Shown: positions 1-64,000 of the stretch, piece after piece
How the letters are laid out: every line of letters begins with the position of its first letter
Position numbering within the stretch: the stretch's first letter is position 1
Assembly: GCA_019634955.1 (NCBI GenBank)
Contig: JAHCAK010000009.1
Coordinates: 1-64,000, forward strand
Direction: 5' to 3'
Length of the DNA: 64,000 bases
From: Burkholderiales bacterium
GTDB taxonomy: Bacteria; Pseudomonadota; Gammaproteobacteria; Burkholderiales; Usitatibacteraceae
The notes under the pieces: model-generated
The model's input: only the letters and a program-made list of their open reading frames with translations
Told to the model about the DNA's origin: nothing
Databases searched by the model: none
Made by a program: the position numbers and the translations under genes

Positions 1-723
1 CACCTGGTAGTCGTTGGGGACGTACCCCGAATCGACCGCCGCGCGCGAAGCGCCGATGGCCGCGCCCAGCTTGTCCGCGAGCGCCTCCACGAGCTTGAAG
101 TTCTCGGCGCTGCCGAGGCCCCGCCCGCCGGAGACCACGCGCCGCGCGGCCACGAGGTCGGGGCGCGCGGATTTCGTGAGCTCCTGGCCGAGCACCTTCG
201 CCTTGCCCGTGTCGGGGCCGGCGGCGATCGCCTCCACCGGGGCCGCGCCCGTGGCGGCGGCCTCGTCGAAACCGGTCGAGCGCACCGTAACCACCTTGAT
301 CGCGTCGGGCGACTGCACCGTGGCGAAGGCGTTGCCGGCGTAGATGGGCCGCACGAAGGTGTCGGGCGACTCCACGGCGACCACCTCGGAGACCTGCGCC
401 ACGTCCAGGAGCGCCGCCACGCGCGGCATGAAGGCCTTGCCCACGGCGGTGGCCGCGGCGACCACGTGGGTGCAGCCCCTGGCGAGCGGCACCACGAGGG
501 CGGCGAGGTTCTCGGGGCCCGCGCCGGCGTAGTGCGGCGCGTCGGCGACGAGGACCTTGGCCACGCCGGCGAGCTTGGCGGCCTCGGCGGCGGCGGGGCC
601 GCAACCCTGGCCCGCCACGAGGACATGGATCTCGCCGCCCATCTTCGCGGCGGCGGTGACGGCGTTGGCCGTGCCCGGCTTGAGCTTCGCGTTGTCGTGT
701 TCCGCAATGAGAAGAATAGCCAT
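1..723 (-). CDS. etfA: Electron transfer flavoprotein alpha subunit (partial)
   Basis: This is the FAD-binding subunit of electron transfer flavoprotein, which takes electrons from acyl-CoA dehydrogenases and passes them to ETF:quinone oxidoreductase. The ATG at 723 gives the N-terminus MAILLIAEHDNAKLKPGTAN, typical of EtfA/FixB. The linker ahead of the FAD domain is also visible as VVSGGRGLGSAENFKLVEAL. About 241 residues are present; the C-terminal FAD-binding domain lies beyond the left edge. It directly follows etfB in the same direction with no gap (the etfB stop is at 724-726), so the two are co-transcribed. Identity is clear; only completeness is unknown. Confidence 0.95.
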   Translation of the reverse strand, partial: MAILLIAEHDNAKLKPGTANAVTAAAKMGGEIHVLVAGQGCGPAAAEAAKLAGVAKVLVADAPHYAGAGPENLAALVVPLARGCTHVVAAATAVGKAFMPRVAALLDVAQVSEVVAVESPDTFVRPIYAGNAFATVQSPDAIKVVTVRSTGFDEAAATGAAPVEAIAAGPDTGKAKVLGQELTKSARPDLVAARRVVSGGRGLGSAENFKLVEALADKLGAAIGASRAAVDSGYVPNDYQV

Positions 724-1473
724 CTAGATCACCTTCGCTTCCGACTTGAGCTTCGCGACCAGCTCGGCCACGTCCTTCACCATCACGCCGCCCTGGCGCT
801 TGGGCGGCTCGGCCACCTTGAGCGTCCTGAGGCGTGGCGCAGGATCCACGCCGAGATCGGCGGGCTTGAGCGCATCCAGCGGCTTCTTCTTGGCCTTCAT
901 GATGTTGGGCAGCGTCGCGTAGCGCGGCGTGTTGAGGCGCAGGTCCGCGGTGACGACCGCGGGCAGCGCGACTTCCACCGTCTCCAGGCCCCCGTCGATC
1001 TCGCGCGTGACGGTGAGCTTCCCGCCGTCGGCCACGACCTTCGAGGCGGAGGTGACCTGCGCCCAGTCGAGGAGGGCGGCGAGCATCTGGCCCACCTGGT
1101 TCGCGTCGTCGTCGATGGCCTGCTTGCCGGCGATGACGAGCTGCGGGGATTCCTTCGCGACCACCGCCTTGAGGAGCTTCGCCACGGCCAGCGGCTGCAG
1201 TTCGCCGTCGGCCTCGACGAGGATGGCGCGGTCCGCCCCCATGGCGAGCGCGGTGCGCAGCGTCTCCTGCGCGGCCGCGGGGCCGCAGGAGACCGCCACG
1301 ACCTCGGTGGCCCCGCCCGCCTCCTTGAGCTTGAGTGCCTCCTCGACGGCGATCTCGTCGAAGGGGTTCATCGACATCTTCACGTTGGCGAGGTCGACCC
1401 CCGTGCCGTCCGCCTTCACGCGGACCTTCACGTTGTAGTCGACCACGCGCTTCACCGGAACGAGGATTTTCAT
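724..1473 (-). CDS. etfB: Electron transfer flavoprotein beta subunit
   Basis: A 249-residue EtfB, the AMP-binding partner of EtfA and docking surface for acyl-CoA dehydrogenases in fatty-acid and amino-acid oxidation. The start at 1473 gives [20 protein letters not shown], the family N-terminus; an upstream in-frame start would only add a proline-rich tail with no family match. The ETF-beta signature is seen as [20 protein letters not shown] around residues 120-140, and the C-terminus [19 protein letters not shown] is normal. No strong Shine-Dalgarno sequence precedes the ATG. The gene lies just downstream of a promoter overlapped by a 24-bp perfect palindrome, so repression by a TetR-type fatty-acid sensor is likely. 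Confidence 0.97.
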
Positions 1474-1498
1474 GGCGGGCGGCGGGGTCGTGGAAGGG

Positions 1499-1522
1499 GA
1501 ATTCAAACGATCGTTTGAATTC
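1499..1522. promoter_or_regulatory. 24-bp perfect palindromic operator of etfBA
   Basis: The half-site GAATTCAAACGA (1499-1510) is followed directly by its exact reverse complement. The core CAAACGATCGTTTG fits the pattern (C/G)AAAC-N2-4-GTTT(G/C) that I recall for PsrA, a TetR-family acyl-CoA-sensing repressor of beta-oxidation genes. It overlaps the downstream half of the predicted -10 box and the expected transcription start, which is where a repressor would act. The binding protein is not encoded in this window. Confidence 0.75.
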
Positions 1523-1548
1523 TACCCCGAACCGCGATGCGGCGTCAC
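1519..1548 (-). promoter_or_regulatory. Predicted sigma-70 promoter of etfBA
   Basis: On the minus strand a -10 box TAGAAT (1524-1519) lies 18 nt after GTGACG (1548-1543), a partial match to TTGACA. The start point would fall near 1512, inside the palindromic operator, giving a leader of about 39 nt before the etfB ATG. Confidence 0.55.
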
Positions 1549-1568
1549 CCGGCGGGAGTCGCGCGCCC

Positions 1569-2279
1569 TCAGTAGCCGAAGAAAACCTCGTCCCGCACGT
1601 CGTCCTCCGCGACGCCGGAAGCAACGAGGCCATCGCGCACCGACGAGACCATGGCCGGCGGTCCCGCAATGAGGCACAGGGGACGGTGGAGGCCGGCCCG
1701 CGCGGCGCCGAGTACGGTTGCATTCACGTGCCCCTGCGGCCCCGCGCCTCGCGTGAGCGGCTCGCGGGTCATCACGGAAACCAGGCGAAATCCGGGCACC
1801 GTCTCCGCGAGCTGCTCGAGTTCGTCGAGGTAGGCGGCTTCCTCCCGGCGCCGATTCGAGTAGACGAGGCAGAGCCTGCGAGGCCCGCCGTCGCGCGACG
1901 CCTGCCGCAGGATGCTCAGGAAAGGGGTGACGCCGATGCCCCCCGCGACGAGGAGCACGTCGCGCGCGGGATCGGCGGGCAGCCCGAGCGAGCCGAACGG
2001 CCCATCGCCACTGACCTTGTCGCCCGGGACGAGAGCTCCCAGTGCCCGCTTGAAGGCGCTGTCGCGCATCCGCGTGGCCACTTCCACGTGGTCCTCGTAG
2101 GGCGCGCTCGCGATCGAGAAGGCGTGCCGGGCCTGCGGCTCCCCGCGGGCGGCAGGCAGCACGAGGTCGATGGCCTGCCCCGCCCTGAAGCGCATGCCGT
2201 CCGGCTTGCCGAACCGGAAGGCCACGGTGCCCTGCGCCACGTCGCGGCGGCTGGCGAGCCTCAGGTCCCAGGTTGTCAT
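1569..2279 (-). CDS. Ferredoxin-NADP reductase-like FAD oxidoreductase
   Basis: A 236-residue flavoprotein of the ferredoxin-NAD(P)H reductase superfamily. It has an FAD-binding beta-barrel with HAFSIASAP (around residue 53), corresponding to the R-x-Y-S motif. The NAD(P)-binding domain starts with VLLVAGGIGVTPFLSILR near residue 109 and continues with LCLIAGPPAMV. It ends with the aromatic tail EVFFGY that stacks on the flavin in this family. No ferredoxin-type 2Fe-2S domain is fused, so it needs a separate partner. Its ATG overlaps the folE2 stop (ATGA at 2279-2276), so the two are translationally coupled. The substrate is unknown. A role in pterin or haem-protein reduction is only suggested by its neighbours folE2 and the di-haem lipoprotein. 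Confidence 0.85.
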   Translation of the reverse strand: MTTWDLRLASRRDVAQGTVAFRFGKPDGMRFRAGQAIDLVLPAARGEPQARHAFSIASAPYEDHVEVATRMRDSAFKRALGALVPGDKVSGDGPFGSLGLPADPARDVLLVAGGIGVTPFLSILRQASRDGGPRRLCLVYSNRRREEAAYLDELEQLAETVPGFRLVSVMTREPLTRGAGPQGHVNATVLGAARAGLHRPLCLIAGPPAMVSSVRDGLVASGVAEDDVRDEVFFGY

Positions 2280-3073
2280 CGCGGCGGCTCCCGGCGCAGG
2301 CTCGCGATGGCCGAATGGTTGTGGATCGACTCGAAGTTCTCCACGGCGACCGCGTAGGAGGCGATCCGGGGCTCGCCGTCGAGGCAGATCGCCACGTCGC
2401 GCACGATGTCCTCGACGAACCGCGGATTGTCGTAGGCCTGCTGCGTCACGTGGCGCTCGTCGGCGCGCTTGAGCAGGCCATAGACCTCGCACGAGGCATT
2501 GCGCTGCGCCAGCCCGACGAGTTCGTCGATCGAGATCTCCCCGGTCACGAGCGCGTCGATGGTGATGTGCGAACGCTGGTTGTGGGCCCCGTAGTCCGAT
2601 ATCTCCTTGGAACACGGGCAAAGGCTCGTCGCCGGGACCGTGACCCGGATGCGCATTGCCGATTCCCCGTCGCCGCCCCGGTGGCCCGTCCAGCAGGCGT
2701 CGACGTCGATGAGGCTGCTCACGCCGGAGACGGGCGCGGTCTTGCGCACGAAGTGGGTGAACCGCATCTCGATCCGGCCGCTGGCCGCGCCCAGTCGCTC
2801 GCGCATCCTCTCGACCATGCCGAGGAAGCGCACCCGGTCGAGGGGCTCGCGCTGGCTCTCGAGTATCTCAACGAAGCGCGACATGTGCGTGCCCTTGGCC
2901 GCGGCGTGCAGGCCCACCGTCATGGCGAAGGTCGCGACCGCGCCGACGGGCCGCCCGCCGGCGAGCAGGGTGACCGGGTAGCGAAGATCCCGGATCCCGA
3001 CGGCATCGATCGCGATGTTCCGCGCGTCGGGCAGCGCCTGGATGTCGGGCAATGATAGATCGCGCGAGTTCAC
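2276..3073 (-). CDS. folE2: GTP cyclohydrolase FolE2 (type IB)
   Basis: FolE2 converts GTP to 7,8-dihydroneopterin triphosphate, the first step of folate (and queuosine) synthesis, using a flexible metal rather than strictly zinc. The C-terminal half carries the signature SLCPCSKEISDYGAHNQRSH with its metal-ligand cysteine and the following histidines. Length, 265 residues, is normal. I chose the GTG at 3073 (start VNSRDLSLPDIQ) because family members begin here, a GAGG lies about 8 nt upstream, and the longer open frame continues into the cytochrome gene as nonsense. It is 8 nt downstream of the di-haem cytochrome gene and overlaps the flavin reductase. No classical folE is in the window. 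Confidence 0.95.
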   Translation of the reverse strand: MNSRDLSLPDIQALPDARNIAIDAVGIRDLRYPVTLLAGGRPVGAVATFAMTVGLHAAAKGTHMSRFVEILESQREPLDRVRFLGMVERMRERLGAASGRIEMRFTHFVRKTAPVSGVSSLIDVDACWTGHRGGDGESAMRIRVTVPATSLCPCSKEISDYGAHNQRSHITIDALVTGEISIDELVGLAQRNASCEVYGLLKRADERHVTQQAYDNPRFVEDIVRDVAICLDGEPRIASYAVAVENFESIHNHSAIASLRREPPR

Positions 3074-3081
3074 CGTGGGCC

Positions 3082-4278
3082 TCAAAGGGACTTGAGGAAC
3101 TGCACGAGGTCGTCGACCTGCGCTTGCGAAAGGCCCAGCGACTTGCGCGTGTCGTAGGCCCGTACCACGTCCGCAAGCGTCCTCGCGCTGCCATTGTGGA
3201 AGTAAGGGGGATGCTGCCATGCCCCGCGAAGCGGCGCGGTCCGGTACTGCTTGGTGGCGCTGCGCGAGGCGTATCCGGGCGCGCCGTCGGGCTCCGGCTC
3301 GCTCACGACCTCGTCCGGCGAATGCAACCGCAGGTTGGCGTCCGTGAATTCCCCGCCCGAGTGGCAATCGGCGCAGCGGCCGGCGCCGCGGAAGACGGCC
3401 TCTCCGCGCGCAGCCGCCGCCGGGTCGAAGCTGCCCGCGGGCGCCGCCGGCGCCGGCAGCGAGAGCTGGTAGGCCTGCAGGGCCGGGAGCTTCTCGCTGA
3501 TCAGGTCGTCCGTCCCGTGGGTGACGCTCACGCCGGTGCGCGGCTCGGTGAAGGTGCCGTGCCCGCCCATCTGGGTCACGCCCACGTAGCGGTTCCAGTA
3601 GGCGATGTCCTCGCCATCGCCCGTGGAGGTGATGCGCGCGATGCCGGCCAGGCCGTAGGCCGGGGGGATGACCTGCGGGCTGCTGATGCCGTCCAGGTTG
3701 AAGCGCGGGTCGTACCTGCCCTTGCCCCACGAGTTGTAGACCGCCTTCTGCGCGGGCGACAAGGCGGGCGAGAGCGCGATGATCCGGCCGGGGTCGAGGT
3801 CGCGGTTGGGCCAGCCGTCGAGCCGCTTGCCGATGCCGGGCGCGAACGAATCGTCGACGGTCGAGTGGCACAACGCGCAGGTCACGCCCACGCGGGTGAG
3901 CACGTCCTTCCCGCCGATCGACTCCACCGTCGCCTTGAGGCCGACGACCGCGTCGAGCTTGAGCAGGGCCACCGTCGTGTCCGGGCTCGTCAGGCTGATG
4001 CTTCCGTCGGCGATGCCCTTCGTCACCGCCGGCGGCAGGGCTTCCGCATCCACCTTGAGCCCCACCGCGAGCGCGGTCACCGGATCGACCGCCGCGCGAA
4101 TCACCTCATGCAGGCGCAGCGCGTCGGTCCACTGCGTCTCGTCGCCGAAGGTGTCGTGCCTGAATATCGCCTTGCCCCGCGCGACGAGATCGGGCTCGAT
4201 CGCCGTCGCATCCTGCCCGTTCCCGCTCCCGCAACCGGCGACCAGCACGGCGACCGCCCCGACCATTCGCATCGACAT
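3082..4278 (-). CDS. Di-haem c-type cytochrome lipoprotein, MauG/CcpA-like
   Basis: A 398-residue exported lipoprotein with two haem c motifs, CALCH (134-138) and CADCH (302-306). The N-terminus MRMVGAVAVLVAGC is a lipoprotein signal with the lipobox cysteine at residue 16. The C-terminal part, with LRGAWQHPPYFHNGSARTL (around 350-368) and a final LxxFLKSL helix, is the pattern of the cytochrome-c peroxidase/MauG superfamily, while the N-terminal haem region is not standard. It should be anchored in the periplasm or outer membrane and act in oxidative or peroxidatic chemistry; the substrate is unknown. GAGGGG precedes the ATG. It heads the run cytochrome-folE2-flavin reductase. Confidence 0.85.
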   Translation of the reverse strand: MSMRMVGAVAVLVAGCGSGNGQDATAIEPDLVARGKAIFRHDTFGDETQWTDALRLHEVIRAAVDPVTALAVGLKVDAEALPPAVTKGIADGSISLTSPDTTVALLKLDAVVGLKATVESIGGKDVLTRVGVTCALCHSTVDDSFAPGIGKRLDGWPNRDLDPGRIIALSPALSPAQKAVYNSWGKGRYDPRFNLDGISSPQVIPPAYGLAGIARITSTGDGEDIAYWNRYVGVTQMGGHGTFTEPRTGVSVTHGTDDLISEKLPALQAYQLSLPAPAAPAGSFDPAAAARGEAVFRGAGRCADCHSGGEFTDANLRLHSPDEVVSEPEPDGAPGYASRSATKQYRTAPLRGAWQHPPYFHNGSARTLADVVRAYDTRKSLGLSQAQVDDLVQFLKSL

Positions 4279-4314
4279 CTCGACCCCTCGGTGATGTGCT
4301 CACCGGATTCGATG

Positions 4315-4340
4315 CGCGGGAACGCCGCGGCGTTCCCGCG
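4315..4340. terminator. 26-bp perfect palindrome, terminator-like hairpin
   Basis: CGCGGGAACGC, loop CGCG and GCGTTCCCGCG form an 11-bp perfect stem in the 93-bp gap between the acyl-CoA ligase stop and the cytochrome start. It lies 32 nt after the ligase stop, so it could end the liv operon transcript. No T-tract follows on either strand, so it may instead be a Rho-assisted site, an RNA-stabilising hairpin or an operator. Confidence 0.5.
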
Positions 4341-4371
4341 TCGGGCACATGGACGCGCGGCGGCCGCGCCG

Positions 4372-5997
4372 CTACAGGCCGCGGGCCCGCTCGCGCAGGA
4401 CGAACTTCTGGATCTTCCCGGTGGAGGTCTTGGGCAACTCGCCGAAGACGATCGTGCGCGGCACCTTGAAGTGCGCGAGGTTCTCGCGGCAGAAGGCGAT
4501 GACTTCCTCCGCCGTGAGCTCGCCAGCGCCGGGCTTGGGCGTCACGAAGGCGCACGGCGACTCGCCCCACTTCGCGTCGGGGCGGGCGACGACCGCGGCC
4601 TCCATCACCTTGGGGTGGCGGTAGAGGCATTCCTCGACTTCGAGCGAGGAGATGTTCTCGCCGCCCGAGATGATGATGTCCTTGGAGCGGTCCTTCACCT
4701 CGATGTAGCCGTCGGGGTGCCACACCGCGAGGTCGCCGGTGCGGTACCAGCCGCCGCGGAAGGCCGCGTCCGTCGCCTTCGGGTTGGCGAGGTAGCCCTT
4801 CATGATCGTGTTGCCGCGAAGCATCACCTCGCCGAGCGTGGCGCCATCCCGCGGGACCGGCTCGCCCGTGAGCGGGTCGGCGACCTGAAGGTCCTCCATC
4901 GTCGGGTAGCGCACGCCTTGCCGAGCCATGAGGCGCGCGCGGTCGGCGAGCGCGAGCCCGTCCCAGTCGTCCTGCCAGGCGCAGAGCGTCGCGGGGCCAT
5001 AGCTCTCGGTGAGGCCGTAGAGATGCGTGACGCGGAAGCCCATGCGCTCCATCGCCTCGATCACCGCCGAGGGCGGCGCCGCGCCGCCCGTGGCCACCTC
5101 GACGACGTGATCGAACCGGGCCTTCACGGCGTCGGGCGCGTGCACGAGCAGGTTCAGCACGATGGGGGCGCCGCAGAGGTGCGTGACGCCGTGGCGCGCG
5201 ATGGCCGGGAAGATGAGCGCGGGATCGACGCGGCGCAGGCACACGTGGGTGCCGCCCACCGCCGTGACGGCCCAGGTGTACGTCCACCCGTTGCAGTGGA
5301 ACATGGGCAGCGTCCACAGGTACACCGAGCGCGAGGAGAGCCCGAAGGCGAGCGCGTTGCCCAGCGCGTTCAGGTACGCGCCGCGGTGGTGGTAGACCAC
5401 GCCCTTGGGATTGCCCGTCGTGCCGGAGGTGTAGAGGAGCCCCAGCGAATCCCACTCGTCCCGCGCGCCGGGCAGCGCGAAGCCCGGGTCGCCCTCGGCG
5501 AGCAGCGCCTCGTAGCCGATCGCGCCGCGAAGGCTCCCGCCGGGCCCCAGCGGGTCGTCGATGTCGATGACGAGCGGCGGGCTCGCGCAGAGCGAGAGCG
5601 CCTCCTCCACCACGGCGGAGAACTCGCGGTCGGCGATGAGCGCTTTCGCGCCGCCGTGCTCGAGGCAGAAGGCGACCGTCCTCGCGTCGAGCCGGAAGTT
5701 GAGCGCGTTGAGCACGGCGCCCAGCCCCGGCACGGCGTAGTGCGCCTCGAGCATCGCCGGGACGTTGGGGGCGAGGATGGCGACGGTGTCGCCGCGCCGG
5801 ATGCCGCGCCTCGCCAGGGCGGAAGCGAGCCGCCGGCAACGCGCCTCGAACTCGGCATAGGTGAAGGCCGTCTCGCCGTGGCGCACGGCGACCTTGCCGG
5901 GCCAGGTCTCGGCCGCGCGGCGCAGGAAGCCGACCGGCGAGAGGGGAACGTGGTTGGCCGCGTTGCGGCCGAGATCCGGGGCGTGACCGGCCGCCAC
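4372..5997 (-). CDS. Acyl-CoA synthetase (AMP-forming), medium/long-chain type
   Basis: A 541-residue ANL-superfamily ligase that activates a carboxylic acid through an acyl-AMP to the CoA thioester. The P-loop-like motif LLYTSGTTGNPKGVVYHHRG, the A5 motif YGLTESYGPA, the A7 motif YRTGDLAV and the A10 lysine in PKTSTGKIQKFVLR are all present. The start is the GTG at 5997 (VAAGHAPDLGRNAANHVPLS), 11 nt after the livM stop; the second ligase at 28200-29834 has a matching N-terminus (NEANYTPLTPVSFL). As the last gene of the liv operon, it probably activates the acid imported by that transporter. The exact substrate cannot be read from sequence. Confidence 0.92.
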   Translation of the reverse strand: MAAGHAPDLGRNAANHVPLSPVGFLRRAAETWPGKVAVRHGETAFTYAEFEARCRRLASALARRGIRRGDTVAILAPNVPAMLEAHYAVPGLGAVLNALNFRLDARTVAFCLEHGGAKALIADREFSAVVEEALSLCASPPLVIDIDDPLGPGGSLRGAIGYEALLAEGDPGFALPGARDEWDSLGLLYTSGTTGNPKGVVYHHRGAYLNALGNALAFGLSSRSVYLWTLPMFHCNGWTYTWAVTAVGGTHVCLRRVDPALIFPAIARHGVTHLCGAPIVLNLLVHAPDAVKARFDHVVEVATGGAAPPSAVIEAMERMGFRVTHLYGLTESYGPATLCAWQDDWDGLALADRARLMARQGVRYPTMEDLQVADPLTGEPVPRDGATLGEVMLRGNTIMKGYLANPKATDAAFRGGWYRTGDLAVWHPDGYIEVKDRSKDIIISGGENISSLEVEECLYRHPKVMEAAVVARPDAKWGESPCAFVTPKPGAGELTAEEVIAFCRENLAHFKVPRTIVFGELPKTSTGKIQKFVLRERARGL

Positions 5998-6008
5998 GGC
6001 GGGAGCGG

Positions 6009-6986
6009 TCAGCGCACGCGCCGGCGGCGCAGCCAGGCCTCGAACTCGCCCATGATGCCGCGGCGGAAGGCGAGCACGCAGACCACGAAGATCGCGCCCT
6101 GCGTGATGGTGAACCACGAGCCCAGCTCGGCGAGGTAGTTCTCCATCGTGATGATGGCGAAGGCGCCCACCACCGGGCCGAAGATCGTCCCCATGCCGCC
6201 CAGCAGCGTCATGAGCACCACCTCGCCCGACATCGTCCAGTGCACGTCGGTGAGGGAGGCCAGCTGGAAGACGATCGCCTTGGTCGCGCCGGCCAGCCCC
6301 GCGAGACCGGCGGAGAGCACGAAGGCGGCGAGCTTGTAGTGGTCGGTGCGGTAGCCGAGCGAGATGGCGCGCGGCTCGTTCTCGCGGATGGCCTTGAGCA
6401 CCTGCCCGAAAGGCGAGTGGATGATGCGGTAGATGAGCAGGAACCCGGCGGTGAAGATCGCGAGCACGGTGTAGTACATCGCGAGCGGGCTGGAGAGCTC
6501 GATGAGCCCGAGGATGCGCCCGCGCGGCACGGCCTGGATGCCGTCCTCGCCGCCGGTGAACGGGGCCTGCAGGCTGAAGAAGAAGACCATCTGCGCGAGC
6601 GCGAGCGTGATCATCGCGAAGTAGATGCCCTGCCGGCGGATGGCGAGCAGCCCGGCGAGGAAGCCCAGCCCGGTGGCCGCCGCCATGCCCGCGAGGATCG
6701 CGAGCTCCGTGGGCAGGCCCCACACCTTGGCCGCGTGCGCGCTCACGTAGCCCGCCATGCCCATGAACATCGCGTGCCCGAAGGAGAGCAGCCCCCCGAA
6801 GCCCAGCAGCAGGTTGAAGGCGCAGGCGAAGAGCGCGAAGCACAGCGCCTTCATCACGAAGACCGGGTAGACCACGTAGGGCGCCACGAGGAAGAGCGCC
6901 ATCATCACGAGGAAGGCGCGGCGGTGGTAGCGCGCCTCGGCCGCGTCGTCGCGAGACTGGTGGGGAGCGTACTGGTCCTGGGCCAT
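6009..6986 (-). CDS. livM: Branched-chain amino acid-type ABC transporter permease LivM
   Basis: A 325-residue inner-membrane permease of the HAAT family. It has about nine hydrophobic segments after a 25-residue charged cytoplasmic N-terminus, the family sequence LLGFGGLLSFGHAMFMGMAGY, and the EAA-like cytoplasmic loop GQVLKAIRENEPRAISLGY that contacts the ATPases. It pairs with LivH, begins 4 nt after its stop, and is followed by the acyl-CoA ligase. The substrate class is amino acids, aromatic acids or other carboxylates; the adjoining ligase favours an organic acid. Confidence 0.95.
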   Translation of the reverse strand: MAQDQYAPHQSRDDAAEARYHRRAFLVMMALFLVAPYVVYPVFVMKALCFALFACAFNLLLGFGGLLSFGHAMFMGMAGYVSAHAAKVWGLPTELAILAGMAAATGLGFLAGLLAIRRQGIYFAMITLALAQMVFFFSLQAPFTGGEDGIQAVPRGRILGLIELSSPLAMYYTVLAIFTAGFLLIYRIIHSPFGQVLKAIRENEPRAISLGYRTDHYKLAAFVLSAGLAGLAGATKAIVFQLASLTDVHWTMSGEVVLMTLLGGMGTIFGPVVGAFAIITMENYLAELGSWFTITQGAIFVVCVLAFRRGIMGEFEAWLRRRRVR

Positions 6987-6990
6987 GGTC

Positions 6991-7875
6991 TCAGCGGCTC
7001 CCGAAGAGGCCCTGGGGCCGGATCATGAGGACTATCGCCATGATCACGAAGATCACGGTGTTGGAGGCCTCCGGGTAGAAGACCTTCGTGAGCCCCTCGA
7101 TCACGCCCAGGCCGAATCCGGTAACGACGGCGCCCATGATGGAGCCCATGCCGCCGATCACGACGACCGCGAACACGACGATGATGGTGTCCGCGCCCAT
7201 GAGCGGGTTCACCTGGTAGATGGGGGCGGCCATGACGCCCGCCAGCCCGGCGAGCGCCACGCCGAAGCCGTAGGTGAGCGTGATCATGCGCGGGACGTTG
7301 ATCCCGAAGGCCTGCACCATGGCCGGGTTCTCGGTGGCCGCGCGCAGGTAGGCGCCGAGCTTGGTGCGCTCGATCACGAACCAGGTGCCCAGGCACACCA
7401 CGAGGGAAGCGAAGATCACCCAGGCGCGGTAGTTGGGCAGGAACATGAAGCCGAGGTTCTGCCCGCCCTCCAGCAGCGCCGGGATCGAGTACGGCAGGCC
7501 GGCCGAGCCGAACTCGTGGCGGAAGGCGCCCTGGATGACGAGCGCGATGCCGAAGGTGAGGAGCAGCCCGTAGAGGTGGTCGAGCTTGTAGAGCCGCGAG
7601 AGCATGAGCCGCTCGATCACGACGCCCGTGGCGCCGACCGCCAGCGGCGCGAGGACCAGCGCCCACCAGTAGTTGAGGCCCAGCTTGTTCAGCAGGAAGT
7701 AGGCCGCGAAGGCGCCCATCATGTACTGGGCGCCGTGCGTGAAGTTGATGATGTTGAGCAGGCCGAAGATGACCGCGAGCCCCAGCGACAGCAGGGCGTA
7801 GAACGACCCGTTGATCAGGCCGATCAGCAACTGCCCCATGATGACGGGCAGCGGCTTGCCGAAGATCTCAGTCAT
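6991..7875 (-). CDS. livH: Branched-chain amino acid-type ABC transporter permease LivH
   Basis: A 294-residue HAAT-family permease with about eight transmembrane segments. Characteristic stretches are GLINGSFYALLSLGLAVIFG near the N-terminus, INFTHGAQYMMGAFAAYF, and the coupling loop GAYLRAATENPAMVQAFGIN. It ends with MIRPQGLFGSR, the usual LivH tail. It forms the membrane channel with LivM. The gap to the upstream binding-protein gene is 91 nt, which may hold an mRNA-processing hairpin that keeps the binding protein in excess; I did not see a clear one. Confidence 0.95.
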   Translation of the reverse strand: MTEIFGKPLPVIMGQLLIGLINGSFYALLSLGLAVIFGLLNIINFTHGAQYMMGAFAAYFLLNKLGLNYWWALVLAPLAVGATGVVIERLMLSRLYKLDHLYGLLLTFGIALVIQGAFRHEFGSAGLPYSIPALLEGGQNLGFMFLPNYRAWVIFASLVVCLGTWFVIERTKLGAYLRAATENPAMVQAFGINVPRMITLTYGFGVALAGLAGVMAAPIYQVNPLMGADTIIVVFAVVVIGGMGSIMGAVVTGFGLGVIEGLTKVFYPEASNTVIFVIMAIVLMIRPQGLFGSR

Positions 7876-7966
7876 GGTGGCCCCGTGGGTGCGCGGTCGT
7901 GGCGGGCGGCGCCCCTGGGGGCCGCCGCCCGGTCACGGTTCCCGATGCCGCTTCGTCGCCGGCCGC

Positions 7967-9181
7967 CTACTTCTTGACCAGCGGGCAGTCGCCCTGCTCC
8001 ATCGGGCGGAAGGCCTGATCGGCCGGCACGGTGGCGCGGAGCTTGTAGTAATCCCACGGGCCCTTCGACTCCGAGGGCTTCTTCACCTCGAAGAGGTAGG
8101 AGTCGTGGATCTTGCGCCCGTCGGCCCGGATCTTCCCCTTGCCGAAGAGCGGGTCGTCCGTGGGCAGCTCCTTCATCTTCGCGACCACCTTGGTGCCGTC
8201 GTCGGTCTTGGCCGCCGCCACCGCCTTGAGGTAGTGCAGCACGCCCGCGTAGACGCCCGCCTGCCCCATCGACGGCATCTTGCCGCCGTGGCGCGCCGCG
8301 TAGCGCTTGGACCACTCGCGGGTCTTGTCGTTGAGGTCCCAGTAGAAGCTCTCGGTGAAGATGAGGCCCTGCGCCTTCTCGAGGCCCAGCGCATGCACGT
8401 CCGTGAGGAAGACGAGCAGGCCCGCGAGGTTCTGCCCGCCCTTCACGATGCCGAACTCGGCCGCCTGCTTGATGGCGTTGGTCGTGTCGGCGCCGGCGTT
8501 GGCCAGGCCGATGATCTTCGCCTTGGAGGCCTGCGCCTGCAGCAGGAACGAGGAGAAGTCCGAGCTCGGGAAGGGGTGGCGCACCTTGCCCAGCACCTTG
8601 CCGCCGCTCTTCACGACCACGGCCTCGGTGTCGCGCTCCAGCGCGTGGCCGAAGGCGTAGTCGGCGGTGAGGAAGAACCAGGTGTCGCCGCCCGTCTTCA
8701 CGATGGCGCTGCCCGTGCCGTTGGCGAGCTGCCAGGTGTCGTAGGTCCAGTGCACGGTGTTGGGCGTGCAGGCCTTGCCGGTGAGGTCCGACGAGGCGCC
8801 GGTCGAGATGATGGCGGCCTTGCCCTTCTCCTTGGCCACCTGGTTCACGGCCAGCGCGACCGACGAGGTCGGCAGGTCGACGATCACGTCCACGCCGTCG
8901 CTGTCGAACCACTTGCGGGCGATCTGCGAGCCGACGTCGGGCTTGTTCTGGTGGTCGGCGAACACGACCTCGATCTTCAGGCTCTTGTCCTTGGCCATGA
9001 AGTCCTCGACGGCCATCTTCGCCGCGAGGGTGGAGCCGGGGCCGGCCAGGTCCGCGTAGGTGCCGGACTGGTCGTTCAGGACGCCGATCTTCACGACGTT
9101 GCCCGAGATCTGGGCGTGGGCCGCGCCGGCCGAGAGGGCCAGCATCGCGGCGGTGGAAATGAGCTTGCGCTTGAAGGTCAT
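7967..9181 (-). CDS. ABC transporter substrate-binding protein (LivK-like)
   Basis: A 404-residue periplasmic type I binding protein (Peripla_BP_6 family). A signal peptide with cleavage after AGAAHA (residue 23) is followed by VVKIGVLNDQSGTYADLAGP, the standard first strand and ligand loop. Further family landmarks are VDVIVDLPTSSVALAVNQVA and AIISTGASSDLTG. GAGGAG lies 9-14 nt ahead of the ATG at 9181. Binding proteins of this type in operons with an acyl-CoA ligase often carry aromatic or aliphatic acids rather than leucine, so I do not assign a ligand. It is the third gene of the livG-livF-livK-livH-livM-ligase run. Confidence 0.93.
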   Translation of the reverse strand: MTFKRKLISTAAMLALSAGAAHAQISGNVVKIGVLNDQSGTYADLAGPGSTLAAKMAVEDFMAKDKSLKIEVVFADHQNKPDVGSQIARKWFDSDGVDVIVDLPTSSVALAVNQVAKEKGKAAIISTGASSDLTGKACTPNTVHWTYDTWQLANGTGSAIVKTGGDTWFFLTADYAFGHALERDTEAVVVKSGGKVLGKVRHPFPSSDFSSFLLQAQASKAKIIGLANAGADTTNAIKQAAEFGIVKGGQNLAGLLVFLTDVHALGLEKAQGLIFTESFYWDLNDKTREWSKRYAARHGGKMPSMGQAGVYAGVLHYLKAVAAAKTDDGTKVVAKMKELPTDDPLFGKGKIRADGRKIHDSYLFEVKKPSESKGPWDYYKLRATVPADQAFRPMEQGDCPLVKK

Positions 9182-9213
9182 GTCAGTGGTCTCCTCGTTG
9201 TCGCTGTGGTCGT

Positions 9214-9918
9214 CTATACACCCAGGTATTCGTGCAGCAACTGCGTCTTGTCCTGCAGCTCGGCGGCCGGGAAGGCCTCCGCGATCTTGCCGTGCTCCAT
9301 CACGTAGAAGCGGTCCGCGAGCGGCGCCGCGAACCGGAAGTTCTGCTCCACCAGCACGATGGTGAAGCCGCGCTCCTTGAGCTTCACGATCACGCGCCCC
9401 AGCGCCTGCACGATCACGGGCGCGAGGCCCTCGGTGATCTCGTCCAGGAGCAGCAGGTCCGCCCCCGTCCGCAGGATGCGGGCCATGGCGAGCATCTGCT
9501 GCTCGCCGCCGGAGAGCTTGGTCCCCTGCGCCGTCTTCCGGCGCTCGCGCAGGTTGGGGAACATGTCGTAGATCTCGTCGACGCCCATGCCGCCCTCTCC
9601 CGTGCGCGGCGGCAGGAGGAGGTTCTCCTCGACCGAGAGGCTGGCGAAGATGGCGCGCTCCTCGGGGCAGTAGCCGATGCCCTCGTGCGCGATGCGGTGC
9701 GTGGGCCAGGAGACGGTCTCCTTGCCCTTCACCAGGATCGAGCCCGCGCGGCGCCCGACCAGGCCCATGACCGACTTGAGCGTCGTGGTGCGCCCGGAGC
9801 CGTTGCGGCCCAGCAGCGTCACCACCTCGCCCTTGTTCACCACGAGGTCCACCCCGTGCAGGATGTGCGACTCGCCGTACCAGGCGTTCAGGTGGGAGAT
9901 GCGCAGCACCTCAGCCAT
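9214..9918 (-). CDS. livF: ABC transporter ATP-binding protein LivF, Arg in Walker A
   Basis: A 234-residue ATPase of the HAAT transporter. The signature LSGGEQQMLAMARIL, Walker B LLLLDEITEGLAP and the H-loop region VLVEQNF are present (Q in place of the H-loop histidine, usual in LivF). The Walker A reads GRNGSGRTTT: the catalytic lysine of GxxGxGK(S/T) is replaced by arginine (codon CGC at about 9797). The gene overlaps the livG stop by 8 nt. If the arginine impairs hydrolysis, LivG would be the main motor. I recall the same substitution in some betaproteobacterial LivF proteins, so it may be tolerated. Confidence 0.95.
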   Translation of the reverse strand: MAEVLRISHLNAWYGESHILHGVDLVVNKGEVVTLLGRNGSGRTTTLKSVMGLVGRRAGSILVKGKETVSWPTHRIAHEGIGYCPEERAIFASLSVEENLLLPPRTGEGGMGVDEIYDMFPNLRERRKTAQGTKLSGGEQQMLAMARILRTGADLLLLDEITEGLAPVIVQALGRVIVKLKERGFTIVLVEQNFRFAAPLADRFYVMEHGKIAEAFPAAELQDKTQLLHEYLGV

Positions 9919-10675
9919 GGGCGGCCTCCGTCGTGCCCATGTAGGCCTCGATCACCTGCGGGTTGGCCGACACCTCGGCGTAGGAGCCCTCGGTGAGCAC
10001 GGCGCCGCGCTGCAGCACCGTGATCGTGTCGCAGATGCCGGAGACCACGCCCATGTTGTGCTCCACCATGAGCACGGTGCGGCCCTTGGCGACCTCCTTG
10101 ATGAGGTCCTTCACGAGGTCGACGTCCTCGTGCCCCATGCCGGAGGTGGGCTCGTCCAGGAGCATGAGCTCCGGCTCCATGGCGAGGGTCGTCGCGATCT
10201 CCAGCGTGCGCTTGCGGCCGTAGGCGAGCTCCACGGCGTTCGTCTGGGCGAACTGACGAAGGTCCACGCGGTCGAGGATGGCGAGCGCGCGGTCGTTCAG
10301 CGCGTCGAGCGAGGACTCGGGCTTCCAGAAGTGGAAGCTCGTGCCGAGGGCGCGCTGGAGCGCAATGCGCACGTTCTCCAGCACCGTGAGGTTGGGGAAC
10401 ACCGCCGAGATCTGGAACGAGCGGATGATGCCGCGCCGCGCGACGTCGGCGGGCTTGTCGTGCGTGATGTCCTGCCCGTTGAAAAGGATCGTGCCGGCCG
10501 TGGGCGGCAGGAACTTCGTGAGCAGGTTGAAGGTGGTGGTCTTGCCCGCCCCGTTGGGGCCGATGAGCGCGTGGATCGCGCCGCGGCGGACCTTGAGGTC
10601 CACCCGGTCGACGGCGACGAAGCCCTTGAACTCCTTGGTGAGCCCGCGGGTCTCGAGGATGATGTCGTCGGCCAT
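9911..10675 (-). CDS. livG: ABC transporter ATP-binding protein LivG
   Basis: A 254-residue HAAT-family ATPase with intact Walker A GPNGAGKTTTFNLL, LivG-type Q-loop region GIIRSFQISAVFPNLTV, Walker B LMLLDEPTSGM and H-loop histidine in VLMVEHNM. The ABC signature is atypical (LAYGRKRTLEIAT in place of LSGGQ), as in many LivG proteins. It is the first gene of the six-gene liv/ligase operon; a predicted promoter is about 80 nt upstream. Confidence 0.95.
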   Translation of the reverse strand: MADDIILETRGLTKEFKGFVAVDRVDLKVRRGAIHALIGPNGAGKTTTFNLLTKFLPPTAGTILFNGQDITHDKPADVARRGIIRSFQISAVFPNLTVLENVRIALQRALGTSFHFWKPESSLDALNDRALAILDRVDLRQFAQTNAVELAYGRKRTLEIATTLAMEPELMLLDEPTSGMGHEDVDLVKDLIKEVAKGRTVLMVEHNMGVVSGICDTITVLQRGAVLTEGSYAEVSANPQVIEAYMGTTEAAHG

Positions 10676-10752
10676 TGCGTGCGGTCGGGGGGTATGGCCC
10701 AGGCGCCTCTTCTTTTCCGGGAAACCGGACGCTGGCGGGCGGGTGTTGGCGG

Positions 10753-10782
10753 ATGCTACCCCACGCCTCGGGCCCGTCGCAA
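10753..10782 (-). promoter_or_regulatory. Predicted sigma-70 promoter of the liv operon
   Basis: On the minus strand TTGCGA (10782-10777) and TAGCAT (10758-10753) are separated by 18 nt. The start point would be near 10746, leaving a leader of about 70 nt before livG. The rest of the 195-bp gap holds only the hairpin at 10826-10849. Confidence 0.55.
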
Positions 10783-10825
10783 GGAAGGACGGGAGCAGTG
10801 GGGCCCTTCTGTCAGGCGGGCCGGA

Positions 10826-10849
10826 CAGCCCGGGCGCGGACCCGGGCTG
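10826..10849. terminator. Hairpin after the ASH-protein operon
   Basis: CAGCCCGGG, loop CGCGGA and CCCGGGCTG make a perfect 9-bp GC stem, 21 nt after the stop of the 1562-aa ASH protein. No T-tract follows on the minus strand. It probably marks the end of the five-gene transcript and separates it from the liv promoter. Confidence 0.5.
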
Positions 10850-10870
10850 CCGGCGGCGTTGCGGCCGGGA

Positions 10871-13800
10871 TCAGCGCCCGCAGACGAGTGCCGAACTGCG
10901 CCCCGTGACCTCGAAGCGGCAGCCGTTGCCGGAGAGCGCCACGCGGTGCGGGCTGCCCTCGGCGTTGGTCGAGAACCGCAGCTCGCCGCTCCTCGCCCCC
11001 GGGATGCTCGGCAGGAACCCCACGTCGATGCGGCAAGACTGCGACGGCGCAAGTGTCCCTGTGCAGCCGCTCGCGGTCACGCGGAAGTCGCCGGTGGCCT
11101 CCATGAGCGGGCCGAAGACGAGATCGGCGGAGCCGGCGTTCGTGACCGTCACGAAGAGCGTGGAGCCGACGCCCGCGAGCCCGTTGCCGAAGGCAAGCGA
11201 GGAAGCCGAGAGCTGCACGCGAGGCGCCGGCACCGGCACGCCGTTGCCGGAGAGCGCCACGGCGAAGGGCGCCGTGGCGCCGTCGACCTCGAACAGCACC
11301 TGGCCCCCGCGCGTGCCCACCGCCGTCGGCGAGAACGAGGCGAGGAAGGCGCAGGACTCGCCGGGCCGGACGTCGGCGCAGGTTCCGGACACCGCGAAGT
11401 CGCCCGTCGTGGTGATCCGCGAGACCGAGGCGACCGCGGAGCCCACGTTGGTGACGGTGAACGGCCGGGCCGCGCTCGTGGTGCCCACGATCTGGTCGCC
11501 GAACGAGAGCGTCGACGGAATCGCCGCGAGGCGTCCGACGGGCGCGGCCGTGGCCGAGCCGGTGAGGCGAAGGAAGGCGGCACCGGCCGGCGAGTTCGTC
11601 ATGATCCGCACGTCGGCCGCGAAGCTGCCGGCCGACGGCGGGGCGAAGACCGCGGTGATCGTGCAGCTCGCGCCCGTGGCGAGCGAGGGCCCGCAGGTGT
11701 GGGTCATGGTGAAGCCCGTGCCCACGACCTCCACCGCGAGGATGGCGAGCGGCGCCGAGCCGCTGTTCGAGAGCGTGGCCGAGAGCGGCGCGCTCACCTG
11801 CCCGGAGGCCGTCGACGGGAACGCGAGCGTCGCGGGAGACAGGGTGGCGTTCGGGGAGGCTGCGGCCACGCCGTCGCCCTCGAGGACCACGGTGGCCGAA
11901 GGCATGCCCGGGTCGTTCGACGCGATCGCGAGGCTCCCGGTGCGCATGCCCGGCAGGATCGGCGTGAAGGTGACCGTGATGCCGCAGGTTGCGAGCGGCG
12001 CGAGCGGCGAGAGCGAGGTGCAATCGGAGGCCGCGGCGAAGTCCCCGCTGGCGGACACGCCGGAGATCGCGAGCGGCGCCGTGCCGGCATTGGAGACCGT
12101 CACCGGCTGCGCGAGCGAGGTCGTGCCCACCGTCTGGCCCGGGAAGAAGAGCGCCGAGGTCGACAGCGAGATGGCCGGCACCGGCACGGCGGTGCCCTGC
12201 CCCGTCAGGTTGAGCACGGCGTTGCCGGCGTCGCTCACGATGGTGAAGGAGCCGTTTCTCGTGCCCGTGGCCGTCGGCGTGAAGACGAGGGTCGCGGTGC
12301 ACGCGCTCAGCGGGTTCGGCGGCGCAGGCAGCGAGGCGCCGCAGGTGGTGGACGACTGCGAGAAGTCGCCGGCGAGCGCGAACGGCCCGGAGAACGCGAG
12401 CGGCGCATTGCCGGTGTTCGAGACGGTCACGGTTTGCGGCGCCGACGGCGCGCCCACGGTGCTCGACCCGAAGTCGAGCGGGCCGGGCGGCGACGGCACG
12501 AGCGTGAGCACGCCCGCGGGCGCGGTGGTCACCGTGAGCGTCACCGGAGAGATCGCGGGCGCCGCGTTCCCCACCGGCGCGGAGAACACCGTGCCGAGGA
12601 TCGCGTCGGCGGCGATGGTGGCGGGGTACGAGCCCGGCGTCGGACTCGTCACGTCGACCTGCACGTCGCAGGCTCCACCCGTCGGGATCGTGAACCCCGT
12701 CACCGAGATCGTCCCCGTGCCGGGCGAGGCGGCAACCGACCCCGCGCAGGACGCGCCTGCTACCACGGCATTGGCCGGATTGGCGACCACGACGCCGGCA
12801 GGAAGCGCGTACGTGAACGAGGGGCTCGCGAAGGCACCGAGGTTCGGGTTGCCCACGTTCAGGTCGAAGGTCGAGGATACGCCGGGCGCCACGGTGCCTG
12901 GCGTGAATGTGATGGCGGTGGGCAGCGGCGTGGCCCCGCCCACCGTGAGCGTGCCGCTTGCCGGGAGGGTCGACACGCCGGCGGCGATCGTCTCGGCCGA
13001 GGTGACGCCCCCGGCCGGGATCGTGTTCACCAGCGCGCCCACCTGCGTGCCGATCACGGCCACGCTCACGGAGCAGGTGGAGGCCGTCGTCGCCTTGCCG
13101 CGGGCGGACGGCGGCCCCAGCCCGGCGGGAACGGTGCCGCCGGCGAGCACGAGGCTCGTCGCGCCGGGGGGCGCCGTGACGGTGCCGCCGCAGGTGTTGG
13201 CGATCGCCGGAGTGGATGCGACCTGCAGGCCGGCCGGGAAGCTGTCGGTGAATCCGAGGTCCGTGAGCGGGAAGTCGTTCAGGTTCGAAACCGTCACCGT
13301 GAGGGTCGACGGCGCGCCGACCGCCGCGGAGGGCGGCGCGAAGGCCACCGCCACGTCGGGCGGCAGCGTCGCCACGCCCAGCCCCGTGAGGTTGATCACG
13401 AGCGTTCCGGCCGTCGTGGACACCGTGAGCGTGCCGTTGAGCGGACCGGCGGCCGACGGCTGGAAGGCGACCGTGACGAGGCAGCACGCCTGCCCGGAAA
13501 GGGGCGCGGCGAGCGGGCAGTCCGTCGTCAACACGAACTCCGGCGACGAGACGTCGATGCTCGTGATGTCCAGCGTGGCCGTCCCGCCGCCGGTGTTGCC
13601 GAGGGAGATCTCGACGGGCGCGCTCGTCGAGCCGACCACGGTGGGCGCGAAGGTCACGGTGCCGGAGGGCGCCGCCTCGATCGCCGCGGGCGTGGCCGCG
13701 ACGGTGTTGCCGTACACGTAGAGGTTGCCGTACTGCGTGGGCTGGCCCTCCGTTCCCTGGACCGTCAGCCAGGCGAGGTTCCACGGGTCGAGGAAGACGC

Positions 13801-15559
13801 TGGCACGGGAGTAATGGACGATGAACGTGCAGTTCGCCCCGGCGCCCACCTGCACGGCGCAGGTGCCCGGGTCCACCGTGACTTCGAGGTTGTCGCTCAA
13901 GAAGGCGAGTCCGGTCGGCGTGGGCGCGTCGCCCACGTTGGTGGCGACGACGGCAACCTGCACGGGCGTGTCCTTGAGGCCCGGCGGGAAGTTCACCGTG
14001 TCCGGGGTGAACTGCAGCCTCGCTCCCGGCACGATGCCGGTGCCGTACAGGTCGACGTAGGCGTAGGTGTTGCTGGTGGGCTCGACGACATAGAAGTAGT
14101 CGGAAGCCGATCCGCCGCCGGAAGGCGAGTACTGCACGTCCACGGTGCACGTGCCGGGCACGCCCGCGCCGGGCGACGCGGGCACCGTGCCGCTGAGGCA
14201 CGTGCCCCCGGTCTGGGTGAAATCGGAGGAGAGCGACGAGACGGAGATCGAATACGGAACCGGGTCGAAGTTCTCCAGCACGAAGCTCTGGTTCGGCGTC
14301 GACCCCACCGGCACGTCACCGAAATCGTGCGAGGACGGGTTGAAGGCGAGGTTGGGCATCAGCGTGACCGCCACCGGCAGGAATGCGGGCACGGCGTTCG
14401 CCGAGATCTCCAGCGATTCGTTGTAGGTGCCGGCCGCGAAACCGCTCGCGTCGACGTGCACCGGCACATCGCAGGTCGCCTGCGGCAGCAGCGGCGAGGC
14501 GGCGACGCAGTCGCTGAAATCCGCCACGTACGGCGGCGGGGCCACGAAGTTCGACAGCACGAGCGGCACGATGTCGAGGTTCGTGACGGTGACGACGTGG
14601 GACGAGGAGACCTGCCCCACCGGCAGGTAGCCGAAGTTCACGCTGGATGGCGTGAAGGCCAGCGCCCCTCCGCTGCCGATGCCCGCTCCCGTGAGGCGCA
14701 CCCACTCCGAATCGTTGTTGCTGCCGTCCGTGAAGTTCACGTAGAGCGAGACGTTCGCGTAGAGGCCGATGGACAAGGGCGTGAAGGTGACGGCGAGGTC
14801 GCACGCGGCGCCCACGGGAAGTGTGAGCGGGAAGCTCGTGCCGTATGGCGCGCAGTTCGCGCCCGGCACCGCCGTGAAGGCCGACGACCCGCTGCCGAAG
14901 ATGCTGACGCCGGACACCGTGAGCGGCAGGTTGCCCGCGTTGGCCACCCCCAGGGGCAGCGAGACGGGGGCCGGCGGCACGGCCGCGGTCGAGCCGAAAT
15001 CGAGGGTGGACGCCGAGACGGTGAGCTGGCTCGCGCCGATGGTCCCCTCCACGGGCCAGGACGAGATCGGCGCCGCGGGGTCGTTGCTGGCGATGTCGAT
15101 CGTCCCGCTCCAGGTCTGGCCGGTGCCCCCGTAGGCGTAGAAGGTGGCGTCGACCAGGCAGCTGCCGCCGGGCGGGATGGCGGCGCCCACGCAGCCGTTC
15201 GTGTCGATCACGCCGAAGAGCGCGGGGCAATCGCACGGGGGATTGGAGACCGTGATCGCGGAAACCACGAGCGTGCCCGTGCCCGTGTTCTGGATCGCGA
15301 ACGGGACCGGCGCGCTGACCGTCTCGCGCAGCGTGGCCGGGAAGGTCACCGGCGCGGGCGTGACCACGAGGTTCGGCGCGGGCAGCGCGCAGACCCCCGC
15401 CTTCGCCCCGGGCAGGCGCACGCCGAGCACCTTGGAGATCGGCTTGGCGGCCGCGGCCCGCGCGGGGGCCGCCTGCGCGGGCATGGGGGAAAGGACGATC
15501 GCGGCGATCGTCACGATCGCCGCGCCTGCGAGTCTGGCAACGGGGTGTGCGCCGTTCAT
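10871..15559 (-). CDS. Giant secreted choice-of-anchor-D (ASH-repeat) protein, 1562 aa
   Basis: Signal peptide about 1-30 (hydrophobic AAIVTIAAIVLSPMPAQA, cleavage after AQA). The rest is about ten ASH/HYDIN-like Ig-fold repeats, each starting with a pattern like ASTLDFGSTAAVPPAPVSL, holding a DFS..C..L...C core and ending near LTGxG. Two DUF11/DUF7933-like segments sit in the middle (for example SPSFTYALPAGVVVANPA). The last ~107 residues closely resemble those of the neighbouring 1279-aa protein and end in GNGCRFEVTGRSSALVC, a two-cysteine tail. Many repeats carry paired cysteines, fitting an oxidising extracytoplasmic location. AGGAG precedes the ATG. Ligand and function are unknown; surface display or a structural or adhesive role is inference. 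Confidence 0.88.
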   Translation of the reverse strand: MNGAHPVARLAGAAIVTIAAIVLSPMPAQAAPARAAAAKPISKVLGVRLPGAKAGVCALPAPNLVVTPAPVTFPATLRETVSAPVPFAIQNTGTGTLVVSAITVSNPPCDCPALFGVIDTNGCVGAAIPPGGSCLVDATFYAYGGTGQTWSGTIDIASNDPAAPISSWPVEGTIGASQLTVSASTLDFGSTAAVPPAPVSLPLGVANAGNLPLTVSGVSIFGSGSSAFTAVPGANCAPYGTSFPLTLPVGAACDLAVTFTPLSIGLYANVSLYVNFTDGSNNDSEWVRLTGAGIGSGGALAFTPSSVNFGYLPVGQVSSSHVVTVTNLDIVPLVLSNFVAPPPYVADFSDCVAASPLLPQATCDVPVHVDASGFAAGTYNESLEISANAVPAFLPVAVTLMPNLAFNPSSHDFGDVPVGSTPNQSFVLENFDPVPYSISVSSLSSDFTQTGGTCLSGTVPASPGAGVPGTCTVDVQYSPSGGGSASDYFYVVEPTSNTYAYVDLYGTGIVPGARLQFTPDTVNFPPGLKDTPVQVAVVATNVGDAPTPTGLAFLSDNLEVTVDPGTCAVQVGAGANCTFIVHYSRASVFLDPWNLAWLTVQGTEGQPTQYGNLYVYGNTVAATPAAIEAAPSGTVTFAPTVVGSTSAPVEISLGNTGGGTATLDITSIDVSSPEFVLTTDCPLAAPLSGQACCLVTVAFQPSAAGPLNGTLTVSTTAGTLVINLTGLGVATLPPDVAVAFAPPSAAVGAPSTLTVTVSNLNDFPLTDLGFTDSFPAGLQVASTPAIANTCGGTVTAPPGATSLVLAGGTVPAGLGPPSARGKATTASTCSVSVAVIGTQVGALVNTIPAGGVTSAETIAAGVSTLPASGTLTVGGATPLPTAITFTPGTVAPGVSSTFDLNVGNPNLGAFASPSFTYALPAGVVVANPANAVVAGASCAGSVAASPGTGTISVTGFTIPTGGACDVQVDVTSPTPGSYPATIAADAILGTVFSAPVGNAAPAISPVTLTVTTAPAGVLTLVPSPPGPLDFGSSTVGAPSAPQTVTVSNTGNAPLAFSGPFALAGDFSQSSTTCGASLPAPPNPLSACTATLVFTPTATGTRNGSFTIVSDAGNAVLNLTGQGTAVPVPAISLSTSALFFPGQTVGTTSLAQPVTVSNAGTAPLAISGVSASGDFAAASDCTSLSPLAPLATCGITVTFTPILPGMRTGSLAIASNDPGMPSATVVLEGDGVAAASPNATLSPATLAFPSTASGQVSAPLSATLSNSGSAPLAILAVEVVGTGFTMTHTCGPSLATGASCTITAVFAPPSAGSFAADVRIMTNSPAGAAFLRLTGSATAAPVGRLAAIPSTLSFGDQIVGTTSAARPFTVTNVGSAVASVSRITTTGDFAVSGTCADVRPGESCAFLASFSPTAVGTRGGQVLFEVDGATAPFAVALSGNGVPVPAPRVQLSASSLAFGNGLAGVGSTLFVTVTNAGSADLVFGPLMEATGDFRVTASGCTGTLAPSQSCRIDVGFLPSIPGARSGELRFSTNAEGSPHRVALSGNGCRFEVTGRSSALVCGR

Positions 15560-15630
15560 GGCCTTGCTCCTGGCGACGGTTCGTCCGTCGTCCTAGTCCC
15601 TTGCGTCGCTGCCGCTTTCCCGATCCTGCG

Positions 15631-18600
15631 CTACTGGCAGATGAGCGACTGCGTCCGGTTGAAGAAAGTGAACCGGCACCCGGTGCCCGCGAGATCCACG
15701 AACTGCGTGCCGTTGGAGGCGTTGCTCGTGACGGTCATCCGGCCGAAACGGGCCCCCGGAATGGTCGGCAGGAACCCCACGTCGATCCGGCAGGTTCCAT
15801 CGGGATCGACCGTCGTGCCGCAGGTGGTCGTGTGCACGAACTCCCCGGTGAGCGTGATGCTGCCGAGCGCAAGGGGCGCGCCGCCCTTGTTGCGAACGGT
15901 CACCGACTGCACCTGCGCGCCGGCGCCGACCAGCCGGTTGCCGAAGGTGAGGCTGGATGCCGACAGCTCGATCACCGGCGCCTGGATGGGCGCGCCGCTG
16001 CCGGAGAGGTTCACCGTGAGCGGCGAGTTGGAGGCGTTGCTCGCGACCGACACCGACCCGGGCCGCGGCCCGGTGGCCGTGGGCGTGAAGGTGACGCTGA
16101 TCGTGCAGGTGTCCCCGGAGGCGAGCGAGGCGCAGTTGTTGGTCTGCGCGTAGTCGCCGCTCGCGGTGACGCCCGACACCGCGACCGTCGCGGAGCCCGC
16201 GTTGGAGACGACGATGGATTGCGCCGCGGTCGTCGTGCCGATCTCGCGCGTGCCGAAGTCGAGCGTGGCCGGCGTGGCGGCCAGCGTGCCCACGGCCAGC
16301 GCCGTGCCCTCGCCCGTGAGGCCGATGAGCGTCGGGCTCGCCGGCGCGTTGCTGATGAGGCGCAGCGTGGCGATAACGTTGCCCGCCGAACCGGGCGCGA
16401 AGGTGATCGAGATGGTGCAGGTGCCCGACGGCGACACCGGTGCCGAGGTGCACGTCTGCGAGGTCACCGCGTAGCCGCTGCCCACGATCTCGACGGCGGA
16501 GACCGAGAGCGGGCCGCCGCCCACGTTGGAGACCGTGACGGTCACCGTCGGGGAGACGCCGCCCACCTGCGTCGGCGGGAAGCTCACCGAGGTCGGCACG
16601 CTGATGGTCGGGACCGGGGGCAATGTCGCCGTGCCGGTGAGCGGGATGAAGTGCGGGCTGCCGGCCGCGTCGTCGAAGACCTTGAGGAAGCCGGACCGCG
16701 TGCCGGGCGCGACCGGGCTGAAGGTGACCGAGATGCCGCAGGAAGCCGATGGCGCCAGGCTCGACGGGCACGCGTTCGATTGCGCGAAATCGCCCTCGGT
16801 GATGATCGAGGCGATGGCGAGCGGCGCCGTCCCCGCGTTCGAGAGCGTGACCGCCTGCGCCGCCGACGTCGTGCCGACCGTCTGCGTCGGGAAGGTGAGC
16901 GCCGACGGGAGGAGCGACGGGATGGCCACGGGCACCGCCACGCCGTTGCCGGTGAGCGGCAGGATGTTCGGCGAGGTCGCGGCATTGGTGGCGATCGTGA
17001 TGTCCGCGCTCCGCGTTCCCGTCGCGGTCGGCGTGAAGTTGACGGCGAACGCGCAGTTGGCGCCCGGCGGCAGGCCGGGCAAGCCGACCGGGCAGGTGTT
17101 CGTCTGCGTGAAGTCGCCCGGTGTGAGGGAGATGCCGCTGAAGACGAGATTCGCCGTGCCGACGTTCTGGAGCAGCGCCGACTGGGGCGGCGCGGGGGTG
17201 CCCACCGTGACGCTGCCGAAGTTGAGGCCGCCCGGCGTGAGCTGCACGGCAGGCGCGGCGGGCGCATTGACCGTGAGCGTGGCCGTGTTGGACGCGGCGT
17301 TCGAGACCGGCACGCCGAGGACGTTGCCGACGATGGCGCCGGCGGGCATGGTCACGGGGTAGCTGCCGACGGTGCCCGAGCTCACGTCGAGGGAGAAGGT
17401 GCAGGTGGCGCCGGTCATCACCTGCAGGCCGTTGACCGTGAACGAGGTCGCGCCGGGCGACGGTGTCGCGAACGAGCCGAAGCAGGACGGGCCTGCCGGG
17501 TTCGCCTCGTTGGGCGACGCCGCCACGACCAGGTTCGCGGGCAGGTTGTAGGTGAAGTTCGGGTTCGCGAACGTCGCCCCGTTCGGGTTCGTGATCGACA
17601 GGCTCAGCGTGGAGGGCCCGTTTTGCAGGACCGAGATCGGGTTGAAGGTCCAGTTGACCGTCGGCGGCGTGACGCTGCCGGAGCCCTGCAGGTTGATCAC
17701 CGTGCCGTTGGCGGGGGACTGGGCGTCGATCAGCGTGAGCGTGGCGTTGCGCGCGCCTGAATTCTGCGGGGTGAAGACGAGGTTCATCGTGCAGCTGCTG
17801 GCCGGCGACAGGGAAAGCGTCGAAGGCCCGACGTTGGGCGCGCCGGTGGGGTCCGACCCGATCCCGCACCAGTGCGCGCTGCTGGGCGGAGGCCCGCCGG
17901 TGGTGTCGCGGTAGTCGCCGAGGGAGAGCGCGATCGCGTCCAGGACCAGGGTGCCCGGCCCCGGGTTGTTGATGGTGAGCGGCGTCACCGCGCTCGACCC
18001 GCCCAGCGGCACCGTGCCGAAGTTGAGCGAGGTCGTCGACGGCACCATGTCGGGCGTGAGGACGGCCCCGTAGAAGTTCGTCGTCTGGTTGAACGCCGTG
18101 AAGGTCCGCGTGATGTTCTTGTAGATGCCCGGAACCGTCGCCGTGCAGCTCGCGTTGCCCGCCCCCGTCGTGAACAGGGCGCACGAGGCGAAATACTGCT
18201 GGCCCTGGTCGATGCCGAGCAGCGTGTTGCTGTTGTCGAAGAACTCGGTCATCACGTTCTGGTTGGCCGAGAAGCCCGTGACCGAGTAGTTGACGCTCGT
18301 GTTGCCGCCCGCGTAGGTCACGACGACCGTGTCGGTGGGCGTCGAGACGAAGGAGTCGATGCCGGTGAGCGAGTTGAGGAAGATGTCGTTGCCCGACACC
18401 ATCGTGGGGAAGCACCCGAACGAAACGCCGGACTGGCCGTTGTAGGCGATGAGGTTGCCCTCTGACGCGCCCTGCCCGCCGATGGCGCCGGCCGAGTTCT
18501 GGATGAAGATCCCGTGGCCCTGGTTTCCCGCGGGCGTGGCCCCGTCCTTCGCGGCGCCGACGATGTTGCCGAGGATGGAGACGTTGCTGCCGATGGACGA

Positions 18601-19470
18601 GATGCCGTTGCCGACGGCGCAGCCGATCACGTTGCGGTCGGCGGGAAGGATCCCGCCGATCATGTTGCCGAACCCGCCGTCGCCGACGCCGACTTTCGAT
18701 GTTCCCGCCGTCACCGAGCAGCCCGTGCCGGCCGCTCCCACCCCGATGAAGTTGCCGGCGACGGTGCTGCCGCTCCCGGAAACGTGGACGGCGTTGCCGA
18801 AGCTCGGCCAGTTCACGAGGGCCAGGCCGCGCACCGCCATGTTGCTGGAAAGGCTCCCGAGATCGAGGAGGTTTCCCCCGGTCATGCCCGAGCCGTCGAT
18901 CGCCACCTGAATGACGGCGCTCGAACCGTCACGCGCCGCCGCGATCGAGTTGGCCGAAGCGCCCGGCTGCGTGTAGCCGTCGATCACCGTGTCCGTGCAG
19001 GCAAGGCTGAACCCGGCGCTCGTCGCGATCGTGTGCGGACCCGCGCCGCCAATGTTGAAGTGGATCGCGAAGGTATCCGGACCGTACGGATTGCAGTTCG
19101 TGTTGACGTACTGGAGAGCCTGCCTCAGCGTCATCGGAGTCTGCGTGGGGCTCGCGGGCAGGCCGCCCGTGTCTGCCGTGCTGTCCACCACGAGCGTGAT
19201 GAGCGCCTTGTTTCGCGTGCGCGGCGAGCGCACGCCAATGGCCGATGGGTCGTTCAGGAGTTCGTCGGAGAACGCCTGGGCGAGGAGCATCGGCTCGCGG
19301 CCGACGTCGCGGGCGACAATCACGGGCACCGGCTCCGCGGCAAACACCATGGGTACCGGGGCGAGCAGGCTGGCGGCGAAGCCGATGCCCGCCATGGCCG
19401 CGACGACGGGCCTTGGGCAGGCAGCGCCAAAACGGACGGGGAGGGATTCGGATCCAGTTGCGTTCTTCAT
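15631..19470 (-). CDS. Secreted parallel-beta-helix plus ASH-repeat protein, 1279 aa
   Basis: After a long signal region (hydrophobic core about 25-42, cleavage near MVFAA/EP) comes a propeptide-like stretch and then a right-handed beta-helix domain of about 300 residues. It opens with TPMTLRQALQYVNTNC, as in CSLREA/choice-of-anchor proteins, and continues with coils such as GNFIGVGAAGTG and GNGISSIGSNVSILGN. ASH repeats follow (VPSTTSLNFGTVPLGGSSAV and later ones), interrupted by a DUF7933-like segment. The C-terminus ends in GTGCRFTFFNRTQSLIC, matching the downstream 1562-aa paralogue. Its ATG overlaps the glycosyltransferase stop by 4 nt, so translation is coupled. Probably an outer-surface or secreted protein; the substrate is unknown. 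Confidence 0.87.
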   Translation of the reverse strand: MKNATGSESLPVRFGAACPRPVVAAMAGIGFAASLLAPVPMVFAAEPVPVIVARDVGREPMLLAQAFSDELLNDPSAIGVRSPRTRNKALITLVVDSTADTGGLPASPTQTPMTLRQALQYVNTNCNPYGPDTFAIHFNIGGAGPHTIATSAGFSLACTDTVIDGYTQPGASANSIAAARDGSSAVIQVAIDGSGMTGGNLLDLGSLSSNMAVRGLALVNWPSFGNAVHVSGSGSTVAGNFIGVGAAGTGCSVTAGTSKVGVGDGGFGNMIGGILPADRNVIGCAVGNGISSIGSNVSILGNIVGAAKDGATPAGNQGHGIFIQNSAGAIGGQGASEGNLIAYNGQSGVSFGCFPTMVSGNDIFLNSLTGIDSFVSTPTDTVVVTYAGGNTSVNYSVTGFSANQNVMTEFFDNSNTLLGIDQGQQYFASCALFTTGAGNASCTATVPGIYKNITRTFTAFNQTTNFYGAVLTPDMVPSTTSLNFGTVPLGGSSAVTPLTINNPGPGTLVLDAIALSLGDYRDTTGGPPPSSAHWCGIGSDPTGAPNVGPSTLSLSPASSCTMNLVFTPQNSGARNATLTLIDAQSPANGTVINLQGSGSVTPPTVNWTFNPISVLQNGPSTLSLSITNPNGATFANPNFTYNLPANLVVAASPNEANPAGPSCFGSFATPSPGATSFTVNGLQVMTGATCTFSLDVSSGTVGSYPVTMPAGAIVGNVLGVPVSNAASNTATLTVNAPAAPAVQLTPGGLNFGSVTVGTPAPPQSALLQNVGTANLVFSGISLTPGDFTQTNTCPVGLPGLPPGANCAFAVNFTPTATGTRSADITIATNAATSPNILPLTGNGVAVPVAIPSLLPSALTFPTQTVGTTSAAQAVTLSNAGTAPLAIASIITEGDFAQSNACPSSLAPSASCGISVTFSPVAPGTRSGFLKVFDDAAGSPHFIPLTGTATLPPVPTISVPTSVSFPPTQVGGVSPTVTVTVSNVGGGPLSVSAVEIVGSGYAVTSQTCTSAPVSPSGTCTISITFAPGSAGNVIATLRLISNAPASPTLIGLTGEGTALAVGTLAATPATLDFGTREIGTTTAAQSIVVSNAGSATVAVSGVTASGDYAQTNNCASLASGDTCTISVTFTPTATGPRPGSVSVASNASNSPLTVNLSGSGAPIQAPVIELSASSLTFGNRLVGAGAQVQSVTVRNKGGAPLALGSITLTGEFVHTTTCGTTVDPDGTCRIDVGFLPTIPGARFGRMTVTSNASNGTQFVDLAGTGCRFTFFNRTQSLICQ

Positions 19471-20687
19471 CGCACCACCTTCAGGGGAACCGCGGACGGC
19501 ATCACGGCGGCCTCGCAGGCCGCCACCGCGCGGGCCAGCGCGCGGGATCCGACGTCGGGGGGTTGGTCTGCTTCGATGCGTCGGGCGGCTTCGGTGAAGG
19601 CCGCCTCTTCGAGAATGCGCTTCAGGGCCGTGGCCACGCGCGCCGGCCGCTCGTCGCGGCCCGCCGCGAGGCCGGCGCCAAGCTCGGTCACCTTCATGGC
19701 CGTGAGCTGCTGCTCACCGGAGCCCGGCAGCAGCAAGAGCGGCCGGCCGGCGAGGAGCGCGGCCAGCACGAGGCTGTGCCCGCCGTAGGTGACGACGGCC
19801 CGGCATGCGCCCAGCGCCGTGGGAAGGTCGAAGGGCTGCGGCGAGACCAGCAGGTCGGGCGTCGAGATCCTCGCGCACCACGCGGGCGTCGAGTCGGGAA
19901 CGTACGCCCAGACCCGGCGGCCGCAGCCGCGCAGCGCCTGCAGCGCCGCCTCGGTGTGGGGATGATCCATGCGCAGCGAGGCGAACACTTCGGGAAGGGC
20001 GCCCTCGACGGCGGGCAGTCGCGAGGCGGGCATGGGGCCGATGTACTCGTGAGTCCCGGGCCTGCCGGGGAACGGGTCGATCGCGGGGATCGTCGCGAGA
20101 AGCGTGCCACCGCCTTCCAGCGCCGCGCCCAGTTCGGCCAACGGCGGCCGTCCCAGGGTGCGCAGCACCGCGTTCGCCGTCCTGAGCGCGTGCGTCTCGG
20201 CGCGGTCGAGCCGTTCGTCGATGCCTGGAGACCAAGGCTGCGCGAGCGGCGGCCGTCCCCCGCGGTGCGGCGGGCAGTTGAACCCCGTTCCAAGCCGCAG
20301 CGCCGGAACGGCGGCGGCGTGGCTTGCGAGCATGAGCACCGGCGCGAAATTGGCGATCACCAGGTCGGGCTGGAACGACCGGAACAGCGCGCGCCACCCG
20401 CCTACCAGCCCCAGCAGCGTCTCCGCGTGGGCGAAGCCCGCTCCGAGACAGACCTCGGTGTGGTTGGCGGGGCTCGCCGAGATGCCCGAGAACTCGTTCT
20501 GGCACACCGGCGCCTGGAAGACGGGCCATCCGGTGGCGGCGAGTTCCGTCGCCGCCACGGCCGTGTTGCGCTGCGCGACGCCGACTTCCCACCCGCGGCC
20601 GGCGAGCTCGCGAAGCAGGGAGAGGTACGGCCGCAGGTGGCCGTTGCCTTCCCCGAGCTCCCAGCCGAAGAGGACGCGCTTCGCCAT
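19467..20687 (-). CDS. GT-B glycosyltransferase, UGT/MurG-like
   Basis: A 406-residue glycosyltransferase of the GT1-like GT-B fold. The N-terminal acceptor domain opens with LFGWELGEGNGHLRPYLSLL, the glycine-rich loop of MurG/MGT enzymes. The C-terminal nucleotide-sugar domain has VTYGGHSLVLAALLAGRPLL followed by LPGSGEQQLTAMKVTELGAG, corresponding to the HGG...P...DQ..NA..... signature. The expected D-Q pair is E-Q here. There is no signal peptide, so it works in the cytoplasm. It is embedded between the FecR-domain gene (30 nt upstream) and the beta-helix/ASH gene (4-nt overlap), which suggests a role tied to these exported proteins or to a surface glycan they bind. Donor and acceptor are unknown. 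Confidence 0.85.
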   Translation of the reverse strand: MAKRVLFGWELGEGNGHLRPYLSLLRELAGRGWEVGVAQRNTAVAATELAATGWPVFQAPVCQNEFSGISASPANHTEVCLGAGFAHAETLLGLVGGWRALFRSFQPDLVIANFAPVLMLASHAAAVPALRLGTGFNCPPHRGGRPPLAQPWSPGIDERLDRAETHALRTANAVLRTLGRPPLAELGAALEGGGTLLATIPAIDPFPGRPGTHEYIGPMPASRLPAVEGALPEVFASLRMDHPHTEAALQALRGCGRRVWAYVPDSTPAWCARISTPDLLVSPQPFDLPTALGACRAVVTYGGHSLVLAALLAGRPLLLLPGSGEQQLTAMKVTELGAGLAAGRDERPARVATALKRILEEAAFTEAARRIEADQPPDVGSRALARAVAACEAAVMPSAVPLKVVR

Positions 20688-20717
20688 GGATGGCCCCGCC
20701 GCCGCCTCGCGCCCCGG

Positions 20718-23087
20718 TCAGCCGCCCGCCCGGCGGAAGGCCGCCGCGCCGGAAGCGCCGTTCAGGTTGTACATCATCCCGGCGCCCTGCCCGCTTCGCC
20801 CGGCGAAGAACCCGTCGACGGAGCCGACGGGGTTCGGGCAGGTGGGCTGGCAGGTGATGTTCAGGAGCTGCGGCACCGGCAGGCCGGGCGGCACCACGCC
20901 GCGGAAGGCCGAGAAGTACTGGTCGCGGTAGATGGGCACGCTGTTGGCCGAGGCGTTGATCGACTGCCCGGCGATCGTGAGGTTCACGCCGAGATCCACC
21001 GTACGGCGGCTGAAGTCGGCCGCGAGCGTGGCGGAGTTGAGCGTGCCCACGTTGCCCAGCGTGTCCGTCGGGCTCGTGTGGCCGATGAGGTCGTAGGTCG
21101 CCGTCCCCGTGAGGGGGAGCGCCACCGGGCCGTTCTGCACGCCGGAGAACACGTAGTGCAGGCTGCCGCGATCCAGCGCCAGCGGCTGCTGCTGGCCGCC
21201 GCCGGTGACCAGCGCGACGCCACCCGACCAGCGGCCCCACACGAGGCCTGTCTCGGGGTCGATGCCGGATTGCGCCACCGAGGCGCTGCCGATGGCGTAG
21301 GACTGGTGCCCGCCGTAGATCTGGAACGGGGCAGCGAAGGCGGTCACGCGCCCTTGCGCGTCGGCCGTGACCTCGTCGGGGCGGTTGGCCGTGCCGAAGT
21401 TGCGCACCAGCGCCGAGCCGAGGATGCCCATCGGGTCCGAGACGAGGCCGTCGCGGTACTGCGCCGCCATGTTCTGCGTCGGGCCCTGGAAGCCGATCAC
21501 GCCGTTCACCGTGTTGTGGTTGCCCGACGTGCCGGTCTGGTCGGTGAAGCTGTAGCCCACCGCCGCGCCCTGGAGCCCCGAGCCGACGAAGCTGCCCTCG
21601 ATGCTCCCGTAGAGCGAGCTGTTCGTCTGCGAGCTCTGGCCGTTGCCGTTGGTGATGCGCAGCCGGTCCGAGGTCGAGGCGAAGAACGAGCCGAAGGTGA
21701 TGGGCACGTCCGGCGCCGTGAGCTGCCACGAGCCGCCCGCATTGCCGCCCGCGGCCGGCATGTTGACGCCGATGGTCGCGGTGAGCGTGCGGTTGGAGAA
21801 GTTCACGTCGAGCTGGGCGCCGGTGAGCGTGCCCGCCGTGTTGTTCTGGTTCGTGGGCGAGGTGTGCACGACCGCGCCGTAGAGCGCCGTGCCGGTGAGC
21901 ACGTCGGAGAGGTAGGCCGGGAAGCCCGAGCCCGAGATGATCCAGTGCGCACTGCCCGGAACGAGGCCGCCCGTGCCGGGGCCGAAGTAGCCGAAGCTCG
22001 CGCCTTCCCAGCGGCCCAGGGTGTAGTTGAGGCCGCCCGAGGAGTAGGTCTGGACGTCGCGCGCCACCCCGCCGTCCAGCGAAGGCTCCAGCGCCACGCT
22101 CAGGCCCGAGTACATGCGGTAGGAGCGGAAGTTGCCCGCTTCCCGCGTGATGTCGCCGCTGAGCGCCTGCCCGGCGAGCGTCGAGCCGCCGGCGATGACG
22201 ATGTCGTTCAACCCCAGCGGCTCGCCGCCGATGAGGTTGCCGGAGGCGTCCGTGATCGAGAAACCGAGGCCGTTGTTGCCGACGGGGGTGGTGGTGGACG
22301 TGCCCTGCACCGTCGTCGAGCCGCTGCCGTCGTTCGGGCCGAAGTTGCGCGTCTCGTCGCCGCCGCCGCCGGCGCCACCCGGGGTCTTCGCCGCGCCCGT
22401 CGGGTTGGTGGCCGCGTCCGCGATGAACTGCGGCGTCGGGATGTAGCGCACGTCGCCGCGCCCCGTGACGAGCACCGTCTGGCCGGGGCCGGTCACGAGC
22501 GTCTGCGCGCCGCCCTGCTGCGCCGGCAGGCCCGGCGCGCCGAAGTCGCCGAAGGTGACGGCGTGGCTGCCCTCGATGGTGTGGTTCACCGTGATGTCGC
22601 ACCCGCCGCCGGAGGCCTCGACCTTGGCCGGGTCGCAGTCGGCCGCGGTGCCGGCGAAGAGCACGTTGCCGGAGCCGCGGATGCCCACGGTCGCGACCTT
22701 GGTCTTCATCACGAAGCGGTCACGGTTGCGCGAGGCGATGAGGCCGGTGAAGGTGCGCAGCGTCCCGCGGATGAGGTTCAGCAGCGCGCCCTGGTCGGAA
22801 TCGGGCCGGTCGGCGTACTGCTCGATCTGGAACTGCGTGTTGGGTCGCAGCGAGATCTTGGCCTGGTCGACCATGGTGAGCTGGGCCATGCCGCGCGTGC
22901 CGGTGACGATCGCGTCGCCCGGGTTCACGGGCGTGCCCTTGGTCACGGCGACGCGCTGGCCGTCCTTCCGCTGGACGTTCACCTCGCCGGTGACGAAGGT
23001 GAAGGAACCGCTCTGGGCGAAGGCCGGGCCGGCCGAGACGACGCCGGCCAGGAGGAGCAGGGAAGCGAGCTTCTTGCGTTGCAGCAT
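20718..23087 (-). CDS. FecR-domain protein with two TbpB-like barrel modules
   Basis: A 789-residue exported protein with a non-lipoprotein signal peptide (cleavage after GPAFA, residue 24). A FecR domain spans about 28-215, including LRPNTQFQIEQY and KVATVGIRGSGNVLF. A Gly/Thr linker (230-270) leads to two tandem homologous modules, about 275-545 and 580-789. Each has a GxxHxxxSG strand, an LTGTAxYxxxxHTSPT strand, a DFSxRT/NFSNRT strand and the closing GS(I/V)(E/D)GxFxG...QGA strand. The last resembles the barrel hallmark of TbpB/hemophilin-type type XI secretion cargo. GGGAG precedes the ATG. It lies 12 nt after the Slam-like gene, its probable exporter. The ligand is unknown. Confidence 0.82.
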   Translation of the reverse strand: MLQRKKLASLLLLAGVVSAGPAFAQSGSFTFVTGEVNVQRKDGQRVAVTKGTPVNPGDAIVTGTRGMAQLTMVDQAKISLRPNTQFQIEQYADRPDSDQGALLNLIRGTLRTFTGLIASRNRDRFVMKTKVATVGIRGSGNVLFAGTAADCDPAKVEASGGGCDITVNHTIEGSHAVTFGDFGAPGLPAQQGGAQTLVTGPGQTVLVTGRGDVRYIPTPQFIADAATNPTGAAKTPGGAGGGGDETRNFGPNDGSGSTTVQGTSTTTPVGNNGLGFSITDASGNLIGGEPLGLNDIVIAGGSTLAGQALSGDITREAGNFRSYRMYSGLSVALEPSLDGGVARDVQTYSSGGLNYTLGRWEGASFGYFGPGTGGLVPGSAHWIISGSGFPAYLSDVLTGTALYGAVVHTSPTNQNNTAGTLTGAQLDVNFSNRTLTATIGVNMPAAGGNAGGSWQLTAPDVPITFGSFFASTSDRLRITNGNGQSSQTNSSLYGSIEGSFVGSGLQGAAVGYSFTDQTGTSGNHNTVNGVIGFQGPTQNMAAQYRDGLVSDPMGILGSALVRNFGTANRPDEVTADAQGRVTAFAAPFQIYGGHQSYAIGSASVAQSGIDPETGLVWGRWSGGVALVTGGGQQQPLALDRGSLHYVFSGVQNGPVALPLTGTATYDLIGHTSPTDTLGNVGTLNSATLAADFSRRTVDLGVNLTIAGQSINASANSVPIYRDQYFSAFRGVVPPGLPVPQLLNITCQPTCPNPVGSVDGFFAGRSGQGAGMMYNLNGASGAAAFRRAGG

Positions 23088-23099
23088 GGCCGGTTCTCC

Positions 23100-24479
23100 C
23101 TAGTTGATCTCGCAACGCACGGCCGTCGAGACCTCGCTGCGGTTGAAGTCGTAGATCGAGATGTTGGAGTCGTTGCGCGTGTAGACGTACTGGGCGCGCA
23201 CCGCGCACGTCTTCCGGAACTGCCAGTTGACCCCCACCATGAACTCCGCGAACTTGTCCTTGCCCTTCTCCACCTCGGTGGCGCGCGCGAAGGCGTCCTT
23301 GTCCTGGCGGTAGATGAAGCCCAGGCCGTTGAACACGTTCAGCTTCGGCGTGAGGGAGTACTGGAAGTAGCTGCGCAGGCCGGCGAGCGTCTTGCTCTTG
23401 TCGGTGACGCCGTCGGCCATCTTGTTCTTCGCCCGGTCTTCGCTCGCCATCGCCGCGAGGTAGAGGATGGGCACGCCCTTCGTCTCGAACGAGCGCAGCC
23501 ACGAGGCCACGACGAAGAGCTGGTCGAAGTCCTCGATGTCGTTCTCCGGGAAACGCACCTGGCCGTACTGCACGCCGAGGCCCACCTGCGTCTTCGGGTC
23601 GAGGTTGTACTTCCAGTCGCCCTGCACGTTGGCGATGCGCCGGTCGTTGGTCGGCTTGGGCTCGCCGGGGGCGTCGCCTTCCTGGTTGAAGGCCTGGTAG
23701 CTGGCGAGCAGGCGCCACTGCGTCGGGCCGTCGTTGAGCGCCGTGCCGGCGCGCAGGTCGCCGCCCACCGAGTTGAAGTCGCTCTCGCCGTCGTAGCCGC
23801 GCCCCTTGGCCTCGCCGCCGGCGAAGAGGCTCCAGCCGCGCGACAGCGGCATCGAGTACTCCATCGCGCCGGCGATCGTGCCGAAACCGGCCTTGCGCTT
23901 GATCGAGTTGCCGGTGGGCTCGATGCCGATGATGCCGAAGGACTGCTGCGCCGCGGCGCCGAAGTCCGTGGGCACGCCCGTGATGTTCGTGTCGTAGCCC
24001 AGGCCCAGCTCCGCGTAGCCCATCCAGCCCGGCGTGGTCTGCCGCTTGCGGGCCTGGATCGCCTCGAGGTAGCGGTTGATGGTCTGCTGGGCTGCCGGGG
24101 GCGGGTTGGAATCCGCCAGTTGCTTGAAGGACGCCTCGGCGAGGTCGAAGGAGCCGGCCGCGAAGTAGGCGCGGGCGAGGTCCATCTGGGCGCCCGCGTG
24201 GTTCGCGTTCAGGGCGAGGACGCGCTCGAAGGCGACGATGGCGTCGTCGATCTTGCCGCTGTCCAGGGAGGCCACGCCGAGCAGGTAGTCGTAGTCGATG
24301 TTCCCGGCGAGCCTGGCCTCATGCTTGATGAGTTCCATGTAGGCCTGCTTCGGATTCGACTCGTTCAGGAGTCGTCGGGCTTTCTCGATGTCCTCGGGAT
24401 TGGCCAGCGCGGGAAGAGTCGCTCCCCCCGCGAGGGCCACGGCGACGAGGGCATTCGTCCAGCGTGCGCGTCGGTCCAT
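23100..24479 (-). CDS. TPR plus outer-membrane beta-barrel protein, Slam-like (DUF560)
   Basis: A 459-residue protein with a signal peptide (VALAGGATLPALA), TPR-like helices about residues 25-130 (LLGVASLDSGKIDDAIVAFE, LNANHAGAQMDLARAYFAAG) and then a long barrel of alternating amphipathic strands. The barrel begins around GWMGYAELGLGYDTNITGVP and ends with YVYTRNDSNISIYDFNRSEV. This TPR-then-barrel design and the final SN...Y.. strand pattern match surface lipoprotein assembly modulators (type XI secretion). I preferred the ATG at 24479, with GAGAG 7 nt upstream, to a GTG four codons earlier. It is the first gene of the run ending at 10871. A generic TPR/barrel porin is the alternative. Confidence 0.78.
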   Translation of the reverse strand: MDRRARWTNALVAVALAGGATLPALANPEDIEKARRLLNESNPKQAYMELIKHEARLAGNIDYDYLLGVASLDSGKIDDAIVAFERVLALNANHAGAQMDLARAYFAAGSFDLAEASFKQLADSNPPPAAQQTINRYLEAIQARKRQTTPGWMGYAELGLGYDTNITGVPTDFGAAAQQSFGIIGIEPTGNSIKRKAGFGTIAGAMEYSMPLSRGWSLFAGGEAKGRGYDGESDFNSVGGDLRAGTALNDGPTQWRLLASYQAFNQEGDAPGEPKPTNDRRIANVQGDWKYNLDPKTQVGLGVQYGQVRFPENDIEDFDQLFVVASWLRSFETKGVPILYLAAMASEDRAKNKMADGVTDKSKTLAGLRSYFQYSLTPKLNVFNGLGFIYRQDKDAFARATEVEKGKDKFAEFMVGVNWQFRKTCAVRAQYVYTRNDSNISIYDFNRSEVSTAVRCEIN

Positions 24480-24654
24480 GGCAGCTCTCACTTGTTGCTT
24501 GTTCGAATGGAAGGAGAAGCTATAAGCCGGATGCAGTTTTCGCTCTTGCTCCCTGAAAACAAACGAAAAATTGCCAAGCCTCCGGACATCCTCCCCATGT
24601 TATGCCACCCGGCGGCGCCAGCGCAATCGGATTTTCCGACAACGCCAGGCGGAC

Positions 24655-24680
24655 TTTCCCAAACAAAACAATGTGATAAT
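24655..24680 (+). promoter_or_regulatory. Predicted extended -10 promoter of the enoyl-CoA hydratase gene
   Basis: TGTGATAAT (24672-24680) is an extended -10 element (TG-N-GATAAT); no convincing -35 is seen upstream, as is common for extended -10 promoters. The 239-bp region between the divergent genes is otherwise the most AT-rich part of the neighbourhood. It must also contain the promoter of the minus-strand secretion operon, for which TTATAG near 24524-24519 is a weak -10 candidate. Confidence 0.45.
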
Positions 24681-24718
24681 CCCTTTTCGCGCGCCGTTTG
24701 CCGCACCCGGAGGACGAG

Positions 24719-25519
24719 ATGGACGAAACCGCCACTGCCGTGAAGCCCGATGCGGCCTTGTTGCAGCGCAGCGACCAGGGCCCCATCGCCATCCTCACCC
24801 TCAACCGGCCGAGGCAGTTCAACGCGCTTTCCGGCGCACTGCTCGAGAGCCTGCAGGCGGCGCTTGCGGGGCTCTCCCGCGACGAGCGCGTGCGCGCCGT
24901 GATCCTCACCGGCGCGGGGCCCGCGTTCTGTGCCGGGCACGACCTCAAGGAAATGCGGGCCCTGCCCTCGCAGGCCGAGGTCGAGGCGCTTTTCGCCCGC
25001 TGCAGCGCGGTGATGCGGTCGCTGGTCGCGCTCCCCCAGCCCGTCATCGCCGCCGTCAACGGGCTCGCCACCGCGGCCGGATGCCAGCTCGTGGCGCAGG
25101 CCGACCTCGCGGTCGCGAGCCGCGACGCGCGCTTCGCCGTCTCCGGGATCAACCTCGGGCTCTTCTGCTCCACGCCGGCCGTGGCGCTCTCCCGCAACCT
25201 CGGCCGCAAGCGCGCCGCCGAGATGCTCTTCACGGGCGACTTCATCGACGCCGACACGGCCCTCGACTGGGGGCTGGTGAATCGCGTCGAGCCGGCCGAG
25301 CGCGTGATGGAAAGCGCGCTCGACCTCGCCAACAAGCTCGTGGCCAAGCCCCGCGACTCGCTCGCCATGGGCAAGGCGCTCTTCTACCGCCAGCTCGAGG
25401 CCAGCCTTGCCGCCGCCTACGACGACGCCTCGCGCACCATCGCGTGCAACTTCGCCACGCCGTCGGCGAAGGAAGGTGTGGCGGCCTTTCTCGAGAAGCG
25501 CCCGCCGAACTGGGACTGA
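24719..25519 (+). CDS. Enoyl-CoA hydratase/isomerase family protein
   Basis: A 266-residue crotonase-superfamily protein, likely hydrating 2-enoyl-CoA in fatty- or organic-acid beta-oxidation. The oxyanion-hole segments are FCAGHDLKEM (around residue 75) and NGLATAAGCQLVAQADLAVA. The glutamate usual in the first catalytic region of true hydratases (E144 in rat) is not clear here: the loop reads FAVSGINLGLFCSTPAVALS. It may therefore be an ECHDC3-type member without normal hydratase activity. The ATG at 24719 has GGAGG 5 nt upstream; an upstream TTG would place that Shine-Dalgarno sequence inside the coding region. It is single-gene and divergent from the secretion operon. Confidence 0.9.
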   Translation: MDETATAVKPDAALLQRSDQGPIAILTLNRPRQFNALSGALLESLQAALAGLSRDERVRAVILTGAGPAFCAGHDLKEMRALPSQAEVEALFARCSAVMRSLVALPQPVIAAVNGLATAAGCQLVAQADLAVASRDARFAVSGINLGLFCSTPAVALSRNLGRKRAAEMLFTGDFIDADTALDWGLVNRVEPAERVMESALDLANKLVAKPRDSLAMGKALFYRQLEASLAAAYDDASRTIACNFATPSAKEGVAAFLEKRPPNWD

Positions 25520-25548
25520 AAAGGGCTCAGATCCCCTTCATTGCGTAG

Positions 25549-27150
25549 TCACTTCCGCCAGCGGCCGCCACGCCGCCAGTCGCGCACGACCTCGCGCGCG
25601 GCGTTGTGGCCCGGCGCGCCGGTGACGCCGCCGCCCGGGTGGGCGCCGGAGCCGCAGAGGTAGAGGCCGCGCAGCGGCAGGCGGTAGTCGCCGTGACCCA
25701 GCACCGGGCGCGAGCTGAAGAGCTGGTTCAGCGCGAGCTTGCCGTGGAAGATGTCGCCGCCGACGAGGCCGAACTCGCTCTCGAGGTCCGCCGGGGACAG
25801 GATCCGGCGCGCGATCACCGACGAGCGGAAGTTGGGCGCGTGCCGCGTCACCAGGTCGATCACCGCGTCCGCCGCGCGCTCGCGCTCGCCCGCCCACGAC
25901 CGCCCGCCCGGCAGCGCGTAGCGGAAGTGCTGGCAGAAGAGGCTCGCCACGTGCGCCCCCTTCGGCGCGAGCGAGTCGTCGACCGTGCTGGGGATGAGGA
26001 CCTCGACGATGGGCTCGCGCGACCACCCCTCCTCCCGCGCGGTCGCGTGGGCGCGGTCCATGTAGGCGAGCGTGGGCGCGAGGATGATCCCCGAGGAGTG
26101 ATGCGGCGCGGCCGCCTTGCCCGGCAGGCAGGCGAAGTCCGGCAGCTCCGAGATCGCCACGTTCATGCGGAAGGTCGCGCTCTCGCACTGGTAGTTCGCG
26201 AACGCATCCGGCCAATCCTTCCCGCCGGCGAGCTTCGCCACGAGGCGCGGGTTGGCGTTGGCCACGACGCAGCGCGCGGCGACCTCGGTGCCGTCGGAAA
26301 GCGCGAGCCCCGCCGCGCGCCCGCCGCCCTCGAGGATGCGCTCGACCGCGACCCCGGTGCGGATCGCGACCCCGCGGGCCCTCGCCTCCTCCGCCAGCGC
26401 CTGCGTGATGGCGCCCATGCCGCCGATGGCGTGCCCCCACGAGCCCTTCTTCCCGTTCACCTCGCCGAACACGTGGTGCAGCAGCACGTAGGCCGTGCCC
26501 GGCGACCACGGGCTCGCGAAATTGCCGACCACGCTGTCGAAGCCGAAGCACGCCTTGATGGGGTCGGATTCGAACCAGCGCTCCAGCCAGTCGCCCGCGG
26601 CCATCGTGAAGAGGTCCAGCACGTCGCGCTTGGCCTCCATCGGCAGCGCGTTCAGCCGCCGCGCGGATTTCCACGCGCGGAAGACGTCGGCGAGGCTTCC
26701 GCCCACGTTGGGCGGCGTCTCGAGGATCAGGCCGCGCAGCACGTCGGCCACGCGCTCGAGGCGGTCGTAGTACGCCGGAAGCCTTTCGGCATCGGCAACG
26801 GAGAACTTCGCGATCTCGCGCTGCGTGGCCTCGAGCCCGCCGCCCACCTTGAGGAAGCCGCCGTCGGCCGTGGGCAGGAAGTTCGAGAAGGGCCGCTCGA
26901 CGATGCGAAGCCCGCGCTCCTCGAGGCGCAGGTCGCGGATCACCTTCGGGTTGAGCAGGCTCACCGTGTAGCTCGCCGCGGAGTTGCGGAACCCCGGGTG
27001 GAACTCCTCCGTCACGGCGGCGCCGCCCACCACGTCGCGGCGCTCGAACACGCCGACCCTCAAGCCCGCCTGCGCGAGGTAGCAGGCGCACACGAGCCCG
27101 TTGTGGCCCGCGCCGATGATCGCGGCGTCGTACGCGTCGCGCGCGGCCAC
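25549..27150 (-). CDS. Phytoene-desaturase-like FAD oxidoreductase (PYROXD2 type)
   Basis: A 533-residue flavoprotein of the CrtI/carotenoid-isomerase-like amine oxidase superfamily. The Rossmann motif YDAAIIGAGHNGLVCACYLA is at the N-terminus, with VFERRDVVGGAAVTEEFHPG as the ADP-ribose-binding extension, and the C-terminal FAD motif is LYLCGSGAHPGGGVTGAPGH. Length and these motifs match the PYROXD2 group of unknown substrate; no carotenoid genes are near. I chose the GTG at 27150 because GAGG (27160-27157) is 6 nt upstream. GTG at 27156 and ATG at 27201 are alternatives, the latter overlapping the hydrolase by 44 nt. Co-transcribed with the upstream hydrolase. Confidence 0.88.
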   Translation of the reverse strand: MAARDAYDAAIIGAGHNGLVCACYLAQAGLRVGVFERRDVVGGAAVTEEFHPGFRNSAASYTVSLLNPKVIRDLRLEERGLRIVERPFSNFLPTADGGFLKVGGGLEATQREIAKFSVADAERLPAYYDRLERVADVLRGLILETPPNVGGSLADVFRAWKSARRLNALPMEAKRDVLDLFTMAAGDWLERWFESDPIKACFGFDSVVGNFASPWSPGTAYVLLHHVFGEVNGKKGSWGHAIGGMGAITQALAEEARARGVAIRTGVAVERILEGGGRAAGLALSDGTEVAARCVVANANPRLVAKLAGGKDWPDAFANYQCESATFRMNVAISELPDFACLPGKAAAPHHSSGIILAPTLAYMDRAHATAREEGWSREPIVEVLIPSTVDDSLAPKGAHVASLFCQHFRYALPGGRSWAGERERAADAVIDLVTRHAPNFRSSVIARRILSPADLESEFGLVGGDIFHGKLALNQLFSSRPVLGHGDYRLPLRGLYLCGSGAHPGGGVTGAPGHNAAREVVRDWRRGGRWRK

Positions 27151-27157
27151 CGTCACC

Positions 27158-27994
27158 TCACGCGTCGAGGAAGGCGCGGACGGCCGCGACCTGCGCGGCA
27201 TCCATGAGCATCGGCGCGTGCCCGGCGCCGGCGACCACCAGGCTGTCCGTCCCGGGGCGCCGCAGCATCTCGGCGTGGATCTCCGGCGTGAGGAGGTCGG
27301 AGTGCTCCCCGCGGATCACGAGGACCGGGCCACGCACCGCATGCCAGAACGGGCGCAGGTCCAGGTCGGCGAGCGGCCCGGCCTGGAAGGGCGCGGCGAT
27401 CCCGGGGTCGTAGCGGAAGCGCCACCGCCCCGCCTCGTCGCGGCGCGCCACGTGGATGGCGAGGTGCCCCCACTGGGCGGCGGTGAGGTTGCCGAACGGG
27501 CTCACCATGCGCATCGCCGCCTCCAGCGCCTCGAGCGTGTCGAACGAGACCTCGCGCCCCACGTAGGTGGCGATGCGCTCCAGCGCCGCCTTCGGCACCA
27601 CGCAGCCCACGTCGTTCAGCACGAGCCGGCCCACGACGGTGCGCGGCTGCGCGGCGAGGATCATGCCGAGGATGCCGCCCATGGAAGTGCCCACCCAGTC
27701 GACGGACTCCGCGCCGAGAGCCGCGAGCATGGCCGCGAGGTCCGCGCAATACTGCGGATAGCCGTAGTCGGCCTTGTCGGCCAGCCAGTCGCTGCGGCCG
27801 CGCCCGGCGATGTCGGGGCAGACGACGCGGTAGCCGTCCGCGAGGCGCTCGGCGAGGTAGTCGAAGTCGCGCCCGCAGCGCGTGAGGCCGTGCACGCACA
27901 CCAGCACGCGCGGGTTCTCCCGGTCACCCCACTCCACCCAACGCATGCGGTGGAAGCCGCGGGGGCCGAGGCACTTCACCGATCCTTCACGCAT
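27158..27994 (-). CDS. Alpha/beta hydrolase
   Basis: A 278-residue alpha/beta-hydrolase-fold enzyme. The oxyanion region is VLVCVHGLTRCGRDFDYLAE, the nucleophile elbow is WVGTSMGGILGMI (serine near residue 104), the acid is in VLVIRGEHSDLLTP and the catalytic histidine is in GAGHAPMLM near the C-terminus. It resembles esterase/lactonase members (MhpC/pimeloyl-ester-like). The substrate is not predictable. Its stop lies 7 nt before the chosen start of the FAD oxidoreductase, so they form a two-gene unit downstream of the inverted-repeat element at 28023-28183. Confidence 0.9.
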   Translation of the reverse strand: MREGSVKCLGPRGFHRMRWVEWGDRENPRVLVCVHGLTRCGRDFDYLAERLADGYRVVCPDIAGRGRSDWLADKADYGYPQYCADLAAMLAALGAESVDWVGTSMGGILGMILAAQPRTVVGRLVLNDVGCVVPKAALERIATYVGREVSFDTLEALEAAMRMVSPFGNLTAAQWGHLAIHVARRDEAGRWRFRYDPGIAAPFQAGPLADLDLRPFWHAVRGPVLVIRGEHSDLLTPEIHAEMLRRPGTDSLVVAGAGHAPMLMDAAQVAAVRAFLDA

Positions 27995-28022
27995 GATGAG
28001 TCACGCGAGCGAAAGTGCATGG

Positions 28023-28183
28023 AAACGCCGATGGACGCCGATGCCCCGCCGATATCCGCAGATGATCCGGGCATGGTGCTTCGAGAAGCGTGGCATTCAT
28101 GATCCGCAAGGAAAGTCCTCGGGAAACCTCATACAGGAATCTATCGGCGGCAATCGGCGGGGCATCGGCGTCCATCGGCGTTT
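28023..28183. repeat. Large inverted-repeat element A (31-bp perfect arms)
   Basis: Left arm 28023-28053 and right arm 28153-28183 are exact reverse complements over 31 nt, separated by 99 nt. The arm is built of 10-nt units of the type ACGCCGATGG / ACGCCGATGC / CCCGCCGATA. The spacer contains a small hairpin, GCTTCGAGAAGC (28078-28089). The element fills nearly all of the 205-bp gap between the second acyl-CoA ligase stop and the hydrolase start. It has no coding content and belongs to the same style as elements at 38119, 39747 and 55409. Confidence 0.85.
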
Positions 28184-28199
28184 TCACACTCCACCAGCA

Positions 28200-29834
28200 T
28201 CACTCGATGGCGCTGCGCGACTTCGCGCGGTCGCGCAGGACGAACTTCTGGATCTTTCCCGTCGAGGTCTTCGGCAGCGGCCCGAAGACGACCGCCTTCG
28301 GCACCTTGAACCGCGCCATGCGCGAGCGGCAGAAGTCGAGGATCTCGCTCTCGGAAGCGGTGACGCCCTCCTTCAGCTCGATGAACGCGCAGGGCGTCTC
28401 GCCCCACTTCGGGTCGGGCTGGGCCACCACGGCCGCGAGCATCACGGCCGGGTGGCCGTAGAGGACATCCTCCACTTCCTGCGAGGAGATGTTCTCGCCG
28501 CCGGAGATGATCACGTCCTTGGAGCGGTCCTTGATCTTCGCGTAGCCGTCGGGCTGCATCACCGCGAGGTCGCCCGAGTGGAACCAGCCGCCGCGGAAGG
28601 CCTCCTCGGTCGCCTTCGGGTTCTTGAGGTAGCCCTTCATCGTGATGTTGCCGCGGAACATGATCTCGCCCATCGTCTCGCCGTCCCACGGCACGGGCTG
28701 CATCGTGAGCGGGTCCAGCACCGTCATGCCCTCCTCCAGCAGGTAGGCCACGCCCTGGCGGCCGTTCCTCTTCACCTGCTCCTCGAGGGTGAGCTCCGAC
28801 CACTCGGGGTGCTTCGCGCACACCGCCGCCGGGCCGTAGGTCTCGGTGAGGCCGTAGACGTGGGTGATGTCGAAGCCGATCCGGCCCATGCCCTCGATCA
28901 CGGCCGCGGGCGGGGGTGCGGCCGCCACGAGGCAGTGCACCTCGTGGTCGATGCCGCGGCGCCACTCGGCCGGCGCGTTGAGGAGCATCGAGTGCACGAT
29001 GGGCGCGCCGCAGTAGTGCGTGACCTTGTGCTCGGCGATGAGCGCGAGGATGAGCTTCGGATCCACCCTGCGCAGGCAGACGTTCGTGCCGGCGGCGGCG
29101 GCCATCGTCCAGTTGAAGCACCAGCCGTTGCAGTGGAACATCGGCAGCGTCCACAGGTACACGGCATGTTTGGGCATTGCCCAATCCAGGAGGTTGTTGA
29201 TCGCGTTCAGGTACGCGCCCCGGTAGTGGTAGACCACGCCCTTCGGGTTGCCCGTCGTGCCGGAGGTGTAGTTGAGCGCGATCGCGTCCCACTCGTCCGG
29301 CGGGAAGGTCCATTCGAAGGCCTCGTCGCCCTCCGCGAGGAAGGCCTCGTACTCCTTCTCGCCCAGAAACTCCCCGCCCTCGTGCAGCAGGTCGTCCACG
29401 TCGATCACGAGCGGCTTCGATTTCACGCGCGCGAGCGCCTGGGCGACCGTCCCCGAGAACTCGCGGTCGGTGAAGAGCGCCTTCGCCTCGCCATGGTCGA
29501 GCATGAACGCGATGGCGTCCGCGTCGAGCCGCGTGTTCAGGGTGTTCAGCACCGCGCCGATCATGGCCGGGCCGAAGTGCAGTTCCACCATCGCCGGGAC
29601 GTTGGGCAGCATCGCCGCCACCGTGTCGCCGCGCCCCACGCCGCGGCGCGCGAGCGCGCTCGCGAGCCGGCGGGACCGCGCGTAGACCTCCCGCCAGGTG
29701 CGCCGCAGGCCGCCGTGGATGACCGCCACGCGGTCCGGGTAGACGCCGGCCGCCTTCGCCAGGAACGAGACGGGCGTGAGCGGCGTGTAGTTGGCCTCGT
29801 TGCGGTCGAGGCCGGCGGCGTAGGGGCTCGTCAT
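28200..29834 (-). CDS. Acyl-CoA synthetase (AMP-forming)
   Basis: A 544-residue AMP-dependent acyl-CoA ligase, similar over its length to the ligase at 4372-5997. Motifs seen are ALNYTSGTTGNPKGVVYHYR (adenylate loop), VYGLTETYGPAAVC, WFHSGDLAVMQPDGY, DRSKDVIISGGENISS and the catalytic lysine in PKTSTGKIQKFVLRDRAK. GAGGAG lies 7-12 nt before the ATG. It follows folD by 24 nt in the same direction, so it may be read from the pabB promoter. Role: activation of medium- or long-chain fatty acids or related acids for beta-oxidation; the substrate is not resolved. Confidence 0.93.
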   Translation of the reverse strand: MTSPYAAGLDRNEANYTPLTPVSFLAKAAGVYPDRVAVIHGGLRRTWREVYARSRRLASALARRGVGRGDTVAAMLPNVPAMVELHFGPAMIGAVLNTLNTRLDADAIAFMLDHGEAKALFTDREFSGTVAQALARVKSKPLVIDVDDLLHEGGEFLGEKEYEAFLAEGDEAFEWTFPPDEWDAIALNYTSGTTGNPKGVVYHYRGAYLNAINNLLDWAMPKHAVYLWTLPMFHCNGWCFNWTMAAAAGTNVCLRRVDPKLILALIAEHKVTHYCGAPIVHSMLLNAPAEWRRGIDHEVHCLVAAAPPPAAVIEGMGRIGFDITHVYGLTETYGPAAVCAKHPEWSELTLEEQVKRNGRQGVAYLLEEGMTVLDPLTMQPVPWDGETMGEIMFRGNITMKGYLKNPKATEEAFRGGWFHSGDLAVMQPDGYAKIKDRSKDVIISGGENISSQEVEDVLYGHPAVMLAAVVAQPDPKWGETPCAFIELKEGVTASESEILDFCRSRMARFKVPKAVVFGPLPKTSTGKIQKFVLRDRAKSRSAIE

Positions 29835-29858
29835 CGTCTTCTCCTCGGGCGGCGTGTG

Positions 29859-30740
29859 TCAGGCGATGCGGGTGGGCATGGGTGCGGCGATCCCGGCGGC
29901 CTTCTCCGCGCCGCGCACGGTGTTGGCCACGAGCATGGCGATGGTCATCGGCCCCACCCCGCCGGGCACCGGCGTGATGCGCGAGGCGACCCTCGCCACG
30001 GCAGCGTGGTCGACGTCGCCGCAGAGCTTCCCGTCGGCGTCGCGGTTGATGCCCACGTCGACCACGATCGCGCCGGCCTTCACCATGCCCGCGCCGATCA
30101 TGCGCGCGCGCCCGACCGCGGCCACGAGAAGGTCGGCCTGGCGCGTGACCGCCGCGAGGTCGCGCGTCTTCGAATGGCACACCGTGACGGTGGCGCCCGC
30201 GTTCACGAGCATGAGCGCCATGGGCTTGCCCACGATCGTGGAGCGGCCCACGACCACGGCGTGCATCCCCTCGACGGCGATGCCCTCGTGCTCCAGCATC
30301 TTCATCACGCCCCACGGCGTGCACGGGTAGAACGCGGGGTCGCCCACGACGAGCGCACCCACGTTCTGGTAGTGGAAGCCGTCCACGTCCTTGGCCGGGT
30401 CGATGGCCTCGATGACCGCGCGCGCGTCGAGCGGCTTCGGCAGCGGCAGCTGCACGAGGATGCCGTGCACGGTCGGGTCGGCGTTCAGCTCGCGCAGGAA
30501 GCCCAGGAGCCGCTCCTGCGGGGTGTCGGCCGGCATCGCGTGCACCCAGGAATTCACGCCCGCCTTCTCGCAGGCGAGCGCCTTGTTGCGCACGTAGACG
30601 CGGCTCGCGGGGTCCTCGCCGACGATGACGACGGCGAGGCCGGGCACGGTGCCCGCGTCCCGCAGGCGCGCGGCGCGGATGGCGTTCTCGGCGGCCACGC
30701 CGGCCGCGATGGCCTTGCCGTCGATGATCCTTGCGTTCAT
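29859..30740 (-). CDS. folD: Methylene-THF dehydrogenase / methenyl-THF cyclohydrolase
   Basis: FolD interconverts 5,10-methylene- and 10-formyl-tetrahydrofolate (NADP-dependent dehydrogenase plus cyclohydrolase). The 293-residue protein has the catalytic [13 protein letters not shown] lysine, the [10 protein letters not shown] motif, the NADP loop [14 protein letters not shown] and the closing [18 protein letters not shown]. Its ATG overlaps the stop of the PabB/cyclo-ligase fusion (ATGA at 30740-30737), so the two are translationally coupled and together supply and interconvert one-carbon folates. Confidence 0.97.
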
Positions 30741-32710
30741 GGGGAGGCTTTCGTCCTGTGGAATCGTTTCTCGGTGAGGAGCGCGTCGACGGGCACGTCG
30801 TGCGCCTCGCTGGGCACGGCCGCGCGCACCAGCGCCTCCGGCAGCGCGACCACGGCAAAAGTGCGCGTCCCGGCGCCGGCGAGCAGCCGGTCGAAGTAGC
30901 CCGCGCCGTAGCCCAGGCGCACGCCGCCCTCGCTGCAAGATAGCGCAGGCACGAGGGCGAAGTCGACCTGCGAGAGGGGCACCTGCGGGCACCGGGCCGG
31001 GTCCGGCTCCTCGATGCCCCAGACGCCCGGCTGGAGGTCGGTGCCGAGGTTCGCGACGGCGTGCAGCGCGAGCGACCGCGGCTCGCGCACCACGCGCGGC
31101 AGCACAAGGACCTTGCCGTCGGCCAGCACCGCCTCGGCGAAGGCGCGCGTGTCCCACTCGGTGCCGAAGCTCAGGGTGGCGAGCACCGTGCGGGCGCGCC
31201 GGTACTCGACGAGCTGGCGCAGGCGCGCCGTGATCGCGGCGGAGAACCCGGCGCTGCCACCGGAGAAGAGCGCGTCGCGCGCGGCCAGCAGCTCGCGGCG
31301 CATCGCCGTCTTGGCCGGGTGCGGCGCCCCGCCGGAGGAAAAGCGCGCCAGCGCCCGGCGGATGGCGGCGATCTTCACCTCCGTCTCCTCGAACTCGCCC
31401 TCGGGCGAGGAGTCGGCGACGATGCCGCCGCCGGCGTAGAAGCGAAGCTCCCCCTGCGCCGCGAGCGTGGTGCGGATCGGGATGCTCATGTCCAGGCGCC
31501 CGGCGGGCGTCGCGTAGCCGATGGCGCCGCAGTAGACCTCGCGGCGGTGCGGCTCCAGCTCGTCGATGATCTCCATGGCGCGGCGCTTGGGCGCGCCGGT
31601 GATGGAGCCGCCCGGGAAGCAGGCCTCGAGCAGGTCGAGCGCGTCGCGGCCCGGGGCGAGCCGGCCCGTCACCGTGCTCACGAGGTGGTGCACGGTGGCG
31701 AAGCTCTCCAGCTCGCAGATCTTCGGCACGGCGACGCTGCCCGGCTCGCAGACGCGGCCGAAGTCGTTGCGCAGCAGGTCCACGATCATCACGTTCTCGG
31801 CGCGATCCTTGGCGGAGGCGGCGAGCTCCGCGCGCGCGCGCGCGTCCTCGGCCGGGTCGGCACGGCGCCGGCGCGTCCCCTTGATGGGCTGCGTCGCGGC
31901 CTCCCCCGCCTCGACCGTCACCAGCCGCTCGGGGGAGCTCGAGAGCACCGCGCCGAACGGGTATTCGAGGAAGGCGCCCATCGGCGCGGGGTTGGTATCG
32001 TGCAGGTGCCGGTAGAACTCCCAGGCATCGCCGCGGTAGGCCAGCCGGAACTCGCGCGTGAGGTTCACCTGGTAGGTGTCGCCTTCCCGGATGTAGCCGA
32101 GGATGCGCCCGGCCCGCGGCAGGTAGGCGTCGCGCTCGAGGCTGGAGGCGATCTCGCCCGTGACCCGGAACGGCTCCCGCGCCGGCGGCTCGCCCGCGAG
32201 GAGGCGGCCGCGGATCGCCTCGGCCTCGGCGTCCGGCAGCGAGTCGAGGGAAGTGAGGGCCGCGCGCTTCTCGGCATGATCGATCACGACCGTCCAGCCG
32301 TATAGGCCCACGGCCGCCTCGGGCACGAAGGGCTGCGTGCCCGGCTTGGCCTCCGGCAGCCGCGCCGCGGCGCGGCCGAGCTCGTAGCCGTAGTAGCCCA
32401 GCGCGCCGCCAGAGACCGGCCAGCCGGGGTCGCCGACATGCGTGCCGGCGAGAAGCGCCCGGGTGCCCGCGAAGGCGTCCTCCACGGCCTGGGCGGCGGC
32501 ACCCTCCCGCAGGATCTCGCAGCGCCCGTCGCGGCACACGAGGCTCGCGACGGGGCCGGCGGCGAGGATGTCGTAGCGCCCCCCGGTGCGGCGGCGGTCG
32601 CCGCTGTCGAGGAACACGGCCCAGCCCAGCGGGCGCAGGCGCTCGAACCAGGCGTGGCGCTCGGCGCACCCGGTGGAAGCGTCGTAGGGAAGGTCGAGCG
32701 TGCGCGCCAT
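30737..32710 (-). CDS. Fusion: aminodeoxychorismate synthase PabB + 5-formyl-THF cyclo-ligase
   Basis: A 657-residue fusion. Residues 1-458 are a chorismate-utilising Pab[12 protein letters not shown] carries the lysine (277) that distinguishes PabB from TrpE (alanine there), followed by [20 protein letters not shown] and [20 protein letters not shown]. It makes 4-amino-4-deoxychorismate using ammonia from a PabA partner, not in the window. Residues 463-657 are a 5-formyltetrahydrofolate cyclo-ligase, with [32 protein letters not shown] and [15 protein letters not shown]; it recycles 5-formyl-THF to methenyl-THF. No stop or frameshift lies between them. The gene overlaps folD. The -10 box TAGAAT sits 7 nt before the ATG, suggesting a leaderless mRNA. 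Confidence 0.92.
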
Positions 32711-32716
32711 GGCGCC

Positions 32717-32722
32717 ATTCTA
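32717..32722 (-). promoter_or_regulatory. Predicted -10 box of the pabB-folD operon
   Basis: TAGAAT on the minus strand ends 6 nt before the pabB-fusion ATG (32710), so the start point would coincide with the A of ATG. No Shine-Dalgarno sequence can exist in that case. The -35 region is GC-only and weak. Confidence 0.4.
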
Positions 32723-32730
32723 GCCGCCCG

Positions 32731-32760
32731 CCGGCGCCGGCCCGCGCCGGGTGGTATCCT
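32731..32760 (+). promoter_or_regulatory. Predicted promoter of the DUF3617 gene with GC inverted repeat
   Basis: TATCCT (32755-32760) is a candidate -10 on the plus strand. Directly upstream is the inverted repeat CCGGCGC-CGGCCC-GCGCCGG (32731-32750), which occupies the spacer/-35 region and could be an operator or a DNA-structure element shared with the divergent pabB promoter. Confidence 0.35.
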
Positions 32761-32794
32761 GCGCGGCACTTTCCACGCCACGCAGGGGATTCCC

Positions 32795-33256
32795 ATGAAA
32801 GCCGCCGCCGCGCTCGCCGCCGCCCTCGCCGTCACCGCCACTGCCGCCGTCGCCCAGAACGACATGAAGGCCTTCGCCTCGCGCATCAAGCCGGGGTTGT
32901 ACGAATACAAGATGGAGATGGACATGGGCGCCATTCCCGGCGCGCCCAAGGGGATGGGCAAGCAGACGATGACGGTGCAGCACTGCCTCACCGCCAAGGA
33001 CATCGAGGACGGCCAGCTCGGCCGCAAGGACCCCAACAGCAAGGTCGACTGCAAGATCACCGACATGAAGGTGTCGGGGAACACCGCCAACTACAAGTTC
33101 GCCTGCAAGGGCGACATGCAGATGACCTCCGACAACACCGTCACTTTCGTGCCGGACGGCTACCGGATGGTGTCGAAGATGTCGATGAACGCGGGCGGGC
33201 AGGCGATGAACATGACGCACAACAGCCAGGCGAAGTACCTGGGGGCCTGCAAGTAG
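32795..33256 (+). CDS. DUF3617 family periplasmic protein
   Basis: A 153-residue exported protein of unknown function. The signal peptide is about 1-21 ([14 protein letters not shown]). The mature part has the DUF3617 pattern [15 protein letters not shown], four cysteines that could form two disulphides (in HCLT, VDCKI, FACKG and GACK), a [13 protein letters not shown] strand and the end [10 protein letters not shown]. It is predicted to be a small beta-sandwich in the periplasm. The ATG follows AGGGGATTCCC. It is monocistronic, divergent from pabB, and followed by hairpin element E. Confidence 0.88.
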
Positions 33257-33274
33257 TTCCCGTGCCCGCCAGGC

Positions 33275-33346
33275 GGGCGGTGAAAAGGAACCAGGCCCCT
33301 TTTCCGGACTCCGCCGAAAAAGGGGCCTGTTTCCTTTTCACCGCCC
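33275..33346. repeat. Long hairpin element E (33-bp arms, 6-nt loop)
   Basis: Arms 33275-33307 and 33314-33346 pair over 33 nt with two mismatches around a 6-nt loop. The arm core GTGAAAAGGAA / CAGGCCCCTTTT is AT/GC-patchy, unlike the surrounding DNA. The right arm runs into the 3' end of the Mug-like gene and supplies its TGA stop codon (33340-33338). It may act as a bidirectional terminator between these convergent genes, though no T-run follows. Confidence 0.85.
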
Positions 33347-33850
33347 CTCGCTTTCGTGCACGTGGAACCACCTTGCCAGCGCGAGCCACGGGGCTTCGTT
33401 CCAGAAGCGCGTGGCCTGGCCTGACGGAGAGGGAAGCACGAAGAGGCGCGTCGTGCCCACGCGCTCCGGCTGCCAGCCGTAGGCGACGGCGCGGCCCAGG
33501 AAGGCCTTCGCGGCGTTCTTGCTGGTGAATGCCACCGCCTGCGGGCGGAAGCGCGCGATCTTGCGGCGCAGCGACTCCGCGTCGAGCGCGCCGTCGGGCA
33601 GCTCGTCGTCGTTGCCCGAGTGCCCCTTGCAGAGATCCGTGAGGCCGATGCCCAGCGCGAGGAGCTGGGCGTATTCGGCCGGGAGGAAGCGCCGCGGCGT
33701 GAACCCGGCCGCGTGCAGCGCCGGCCAGAAGCGGTTGCCCGGCTTCGCGTAGTAGGCGCGCGCGGCGGCCGAGGCGCGCGAGGGCGCCGTCCCGCAGAAC
33801 ACCAGCCTGAGGCCGGGCGCGAGGACGTCGGGGACGAGATGTCCCCTCAC
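33338..33850 (-). CDS. Mug/TDG-like mismatch-specific DNA glycosylase
   Basis: A 170-residue protein of the uracil-DNA glycosylase superfamily close to family 2 (Mug/TDG), a base-excision repair enzyme for U:G or related lesions. Seen are GLRLVFCGTAPSRAS (motif 1, where Mug has GINPG), KPGNRFWPALHAAGF, IGLTDLCKGHSGNDDEL and the second motif region LFVLPSPSGQATRFW. The catalytic asparagine of Mug is replaced (T-A-P), so activity may differ. The GTG start overlaps the prpE stop (GTGA at 33850-33847). The stop codon is donated by hairpin element E. Confidence 0.82.
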   Translation of the reverse strand: MRGHLVPDVLAPGLRLVFCGTAPSRASAAARAYYAKPGNRFWPALHAAGFTPRRFLPAEYAQLLALGIGLTDLCKGHSGNDDELPDGALDAESLRRKIARFRPQAVAFTSKNAAKAFLGRAVAYGWQPERVGTTRLFVLPSPSGQATRFWNEAPWLALARWFHVHESEGR

Positions 33851-35742
33851 CCCTTCAGCGCGGCGCGGATCTGCTCGAGCGCGCCCGGGTCCTCGATGGT
33901 GGTGAGGTCGCCGGGGTCGCGGCCCTCGCAGAGGGCCTGGATGGAACGGCGCAGGAGCTTGCCGGAGCGCGTCTTCGGCAGCACCGTCACGAAGTGCACG
34001 CGCGAGGGCCGCGCGATGGCGCCGAGTTCCCGGTCCACCGTGGCCATGACCTCCTTCTCGAAGGCCGCGGCAAGTTCCTTCGAGGCCGTCTTCCCGGCAT
34101 CCTTGGCCACGGCGAAGGCCACCGGCACCTGCCCCTTGAGGGAATCGGCCACGCCCACGACCGCGACCTCCGCGATGCCCGCGTGGGCCTGCACGGCTTC
34201 CTCGATCTCGCGCGTGCCGAGGCGGTGGCCGGCCACGTTGATCACGTCGTCGGTGCGGCCCAGCACGAAGTAGTAGCCGTCCTTGTCGCGCGTGGCCCAG
34301 TCGAAGGTCGAGTACACCATCTCGTCCTTGAAGGTGCCGTAATAGGTCTTCACGTAGCGCTCGTCGTCGCCCCACACCGTGGTCATGGCGCCCGGCGGCA
34401 GCGGCGGCACGATGCACAGCACGCCCTTCTGGTCGGCCTCGGCCTCCTTGCCGGTGACCTCGTCCTTGAGCTTCACGTTGTAGCCGTACACCGCGAAGGA
34501 CGGCGAGCCGAACTTGCGCGGCGTGTCCTCGACGCCGAGGCAGGCCGAGAGGATCGGCCAGCCCGTCTCCGTCTGCCAGTAGTTGTCCACCACGGGGCAG
34601 CCGAGGTTGTCGGCGACCCAGCGCGCGGTGGGCTCGTCCAGCGGCTCGCCGGCGAGGAACAGGTACTTGAGGCACTTCACGTCGTGCTTCGACATGTAGG
34701 CCGGGTCCTGCTTCTTCAGCACGCGGATGGCCGTGGGCGAGGTGAACATGGAAGTCACCTGGTAGTCGGCGACGATCTTCCACCAGATGGCGGGGTCGGG
34801 CCGGATGGGCAGGCCCTCGTACATGATGGTGGTCGAGCCGTTGATGAGCGGCCCGTAGACGATGTAGGAGTGCCCCACCACCCAGCCGATGTCGGAGGTG
34901 GAGAAGTAGGCCTCCCCCGGATTCGAGCAGTAGATGTGCTTCATCGACGCCGCGAGCGCCACGGCGTAGCCGCCCGTGTCGCGCTGCACGCCCTTGGGCT
35001 TGCCCGTGGTGCCGCTCGTGTAGAGGATGTACGAGGGCTCGTTGGACTCGAGCCAGGCCACCGGCACCTTCGCGCCCGCGTGCTTCGCGCGCAGCTCCGC
35101 GTAGTCGAGGTCGCGGCCCGGCGTGCGCGCCATGCCGGCATCCAGCCCGCGGTTCACGATCACCACGTGCGCGGGCGGCGCCTTCGACAGGCGGATGGAT
35201 TCGTCCACGAGGGGCTTGAGCGGGATCGGCTTGCCGCCACGCGCGCCCGCGTCGGCGGTGACCATCACCTTCGGCTGCGCGTCGTCGATGCGCGCGGCGA
35301 GGCTCGCGGCCGCGAAGCCGCCGAACACCACGGAGTGGATGGCGCCGATGCGCACCGTCGCGAGCATGGCGAACACCGCCTCGGGCACCATCGGCATGTA
35401 GATGAGGACGCGGTCGCCCTTGCCGACCCCGAGGGACTCGAGGATCGCGGCGAAGCGGTTCACCTCGTCGGCCAGTTCCGCGAAAGTCCAGCTCTTTTCC
35501 TGGCCGACCTCCGTGGAGATCCACACCAGCGCCTTCTGCGCGCCGCGGGTGGCGAGGTGGCGGTCCACCGCGTTGTGGCAGAGGTTCGTGAGGCCGCCGG
35601 CGAACCACGAGCGGAACGGCGGCCTCGCGTACTCGAGCACCTTGTCGTAGGGCCGGTGCCAGTCGATGAGCTTCGCCTGCTCGCCCCAGAACCCCTCGGG
35701 GTCGCGGATGGAGCGGGCGTGGAATTCCTGGTACGTGGTCAT
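33847..35742 (-). CDS. prpE: Propionate--CoA ligase (PrpE)
   Basis: A 631-residue Acs-family AMP-forming ligase that makes propionyl-CoA for the methylcitrate cycle. The PrpE type is shown by YTSGTTGKPKGVQRDTGGYA, the short N-terminus FHARSIRDPEGFWGEQAKLI, VVDNYWQTETGWPI and the C-terminal acetylatable lysine motif PKTRSGKLLRRSIQ. Acetyl-CoA synthetase usually has R-x-x-G-G- variants and is longer. GGAGG lies 5-9 nt before the ATG. A palindrome lies about 115 nt upstream. The methylcitrate genes prpBCD are 18 kb away on the plus strand, and acuI is the adjacent gene. Confidence 0.93.
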   Translation of the reverse strand: MTTYQEFHARSIRDPEGFWGEQAKLIDWHRPYDKVLEYARPPFRSWFAGGLTNLCHNAVDRHLATRGAQKALVWISTEVGQEKSWTFAELADEVNRFAAILESLGVGKGDRVLIYMPMVPEAVFAMLATVRIGAIHSVVFGGFAAASLAARIDDAQPKVMVTADAGARGGKPIPLKPLVDESIRLSKAPPAHVVIVNRGLDAGMARTPGRDLDYAELRAKHAGAKVPVAWLESNEPSYILYTSGTTGKPKGVQRDTGGYAVALAASMKHIYCSNPGEAYFSTSDIGWVVGHSYIVYGPLINGSTTIMYEGLPIRPDPAIWWKIVADYQVTSMFTSPTAIRVLKKQDPAYMSKHDVKCLKYLFLAGEPLDEPTARWVADNLGCPVVDNYWQTETGWPILSACLGVEDTPRKFGSPSFAVYGYNVKLKDEVTGKEAEADQKGVLCIVPPLPPGAMTTVWGDDERYVKTYYGTFKDEMVYSTFDWATRDKDGYYFVLGRTDDVINVAGHRLGTREIEEAVQAHAGIAEVAVVGVADSLKGQVPVAFAVAKDAGKTASKELAAAFEKEVMATVDRELGAIARPSRVHFVTVLPKTRSGKLLRRSIQALCEGRDPGDLTTIEDPGALEQIRAALKG

Positions 35743-35815
35743 GGTTTCCTCCGGGCGGGGTGGGCCTTGCCCGCTCCTGGCGGCGGGGCGGTGAAAGCGT
35801 AGACGCCGAGCGTGA

Positions 35816-35867
35816 AGCTTAGTTGATCCCGCGCAAGCTTTCAGGCCCGCGCCTCAGGGTATTCCCT
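35816..35867 (-). promoter_or_regulatory. Palindrome AGGGTATTCCCT and weak promoter upstream of prpE
   Basis: In the 142-bp gap between acuI and prpE, AGGGTATTCCCT (35856-35867) is a near-perfect inverted repeat. A -10-like TAAGCT (minus strand, 35821-35816) follows about 35 nt downstream with a poor -35, as expected for an activator-dependent promoter. The regulator is unknown. An AAGCTT pair flanks this stretch (35815-35840). Confidence 0.4.
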
Positions 35868-35884
35868 AGTGCGGCGCGCCGCGA

Positions 35885-36874
35885 TCAGGCGTTCACGTCC
35901 ACCACGAGGCGCCCGCGCACCCGGCCGGCCAGCACCTCCGGTGCCCGCTCGATCGCCTGCGCGAGGCCGATCGGGGTGGCCATCGCCGCGAGCTTGGCGC
36001 GGTCCAGCTCCGCGGCAAGCCGCGCCCACGCCTCCCCGCGCTCGGCGCGCGGCGCCATCACGCTGTCGACGCCGATGAGGCGCACGCCGCGCAGGATGAA
36101 GGGCGCGACGCTCGCCGGGAAATCCATCCCCTGCGCGAGCCCGCAGGCCGCGACCACGCCGCGGTAGCGCGCTTGCGCGCAGGCGTTGGCCAGCGTGTGG
36201 CTCCCGACGCAATCCACGACGCCCGCCCAGCGCTCCTTCTGCAGGGGCTTGCCGGGCTGCGCAAGCGCCGCGCGGTCGATCACTTCGGCGGCCCCCAGCG
36301 AGCGCAGGTACGCCTCCTCGGCCGCCTTGCCGGTCGAGGCCACGACGCGGTGCCCGCGGCCGGAAAGGATCGCCACCGCCACGCTCCCCACGCCGCCGGT
36401 TGCGCCCGTGACGAGGATTTCGCCGTCGCCCGGCTTCACGCCCTGCTTGTCGAGGGCCAGCGCGCAGAGCATCGCCGTGTAGCCCGCGGTGCCGATGGCC
36501 ATGGCCTCGCGCGCCGCGAGTCCCTCGGGCAGGCGCACCAGCCAATCGCCCTTGAGCCGCGCGCGCTGCGCGAGGCAACCCCAGTGCCCCTCGCCCACGC
36601 CCCAGCCGTTCAGGATCACGCGGTCGCCCGGCTTCCACGCGGGGTGCGCCGAGGCCGACACCGTCCCCGCCCCGTCGATGCCGGCCACCATCGGCCACTT
36701 GCGCACGACGGGCGCGCGGTCGGCGATGGCGAGAGCGTCCTTGTAGTTGACGGTGGACCACTCGACTTCCAGCGTGACGTCGCCCTCTGGCAACGCCGCG
36801 TCGTCGAGCGGAGCCACGCGGGCGGCGAACCGGTCCGCCTCGCGGGTGAGGTACACGGCCCTGAAGGTTCCCAT
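35885..36874 (-). CDS. acuI: Acrylyl-CoA reductase AcuI/YhdH-type (MDR family)
   Basis: A 329-residue zinc-free medium-chain dehydrogenase/reductase of the YhdH/AcuI group, which reduces acryloyl-CoA to propionyl-CoA with NADPH. Evidence: N-terminal [40 protein letters not shown], the nucleotide loop [20 protein letters not shown] and the C-terminal [20 protein letters not shown] lies just before the ATG. Its place next to prpE supports a role in feeding or detoxifying C3 acyl-CoA. A general quinone oxidoreductase is the less likely alternative. Confidence 0.9.
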
Positions 36875-36889
36875 CGCGTTCTCCTCCTG

Positions 36890-38107
36890 CTAGCGGGCGC
36901 GCAGCACCTGCGGATTCTCCGCCGAGGCGTGCTTCCTCGCAAAATAGTCGCGCGACTGCATCTCGAGCAGCCGGCTCGCCGTGCGCGCGAACTCGTTGCG
37001 CACCATGCGGCCCGGCCCCGTGGCCTGTGCGGCCGGCAACACCAGCTCCTCCGGCGGCGCCTCGGCCGACATCGCCAGGCGCACGCGCTGGTCGTAGAAG
37101 ACGTCCACCATCCAGGTGAGGCGGCGGATCACGTCCGTCTGCTCGGCGGCGAGCCGCGGCACGCCGGAGACGAGCACCGTGTGGTAGCCGCTCGCGATCT
37201 CGAGGTAGTCGTTCTGGGAGCGCGGCTCCACGCAGAGCGTGTCGAAGTCGAACCACGCCACGCCCTTGGCGCGCTGGCGGAAGGGCAGCTCGCGGCCGCC
37301 GATCACGAGGGCGCCCTCGCGCTCGAAGGCGGCCTTGGTCACGGCGTCGAAGAACTGCGCGAGGTGCTGGTCGGCCTCCTCGCCCGGCGGCGAGTACCAG
37401 ACGCGGAAGCCCTCGAGGATGCGCCGGCGGTGGTCCGTTCCCCCGCCGAGCGGCACGACGTCCAGCTCGCGCCTGATCACCTCGATGGCGGGCAGGAAGC
37501 GCGCGCGCTGCAGACCGTTCGGGTAGAGCCCGTCGGGCTCGTAGTTCGAGGTCATGACGAAGACCACGCCCTTGGCGACAAGCAGCTCGAGGAGCCGCCC
37601 GAGGATCATCGCGTCGGCGATGTCGCTCACGTGGAACTCGTCGAAGCACAGCAGGCGCAGCTCCCGGGCGATCTCCGTCGAGATCCGGTCGAGCGGGTCC
37701 TCGGTGCCGGAGAGCGCCCGCATGCGCGCGTGGATCTCGCGCATGAACTCGTGGAAGTGGACGCGCCGCTTGCGGCGGTGGCGGCTCACCTTGTAGAAGG
37801 CGTCCATCATGAGCGACTTGCCGCGCCCCACCCCGCCCCAGATGTACATGCCGCGCGGGGGCCGGCGGCCGGCGCCGAGGTTCGTGACCAGCCGGTTCAG
37901 CTTGCCGGCGCGGTACTGGCGGTAGTCCTCCAGCTCGCCGAAGAGGCGCTCGAGCTCGCCCAGCACGCGCAGCTGCTCGCTGTCGGTCTCGAAGTCGGGC
38001 CGCTGCTGGAAGTGCCAGTACCACTCGAGCGGGCCGGAGTACTGGTCGGGGTCCGCGGGCTCGAGCTCCTCGTCCCCGATCCCCGGGATGTCAGCGACGT
38101 CGACCAT
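36890..38107 (-). CDS. zapE: Cell division ATPase ZapE (AFG1 family)
   Basis: A 405-residue P-loop ATPase of the AFG1/ZapE family, which acts on the Z-ring under stress and in inner-membrane protein quality control. It has Walker A YIWGGVGRGKSLMMDAFY, the family stretch RRVHFHEFMREIHARM, Walker B LRLLCFDEFHVSDIADAMIL and the sensor-1 FVMTSNYEPDGLYPNGL. The ATG at 38107 gives MVDVADIPGIGDEELEP. The open frame continues upstream through the inverted-repeat element, but that part is not protein-like. There is no clear Shine-Dalgarno sequence. It is downstream of lpdA with element B filling the 175-bp gap. Confidence 0.92.
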   Translation of the reverse strand: MVDVADIPGIGDEELEPADPDQYSGPLEWYWHFQQRPDFETDSEQLRVLGELERLFGELEDYRQYRAGKLNRLVTNLGAGRRPPRGMYIWGGVGRGKSLMMDAFYKVSRHRRKRRVHFHEFMREIHARMRALSGTEDPLDRISTEIARELRLLCFDEFHVSDIADAMILGRLLELLVAKGVVFVMTSNYEPDGLYPNGLQRARFLPAIEVIRRELDVVPLGGGTDHRRRILEGFRVWYSPPGEEADQHLAQFFDAVTKAAFEREGALVIGGRELPFRQRAKGVAWFDFDTLCVEPRSQNDYLEIASGYHTVLVSGVPRLAAEQTDVIRRLTWMVDVFYDQRVRLAMSAEAPPEELVLPAAQATGPGRMVRNEFARTASRLLEMQSRDYFARKHASAENPQVLRAR

Positions 38108-38118
38108 TGGGGTAGGGA

Positions 38119-38262
38119 GAGGGAACCGCGGATGAACGCAGATGAACGCAGATGGCTTGTGGCAGGGCTCGCGTCCTGGCCCGAAGCGAATGACCCCGTT
38201 GCGGCGATGTTCCCGCCATGAGGGAACATCTGCGTTCATCTGCGTTCATCCGCGGTTCCCTC
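38119..38262. repeat. Large inverted-repeat element B (36-bp perfect arms)
   Basis: Arms 38119-38154 and 38227-38262 are exact reverse complements over 36 nt around a 72-nt spacer. The arm contains two and a half 10-nt units (ATGAACGCAG). The 33-nt arm core is identical to the left arm of element D at 55409, although the spacers differ. It begins 11 nt upstream of the zapE ATG and ends 20 nt after the lpdA stop. Confidence 0.9.
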
Positions 38263-38282
38263 GCCTCGCCAGCCCGGAGGGC

Positions 38283-39713
38283 CTACGAATTGAGCGAGCG
38301 CTTGTCGACGGCGAGCGCCGCCTCGCGCACCACCTCGGAGAGCGTCGGGTGCCCGTGGCAGATGCGCGCGATGTCCTCGCTGGCGCCCTTGAACTCCATC
38401 ACCGTCACCGCCTCCTGGATGAGGTCGGAGGCGTGCGCGTGGATGATGTGCACGCCCAGCACGCGGTCGGTGGCGGCGTCGGCCACGATCTTCACGAAGC
38501 CCTGCGACTGGCCCGTGCCCAGCGCGCGGCCGTTGATCGCGAAGGGGAACTGGCCGGTGCGCACGGCGATCCCGTCGGCCTTCGCCTTCTGCTCCGTCAT
38601 CCCCACCCACGCCACCTCGGGCGAGGTGTAGATGATCCACGGGATGCAGTCGTAGTCGATGTGCGGCCTCTGGCCGGCGATGAGCTCGGCCACCATCACG
38701 CCCTCGTCCTCGGCCTTGTGCGCGAGCATGGGGCCGCGCACGACGTCGCCGATGGCCCACACGTTGGGCAGGTTCGTGCGGCAGTGCGAGTCGACCTCGA
38801 CGAACCCGCGCTCGTCGACCTTGAGGCCCACGCCCACGGCGCCCAGCCCGTCGGTGTTCGGGATGCGTCCGACGGAGACGACCAGCTTGTCGCACTCGAG
38901 CTTCTGCGCGAGGCCCTTGTCGTCGGTGTACTCGACCAGCACGCCGGTCTTGCGCGTGGTGACCTTCTCGATCTTCACGCCCAGCCGGATGTTGAGGCCC
39001 TGGCCCTTGGTGAAGACCTTCCACGCCTCCTTCTGCACCGCCTCGTCGCAGGCGCCGAGGAACGCGGGCAGGGCCTCGAGGACGGTCACCTCGGAGCCCA
39101 GGCGCCGCCAGACGCTGCCCAGCTCGAGGCCGATCACGCCCGCGCCGATCACGCCCAGGCGCTTGGGCGCCGCCCCGAAGGCGAGCGCGCCCTCGTTGTC
39201 GCAGATGGTCACGTTGTCCACCGGCACGTTGGGCAGGTGGCGCGCCTTCGAGCCGGTGGCCACGATCACGTGGCGGGCCTGCACCGTCTCCTTCTTCTCG
39301 CCGTTGGACACCTCGATCACGTACGCGTCGCCTGCGGAGACGAAACGGCCGAACCCCTGCAGCCAGGCGATCTTGTTCTTCTTGAAGAGGAACTCGATGC
39401 CCTTGGTCATCTTCGAGACGATGCCGTCCTTTCGCGACTGCATGCGCGCGACGTCGATCTTGGCCCCCGACACCGAGATGCCGTGCTCGTCCAGGTGGTG
39501 GCCCACCTTCTCGTACTCCTCCGAGGAGGCGAGCAGCGCCTTCGACGGGATGCACCCCACGTTGAGGCAGGTGCCGCCCAGGGCGAGCTCCCCCTTCGCG
39601 TTCCTCCAGCCCTCGATGCAGGCGGTCTTCAGGCCCAGCTGGGCGGCGCGGATGGCGGCGATGTAGCCGCCGGGGCCGGCGCCGATCACGACGACGTCAA
39701 AGGTTTGCGACAT
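38283..39713 (-). CDS. lpdA: Dihydrolipoyl dehydrogenase (E3)
   Basis: A 476-residue flavoprotein disulphide reductase that reoxidises the lipoyl arm of 2-oxoglutarate (and possibly pyruvate) dehydrogenase, making NADH. The FAD motif [20 protein letters not shown], redox-active [16 protein letters not shown] motif [16 protein letters not shown], second FAD segment [20 protein letters not shown] and C-terminal [15 protein letters not shown] with the catalytic His-Glu pair are intact. It follows odhA-odhB in the same direction, with a small ORF and element C between. Confidence 0.97.
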
Positions 39714-39746
39714 GGTGGGTCCGATCGAGTGAATCGAGTGAAATAA

Positions 39747-39907
39747 GCGGGGTGTTCATCACGGAGGTCACGGAGAACACGGAGGGCACGGAGAAAGTCC
39801 GGGGATTCCCAGTCAATCGAAGGTCCTGCGGGGGACACGAAAGGCGATCGAGTCGCTTTCCTGCGTGCCCTCCGTGTTCTCCGTGACCTCCGTGATGAAC
39901 ACCCCGC
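39747..39907. repeat. Large inverted-repeat element C (44-bp perfect arms)
   Basis: Arms 39747-39790 and 39864-39907 are exact reverse complements over 44 nt with a 73-nt spacer. The arm is made of 9-nt units CACGGAGGT, CACGGAGAA, CACGGAGGG. Just outside lies a short direct repeat, TCGAGTGAATCGAGTGAA. It occupies the 216-bp gap between the small membrane ORF and lpdA. It is non-coding; a very stable cruciform or RNA hairpin is possible. Confidence 0.9.
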
Positions 39908-39929
39908 ATCTCCATCCTGTCCCTGCAGC

Positions 39930-40163
39930 CTAGCGCAGCCAGAAGCGGGCGATGTGGACGCCGAGCCCGGCGCAAAGGCCCGCGGCGAGCGGGTGCACGT
40001 CCTTCAGGAACATGGGCGGGTGCTTCATGAGGCCGAGCACCCAGAAGGTCGCCGCCACGGCAAGGCCCACGGCGAGCGACACCGCGAAGTGGCGCGGCAG
40101 GTAGACGCCGAGCGCCTGCTGGAAGACCACGGCGAGGAAGCCCACCAGCAGCGACCCCAGCAC
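39930..40163 (-). CDS. Small membrane protein of unknown function
   Basis: A 77-residue hydrophobic ORF between odhB and lpdA on the same strand, with two likely transmembrane segments (LLVGFLAVVFQQALGVYL and VSLAVGLAVAATFWVLGLM) and a short amphipathic tail. The only start is the GTG at 40163. The frame is open further upstream but without a start codon. No good Shine-Dalgarno sequence was seen. The sequence looks protein-like (balanced TM and KHPP loop), yet I recognise no family. Confidence 0.55.
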   Translation of the reverse strand: MLGSLLVGFLAVVFQQALGVYLPRHFAVSLAVGLAVAATFWVLGLMKHPPMFLKDVHPLAAGLCAGLGVHIARFWLR

Positions 40164-40237
40164 GAGGAAGAACGCCTTGCGAAGGACGGTCGCGGCGGTC
40201 CACTTCCTGCGGCTCTTGCGGCGCGCGAAGCCGGCCC

Positions 40238-41461
<1,224 letters not shown>

Positions 41462-41496
41462 GTCGAATCCTTCCCGTGATCGATGCGCGGGGCCGC

Positions 41497-44343
41497 TCAG
41501 CCGGCGGCCTTCTTCGGCGGCGCGGCCTCGAGGGTCAGGGCCGCGTCGATGAGGTCCTTCTGCTGCTGGTTGTGGAGCGCGAGGTAGCCCACGGCCGGCG
41601 AGGCGGAGGACTTGCGCTGCGCCGCCGTGAGGGCCTGGTCGGGCCGCAGGTGCTCGAGCAGGTAGTGCTGGATGCGGTGCCAGGCGCCCTGGTTGGCCGG
41701 CTCCTCCTGCGCCCACACGACGCTCTTCGCGTTCGGGTACAGCGCCACCTGCGCGGCGAAGTCCGCGTGCGGGAACGGGTAGAGCTGCTCGATGCGCACG
41801 AGGGCGACGTCCTCGATGCCGCGCTTGTCGCGCTCCGCGGCGATGTCGAAGTACACCTTGCCGGAGCAGAACACGATGCGCTTCACCTTCTTCGGCGCCG
41901 GCTTCGCCGGGTCGCCGATCACGCACTGGAAGGTGCCGGTGGCGAGGTCCTCCAGCGGCGAGCTCGACTCCTTGCGCCGCAGCAGGCTCTTGGGCGTCAT
42001 CACGACGAGGGGCTTCCTCAGGGGCCGCAGCACCTGGCGGCGCAGCATGTGGAAGAACTGCGCCGGCGTGGACGGCACGCACACCTGGATGTTGTGCTCG
42101 GCGCAGAGCTGCAGGTAGCGCTCGAGGCGCGCCGAGGAGTGCTCCGGCCCCTGACCCTCGTAGCCGTGCGGCAGGAACATGGTGAGGCCGCACAGGCGCC
42201 CCCACTTGGCCTCGCCCGAGGCGATGAACTGGTCGATCACGACCTGCGCGCCGTTGGCGAAGTCGCCGAACTGCGCCTCCCAGATCACCAGCTCGAAGGG
42301 GTTCGCCGTGGCGTAGCCGTACTCGAAGCCGAGCACCGCCTCCTCGGAGAGGAGCGAGTCGATGACGAGGAAGCTCGCCTGCCCCTCGCGCAGGTGCTGC
42401 AGCGGGAGGTACGTGCCCTGGTCCCACTTCTCGCGGTTCTGGTCGTGAAGCACCGCGTGGCGGTGCGCGAAGGTGCCGCGGCCGCTGTCCTGACCCGACA
42501 GGCGCACGGGCGTGCCCTCGTCGAGGAGCGCGGCGTAGGCGAGGTTCTCGGCCATGCCCCAGTCGAGCGGGGCCTTGCCCTCGCCCATCTCGCGGCGGCC
42601 GGCGAGCATGCGCTCCACCGTCGGGTGCAGCTTGAAGTTCGGAGGGATGTCGGTGAGGCGCTTCGCGTAGCGCTTGAGGCGCTCCAGCGGCACGGCGGTA
42701 TCCGCGGGCTGGCGCCAGTCGACCTTCATGTACGGCGCCCAGTCCACGGCGAGCGCGTGCTTGAGCCCGTAGAGGATCTTGGGGTTGGTGGGCTTGCCCT
42801 CGTCGAGCTTCGCGCGGAAGCTCGTCACCAGCTCGTCGGCGAATCCCGGGGCGATGAGGCCCTCCTTCTCCAGCCGGTCGGCGTACAGGCGCCGCGTGCC
42901 CGGGTGCTGGGCGATGCGCTTGTACATGAGCGGCTGGGTGACGAAGGGCTCGTCCTGCTCGTTGTGCCCCAGGCGCCGGAAGCACACCATGTCGATCACG
43001 ACGTCCTTCTTGAAGGTGTTGCGGTAGTCGAGCGCGATCTTCGCCACCATCGCCACCGCCTCGACGTCGTCGCCGTTCACGTGGAAGACCGGCGCCTCGA
43101 CCATCTTGGCGATGCCGGTGCAGTAGAGGGACGAGCGGCTGTCGCGCGTGTCGGAGGTGGTGAAGCCGATCTGGTTGTTCACGACCACGTGCACGGTGCC
43201 GCCGGTGCGGTAGCCGCGCGTCTGGGAGAGCGCGAGCGTCTCCATCACGACGCCCTGCCCCGCGAAGGCGGCGTCCCCGTGGATGAGCAGCGGCATCACC
43301 GTCTCGCCCTTGAAGTCGCCGCGGCGGTGCTGGCGTGCGCGAACCGACCCCTCGACCACGGGGTTCACGATCTCCAGGTGCGAGGGGTTGAAGGCGAGCG
43401 TGAGGTGGACGGTGCCGCCCGGCGTCTGGATGTCGGAGGAGAAGCCCTGGTGGTACTTCACGTCGCCCGAGGCGAGCTCGGCCGCCTTCCTGCCCTCGAA
43501 CTCCGAGAAGAGGTCGGCTGGGATCTTGCCGAGGTTGTTCACCAGCACGTTCAGGCGCCCGCGGTGGGCCATGCCGATCACGACCTCCTTCGCGCCTTGC
43601 GCGCCCGCCTCCTCGATGAGGATGTCGAGCATCGGCACGAGGCTCTCGCCGCCCTCGCCCGAGAAGCGCTTCTGGCCGACGTAGCGCGTGTGCAGGTAGC
43701 GCTCGAGCGTCTCGGAGGCCGTGAGCCGCTCGAGCAGGAAGCGCTTCTGGCGCTCGTTGAGCGAGGGCGTGGAGAGCGTCCCCTCGAAGCGCTCGCGCAG
43801 CCAGCGCTTCTCCTCCATCGAGGAGAGGTACATGTACTCCACGCCGATCGTGTCGCAGTAGGTCTTCCTCACCATCGCCACGATCTCGCGCAGCGTGCGG
43901 CGCTCGCGGCGGTTGGCGAAGGAGCCCATCGAGAAGACGGTGTCCAGGTCCGCCTCGCCCAGCCCGTAGTAGGCGAGCTCGAGCTCGGGAACGGACACGT
44001 GGTCCATGCGCCTCAGCGGGTCGAGGTTCGACTGGTGCGAGCCCGCGGTGCGGTGGGCGCGGATGAACATGAGGACCTTCATCTGCTTCTCGTCGTCCGC
44101 GGCCACCGAGGTGGGCGCGGCGAGCGGGCCGCGGCGGGCGGCCGCGGCGAAGGCCTCGATCACGGGGGTGTGGGCGACGTCCGCCCCGCCCCCCGAGGCC
44201 TGCCAGGCGTCGAACTGCGCGCGCCATTCCGGGGCGACGGACGCCGGGTCCCGGAGGTAGCGCTCGTAGAGCTCCTCCACGAACGGCGCGTTGGCGCCGA
44301 AGAGGTGGGAGGACGCTTCGAACTGCTTCATGACGCTGGACAT
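41497..44343 (-). CDS. sucA: 2-oxoglutarate dehydrogenase E1 (thiamine-dependent)
   Basis: A 948-residue E1 that decarboxylates 2-oxoglutarate and loads the lipoyl arm of SucB. Seen: E1-specific N-terminal [19 protein letters not shown], the substrate histidines in [20 protein letters not shown], the ThDP-binding region [20 protein letters not shown] and the C-terminal [20 protein letters not shown]. Length is normal. GAGG precedes the ATG. It is 28 nt after gltA. Confidence 0.97.
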
Positions 44344-44371
44344 GGAGGCCTCGTGTGGCGGGAACGGCGCG

Positions 44372-45679
<1,308 letters not shown>

Positions 45680-45701
45680 GCGTGTCTCCCAGTGGGCCGC
45701 C

Positions 45702-45959
45702 TCAGGCGGCCTTCAGTCGTTGCAAGAGCGGCAGCAGGGCCGGGTCGGGGCAGGGCTTGCGCCCCATCACGAGATCCAGCAGATCGTTGTCCGGCATCGC
45801 GAGCAGCCTCGCGAGGCTTCCTGCCTCCGATTCGTCCAGCTCTTCCCCGCAACCCGCCCAGAACCGCCCGAGCACGATGTCGAGCTCGAGCAGCCCGCGG
45901 CGGCTTCTCCACCTGAGCCGTTGCGTCTCTCGCGAGCGCACGGCTTCGCATTGCCTCAT
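45702..45959 (-). CDS. sdhE: FAD assembly factor SdhE
   Basis: An 85-residue SdhE/SDHAF2 homologue that promotes covalent flavinylation of SdhA. The conserved RGxxE motif is seen in [20 protein letters not shown] near the N-terminus, followed by the aspartate-rich helix [15 protein letters not shown]. Its ATG overlaps the sdhB stop (ATGA at 45959-45956), showing translational coupling to the enzyme it matures. It is 22 nt before gltA. Confidence 0.93.
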
Positions 45960-46651
45960 ACGGCCCGGCGCACCATCAGCTCCTTGATCCGGCCGATGGC
46001 GAGCGTCGGGTTGAGCCCCTTCGGGCACACGTCCACGCAGTTCATGATCGTGTGGCAGCGGAAGAGGCGGTAGGGATCCTCGAGGTCGTCGAGGCGCTCG
46101 TTCACCGCCTGGTCGCGGCTGTCCGCGATGAAGCGGTAGGCGTTGAGCAGCCCCGCGGGGCCCACGAACTTGTCCGGGTTCCACCAGAACGACGGGCAGG
46201 AAGTCGAGCAGCAGGCGCACAGGATGCACTCGTAGAGGCCGTCGAGCTCGGCGCGCTCGGCGGGCGACTGCAGGCGCTCCTTCTCCGGCAGGGGCCGCGG
46301 GTCGATCACGTACGGCTTCACCGAGTGGTACTGGTCGAAGAACTGCGTCATGTCCACGATGAGGTCGCGGACGATGGGCAGCCCCGGCAGCGGCTTGATC
46401 ACCACCGGCTCGGCGAGGTCCGCGAGCTTGGTGATGCAGGCGAGCCCGTTCTTCCCGTTGATGTTCATCGCGTCGGACCCGCACACCCCCTCGCGGCAGG
46501 ACCGGCGCAGCGCGAGCGTGTCGTCGGTCGCCTTGATGCGCACCAGGGCGTCGAGCAGCATCCGGTCGGCGGGGCCCATGGCCACGTCGTAGTCCTGGAA
46601 GTACGGCCGGGCGTCCTTGTCGGGGTCGTATCGCTGGATGCGGAATCTCAT
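45956..46651 (-). CDS. sdhB: Succinate dehydrogenase iron-sulfur subunit
   Basis: A 231-residue SdhB linking FAD to quinone. The 2Fe-2S ligands lie in SCREGVCGSDAMNINGKNGL, the 4Fe-4S in LYECILCACCSTSCPSFWW and the 3Fe-4S in CHTIMNCVDVCPKGLNP. The sequence is complete and normal. A 91-nt gap separates it from sdhA upstream; I see no promoter there. Confidence 0.97.
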   Translation of the reverse strand: MRFRIQRYDPDKDARPYFQDYDVAMGPADRMLLDALVRIKATDDTLALRRSCREGVCGSDAMNINGKNGLACITKLADLAEPVVIKPLPGLPIVRDLIVDMTQFFDQYHSVKPYVIDPRPLPEKERLQSPAERAELDGLYECILCACCSTSCPSFWWNPDKFVGPAGLLNAYRFIADSRDQAVNERLDDLEDPYRLFRCHTIMNCVDVCPKGLNPTLAIGRIKELMVRRAV

Positions 46652-46742
46652 GGGACCAAAGGCCTATGTCGGATTGAGTGTCGGGGATCCGGAAGGCGCC
46701 GGTTTGCTCCAGCGCAACTTCTCCCCCTTTTTCCGCCCGCGC

Positions 46743-48509
46743 TCAGTACACGCGGGCCTTGGGTTCGATCGACTCGACGGTCAGGGGTTTCAGGTTGACC
46801 GCCTTGTACTCGAGGCGGTCGCCGTCCCGGTACCACAGGGTGTGCTTGAGCCACTGCGCGTCGTCGCGGGCGTGGAAGTCCTCGCGGTCGTGGGCGCCGC
46901 GTGTCTCCTTGCGCGCCTCGGCCGAGACCATGGTCGCCCGCGCCGCCTCGTACAGGTTGTCGAGCTCGAGGGCCTCGATGCGGGCCGTGTTGAAGACCTT
47001 GGAGCGGTCGCCGACCTGCGTGCGGGCCACGCGCTCGCCGGCGGCGCGGATCTTCTCCACGCCCTGCCGCAGCAGGTCCGGGAAGCGGAAGACGCCGCAG
47101 TGCGCCTGCATGGTTCGCTGGATCTCGTCGCGGACGGCGGCCACGTCCTCGCCGCCCTTCTGCCCGTCGAGCCGCGCCAGGCGCGCGACCGAGGCCTCTC
47201 CCGCGCCCTTCGGCAGGTCCGGGAGCGCCGCGCCGTGGGCACGGATGTGGTCCACCATGCTCATGCCGGCGCTCTTGCCCATCACCAGCAGGTCGGTGAG
47301 CGAGTTGGTGCCCAGCCGGTTGGCGCCGTGGATCGAGGCGCAGCCGCACTCGCCCGCGGCGTAGAAGCCCGGGACGACCGAGGCGGGGTTGCCGCCCGCG
47401 GGCACGACCACCTCGCCGCGGTAGTTGGTGGGGATGCCGCCCATCTGGTAGTGGCAGGTCGGCACCACGGGGATGGGGTCCTTCGCGCAGTCCACGTTGG
47501 CGAACTTGAGGGCGATCTCGCGGATGCCCGGCAGGCGCTTGTCGATCACCTCGGGGCCGAGGTGGTCGAGCTTGAGGAGGATGTGGTCGGCGTTCGGCCC
47601 GGCGCCGCGCCCGTCCTTGATCTCGGTGGCCATCGCGCGCGAGACCACGTCGCGGGAGGCGAGGTCCTTCATCGTGGGCGCGTAGCGCTCCATGAAGCGC
47701 TCGCCGTCCTTGTTGAGCAGGATGCCGCCCTCGCCGCGCACGCCCTCGGTGATGAGGACGCCGGCGCCGGCGACCCCCGTCGGGTGGAACTGCCAGAACT
47801 CCATGTCCTCCAGCGGGATGCCGGCGCGCGCGGCCATGCCCAGGCCGTCGCCGGTGTTGATGAAGGCGTTCGTGGAGGAGGCGAAGATGCGCCCGGAACC
47901 GCCGGTGGCGAAGAGCGTGGCCTTGGCCTGGAAGAGGACCACCTCCCCCGTTTCCATCTCGAGCGCGGTCACGCCGAGCACGGTGCCGTCGGCGGCGCGC
48001 ACGAGGTCGAGCGCCATCCACTCGACGAAGAACTGCGTGCGCGCGAGCACGTTGCGCTGGTAGAGCGTGTGCAGCATCGCGTGCCCGGTGCGGTCGGCCG
48101 CGCAGCACGAGCGCTGCACGGGCTTCTCGCCGAAGTTCGCCGAGTGCCCGCCGAACGGCCGCTGGTACACGGTGCCGTCGTCGTTGCGGTCGAACGGCAT
48201 GCCGAAGTGCTCGAGCTCGATCACGACCTCCGGCGCCATGCGGCACATGAACTCGATGGCGTCCTGGTCGCCCAGCCAGTCCGACCCCTTGATGGTGTCG
48301 TACATGTGCCAGTGCCAGCTGTCCTCGCCCATGTTGCCGAGCGCCGCGCCCACGCCGCCCTGGGCGGCCACGGTGTGCGAGCGCGTCGGGAAGACCTTGG
48401 AGAGCACGGCGACCTTGAGGCCGGCGTTGGAGAGCTCGAGCGCCGCGCGCAGTCCCGAGCCGCCCGCCCCCACGATCACCGCGTCGAACCTGCGTACCGG
48501 AAGTGGCAT
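46743..48509 (-). CDS. sdhA: Succinate dehydrogenase flavoprotein subunit
   Basis: A 588-residue SdhA, oxidising succinate to fumarate. It shows the FAD Rossmann motif VIVGAGGSGLRAALELSNAG, the histidine for covalent FAD in FPTRSHTVAAQGGVGAAL, the active-site segments WQFHPTGVAGAGVLITEGVR and PVVPTCHYQMGGIPTNYRGE, and the C-terminal FAD loop GANRLGTNSLTDLLVMGKSA. It starts 1 nt after the sdhD stop. Confidence 0.98.
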   Translation of the reverse strand: MPLPVRRFDAVIVGAGGSGLRAALELSNAGLKVAVLSKVFPTRSHTVAAQGGVGAALGNMGEDSWHWHMYDTIKGSDWLGDQDAIEFMCRMAPEVVIELEHFGMPFDRNDDGTVYQRPFGGHSANFGEKPVQRSCCAADRTGHAMLHTLYQRNVLARTQFFVEWMALDLVRAADGTVLGVTALEMETGEVVLFQAKATLFATGGSGRIFASSTNAFINTGDGLGMAARAGIPLEDMEFWQFHPTGVAGAGVLITEGVRGEGGILLNKDGERFMERYAPTMKDLASRDVVSRAMATEIKDGRGAGPNADHILLKLDHLGPEVIDKRLPGIREIALKFANVDCAKDPIPVVPTCHYQMGGIPTNYRGEVVVPAGGNPASVVPGFYAAGECGCASIHGANRLGTNSLTDLLVMGKSAGMSMVDHIRAHGAALPDLPKGAGEASVARLARLDGQKGGEDVAAVRDEIQRTMQAHCGVFRFPDLLRQGVEKIRAAGERVARTQVGDRSKVFNTARIEALELDNLYEAARATMVSAEARKETRGAHDREDFHARDDAQWLKHTLWYRDGDRLEYKAVNLKPLTVESIEPKARVY

Positions 48510-48510
48510 G

Positions 48511-48861
48511 TCAGCGGCCCCAGAGGATGGATGCGGACCAGACGAGGTAGGCGACGAGCGTCGCGCCCACCGCGGCCTCGAGCGCCAGGCGCAGCCCCGC
48601 GGGCTTCACGTAGTCCATGATGATGTCGCGCACGCCGACCCACGCGTGGTAGAGGAGCGCGACGAGGAAGAGCATGGTGGCCGGGCGCACGAAGGCGCCG
48701 GAGAAGAGGGCCTTCCAGTCCGCCCAGGTCGCGGGCGGGCACCACAGGAGCAGCACGGCCATGAAGACCGTGTAGGCCGCCATCGCGACGGCGGTGAGGC
48801 GCTGCAGCAGCCAGTCCGACAGGCCGAAGTGCGCGCCGACGGGGTTCTTGACGGCGCTCAC
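48511..48861 (-). CDS. sdhD: Succinate dehydrogenase membrane anchor SdhD
   Basis: A 116-residue membrane anchor with three transmembrane helices. Family features are NPVGAHFGLSDWLLQRLTAV at the N-terminus and the haem/quinone helix HAWVGVRDIIMDYVKP. I chose the GTG at 48861 over one four codons upstream: it has GGAGG exactly 5 nt upstream, overlaps the sdhC stop (GTGA) and gives the family start (SAVKNPVGAH). Confidence 0.93.
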   Translation of the reverse strand: MSAVKNPVGAHFGLSDWLLQRLTAVAMAAYTVFMAVLLLWCPPATWADWKALFSGAFVRPATMLFLVALLYHAWVGVRDIIMDYVKPAGLRLALEAAVGATLVAYLVWSASILWGR

Positions 48862-49244
48862 CAGATCCTCCACGCGACGAGGAGGGTGGCGGCGGCGCCG
48901 AGGGCGAACACGAGCTTCGCGGAGGCGCGCGCCGGGGCCTTCGCCACGCCCAGGTGCACGTCGAGCAGGAGGTAGCGGATGCCGGCGAAGAAATGGTGCA
49001 GGTAGAGCCAGGCGAAGGCGAGCACGATCACCTTGACCGCCGGGTCGGCGAAGAATTCCCTCCAGCGCAGCCAGCCGGCCTCCGAGCCGAGCGTGGACTG
49101 CAGCAGGTAGAGCGCGATCGGGATGACCGGCAGGAAGAGGACGGCGCCGGAGATGCGGTGGAAGATCGAGACCAGCCCCGGGACGGGCAGGTGCGCGAGG
49201 TTGAGGTCGTAATACTTCGGTCTCTGCTTGGGCGCAGTTGTCAT
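48858..49244 (-). CDS. sdhC: Succinate dehydrogenase cytochrome b556 subunit SdhC
   Basis: A 128-residue SdhC with three transmembrane helices. The signature RPKYYDLNLAHLPVPGLVSI / HRISGAVLFLPV and the haem histidine region LYLHHFFAGIRYLLLDVHLG are present. The ATG at 49244 begins MTTAPKQRPKYYDL. It is the first gene of sdhCDAB-sdhE-gltA-sucAB; a predicted -10 is 86 nt upstream and gntR lies beyond. Confidence 0.95.
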   Translation of the reverse strand: MTTAPKQRPKYYDLNLAHLPVPGLVSIFHRISGAVLFLPVIPIALYLLQSTLGSEAGWLRWREFFADPAVKVIVLAFAWLYLHHFFAGIRYLLLDVHLGVAKAPARASAKLVFALGAAATLLVAWRIW

Positions 49245-49329
49245 TTTCCGGTCCTGGGTGGCATGGCGGCTGCCAGGCGGCGGCGGGAGGGGAGCGGTGG
49301 CACGATCCCGCTTCGCTGCGAGCCGGGCG

Positions 49330-49335
49330 ATTCTA
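49330..49335 (-). promoter_or_regulatory. Predicted -10 box of the sdh operon
   Basis: In the 173-bp gap between gntR and sdhC, TAGAAT lies on the minus strand at 49335-49330, with a start point near 49323. The -35 region is poor. Whether sdh is also read through from gntR cannot be told. Confidence 0.4.
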
Positions 49336-49417
49336 CCGTGGATTTGTTGCGACCGCACATGCGCATACCCCTGCAACCCTGCGCTCCGTGGGGGGATCGC
49401 GACGCGCGCGACGCGCG

Positions 49418-50152
49418 TCAGGCGAGCTCGTTGAAGTAGGAGAACCCGTCGGTGACGCACAGCCCGCGGCGCCACTCCACCGGCATGTCGCCGTAGGTGA
49501 AGGCGATGCGGTCGACGCAGAGCAGCGGCGTGCCGGGCACCACGCGCAGGTGCGCCGCCGCGCCGGCGTCGGCCGCCACGGCGCGTATGCGCTCCTCGGC
49601 GCGGATCATGCGCAGCCCGTAGACGGCCTCGTAGAAGCTGTACATCGACCCCTTGTACTCCTCGAGCTTCGGCACCGTGAGGCCGGGGAAGCGGCTCGCG
49701 GCGAGCACCATCTCGTCGAGGATGAGCGGGCGGCCGCGGAACTCGAGCACGCGCAGGATCACGTGCACCGGGGACGCCGCCTTGATCGCGAGCGCGCGCG
49801 CGATCTCGGCGCTCGCGCGGCCCTTCCTCACGTCGACCAGCACGCTGTGCGGGTGCAGCTTCTCGCCGCTGTCGGGCATGACGCGCAGGAACCGGTACTG
49901 GTAGGAAGGCTCGCTATGCGAGGCGACGTAGGTGCCCTTGCCCTGGCGGCGGACGAGGATGTGCTCGCTCGCCAGCTCGTCGATCGCCTTCCTCACCGTG
50001 CCCTGGCTCACGCGGAAGCGCGCCGCGAGCTCCACCTCCGAGGGAATCGCCTCGCCCGGCTTCCACTCCCCGGCCACGAGGCTCTGGGTGATGAGGATCT
50101 TGATCTGCTCGTAGAGCGGCCGGAAGGACGGCGGCGGCAGGGTCTCGGTCAT
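49418..50152 (-). CDS. GntR-family (HutC type) transcriptional regulator
   Basis: A 244-residue regulator with an N-terminal winged helix-turn-helix (EWKPGEAIPSEVELAARFRV / SQGTVRKAIDELASEHILVR, residues about 25-75) and a C-terminal UTRA ligand-binding domain (RFLRVMPDSGEKLHPHSVLV to the end). It lies upstream of sdhC on the same strand and is divergent from the HpcH-MaoC-HpcH-prpBCD genes. A 12-bp palindrome lies 35 nt from its start. It probably represses the divergent propionate/methylcitrate genes, and perhaps sdh and itself, in response to a small organic-acid effector. Confidence 0.92.
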   Translation of the reverse strand: MTETLPPPSFRPLYEQIKILITQSLVAGEWKPGEAIPSEVELAARFRVSQGTVRKAIDELASEHILVRRQGKGTYVASHSEPSYQYRFLRVMPDSGEKLHPHSVLVDVRKGRASAEIARALAIKAASPVHVILRVLEFRGRPLILDEMVLAASRFPGLTVPKLEEYKGSMYSFYEAVYGLRMIRAEERIRAVAADAGAAAHLRVVPGTPLLCVDRIAFTYGDMPVEWRRGLCVTDGFSYFNELA

Positions 50153-50186
50153 GGCGCGAGGATACCACGGCGGGGTCGATCCTTTG

Positions 50187-50198
50187 TCTTATATAAGA
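50187..50198. promoter_or_regulatory. 12-bp palindromic operator TCTTATATAAGA
   Basis: A perfect AT-rich palindrome in GC-rich DNA, within the 174-bp gtnR/HpcH divergent region. It lies 12 nt upstream of the predicted -35 box of the plus-strand operon and 35 nt from the gntR start. GntR/HutC proteins bind short palindromes of this kind, so it is the likely site for the adjacent regulator. Confidence 0.65.
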
Positions 50199-50209
50199 TA
50201 CAAGTCCTG

Positions 50210-50239
50210 TTGACACCCCGGCGCGGCGCGGCGTAGCAT
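50210..50239 (+). promoter_or_regulatory. Predicted sigma-70 promoter of the HpcH-MaoC-HpcH-prp operon
   Basis: TTGACA (50210-50215) and TAGCAT (50234-50239) are separated by 18 nt. The start point would be near 50246, leaving about 80 nt of leader before the ATG at 50327. The spacer is a GCG-rich run. Confidence 0.6.
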
Positions 50240-50326
50240 GCTGCGCAGCAGCAAGCGCTTTCCGGGCATCCCGGGCCCCTCCGGCCGGCCAGCGCGTTTC
50301 TCTTGCCAAATCAGAGGCTTGCCGCC

Positions 50327-51205
50327 ATGACCCCCTACTTCCGCCCGCGCCGGTCGATGCTCTACGTGCCCGGGTGCAGCACGCGCTACCTCAACAAGGC
50401 GCGCACCCTCAAGGTGGACTCCGTCATCCTCGACCTGGGCGACCCGATCCTCGTCGAGGCGAAGGGGGAGTCGCGCCGCAACGTGGTCGAGGCGGTGCTC
50501 GCCGGGGGCTACGGGCGGCGCGAGGTGGTGGTGCGCGTGAACGACCTCGACTCGCCGTGGGGCGAGGACGACGTGAAGGCCGTGGCCACCATCGGCGCCG
50601 ACGCGATCCTCTTCCCGAACATCGAGTCGAAGGGCGACGTCGGGCAGGCGCTGTCGCGCCTGGACGCCGCCGGCGGCAGCCACCTGCCGGTCATGGTGAT
50701 GGTCGAGAGCCCGCTCGCGGTGCTGCGCGCCGAGGAGATCGCCTCGGCCTCCGACCGCATCGCCTGCATCGTCATGGCGACCTCCGACCTCATCACGCAG
50801 CTGCACGCGCGGCGCACGCCCGACCGCGTCGCCCTGCACTACTCGCTCTCGCGCGTGGTGCTGGCCGCGCGCGCTTTCGACCGCTCCGTGGTCGACGGCA
50901 TCTCCACCGACCTGAAGGACATGCAGTCCTTCGAGTACGCCTGCCGCCTCGCGCGCGACCTGGGCTTCGACGGCAAGAGCCTCGTGCACCCCTTCCAGCT
51001 GCCCTACTGCAACGACGCCTTCACGCCCAAGCCCCACGACCTCGCCGCGGCCACCGAGCTGATCGAGGCCCTCGAGCACGCCCACCGCGAGGGGCGCGGC
51101 GTGGTGGTCGTGAACGGGCGCCTCATCGAGGGCCACCACCTCAAGGCCGCGCGGCGCCTGCTCGCGCTCGACGACATGATCAAGAGCCTCGAGGCCGGCC
51201 AGTGA
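50327..51205 (+). CDS. HpcH/HpaI aldolase, CitE-like CoA-ester lyase (first)
   Basis: A 292-residue TIM-barrel protein of the CitE/malyl-CoA lyase group. Family marks: RPRRSMLYVPGCSTRYLNKA, catalytic arginine region EVVVRVNDLDSPW, the Mg-ligand glutamate in MVMVESPLAVL and aspartate in VMATSDLITQL, and the C-terminal IHP-like SLVHPFQLPYCN. The loop that normally reads LDLEDAV is LDLGDPI here, losing the glutamate. Likely reaction: cleavage or formation of a 3-hydroxyacyl-CoA thioester (malyl-, methylmalyl- or citramalyl-CoA). The ATG at 50327 has AGAGG upstream. The stop overlaps the MaoC GTG (GTGA). Confidence 0.87.
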   Translation: MTPYFRPRRSMLYVPGCSTRYLNKARTLKVDSVILDLGDPILVEAKGESRRNVVEAVLAGGYGRREVVVRVNDLDSPWGEDDVKAVATIGADAILFPNIESKGDVGQALSRLDAAGGSHLPVMVMVESPLAVLRAEEIASASDRIACIVMATSDLITQLHARRTPDRVALHYSLSRVVLAARAFDRSVVDGISTDLKDMQSFEYACRLARDLGFDGKSLVHPFQLPYCNDAFTPKPHDLAAATELIEALEHAHREGRGVVVVNGRLIEGHHLKAARRLLALDDMIKSLEAGQ

Positions 51206-52281
51206 CGCAACCCCTCCCCGTCCCGCCCGGCGCGCGCCCGCGCGAGGGGTGGTTCTTCGAGGACTACGCCGTCGGCCAGCGCTTCGGCCACGCCACGCCG
51301 CGCACGGTGACCGCGGGCGACGCCGCGCTGTACGTGGCGCTCACCGGCGCGCGCCAGCCCGTGCACTGCGCGGAGCCCGTCGCGCGCGCGCTGGGCCACC
51401 CGGCCTGCCCGGTGGACGACCTGCTCGCCTTCCACGTGGCCTTCGGCAAGACCGTCCCCGACATCTCCTACAACGCGGTCGCGAACCTCGGCTACGCCGA
51501 CCTGCGCTTCCTCGAGCCCGTCTACCCGGGCGACACGCTCGCGGCGCAGTCGCAGGTGATCGGGCTGAAGCAGAACTCCGGCGGCACGAGCGGCGTGGTG
51601 TGGGTGGCCTCGCGAGCGCTCAACCAGCACGGCCGCGAGGTGATCTCCTGGGTCCGCTGGGTCATGGTCGCCAAGCGCGATGCCGCGGCGCCTGCGCCGG
51701 CGACCGTCGTTCCGGAACTGCCGAAGGCGGTCGAGCCCGGCAGGCTCCCGGTTCCCCCGTTCCTGAAGCCTCGGGCGCTGCAACCCGCCGCGACCGGCGG
51801 CGCGCGCCTGTGGGAGGACTACGCGCCCGGCGAGACGATCGACCACCCCGGCGCCATCACCGTCGAGGAGGCCGATCACATGCTCGCCACGCGCCTCTAC
51901 CAGAACACGGCGCGCGTGCACTTCGACGCCTACTCCGCGGCTACCGGGCCCTTCGGCAAGCGGCTCGTCTATGGCGGCCACGTGATATCGCTCGCGCGCG
52001 CCCTCTCCCACGACGGCCTGGAGAACGCCTTCGCCATCGCCGCGATCCACGGCGGAACCCACGCCAACCCCACCTTCGCGGGCGACACGATCGTCGCGCG
52101 CTCCATCGTGACGGCGTGCGACCCGGTGCCCGGGCGCGACGACGTGGGCGCGCTGCGCGTGCGCCTGCTGGCCGCCAAGAACGCGCGCCTGGCCACGGTC
52201 GCCACCCCGGCGCCGGGCGCGAAGGACCCCGCGGTCGTCCTCGACCTCGACCTGAGCTACCTCGTCCCGCGCCGCGGCTAG
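51202..52281 (+). CDS. Two-domain MaoC-family hydratase (mesaconyl-CoA hydratase-like)
   Basis: A 359-residue protein with two hot-dog/MaoC domains, about 15-165 (FFEDYAVGQRFGHATPRTVT) and 195-355 (WEDYAPGETIDHPGAITVEE). The C-terminal half keeps the R-hydratase pattern YQNTARVHFDAYSAA with YGGHVISLARAL. Length and double-domain form match beta-methylmalyl-CoA dehydratase (mesaconyl-CoA hydratase). The GTG start overlaps the previous stop. Flanked by two CitE-like lyases, it probably hydrates an unsaturated C4-C5 CoA ester produced or consumed by them. Confidence 0.85.
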   Translation: MTQPLPVPPGARPREGWFFEDYAVGQRFGHATPRTVTAGDAALYVALTGARQPVHCAEPVARALGHPACPVDDLLAFHVAFGKTVPDISYNAVANLGYADLRFLEPVYPGDTLAAQSQVIGLKQNSGGTSGVVWVASRALNQHGREVISWVRWVMVAKRDAAAPAPATVVPELPKAVEPGRLPVPPFLKPRALQPAATGGARLWEDYAPGETIDHPGAITVEEADHMLATRLYQNTARVHFDAYSAATGPFGKRLVYGGHVISLARALSHDGLENAFAIAAIHGGTHANPTFAGDTIVARSIVTACDPVPGRDDVGALRVRLLAAKNARLATVATPAPGAKDPAVVLDLDLSYLVPRRG

Positions 52282-52285
52282 CGCC

Positions 52286-52291
52286 TAGAAT
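52286..52291 (+). promoter_or_regulatory. Possible internal -10 box before the second HpcH gene
   Basis: TAGAAT lies in the 38-bp gap between the MaoC stop and the second HpcH ATG. No -35 was recognised. It may be an internal promoter for HpcH2-prpBC. Confidence 0.25.
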
Positions 52292-52319
52292 ACGGATTCC
52301 CCACCCGGACCCTTCCCCC

Positions 52320-53312
52320 ATGCCCGCTCCCCGCCATCCCAAGGAAGCCCTCTTCGCCGGCGAAACGCCGTTCCCCGTGATCCCGGCCTGCGAGCACTTC
52401 GCCGGGTCGGAGAAGCTCATCGCCAAGGCGCTCGACCTGCAGGAGCGCCTCGGCGCCGTCTTCGACATCACCTGCGATTGCGAGGACGGCGCGGAGGCCG
52501 GCCGCGAGAAGGCCCACGCGGAGATGATCGTCGGGCTGATGCACTCGAGCGCCAACCGCTTCGCCATGGCGGGCGCGCGCATCCACGACTACACGCACCC
52601 GCACTGGAAGAAGGACGTCGACATCCTCGTGGGCGGCGCGGGGGCAGTCATCGCCTACGTGACGATCCCCAAGTGCACCTCGGTCGCGCAGGCCGCCGAG
52701 ATGATCGCCTACGTCCAGGCGGTGGCGAAGAAGAAGAAGGTGAAGCGCGAGATCCCCGTGCACGTGCTCATCGAGACGCACGGCGCGCTGCACGACGCCT
52801 GGGAGATCGCGCGGCTGCCCGCGGTGCAGGTGCTCGACTTCGGGCTCATGGACTTCGTGAGCGGCCACCACGGCGCCATCCACGCCTCCAACATGCGCTC
52901 GCCCGGCCAGTTCGAGCACCCGCTGGTCGCGCGCGCCAAGGCCCATGTGGTGGCGTGCGCGCTGGCCCATGGCGTGGTGCCGGCCCACAACGTCTCGCTC
53001 GACCTCAAGAACGCCTACAACGTCTTCCGCGACGCCTGGCGCGCGCGCACCGACTTCGGCTTCCTGCGCATGTGGAGCATCCACCCCTCGCAGGTGCAGC
53101 CCATCGTCGACGCGATGAAGCCGGACCTGAACGAGGTCGCCACCGCCGCCGCCATCCTGCTCGAGGCGCGCGACGCGAACTGGGGCCCCATCCAGTTCGA
53201 TGGCGAGCTGCACGACCGCGCCACCTACCGCTACTTCTGGGAGCTGCTGCAGAAGGCGCGCATCACCGGCGTGAAGATGCCCGAGGAGGCCGCCAAGGCC
53301 TTCTTCGACTGA
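52320..53312 (+). CDS. HpcH/HpaI aldolase, CitE-like CoA-ester lyase (second)
   Basis: A 330-residue CitE-superfamily protein, longer than the first and only distantly similar to it. It keeps the acidic loop [20 protein letters not shown], the Mg-ligand glutamate in [17 protein letters not shown], the aspartate in [16 protein letters not shown] and the C-terminal [19 protein letters not shown]. Predicted role: Mg-dependent C-C lyase/ligase or thioesterase on a 3-hydroxyacyl-CoA. It is 23 nt before prpB, so it is linked to propionyl-CoA metabolism. The precise substrate is open. Confidence 0.87.
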
Positions 53313-53335
53313 CCCGACGCGAAAGGCACCCCGAC

Positions 53336-54220
53336 ATGGCCATGCCCTCCCCCGGCGCCCGATTCCGCGCCGCGCTCAAGGAAGAGAAGCCCCTGCAGGT
53401 CCCCGGCGCCATCTGCGCCTACCACGCCACGCTCGCCAAGGCCTCGGGCTTCAAGGCGATCTACCTCTCGGGCGGCGGCGTGGCCGCGGGCTCCCTGGGC
53501 CTGCCGGACCTCGGCATCTCCAACCTCGACGACGTGCTGACCGACGTGCGCCGCATCACCGACGTCTGCGACCTGCCGCTGCTGGTCGACGTGGACACGG
53601 GCTTCGGCTCGAGCGCCTTCAACGTCGCCCGCACGACGAAGAGCCTCATCAAGGCGGGCGGCGCGGCCATGCACATCGAGGACCAGGTGGGCGCCAAGCG
53701 CTGCGGGCACCGCCCCAACAAGGAGCTGGTGTCGAAGCAGGAGATGGTCGACCGCGTGAAGAGCGCCGCGGACGCGCGCACGGACGCGGACTTCTTCATC
53801 TTCGCGCGCACCGACTCGCTCGCCGTGGAGGGGCTCGAGGCCGCCATCGACCGCGCCTGCGCCTGCGTCGAGGCGGGCGCCGACGGCATCTTCCCGGAGG
53901 CCATCACGGACCTCGCGATGTACCGGAAGTTCGCCGACGCGGTGAAGGTGCCGGTGCTCGCCAACATCACGGAGTTCGGCAAGACGCCGCTCTTCAGCAC
54001 CGCGGAGCTCGGCGGCGCCGGCTGCGCCGTGGCCCTCTACCCGCTTTCCGCCTTCCGCGCCATGAACAAGGCGGCGCTGGGCGTGTACCAGGCGCTGCGC
54101 CGCGACGGCCACCAGAAGGCGGTGGTCGACGCGATGCAGACCCGCGAGGAGCTCTACCACTACCTGGGCTACCACGAGTTCGAGAAGAAGCTCGACGCCC
54201 TTTTCGCCAAGGCCAAGTAG
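53336..54220 (+). CDS. prpB: 2-methylisocitrate lyase
   Basis: PrpB splits 2-methylisocitrate into succinate and pyruvate, the last step of the methylcitrate cycle. The 294-residue isocitrate-lyase-superfamily protein has the substrate loop [20 protein letters not shown] with the catalytic cysteine, Mg site [20 protein letters not shown] and [20 protein letters not shown]. Size and KRCGH separate it from the larger isocitrate lyase. It is 19 nt before prpC. Confidence 0.97.
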
Positions 54221-54239
54221 GAGACACGAAGGAACCGCC

Positions 54240-55400
54240 ATGTCCGAAGCCGCCGCCCCCGCCGTCACCCCCAAGCCCAAGAAATCCGTCGCGCTCTCCG
54301 GCGTCACCGCGGGCAACACCGCGCTGTGCACCGTCGGCCGCACGGGCAACGACCTGCACTACTGCGGCTACGACATCCTCGACCTCGCCGAGAGGTGCGA
54401 GTTCGAGGAGGTCGCCCACCTGCTCGTGCACGGCAAGCTGCCGACCGCCGCCGAGCTCAAGGCCTACAAGGCGAAGCTGCAGCGGCTGCGCGGCATCCCC
54501 GTCGCGGTGCAGGACGTGCTCGAGTGCATCCCCGCCTCCGCCCACCCGATGGACGTGCTGCGCACCGGCTGCTCTGCTCTGGGCGCGGTGCTCCCGGAAG
54601 GCGAGGAGCACAAGCTCGCCCCCTCGCGCGACATCGCCGACCGGCTGATGGCCTCCTTCGGCTCGATGCTCCTCTACTGGTACCACTTCTCGCACTCGGG
54701 CCGGCGCATCGAGGTCGAGACCGACGACGACTCGATCGGCGGGCACTTCCTGCACCTGCTGCACGGCAGGAAGCCCTCGGAGCTGTGGGTGCGCGCAATG
54801 CACACCTCGCTCATCCTCTACGCCGAGCACGAGTTCAACGCCTCCACCTTCACCGCGCGTGTGGTCGCCGGAACCAACTCCGACATGTACTCGGCCATCA
54901 CGGCCGCCATCGGCGCGCTCAAGGGCCCGAAGCACGGCGGCGCCAACGAGTTCGCCTTCGACACCATCGGCCGCTACGACAACCCCGACCAGGCCGAGGC
55001 CGACATCGTCAGGCGCGTGGGCGAGAAGCAGGTGATCATCGGCTTCGGCCACCCCGTCTACACGATCTCCGACCCGAGGAACCAGGTGATCAAGGAGGTC
55101 GCCCGCAGGCTCTCGAAGGACGCGGGCAACATGAAGCTCTTCGACATCTCGGCGCGCATCGAGGAGGTGATGTGGCGCGAGAAGAAGATGTTCCCGAACC
55201 TCGACTGGTTCAGCGCCACCAGCTACCACATGATGGGCGTGCCGACGGCGATGTTCACGCCGATCTTCGTCATCTCGCGCACCTCCGGCTGGTGCGCGCA
55301 CGTGATCGAGCAGAGGATCGACGGCAAGATCATCCGCCCCTCGGCCAACTACACCGGCCCCGAGGACCTCGCCTTCGTCCCGCTCTCGGAGCGGAAGTAA
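54240..55400 (+). CDS. prpC: 2-methylcitrate synthase
   Basis: A 386-residue citrate-synthase-family enzyme condensing propionyl-CoA with oxaloacetate. It lacks the N-terminal domain of GltA and has the PrpC start [20 protein letters not shown]. The active-site histidines are in [20 protein letters not shown] and [20 protein letters not shown], with [20 protein letters not shown]. Shine-Dalgarno GGAGA(C) is 13 nt before the ATG. It follows prpB directly; element D separates it from prpD. Confidence 0.97.
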
Positions 55401-55408
55401 CCCGAAAG

Positions 55409-55564
55409 GCGCTGGAACCGCGGATGAACGCAGATGAACGCAGATGGTTGGTGATCGGCTGACGCTGCCGCCCATGGTTGCGTCTTCGCAAGTCGACCAC
55501 GGGCATGGCCTCGAGCAATCGGAAGTCACCTGCGTTCATCTGCGTTCATCTGCGGTTCCAGCGC
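55409..55564. repeat. Large inverted-repeat element D (38-bp arms)
   Basis: Arms 55409-55446 and 55527-55564 pair over 38 nt with two mismatches around an 80-nt spacer. Its left arm shares 33 identical nt with element B at 38119 (units ATGAACGCAG after GGAACCGCGG), but its spacer is unrelated. It splits the prpC-prpD interval and must be transcribed with the operon as a long hairpin. Confidence 0.9.
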
Positions 55565-55594
55565 ATTTGACCTAACCCCGCCAGGAAGAAAACA

Positions 55595-57046
55595 GTGTCC
55601 GCACACATCTCCAACGTCCGCCCCAAGCCCGACAAGGTCCTCGTCGACATCGCCGACTACGTACTCAAGTACAAGGTCTCCAGCGCGGAGGCCTGGCAGA
55701 CCGCGCGCTACTGCCTCATGGACACGCTCGGCTGCGGCTTCGAGGCCCTCGAGTACCCCGCCTGCACGAAGATGCTCGGGCCCGTCGTCCCAGGCACCGT
55801 GGTGCCCAACGGCGCGAAGGTGCCCGGCACGCCCTTCCAGCTGGACCCGGTGAAGGCCGCCTTCGACATCGGCGCCATGATCCGCTGGCTCGACTTCAAC
55901 GACACCTGGCTCGCCGCCGAGTGGGGCCACCCCTCCGACAACCTGGGCGGCATCCTCGCCACCGCCGACTGGCTATCGCGCAACGCGGTCGCCGCAGGGA
56001 AGAAGCCGCTCACGGTGAAGGACGTCCTCGCGGCGATGATCAAGGCCCACGAGATCCAGGGCTGCATCGCGCTCGAGAACAGCTTCAACAAGGTGGGGCT
56101 CGACCACGTGGTGCTGGTGAAGGTCGCCTCGACCGCCGTGGTCGCGCAGATGCTGGGCCTCACCCGCGACGAGATCATCAACGCGGTCTCCCTCGCCTGG
56201 GTCGACGGGCAGTCCCTTCGCACCTACCGCCACGCGCCCAACGCCGGCTCGCGCAAGAGCTGGGCGGCGGGGGACGCCACGAGCCGCGCCGTGCGCCTCG
56301 CGCTCATCGCGAAGACCGGCGAGATGGGGTACCCGTCGGTGCTCACCGCCAAGACCTGGGGCTTCTACGACGTGCTCTTCAAGGGCAACGCGTTCCGGTT
56401 CCAGCGCCCCTATGGCAGCTACGTGATGGAGAACGTGCTCTTCAAGATCTCCTTCCCGGCGGAGTTCCACTCGCAGACGGCGGTGGAAGCCGCGATGACG
56501 CTGCACAAGGAGCTGGCCAAGCTCGGCAAGACGGCCGCCGACATCAGGAGGATCACGATCCGCACGCACGAGGCCTGCATCCGCATCATCGACAAGAAGG
56601 GCCCGCTCGACAACCCGGCCGACCGCGACCACTGCATCCAGTACATGGTGGCCGTGCCGCTCATCTTCGGGCGCCTCACCGCCGCCGACTACGAGGACGG
56701 GATCGCCGCCGACCCGCGCATCGACCCGCTGCGCGAGAAGATCACCTGCGTCGAGGACCCGAAGTTCACGAAGGACTACCACGACCCAGACAAGCGCTCG
56801 ATCGCCAACGCGCTCACCGTCGAGCTCGCCGACGGCAGGAAGCTGAAGGAGGTCGTGGTCGAGTACCCCATCGGCCACAAGCGCCGGCGCAAGGAAGGCA
56901 TGCCGGTCCTGGTGGAGAAGTTCCGCACCAACCTCGCTCGCCGCTTCCCCGAGAAGCAGAGGAAGGCGATCCTCGAGCTCTGCCTCGACGCGAAGAGGCT
57001 GGACGCCACGCCCGTCAACGAATTCGTGGACCTGATGGCCACCTGA
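55595..57046 (+). CDS. prpD: 2-methylcitrate dehydratase
   Basis: A 483-residue MmgE/PrpD-family enzyme that dehydrates 2-methylcitrate to 2-methyl-cis-aconitate without an iron-sulfur cluster. Family features: [60 protein letters not shown] and [20 protein letters not shown]. The GTG at 55595 follows AGGAAGAAAACA. No acnD/prpF pair is present, so PrpD is the only methylcitrate dehydratase here; AcnA at 57621 can then hydrate the product. Confidence 0.97.
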
Positions 57047-57092
57047 GGGCCGGTCCGCGCGCACGACCCCGGTAAAGGGGAGGAGAATCGCG

Positions 57093-57121
57093 CCGGGAAG
57101 GGGCCAAAAGTCCCCGGCCGG
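57093..57121 (+). terminator. Weak hairpin after prpD
   Basis: CCGG-GAA-GGGG, loop CCAAAAGT and CCCC-GG-CCGG form an interrupted stem 47 nt after the prpD stop. There is no T-tract. It may attenuate rather than stop transcription into the lipoprotein and acnA genes. Confidence 0.3.
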
Positions 57122-57135
57122 CGCCAGGAGGCACC

Positions 57136-57576
57136 ATGACGAAGACATTCGCGATCCTCGCGGCCGCCCTCACCCTGGGCGGCTGCGCCTCGAGCTACCA
57201 GCTCACGCTCATGCCGCGCGACAGCGGCAAGCTCTATTTCGGCACCGCGGAGGACACCGGCGGCTCCGAGGGCGCCATGGCGATCGAGATCGAGGGCCGC
57301 ACCTACCGCGGCACCTGGGTCGAGGTCGTGGCCGACCGCACGACCGGCTACGTCGCCGGCGGCTTCGGCGGCGGCCGCCGCGGCTGGGCCGCCGGCAGCT
57401 TCTTCTCGATGGAGAACCCCCGCGGCGCGGAAGCCAAGGCGCTCCTTCGCTCGGAGGACGGCGCGGGCCTGCGCTGCGACCTGCGCGGCGGGGCCGGCCG
57501 GCCCGGCGGCGGCACCTGCCGCGACGACCGCGGCCTCGAGTACGACGTGCAGGTCCGCGTGGCCCCGCGCAAGTAG
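57136..57576 (+). CDS. Small lipoprotein of unknown function
   Basis: A 146-residue lipoprotein: signal [17 protein letters not shown] with the lipobox LGGC (cysteine 17), followed by an apparently all-beta mature region with [18 protein letters not shown] and a glycine/arginine-rich loop [16 protein letters not shown]. Two cysteines near the end ([14 protein letters not shown]) may pair. AGGAGG is 4 nt before the ATG, a strong ribosome site. It sits between prpD and acnA in the same direction. No family or function recognised. Confidence 0.85.
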
Positions 57577-57620
57577 CCGAATTCCCGAATCCACAACCCG
57601 AAAAACGACCCGAGACGACC

Positions 57621-60317
<2,697 letters not shown>

Positions 60318-60324
60318 GGCCGCC

Positions 60325-61002
60325 ATCGACTTCCTCGCCACCCCGCTCACCGCCGGCTGGGCCCTCGCGAGCTGGATCGTCGCGGGGGTCCTCCTCGCGC
60401 GCGCGGCGCGGCGGGCGCCCTGGCGCCTGCTCGCGGAGGATTTCCGCCTGCACGGCTGGATCGGCGCGGCCTTCGCGATCGCGCTGGCCTGGATCCTCTC
60501 GGCGCGCCTGGGCGGCGCGGTCTCGCTGCACCTGCTCGCGACCCCGCTCGTCGCCCTCATGTTCGGCCGCGACCTCGCCGTCTGCGCAGCCGTGCCCGCC
60601 GTGGCTGCCGTGATCCTGTGGCGTGGCGGCGACGCGTCGGCGGCGGCCGCGACCTGGCTCCTCGCGGCGTGGTTCCCGGCCACGGTGGCGGACGGCCTGC
60701 GCCGCGCCGCCGACCGCTGGGTGCCGCGCAACCCGTTCACCTACATCTTCCTCGCGGGCTTCTTCTCCCCGGGCGCGGCGTTCGTCGCGACGGTGCTCGC
60801 CGCCGCCGCCGCCCACGCCGCGGCCGGCACGGCAACCTGGGACTCGCTCGCCGAGGGCTTCATCCCCTTCGGCCTGCTGCTCGCCTGGGGCGAGGCCTTC
60901 CTCTCCGGGCTCCTCACGGCCATCTTCGTGGCCTACGTGCCGCGCTGGATGGCCACCTTCGACGACGCCCGCTACCTGCGCCCGCCCGGCAACGACCGGT
61001 AA
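60325..61002 (+). CDS. CbiM-like ECF transporter permease, probable AUC start
   Basis: A 225-residue inner-membrane protein of the CbiM/energy-coupling-factor permease type, with about seven hydrophobic segments. Conserved parts are HLLATPLVALMFGRDLAV, WVPRNPFTYIFLAGFFSPGA and the C-terminal AYVPRWMATFDDARYL. The first ATG (60559) would remove about 78 residues with two or three helices. The frame is open, free of ATG, GTG or TTG, back to the acnA stop. ATC at 60325 has GAGG 5 nt upstream and gives IDFLATPLTAGWALASW, a normal N-terminus. No ATPase partner is nearby; nickel or cobalt uptake is only a family-level guess. Confidence 0.8.
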   Translation: MDFLATPLTAGWALASWIVAGVLLARAARRAPWRLLAEDFRLHGWIGAAFAIALAWILSARLGGAVSLHLLATPLVALMFGRDLAVCAAVPAVAAVILWRGGDASAAAATWLLAAWFPATVADGLRRAADRWVPRNPFTYIFLAGFFSPGAAFVATVLAAAAAHAAAGTATWDSLAEGFIPFGLLLAWGEAFLSGLLTAIFVAYVPRWMATFDDARYLRPPGNDR

Positions 61003-61013
61003 CAGGGGGGTAT

Positions 61014-61043
61014 TTGCCGGCGCGCCCGCGCCGGCCCTACAAT
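61014..61043 (+). promoter_or_regulatory. Predicted promoter with palindromic spacer
   Basis: TTGCCG (61014-61019) and TACAAT (61038-61043) with an 18-nt spacer, just after the CbiM-like gene. The spacer holds GCCGGCGC-GCCC-GCGCCGGC (61016-61035), an inverted repeat that could be an operator or the terminator of the preceding operon. It would serve the short ORF at 61080 and the MFS gene. Confidence 0.5.
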
Positions 61044-61079
61044 GGCGGCCCCGAAGCGCCTTTCACCCCGGAGCGCCCG

Positions 61080-61190
61080 ATGAACCGACCCGCCAAGCCC
61101 ATCGCCCCTCGCCGCCCTGCCGGCGGGATGGCCCGTGGCGCCGGGATCGGCCGCCCCGCCCTCCCGCCGCTTTCCGGCGGCGAAGACTGA
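61080..61190 (+). CDS. Short basic ORF, 36 aa (uncertain)
   Basis: MNRPAKPIAPRRPAGGMARG and onward to a PPLSGGED end: a proline/arginine/glycine-rich 36-residue peptide with no hydrophobic segment. GGAG lies 7 nt before the ATG, and a good promoter with start point near 61050 lies upstream. It could be a small protein, a leader peptide for the MFS gene 150 nt downstream, or chance. No family recognised. The following 149 nt hold nothing I can identify. Confidence 0.3.
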   Translation: MNRPAKPIAPRRPAGGMARGAGIGRPALPPLSGGED

Positions 61191-61339
61191 CCGCGCGGAC
61201 CGACCGTCCGCCGGGTTTCGAGGCGGAACGGATCGGACCACCCTCCCGATAGCCTTTCCGCCTCGCGCGTCGCGCGACGCGTGAGTTCGCGCGCAGGACG
61301 ACAAGGACGCCCGCCCACGAGGCGAGCGCGAGAAGAACG

Positions 61340-62656
61340 ATGAACACGCTCCGCAACCTGCTCCACCCCCGCCGCTGGCTCACCGGCCTGTGGCGAAACC
61401 CCGACTTCGTGAAGCTCTGGGGCTCGCTCACCATCACCCACTTCGGCGGGCAGGTGACCTTCCTCGCGCTGCCGCTCACCGCGGCGATCATGCTCAATGC
61501 CTCCCCCTTCGAGGTGGGCGTGCTCACGGCGCTGGAGGCCCTGCCCTACCCGCTCTTCGGGCTCTTCGCGGGCGTCCTCGTGGACCGCGCGAGGAAGCTC
61601 CCGGTGATCATCTGGGCGGACATCGGCCGGGGCCTCGCGCTCCTGGCCGTGCCGGTGTGCGCGTGGCTGGACGTGCTCTCGATGCCCGTGCTCTACGTCG
61701 TGGGCTTCCTCGTCGGCCTGGGCAGCGTCGTCGGCTGGCCGGCCTACCAGGTGTTCATGACCGAGCGCGTCGGCCGCGACCACCTCGTGGAGGCCAACGC
61801 CAAGATCGGCGTGTCCGACTCGGCTTCCCAGCTCGTCGGCCCGGGCCTCGCGGGCGCGCTCATCCAGTGGCTCACCGCGCCCATCGCCATCCTGCTGGAC
61901 GCGCTCTCGTTCATGGTGTCGGCGTGGATGCTGCGCGGCATCCCGCCGGCAGCCACCGACGCGCCCAAGATCTCCGGCGAGAGCGTCTGGCGCGAGATCG
62001 GCGAGGGCCTCGCCGTCGTGTGGCGCAACAAGACGCTGCGCGCGCTGGCGTGGTCGCTCGCCGCCTGGCAGCTCTTCCGCCACGCCTACGTGGCCGTGGT
62101 GATCCTCTTCGCCGCGCGCGAGCTGGGCTTCTCCGCGGGCCACGTGGGGCTGCTCTTCATGCTGGCCGGCGTGGGCTCGCTCGTGGCGGCCGGGGCGGTG
62201 ACGCCCCTCAACGCCCGGTTCGGGTTCGGGCCGACGATGCTCGCGGCGCTGGGCGGCACGGGGGTGGCCTGGCTCGTCCTCGGCGCCTCCACCGGCGGCT
62301 TCGTCGTCGCCTCGCTCACCTTCGGGCTGGGTCTCTTCCTGCTGGACTTCGCGGCGATGACCTTCTTCATCAACTACCTCACGCTGCGCCAGACGGTCAC
62401 GCCGGACCGCCTGCTCGGGCGGGTCACGGCGACGATGATCTGCCTCACGGTCGCGACCGCCCCGCTCGGCGGCCTCGCCGGCGGCTGGGTCGCGGAGCAC
62501 TGGGGCCTGCGCGCCGCGATCCTGCTCGCCGGGGCCGGGGCGCTCGCGATGATCCCGCTGGTGGCCTGGACCTCGCCGCTGGCCAGGATGCGCACGCTCC
62601 CCGGCCCGCAGGAAGTCTCCGCCCCGGACAGCGTCGCCGAGGAGATGGCCGGCTGA
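61340..62656 (+). CDS. MFS transporter (macrolide-efflux/MefA-like)
   Basis: A 438-residue major facilitator with twelve predicted helices. The N-terminus NPDFVKLWGSLTITHFGGQV and the loop FAGVLVDRARKLPVIIWADI (MFS motif A region, between helices 2 and 3) place it with the MefA/enterobactin-exporter-like group. The second half includes LLFMLAGVGSLVAAGAVTPL and LTLRQTVTPDRLLGRVTATM. Efflux of a drug or metabolite is likely; the substrate is unknown. Confidence 0.9.
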   Translation: MNTLRNLLHPRRWLTGLWRNPDFVKLWGSLTITHFGGQVTFLALPLTAAIMLNASPFEVGVLTALEALPYPLFGLFAGVLVDRARKLPVIIWADIGRGLALLAVPVCAWLDVLSMPVLYVVGFLVGLGSVVGWPAYQVFMTERVGRDHLVEANAKIGVSDSASQLVGPGLAGALIQWLTAPIAILLDALSFMVSAWMLRGIPPAATDAPKISGESVWREIGEGLAVVWRNKTLRALAWSLAAWQLFRHAYVAVVILFAARELGFSAGHVGLLFMLAGVGSLVAAGAVTPLNARFGFGPTMLAALGGTGVAWLVLGASTGGFVVASLTFGLGLFLLDFAAMTFFINYLTLRQTVTPDRLLGRVTATMICLTVATAPLGGLAGGWVAEHWGLRAAILLAGAGALAMIPLVAWTSPLARMRTLPGPQEVSAPDSVAEEMAG

Positions 62657-62728
62657 GCGGGCGAATCCGGCCGGGTGGCCGGGCGCGTCCAACGGGCATG
62701 CGAACGAACCTCGTGCCCTTGGCCCGGT

Positions 62729-62758
62729 TTGCCCCGGGCCCGGGCCACCCCCGATAAT
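62729..62758 (+). promoter_or_regulatory. Predicted promoter of the sigma-factor operon
   Basis: TTGCCC (62729-62734) and GATAAT (62753-62758), spacer 18 nt made almost entirely of C/G with CCCGGGCCCGGG. Start point near 62765, 23 nt before the ATG of the small membrane protein. Confidence 0.5.
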
Positions 62759-62787
62759 GCGGGCCGCCCCGGCCCTCGGAGACCGTC

Positions 62788-63153
62788 ATGCAGACCTCGG
62801 AACTCGTGGTCGCGCTGGCGGGGATGCTGGCGAGCTTCGGCCTGCCGCTCCTCGTCATCGCGGCCATCCTCGTCTACAAGCACAAGCGCAACCGCCTGCA
62901 CCAGGAGACGGTCCTGAGGCTCGCCGAGAAAGGGCTGCCCGTCCCGCCGGAGCTGCTGCGGCCGCCCGAATCCACGCCCAGCCCCAAGGGCGGGTTGATC
63001 CTCGTGGCGCTGGGCATCGCCATCTCGCTCTTCTTCTGGGAGCGGGGGCAGCCGTGGTCGATCGGCCTCATCCCCGGACTCATGGGGGTGGCGTTGCTCA
63101 TCGCGTGGAAGATCGACTCGCGCTCCTCCGGCCGGGGCGCGCCCCCGCGCTAG
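62788..63153 (+). CDS. DUF6249-like small membrane protein
   Basis: A 121-residue protein with a first transmembrane helix (about 5-28, FGLPLLVIAAILVYKHKRNR), the cytoplasmic stretch LHQETVLRLAEKGLPVPPEL typical of this family, and two further helices (GLILVALGIAISLFFW; SIGLIPGLMGVALLIAW). Such proteins often sit next to ECF sigma factor genes, as here (5 nt before the next start). The function is unknown; it may sense or relay membrane state. Confidence 0.85.
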   Translation: MQTSELVVALAGMLASFGLPLLVIAAILVYKHKRNRLHQETVLRLAEKGLPVPPELLRPPESTPSPKGGLILVALGIAISLFFWERGQPWSIGLIPGLMGVALLIAWKIDSRSSGRGAPPR

Positions 63154-63158
63154 CGCCG

Positions 63159-63707
63159 ATGCCCGCCCGGCCGGAACCGGCCGACACCGAACTCGTCCTC
63201 GCCGCCGTCGCGCACGGCGACCCGGGCGCCTTCGCGCGCCTCGTCGAGCGCCACCAGTCCATGGTGCGCTCGGTGCTGCGGCGGATGGCGAAGGGCGACC
63301 ACGCGCTCGCCGACGACCTCGCGCAGGAGACCTTCCTCCTCGCGTGGCGCAACCTCGCCGCCTTCCGTCACGACGCGCGCTTCTCCACCTGGCTCTACCG
63401 CATCGCCCTCAATGCCTGGCTCACCCACGCACGCAAGCGCCGGGAATCGCTGCAGGACGACCTGGACGAGGTGGCCGCGGAGGCTGGCCCCGATCCCGCC
63501 ACCCCGCTCGCCGATCGCGTCGACCTGGAGCGCGCCATCGCCTGTCTCTCCGACGGCGAGCGCGCCGCCATCGCGGCGTGCTACTACGCGGACCTTTCCC
63601 ACGAGGAGGCCGCGGCGGCGCTGGGCATGCCGCTCGGCACCGTGAAGACACACATCCTGCGCGCGAAGGCGAAGCTCCGCGCGCGGCTCGGCAAGGAGGA
63701 ACCATGA
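63159..63707 (+). CDS. ECF-type RNA polymerase sigma factor
   Basis: A 182-residue sigma-70 family ECF factor. Region 2 spans about 22-90, with FARLVERHQSMVRSVLRRMA, DDLAQETFLLAWRNLAAF and the promoter-melting FSTWLYRIALNAWLTHARKR. Region 4 holds the helix-turn-helix LSHEEAAAALGMPLGTVKTH / ILRAKAKLRARL. It overlaps the next gene by 4 nt (ATGA), typical of sigma/anti-sigma pairs. Targets are unknown. Confidence 0.93.
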   Translation: MPARPEPADTELVLAAVAHGDPGAFARLVERHQSMVRSVLRRMAKGDHALADDLAQETFLLAWRNLAAFRHDARFSTWLYRIALNAWLTHARKRRESLQDDLDEVAAEAGPDPATPLADRVDLERAIACLSDGERAAIAACYYADLSHEEAAAALGMPLGTVKTHILRAKAKLRARLGKEEP

Positions 63708-64000
63708 CCCCCGACGACCGCGATCCGATCGAAGCGCTGCTGCGGGCCGACGCCCGGGCGGCCGTGCCCGACGAGGGCTTCACCCTGCGCGTGATGCGCG
63801 CGCTGCCGGTGGCCTCGCGCCCGCGCGCGTGGCTGCGGCCCGCGCTCGTGACCGGCTCCGGCGCCGTCGGCGCGCTCCTCGCGTGGCTGCTCGCGCCCGC
63901 GGGAACCTCCGTCGTGCAGGGCTTCGTCGACCTGTCGCGCGCGCAGGCGCTCACCCCCTCGGCGTGGGCCGCCCTCGGACTTGCGACGGGAATGGCGGCG
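63704..64000 (+). CDS. Probable anti-sigma factor/membrane protein (partial)
   Basis: The first 99 residues of a gene that runs off the right edge. The N-terminal cytoplasmic part (MTPDDRDPIEALLRADARAA, then GFTLRVMRALPVA) is followed by hydrophobic segments beginning LRPALVTGSGAVGALLAWLL. The ATG overlaps the sigma factor stop. The layout matches ECF-associated anti-sigma membrane proteins, but no zinc-binding motif is visible in the available part. Confidence 0.7.
   Translation, partial: MTPDDRDPIEALLRADARAAVPDEGFTLRVMRALPVASRPRAWLRPALVTGSGAVGALLAWLLAPAGTSVVQGFVDLSRAQALTPSAWAALGLATGMAA

What the first reader, a model, noticed from the sequence alone, without database searches (positions are those of the whole stretch)
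10871..24479. Five-gene secretion/surface operon: Slam-like translocon, FecR/TbpB-like cargo, glycosyltransferase and two giant ASH proteins
Seen: five same-strand genes with gaps of 12 and 30 nt, a 4-nt overlap and a 71-nt gap, a terminator-like hairpin at the end and a divergent promoter region at the start. Known: TPR-plus-barrel Slam/DUF560 proteins (type XI secretion) export TbpB-like barrel cargo encoded next door. Inference: the first gene exports the second, and the glycosyltransferase and ASH proteins belong to the same surface system. I know of no described system combining a Slam-like exporter with a FecR domain and ASH repeats.
Basis: partly seen in the sequence, partly recalled or inferred. 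Interest (0 to 1): 0.78.

Follow-up and report, generated by a model that had tools for sequence, protein, structure and literature searches.

The report
Slam-type exporter with FecR-headed barrel cargo
Two neighbouring genes appear to form a self-contained surface-protein delivery pair, an outer-membrane gate and its passenger, that recurs in environmental betaproteobacteria; the passenger begins with a FecR domain and usually ends in one to four small barrels.

Summary
The solid unit is the first two. The 459-aa protein is a type XI secretion (T11SS, Slam/DUF560) outer-membrane protein: TPR domain plus a predicted 14-strand barrel, homologous along its barrel to SlipAM proteins of genomes with TbpB-type cargo. 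The 789-aa protein is its probable cargo: signal-like N-terminus, FecR domain, disordered linker, two lobes folded like TbpB, NHBA, fHbp, HpuA and hemophilin. In 80 related loci a FecR gene directly follows the Slam-like gene in 78; two run off the contig. 58 of 66 partners carry 1-4 barrels. In 120 genomes of the order, 31 of 32 with such a barrel also have the Slam-like gene; 47 of 51 barrel hits lie within 6 kb of one. Pfam's TbpB model sees 5 of 58 barrels. Glycosyltransferase and ASH genes are accessories, chiefly of one bacterial family. Ten paper searches and two T11SS surveys (main text) showed no FecR-headed cargo. Verdict: new T11SS variant, widespread, untested. The role of the FecR head is open; retention or sensing is inference, and my control did not favour retention.

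The parts
23100..24479 (-). Slam-like T11SS outer-membrane protein, 459 aa
   Evidence: SlipAM 23.4 bits over cut-off 22; AlphaFold2 pLDDT 92.9; hhalign to SlipAM proteins, barrel part prob 99.8
24036..24398 (-). TPR domain of the Slam-like protein (residues 28-148)
   Evidence: TPR_19 E 1.4e-10; helices in the model
23106..24029 (-). 14-strand beta-barrel of the Slam-like protein (residues 151-458)
   Evidence: 14 strands in the model; best solved matches CymA Z 21.9 and OmpG Z 20.9
20718..23087 (-). FecR-headed cargo protein, 789 aa
   Evidence: FecR 29.6 bits over cut-off 24; two barrel domains
22410..23009 (-). FecR domain (residues 27-226 by the model's strands; Pfam match 58-139)
   Evidence: PupR cell-surface signalling domain Z 15.4, rmsd 2.9, 140 aligned, model 55-231; Pfam FecR
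22230..22406 (-). disordered linker (residues 228-286)
   Evidence: pLDDT under 50 over 228-286
21474..22220 (-). first handle+barrel lobe (residues 290-538)
   Evidence: NHBA C-domain Z 12.1, fHbp Z 11.1, HpuA Z 10.8
20721..21464 (-). second, C-terminal handle+barrel lobe (residues 542-789)
   Evidence: TbpB C-lobe Z 11.2, hemophilin Z 10.6; slam_lipo E 0.0012, 19.1 bits, cut-off 80
19467..20687 (-). accessory glycosyltransferase, 406 aa (UDP-glycosyltransferase/EryCIII type)
   Evidence: EryCIII-like_C E 1.6e-12; present in 5 of 17 loci of the family
15631..19470 (-). accessory ASH (choice-of-anchor D) repeat protein 1, 1279 aa
   Evidence: choice_anch_D 311.2 bits
10871..15559 (-). accessory ASH (choice-of-anchor D) repeat protein 2, 1562 aa
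   Evidence: choice_anch_D 423.5 bits
15634..15687 (-). C-terminal GxGCR...C tail of ASH protein 1
   Evidence: similar tails in other ASH proteins of the family
10874..10930 (-). C-terminal GxGCR...C tail of ASH protein 2
   Evidence: similar tails in other ASH proteins of the family

Best explanation
The first two genes are a T11SS exporter-cargo pair. The cargo is made with a Sec-type signal peptide, crosses the inner membrane and is held unfolded in the periplasm (the Skp step is known for TbpB, not tested here). Its C-terminal TbpB-like barrel is recognised by the Slam-like protein, whose TPR domain faces the periplasm and whose 14-strand barrel is the way through the outer membrane. The barrel lobes fold outside. 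The cargo shows no lipid anchor, so it is either released or held by its N-terminal FecR domain; at about even odds I lean to the FecR domain staying on the periplasmic side as a stop or sensor, with the 60-residue disordered linker in the pore. Shown: gene pairing, domain make-up, profile and fold matches. Inferred: the transport itself, recognition by the last barrel, the place of the FecR domain.
For: FecR gene directly downstream on the same strand in 77 of 80 loci by gene calls, plus L140 by open frames; the other two, L110 and L135, end at the contig edge; median gap 23 nt. The 80 are the best of 230 relatives found with one peptide motif, so I repeated the test with profiles: in 120 genomes of the order 46 have the Slam-like profile, 32 the barrel profile, 31 both (Fisher p 3e-16); 47 of 51 barrel hits lie within 6 kb of a Slam hit, same strand at 36 of 36 Slam loci concerned, downstream at 33 of 36. 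Of 66 partners not cut by a contig edge 58 carry 1-4 barrels, the last within 25 residues of the C-terminus in 57; L114 is a 59th with filters off. Barrel profile against a profile of 25 TbpB_B_D domains: score 40.2, prob 81.5, against at most 14.5 for 30 shuffles, reversal and three unrelated profiles. Slam barrel against 12 SlipAM proteins: prob 99.8, E 3e-28, 286 columns; 30 shuffles prob at most 0.4. The only NCBIfam family that the barrels match at E 0.01 is 'Slam-dependent surface lipoprotein', 9 of 58 including the window's last barrel; it matches 5 of 33 partners at E 0.001 and is not listed for 12 FecR controls. Solved structures nearest the cargo model: TbpB entries in Foldseek's first 20; NHBA, TbpB C-lobe, fHbp, HpuA, LbpB and hemophilin lobe by lobe.
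Against: No transport experiment exists. SlipAM score of the window protein is barely over the cut-off and 12 of 35 homologues do not reach E 0.01. PF01298 matches only 5 of 58 barrels at E 0.1 and not the window protein; slam_lipo stays far below its cut-off (19.1 vs 80 bits). At three of 36 Slam loci the barrel lies upstream, and 4 of 51 barrel hits have no Slam hit on their contig. 25 of 61 Slam hits had no barrel hit nearby at E 1e-6. Seven of 66 partners show no convincing barrel even with filters off (one, L120, is split and has its barrels in the next frame), so the FecR head is the more constant feature. That head was found with my own profile; Pfam's FecR model matches 33 of 33 partners in one set, but of eight giant or short partners L086 has no match and L117 is below cut-off. 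For the FecR head as a retention device the control failed: FecR proteins taken away from Slam genes match the LapA retention model as often (10 of 12) as the cargo (29 of 33). Whole-chain TM-scores to TbpB are low (0.15-0.18 by query length).
Confidence: 0.82

Rival explanations
1. A sensor pair rather than an exporter pair: the FecR protein stays periplasmic, reads the state of the barrel protein and passes a signal inward, as FecR does for TonB-dependent transducers; the barrels are ligand-binding parts.
For: The FecR domain is the more constant part of the partner; five partners of 273-302 aa are FecR without barrel. Its fold is that of PupR's signalling domain, Z 15.4. CHASE2 and cyclase domains each occur in 6 of 115 neighbour proteins scanned.
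Against: Pfam shows no anti-sigma domain before the FecR domain of the window protein and the model only a signal-like helix; no sigma-factor family is among the 25 commonest of 115 neighbour proteins (142 families matched, only those 25 are shown); the barrels' nearest solved structures are surface proteins.
Confidence: 0.12
2. The TPR-barrel protein exports a polysaccharide, like BcsC, PgaA or PelB, and the neighbour is a matrix protein.
For: TPR plus barrel; BcsC tops Foldseek by E-value (4e-11) and PelBC is in the list.
Against: TM-scores to BcsC are low (0.43/0.36); VIA-align 2's list is led by CymA and OmpG (both 14-strand, recalled); no synthase among the five genes; the profile is homologous to SlipAM over 286 barrel columns.
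Confidence: 0.03
3. All five genes form one surface system: the glycosyltransferase decorates the cargo and the ASH proteins are further cargo or scaffold.
For: Spacing and strand; the order FecR, glycosyltransferase, ASH1, ASH2 recurs in the close relative G007 (L037, its Slam-like gene on another contig piece, L050); ASH-type gene after the pair in 13 of 17 loci of the family; GT41 glycosyltransferases beside some remote pairs: L058, L060, L061, L138, L142.
Against: No ASH hit in 64 loci outside the family with my five-sequence profile; pair without either in L039 and L043; ASH genes elsewhere in the same genome; the only barrel hits of the genome are the two of the FecR protein.
Confidence: 0.12

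Closest known systems
T11SS Slam/NilB outer-membrane proteins (DUF560, PF04575) with TbpB-, hemophilin- and fHbp-type cargo
   Same: TPR plus barrel, whole-barrel homology, neighbouring cargo with handle-and-barrel lobes
   Different: Cargo has an N-terminal FecR domain, no evident lipobox (1 of 77 partners has a crude match), barrels too diverged for PF01298 in 53 of 58
Sphingomonas and Psychrobacter multi-TbpBBD surface proteins predicted as T11SS cargo (PMC12282271, section 15 read)
   Same: Two to three handle-barrel copies in one cargo
   Different: Those begin with proline-threonine(-aspartate) repeats, not FecR; here one to four copies
Lysobacter sigma/FecR/TonB receptor/TbpB-like/Slam cluster (PMC11233812, passages seen)
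   Same: FecR and Slam-related genes in one cluster
   Different: There FecR is a separate regulator gene beside a sigma factor; here the FecR domain is part of the cargo
LapA/MpAFP retention module of type I secreted adhesins
   Same: Weak sequence match of the FecR part (27.6 bits, cut-off 50; MpAFP 5ix9 E 0.068, and Foldseek rank 36)
   Different: The same match to the LapA model is shown by FecR proteins away from Slam genes, so it is a general trait of FecR domains

Membership tests
T11SS outer-membrane protein (Slam/NilB, DUF560) | SlipAM model match over the curated cut-off | tested here: met
   23.4 bits vs 22; 23 of 35 homologues at E 0.01
T11SS outer-membrane protein (Slam/NilB, DUF560) | N-terminal TPR domain | tested here: met
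T11SS outer-membrane protein (Slam/NilB, DUF560) | C-terminal 14-strand barrel (number recalled for Slam, not from a call) | tested here: met
   14 strands, pLDDT 92.9
T11SS outer-membrane protein (Slam/NilB, DUF560) | whole-length homology to SlipAM proteins of genomes with TbpB-type cargo | tested here: met
   prob 100, 412 columns; barrel alone prob 99.8 (12 proteins, from the 17 SlipAM hits)
T11SS outer-membrane protein (Slam/NilB, DUF560) | translocates a cargo across the outer membrane | not testable with these tools
   needs a secretion assay
T11SS cargo | C-terminal TbpBBD/lipoprotein-C type beta-barrel fold | tested here: met
   TbpB C-lobe Z 11.2 over 542-789, NHBA Z 12.1 over 343-538; profile score 40.2 vs controls up to 14.5
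T11SS cargo | match to the current sequence models (PF01298, slam_lipo) over their cut-offs; a detection aid, not the fold itself | tested here: not met
   window protein has no PF01298 match at E 1; slam_lipo 19.1 vs 80 bits
T11SS cargo | encoded next to a T11SS outer-membrane protein | tested here: met
T11SS cargo | Sec signal peptide | tested here: inconclusive
   hydrophobic N-terminus and AFA-Q site by eye; no predictor was at hand
FecR anti-sigma regulator | cytoplasmic anti-sigma domain and membrane helix before the FecR domain | tested here: not met
   no such Pfam match; only a signal-like helix 6-17 before the first FecR strand at 27
FecR anti-sigma regulator | adjacent ECF sigma factor | tested here: inconclusive
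   none among the 25 commonest families of 115 neighbour proteins; rarer ones are not shown; the window's flanking genes were labelled by eye only
LapA-type retention adhesin | retention module over its cut-off | tested here: not met
   27.6 vs 50 bits; FecR controls match equally
TPR-barrel polysaccharide exporter (BcsC/PgaA/PelB) | synthase genes in the operon | tested here: not met
   none among the five genes; flanking genes labelled by eye only

The most novel reading that the evidence does not exclude
The FecR head is a periplasmic stop-and-sense module: the cargo is exported barrel first, jams in its own Slam-type pore at the disordered linker, and so is held at the surface without a lipid anchor while the FecR part reports to the periplasm. 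This would be a third way of placing T11SS cargo, next to lipidation and release, and perhaps a common one in betaproteobacteria.
Probability: 0.28. Interest if true: 0.78.

Novelty: new variant of a known kind. Interest (0 to 1): 0.6.

Why it matters
The T11SS survey of 2021 states that nine of its ten protein clusters, mostly from water and soil bacteria, contain no characterised member (PMC8406197, section 5 read), and the 2025 survey found known barrel domains rare beside one environmental cluster and raised the possibility of other targeting domains (PMC12282271, passages). Here a large environmental group turns out to have a nearly constant neighbour whose barrels are mostly too diverged for Pfam. 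That gives a cargo family and a profile (alignment A5) to look for more. Whether this group is one of the ten published clusters was not tested. FecR-named genes of this type could be mistaken for iron regulators in annotation (inference), also in Gallionella and Sideroxydans, which are among the loci.

Tried and rejected
Polysaccharide exporter: considered because BcsC and PelBC appear in Foldseek's list; rejected on the VIA-align 2 ranking and SlipAM homology. No Slam structure is listed or 70 (capped lists), so a direct comparison of folds was not made.

LapA-like retention: first looked promising (29 of 33 partners match; 5ix9), then a control with 12 FecR proteins away from Slam genes gave 10 of 12, so I keep it only as the novel case.

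Operon signals: promoter and terminator scans at chance level, hairpin z -1.55; no conclusion on transcription.

Barrel profile against PDB sequences found nothing at E 10. Paper searches, ten in all: FecR with DUF560, with 'type XI secretion' and with 'retention module' gave 0 papers each; FecR with TbpB 2, with Sideroxydans 3, with 'surface lipoprotein assembly' 1; of these six listings (five different papers) only the Lysobacter paper was opened (passages). Wider searches listed 20, 20, 20 and 10 papers; three were opened in part. Supplements could not be read. The library holds open-licence papers only.

Rows dropped: contig-end loci L032, L048, L049, L050 from the count of 17; 12 edge-cut partners from the 77, leaving 65 plus the window = 66, among which L079 is interrupted and L120 split; TbpB_B_D domains: 25 of 30 fetched loci used; SlipAM genomes: 12 of the 15 with TbpB_B_D hits searched, 12 of 17 hits used (L217 lost its frame); for, 115 of 137 same-strand neighbours, which themselves leave out genes over 800 or under 90 aa, edge genes and nearly all of the window's own clade. 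The 80 loci overlap with the 40 (for example L143 is the contig of L058), so the two sets are not independent; the 40 were picked after I had seen both hit lists. One search had two wrong-strand TbpB rows and no controls; one search replaced it. In one search the three highest of 20 shuffle scores were 19.1, 135 and 136; I did not trace the cause, without the bad row, with 30 other shuffles and reading probabilities, had none like it. In one search my script chose a wrong frame in many rows (the window's own L184 among them), so its 11 of 30 tails is a lower bound.
Full report
What is there. Pfam and NCBIfam confirm the labels: TPR plus SlipAM, FecR, a UDP-glycosyltransferase-type enzyme, and two proteins of ASH/choice-of-anchor D repeats. 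Promoter and terminator evidence is at chance level, so co-transcription rests on spacing alone.

The conserved unit is two genes. In relatives the 459-aa protein matches in 38 of 61 genomes (E 1e-3, weak TPR-only matches included) and the FecR protein in 45 of 61 (FecR-only matches included). I fetched 40 regions after seeing both lists; in the 38 where both genes are in view they are neighbours, L037 and L047 being contig pieces without the Slam-like gene and L063 having the FecR gene upstream. A motif scan of genome contigs gave 230 relatives, of which the best 80 were kept with flanks: the next gene on the same strand is a FecR protein in 77 by gene calling and in L140 by open frames; L110 and L135 end at the contig edge. 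Median gap is 23 nt. Because that scan used one peptide motif, I repeated the test with profiles in 120 genomes of the order: 46 with the Slam-like profile, 32 with the barrel profile, 31 with both; 47 of 51 barrel hits within 6 kb of a Slam hit, on the same strand at all 36 Slam loci concerned and downstream at 33. Exceptions: one genome with barrel but no Slam hit, three loci with the barrel upstream, four barrel hits without a Slam hit on their contig, and 25 of 61 Slam hits without a barrel hit at E 1e-6, of which at least three have a FecR neighbour at closer look (L057, L059, L069).

The exporter. AlphaFold2 on 82 sequences gives pLDDT 92.9: helical repeats at 28-148, then 14 strands from 151 to 458. 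The solved structures closest to the barrel are CymA and OmpG (Z 21.9 and 20.9), both 14-strand barrels as I recall. Its Pfam score is marginal, so I took SlipAM proteins from 12 of the 15 genomes in which one search found TbpB_B_D domains; all 12 have one. Profile comparison: prob 100 over 412 columns, and with the TPR part cut away still prob 99.8 over 286 columns, E 3e-28, while 30 column shuffles stayed at prob 0.4 or less.

The cargo. The model (pLDDT 78.6, 33 sequences) has a FecR domain, a disordered linker at 228-286 and two handle-plus-barrel lobes. Foldseek's first 20 matches are all from TbpB entries (whole-chain TM-scores are low, 0.15-0.18 by query length, with rmsd near 19-25, so the overall arrangement differs). 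Lobe by lobe, VIA-align 2 gives PupR's FecR-type domain (Z 15.4), NHBA (12.1), TbpB C-lobe (11.2), fHbp (11.1), HpuA (10.8), LbpB (10.7), hemophilin (10.6). The count of barrels per partner is 1 in 21, 2 in 19, 3 in 11, 4 in 7 and 0 in 8 of 66 proteins not cut by a contig edge, the last barrel ending within 25 residues of the C-terminus in 57 of 58; with filters off one of the 8, L114, has a barrel too, and L120 is split, with its barrels in the next frame. By sequence the barrels are at the edge of recognition: PF01298 in 5 of 58 at E 0.1, slam_lipo in 9 of 58 at E 0.01 and nothing else in NCBIfam, profile comparison with TbpB_B_D 40.2 against 14.5 or less in controls. A crude lipobox pattern occurs in 1 of 77 partners, inside the hydrophobic stretch, so the cargo looks like the soluble type.

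The accessories. In the window's family the next gene is visible in 17 loci, the window included: an ASH-type gene within three genes in 13, two of them weak (L031 by BLAST 27 per cent over 293; L042 by one repeat at 26.5 bits, cut-off 45), a glycosyltransferase in 5, the ABC transporter directly in 2, other genes in 2. Outside the family 0 of 64 loci have an ASH hit with my five-sequence profile, which is not very sensitive; L066, from another family and not among the 64, has an ASH2-like BLAST match (34 per cent over 297) in the gene upstream. GT41-type glycosyltransferases stand beside some remote pairs: L058, L060 and L061, L138 and L142, so glycosylation of the surface protein is a reasonable but untested idea.

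Mechanism. Best reading: Sec export, barrel recognition by the Slam-like protein, passage through its barrel, folding outside. The Skp-assisted passage of unfolded cargo is known for TbpB and Slam1 (PMC9090332, passages seen) and carried over by analogy. The FecR head is the more constant part of the partner, also in five short partners without barrels, so it probably matters. Retention in the periplasm would explain a cargo without lipid anchor, but the match to the LapA retention model is a general trait of FecR domains (29 of 33 partners; 10 of 12 controls).

Novelty. The main texts of two T11SS surveys contain the word FecR 0 times, and joint searches of FecR with DUF560 or type XI secretion gave no paper. 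Multi-barrel cargo is known; FecR-headed cargo with its own exporter is, as far as these searches reach, not described. I call it a new variant of a known kind.

Noticed in passing
10874-10930 and 15634-15687; also L186, L189, L190, L193, L202, L207: ASH (choice-of-anchor D) proteins of this bacterial family tend to end in a shared tail: GxGCR, 11-15 residues, C, 0-2 residues, with small departures in some, also in copies on other contigs or far from the Slam locus. It may be a disulfide-closed cap or a sorting tail.
   Followed up: partly
L124, L128, L133, L137, L146: Short FecR partners of 273-302 aa without a detectable barrel still sit directly behind the Slam-like gene.
   Followed up: partly
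L058:8352-10517, L060:9056-11245, L061:6183-8279, L138, L142: GT41 (O-GlcNAc-transferase type) glycosyltransferases next to remote Slam-FecR pairs.
   Followed up: no
neighbour set A6; L057:6772-9135: CHASE2 and cyclase domains in 6 of 115 neighbour proteins each, GAF in 8, T2SSE in 4, class-II cAMP phosphodiesterase in 4; in L057 a GAF-T2SSE protein follows the pair. A possible signalling link.
   Followed up: no
L042:6788-12727, L044:6313-13674, L045:5-1585: YVTN beta-propeller proteins stand in the place of, or fused to, ASH repeats in three genomes.
   Followed up: no
L035:4393-6738 (G005): The FecR cargo gene of one genome is interrupted by a stop.
   Followed up: no
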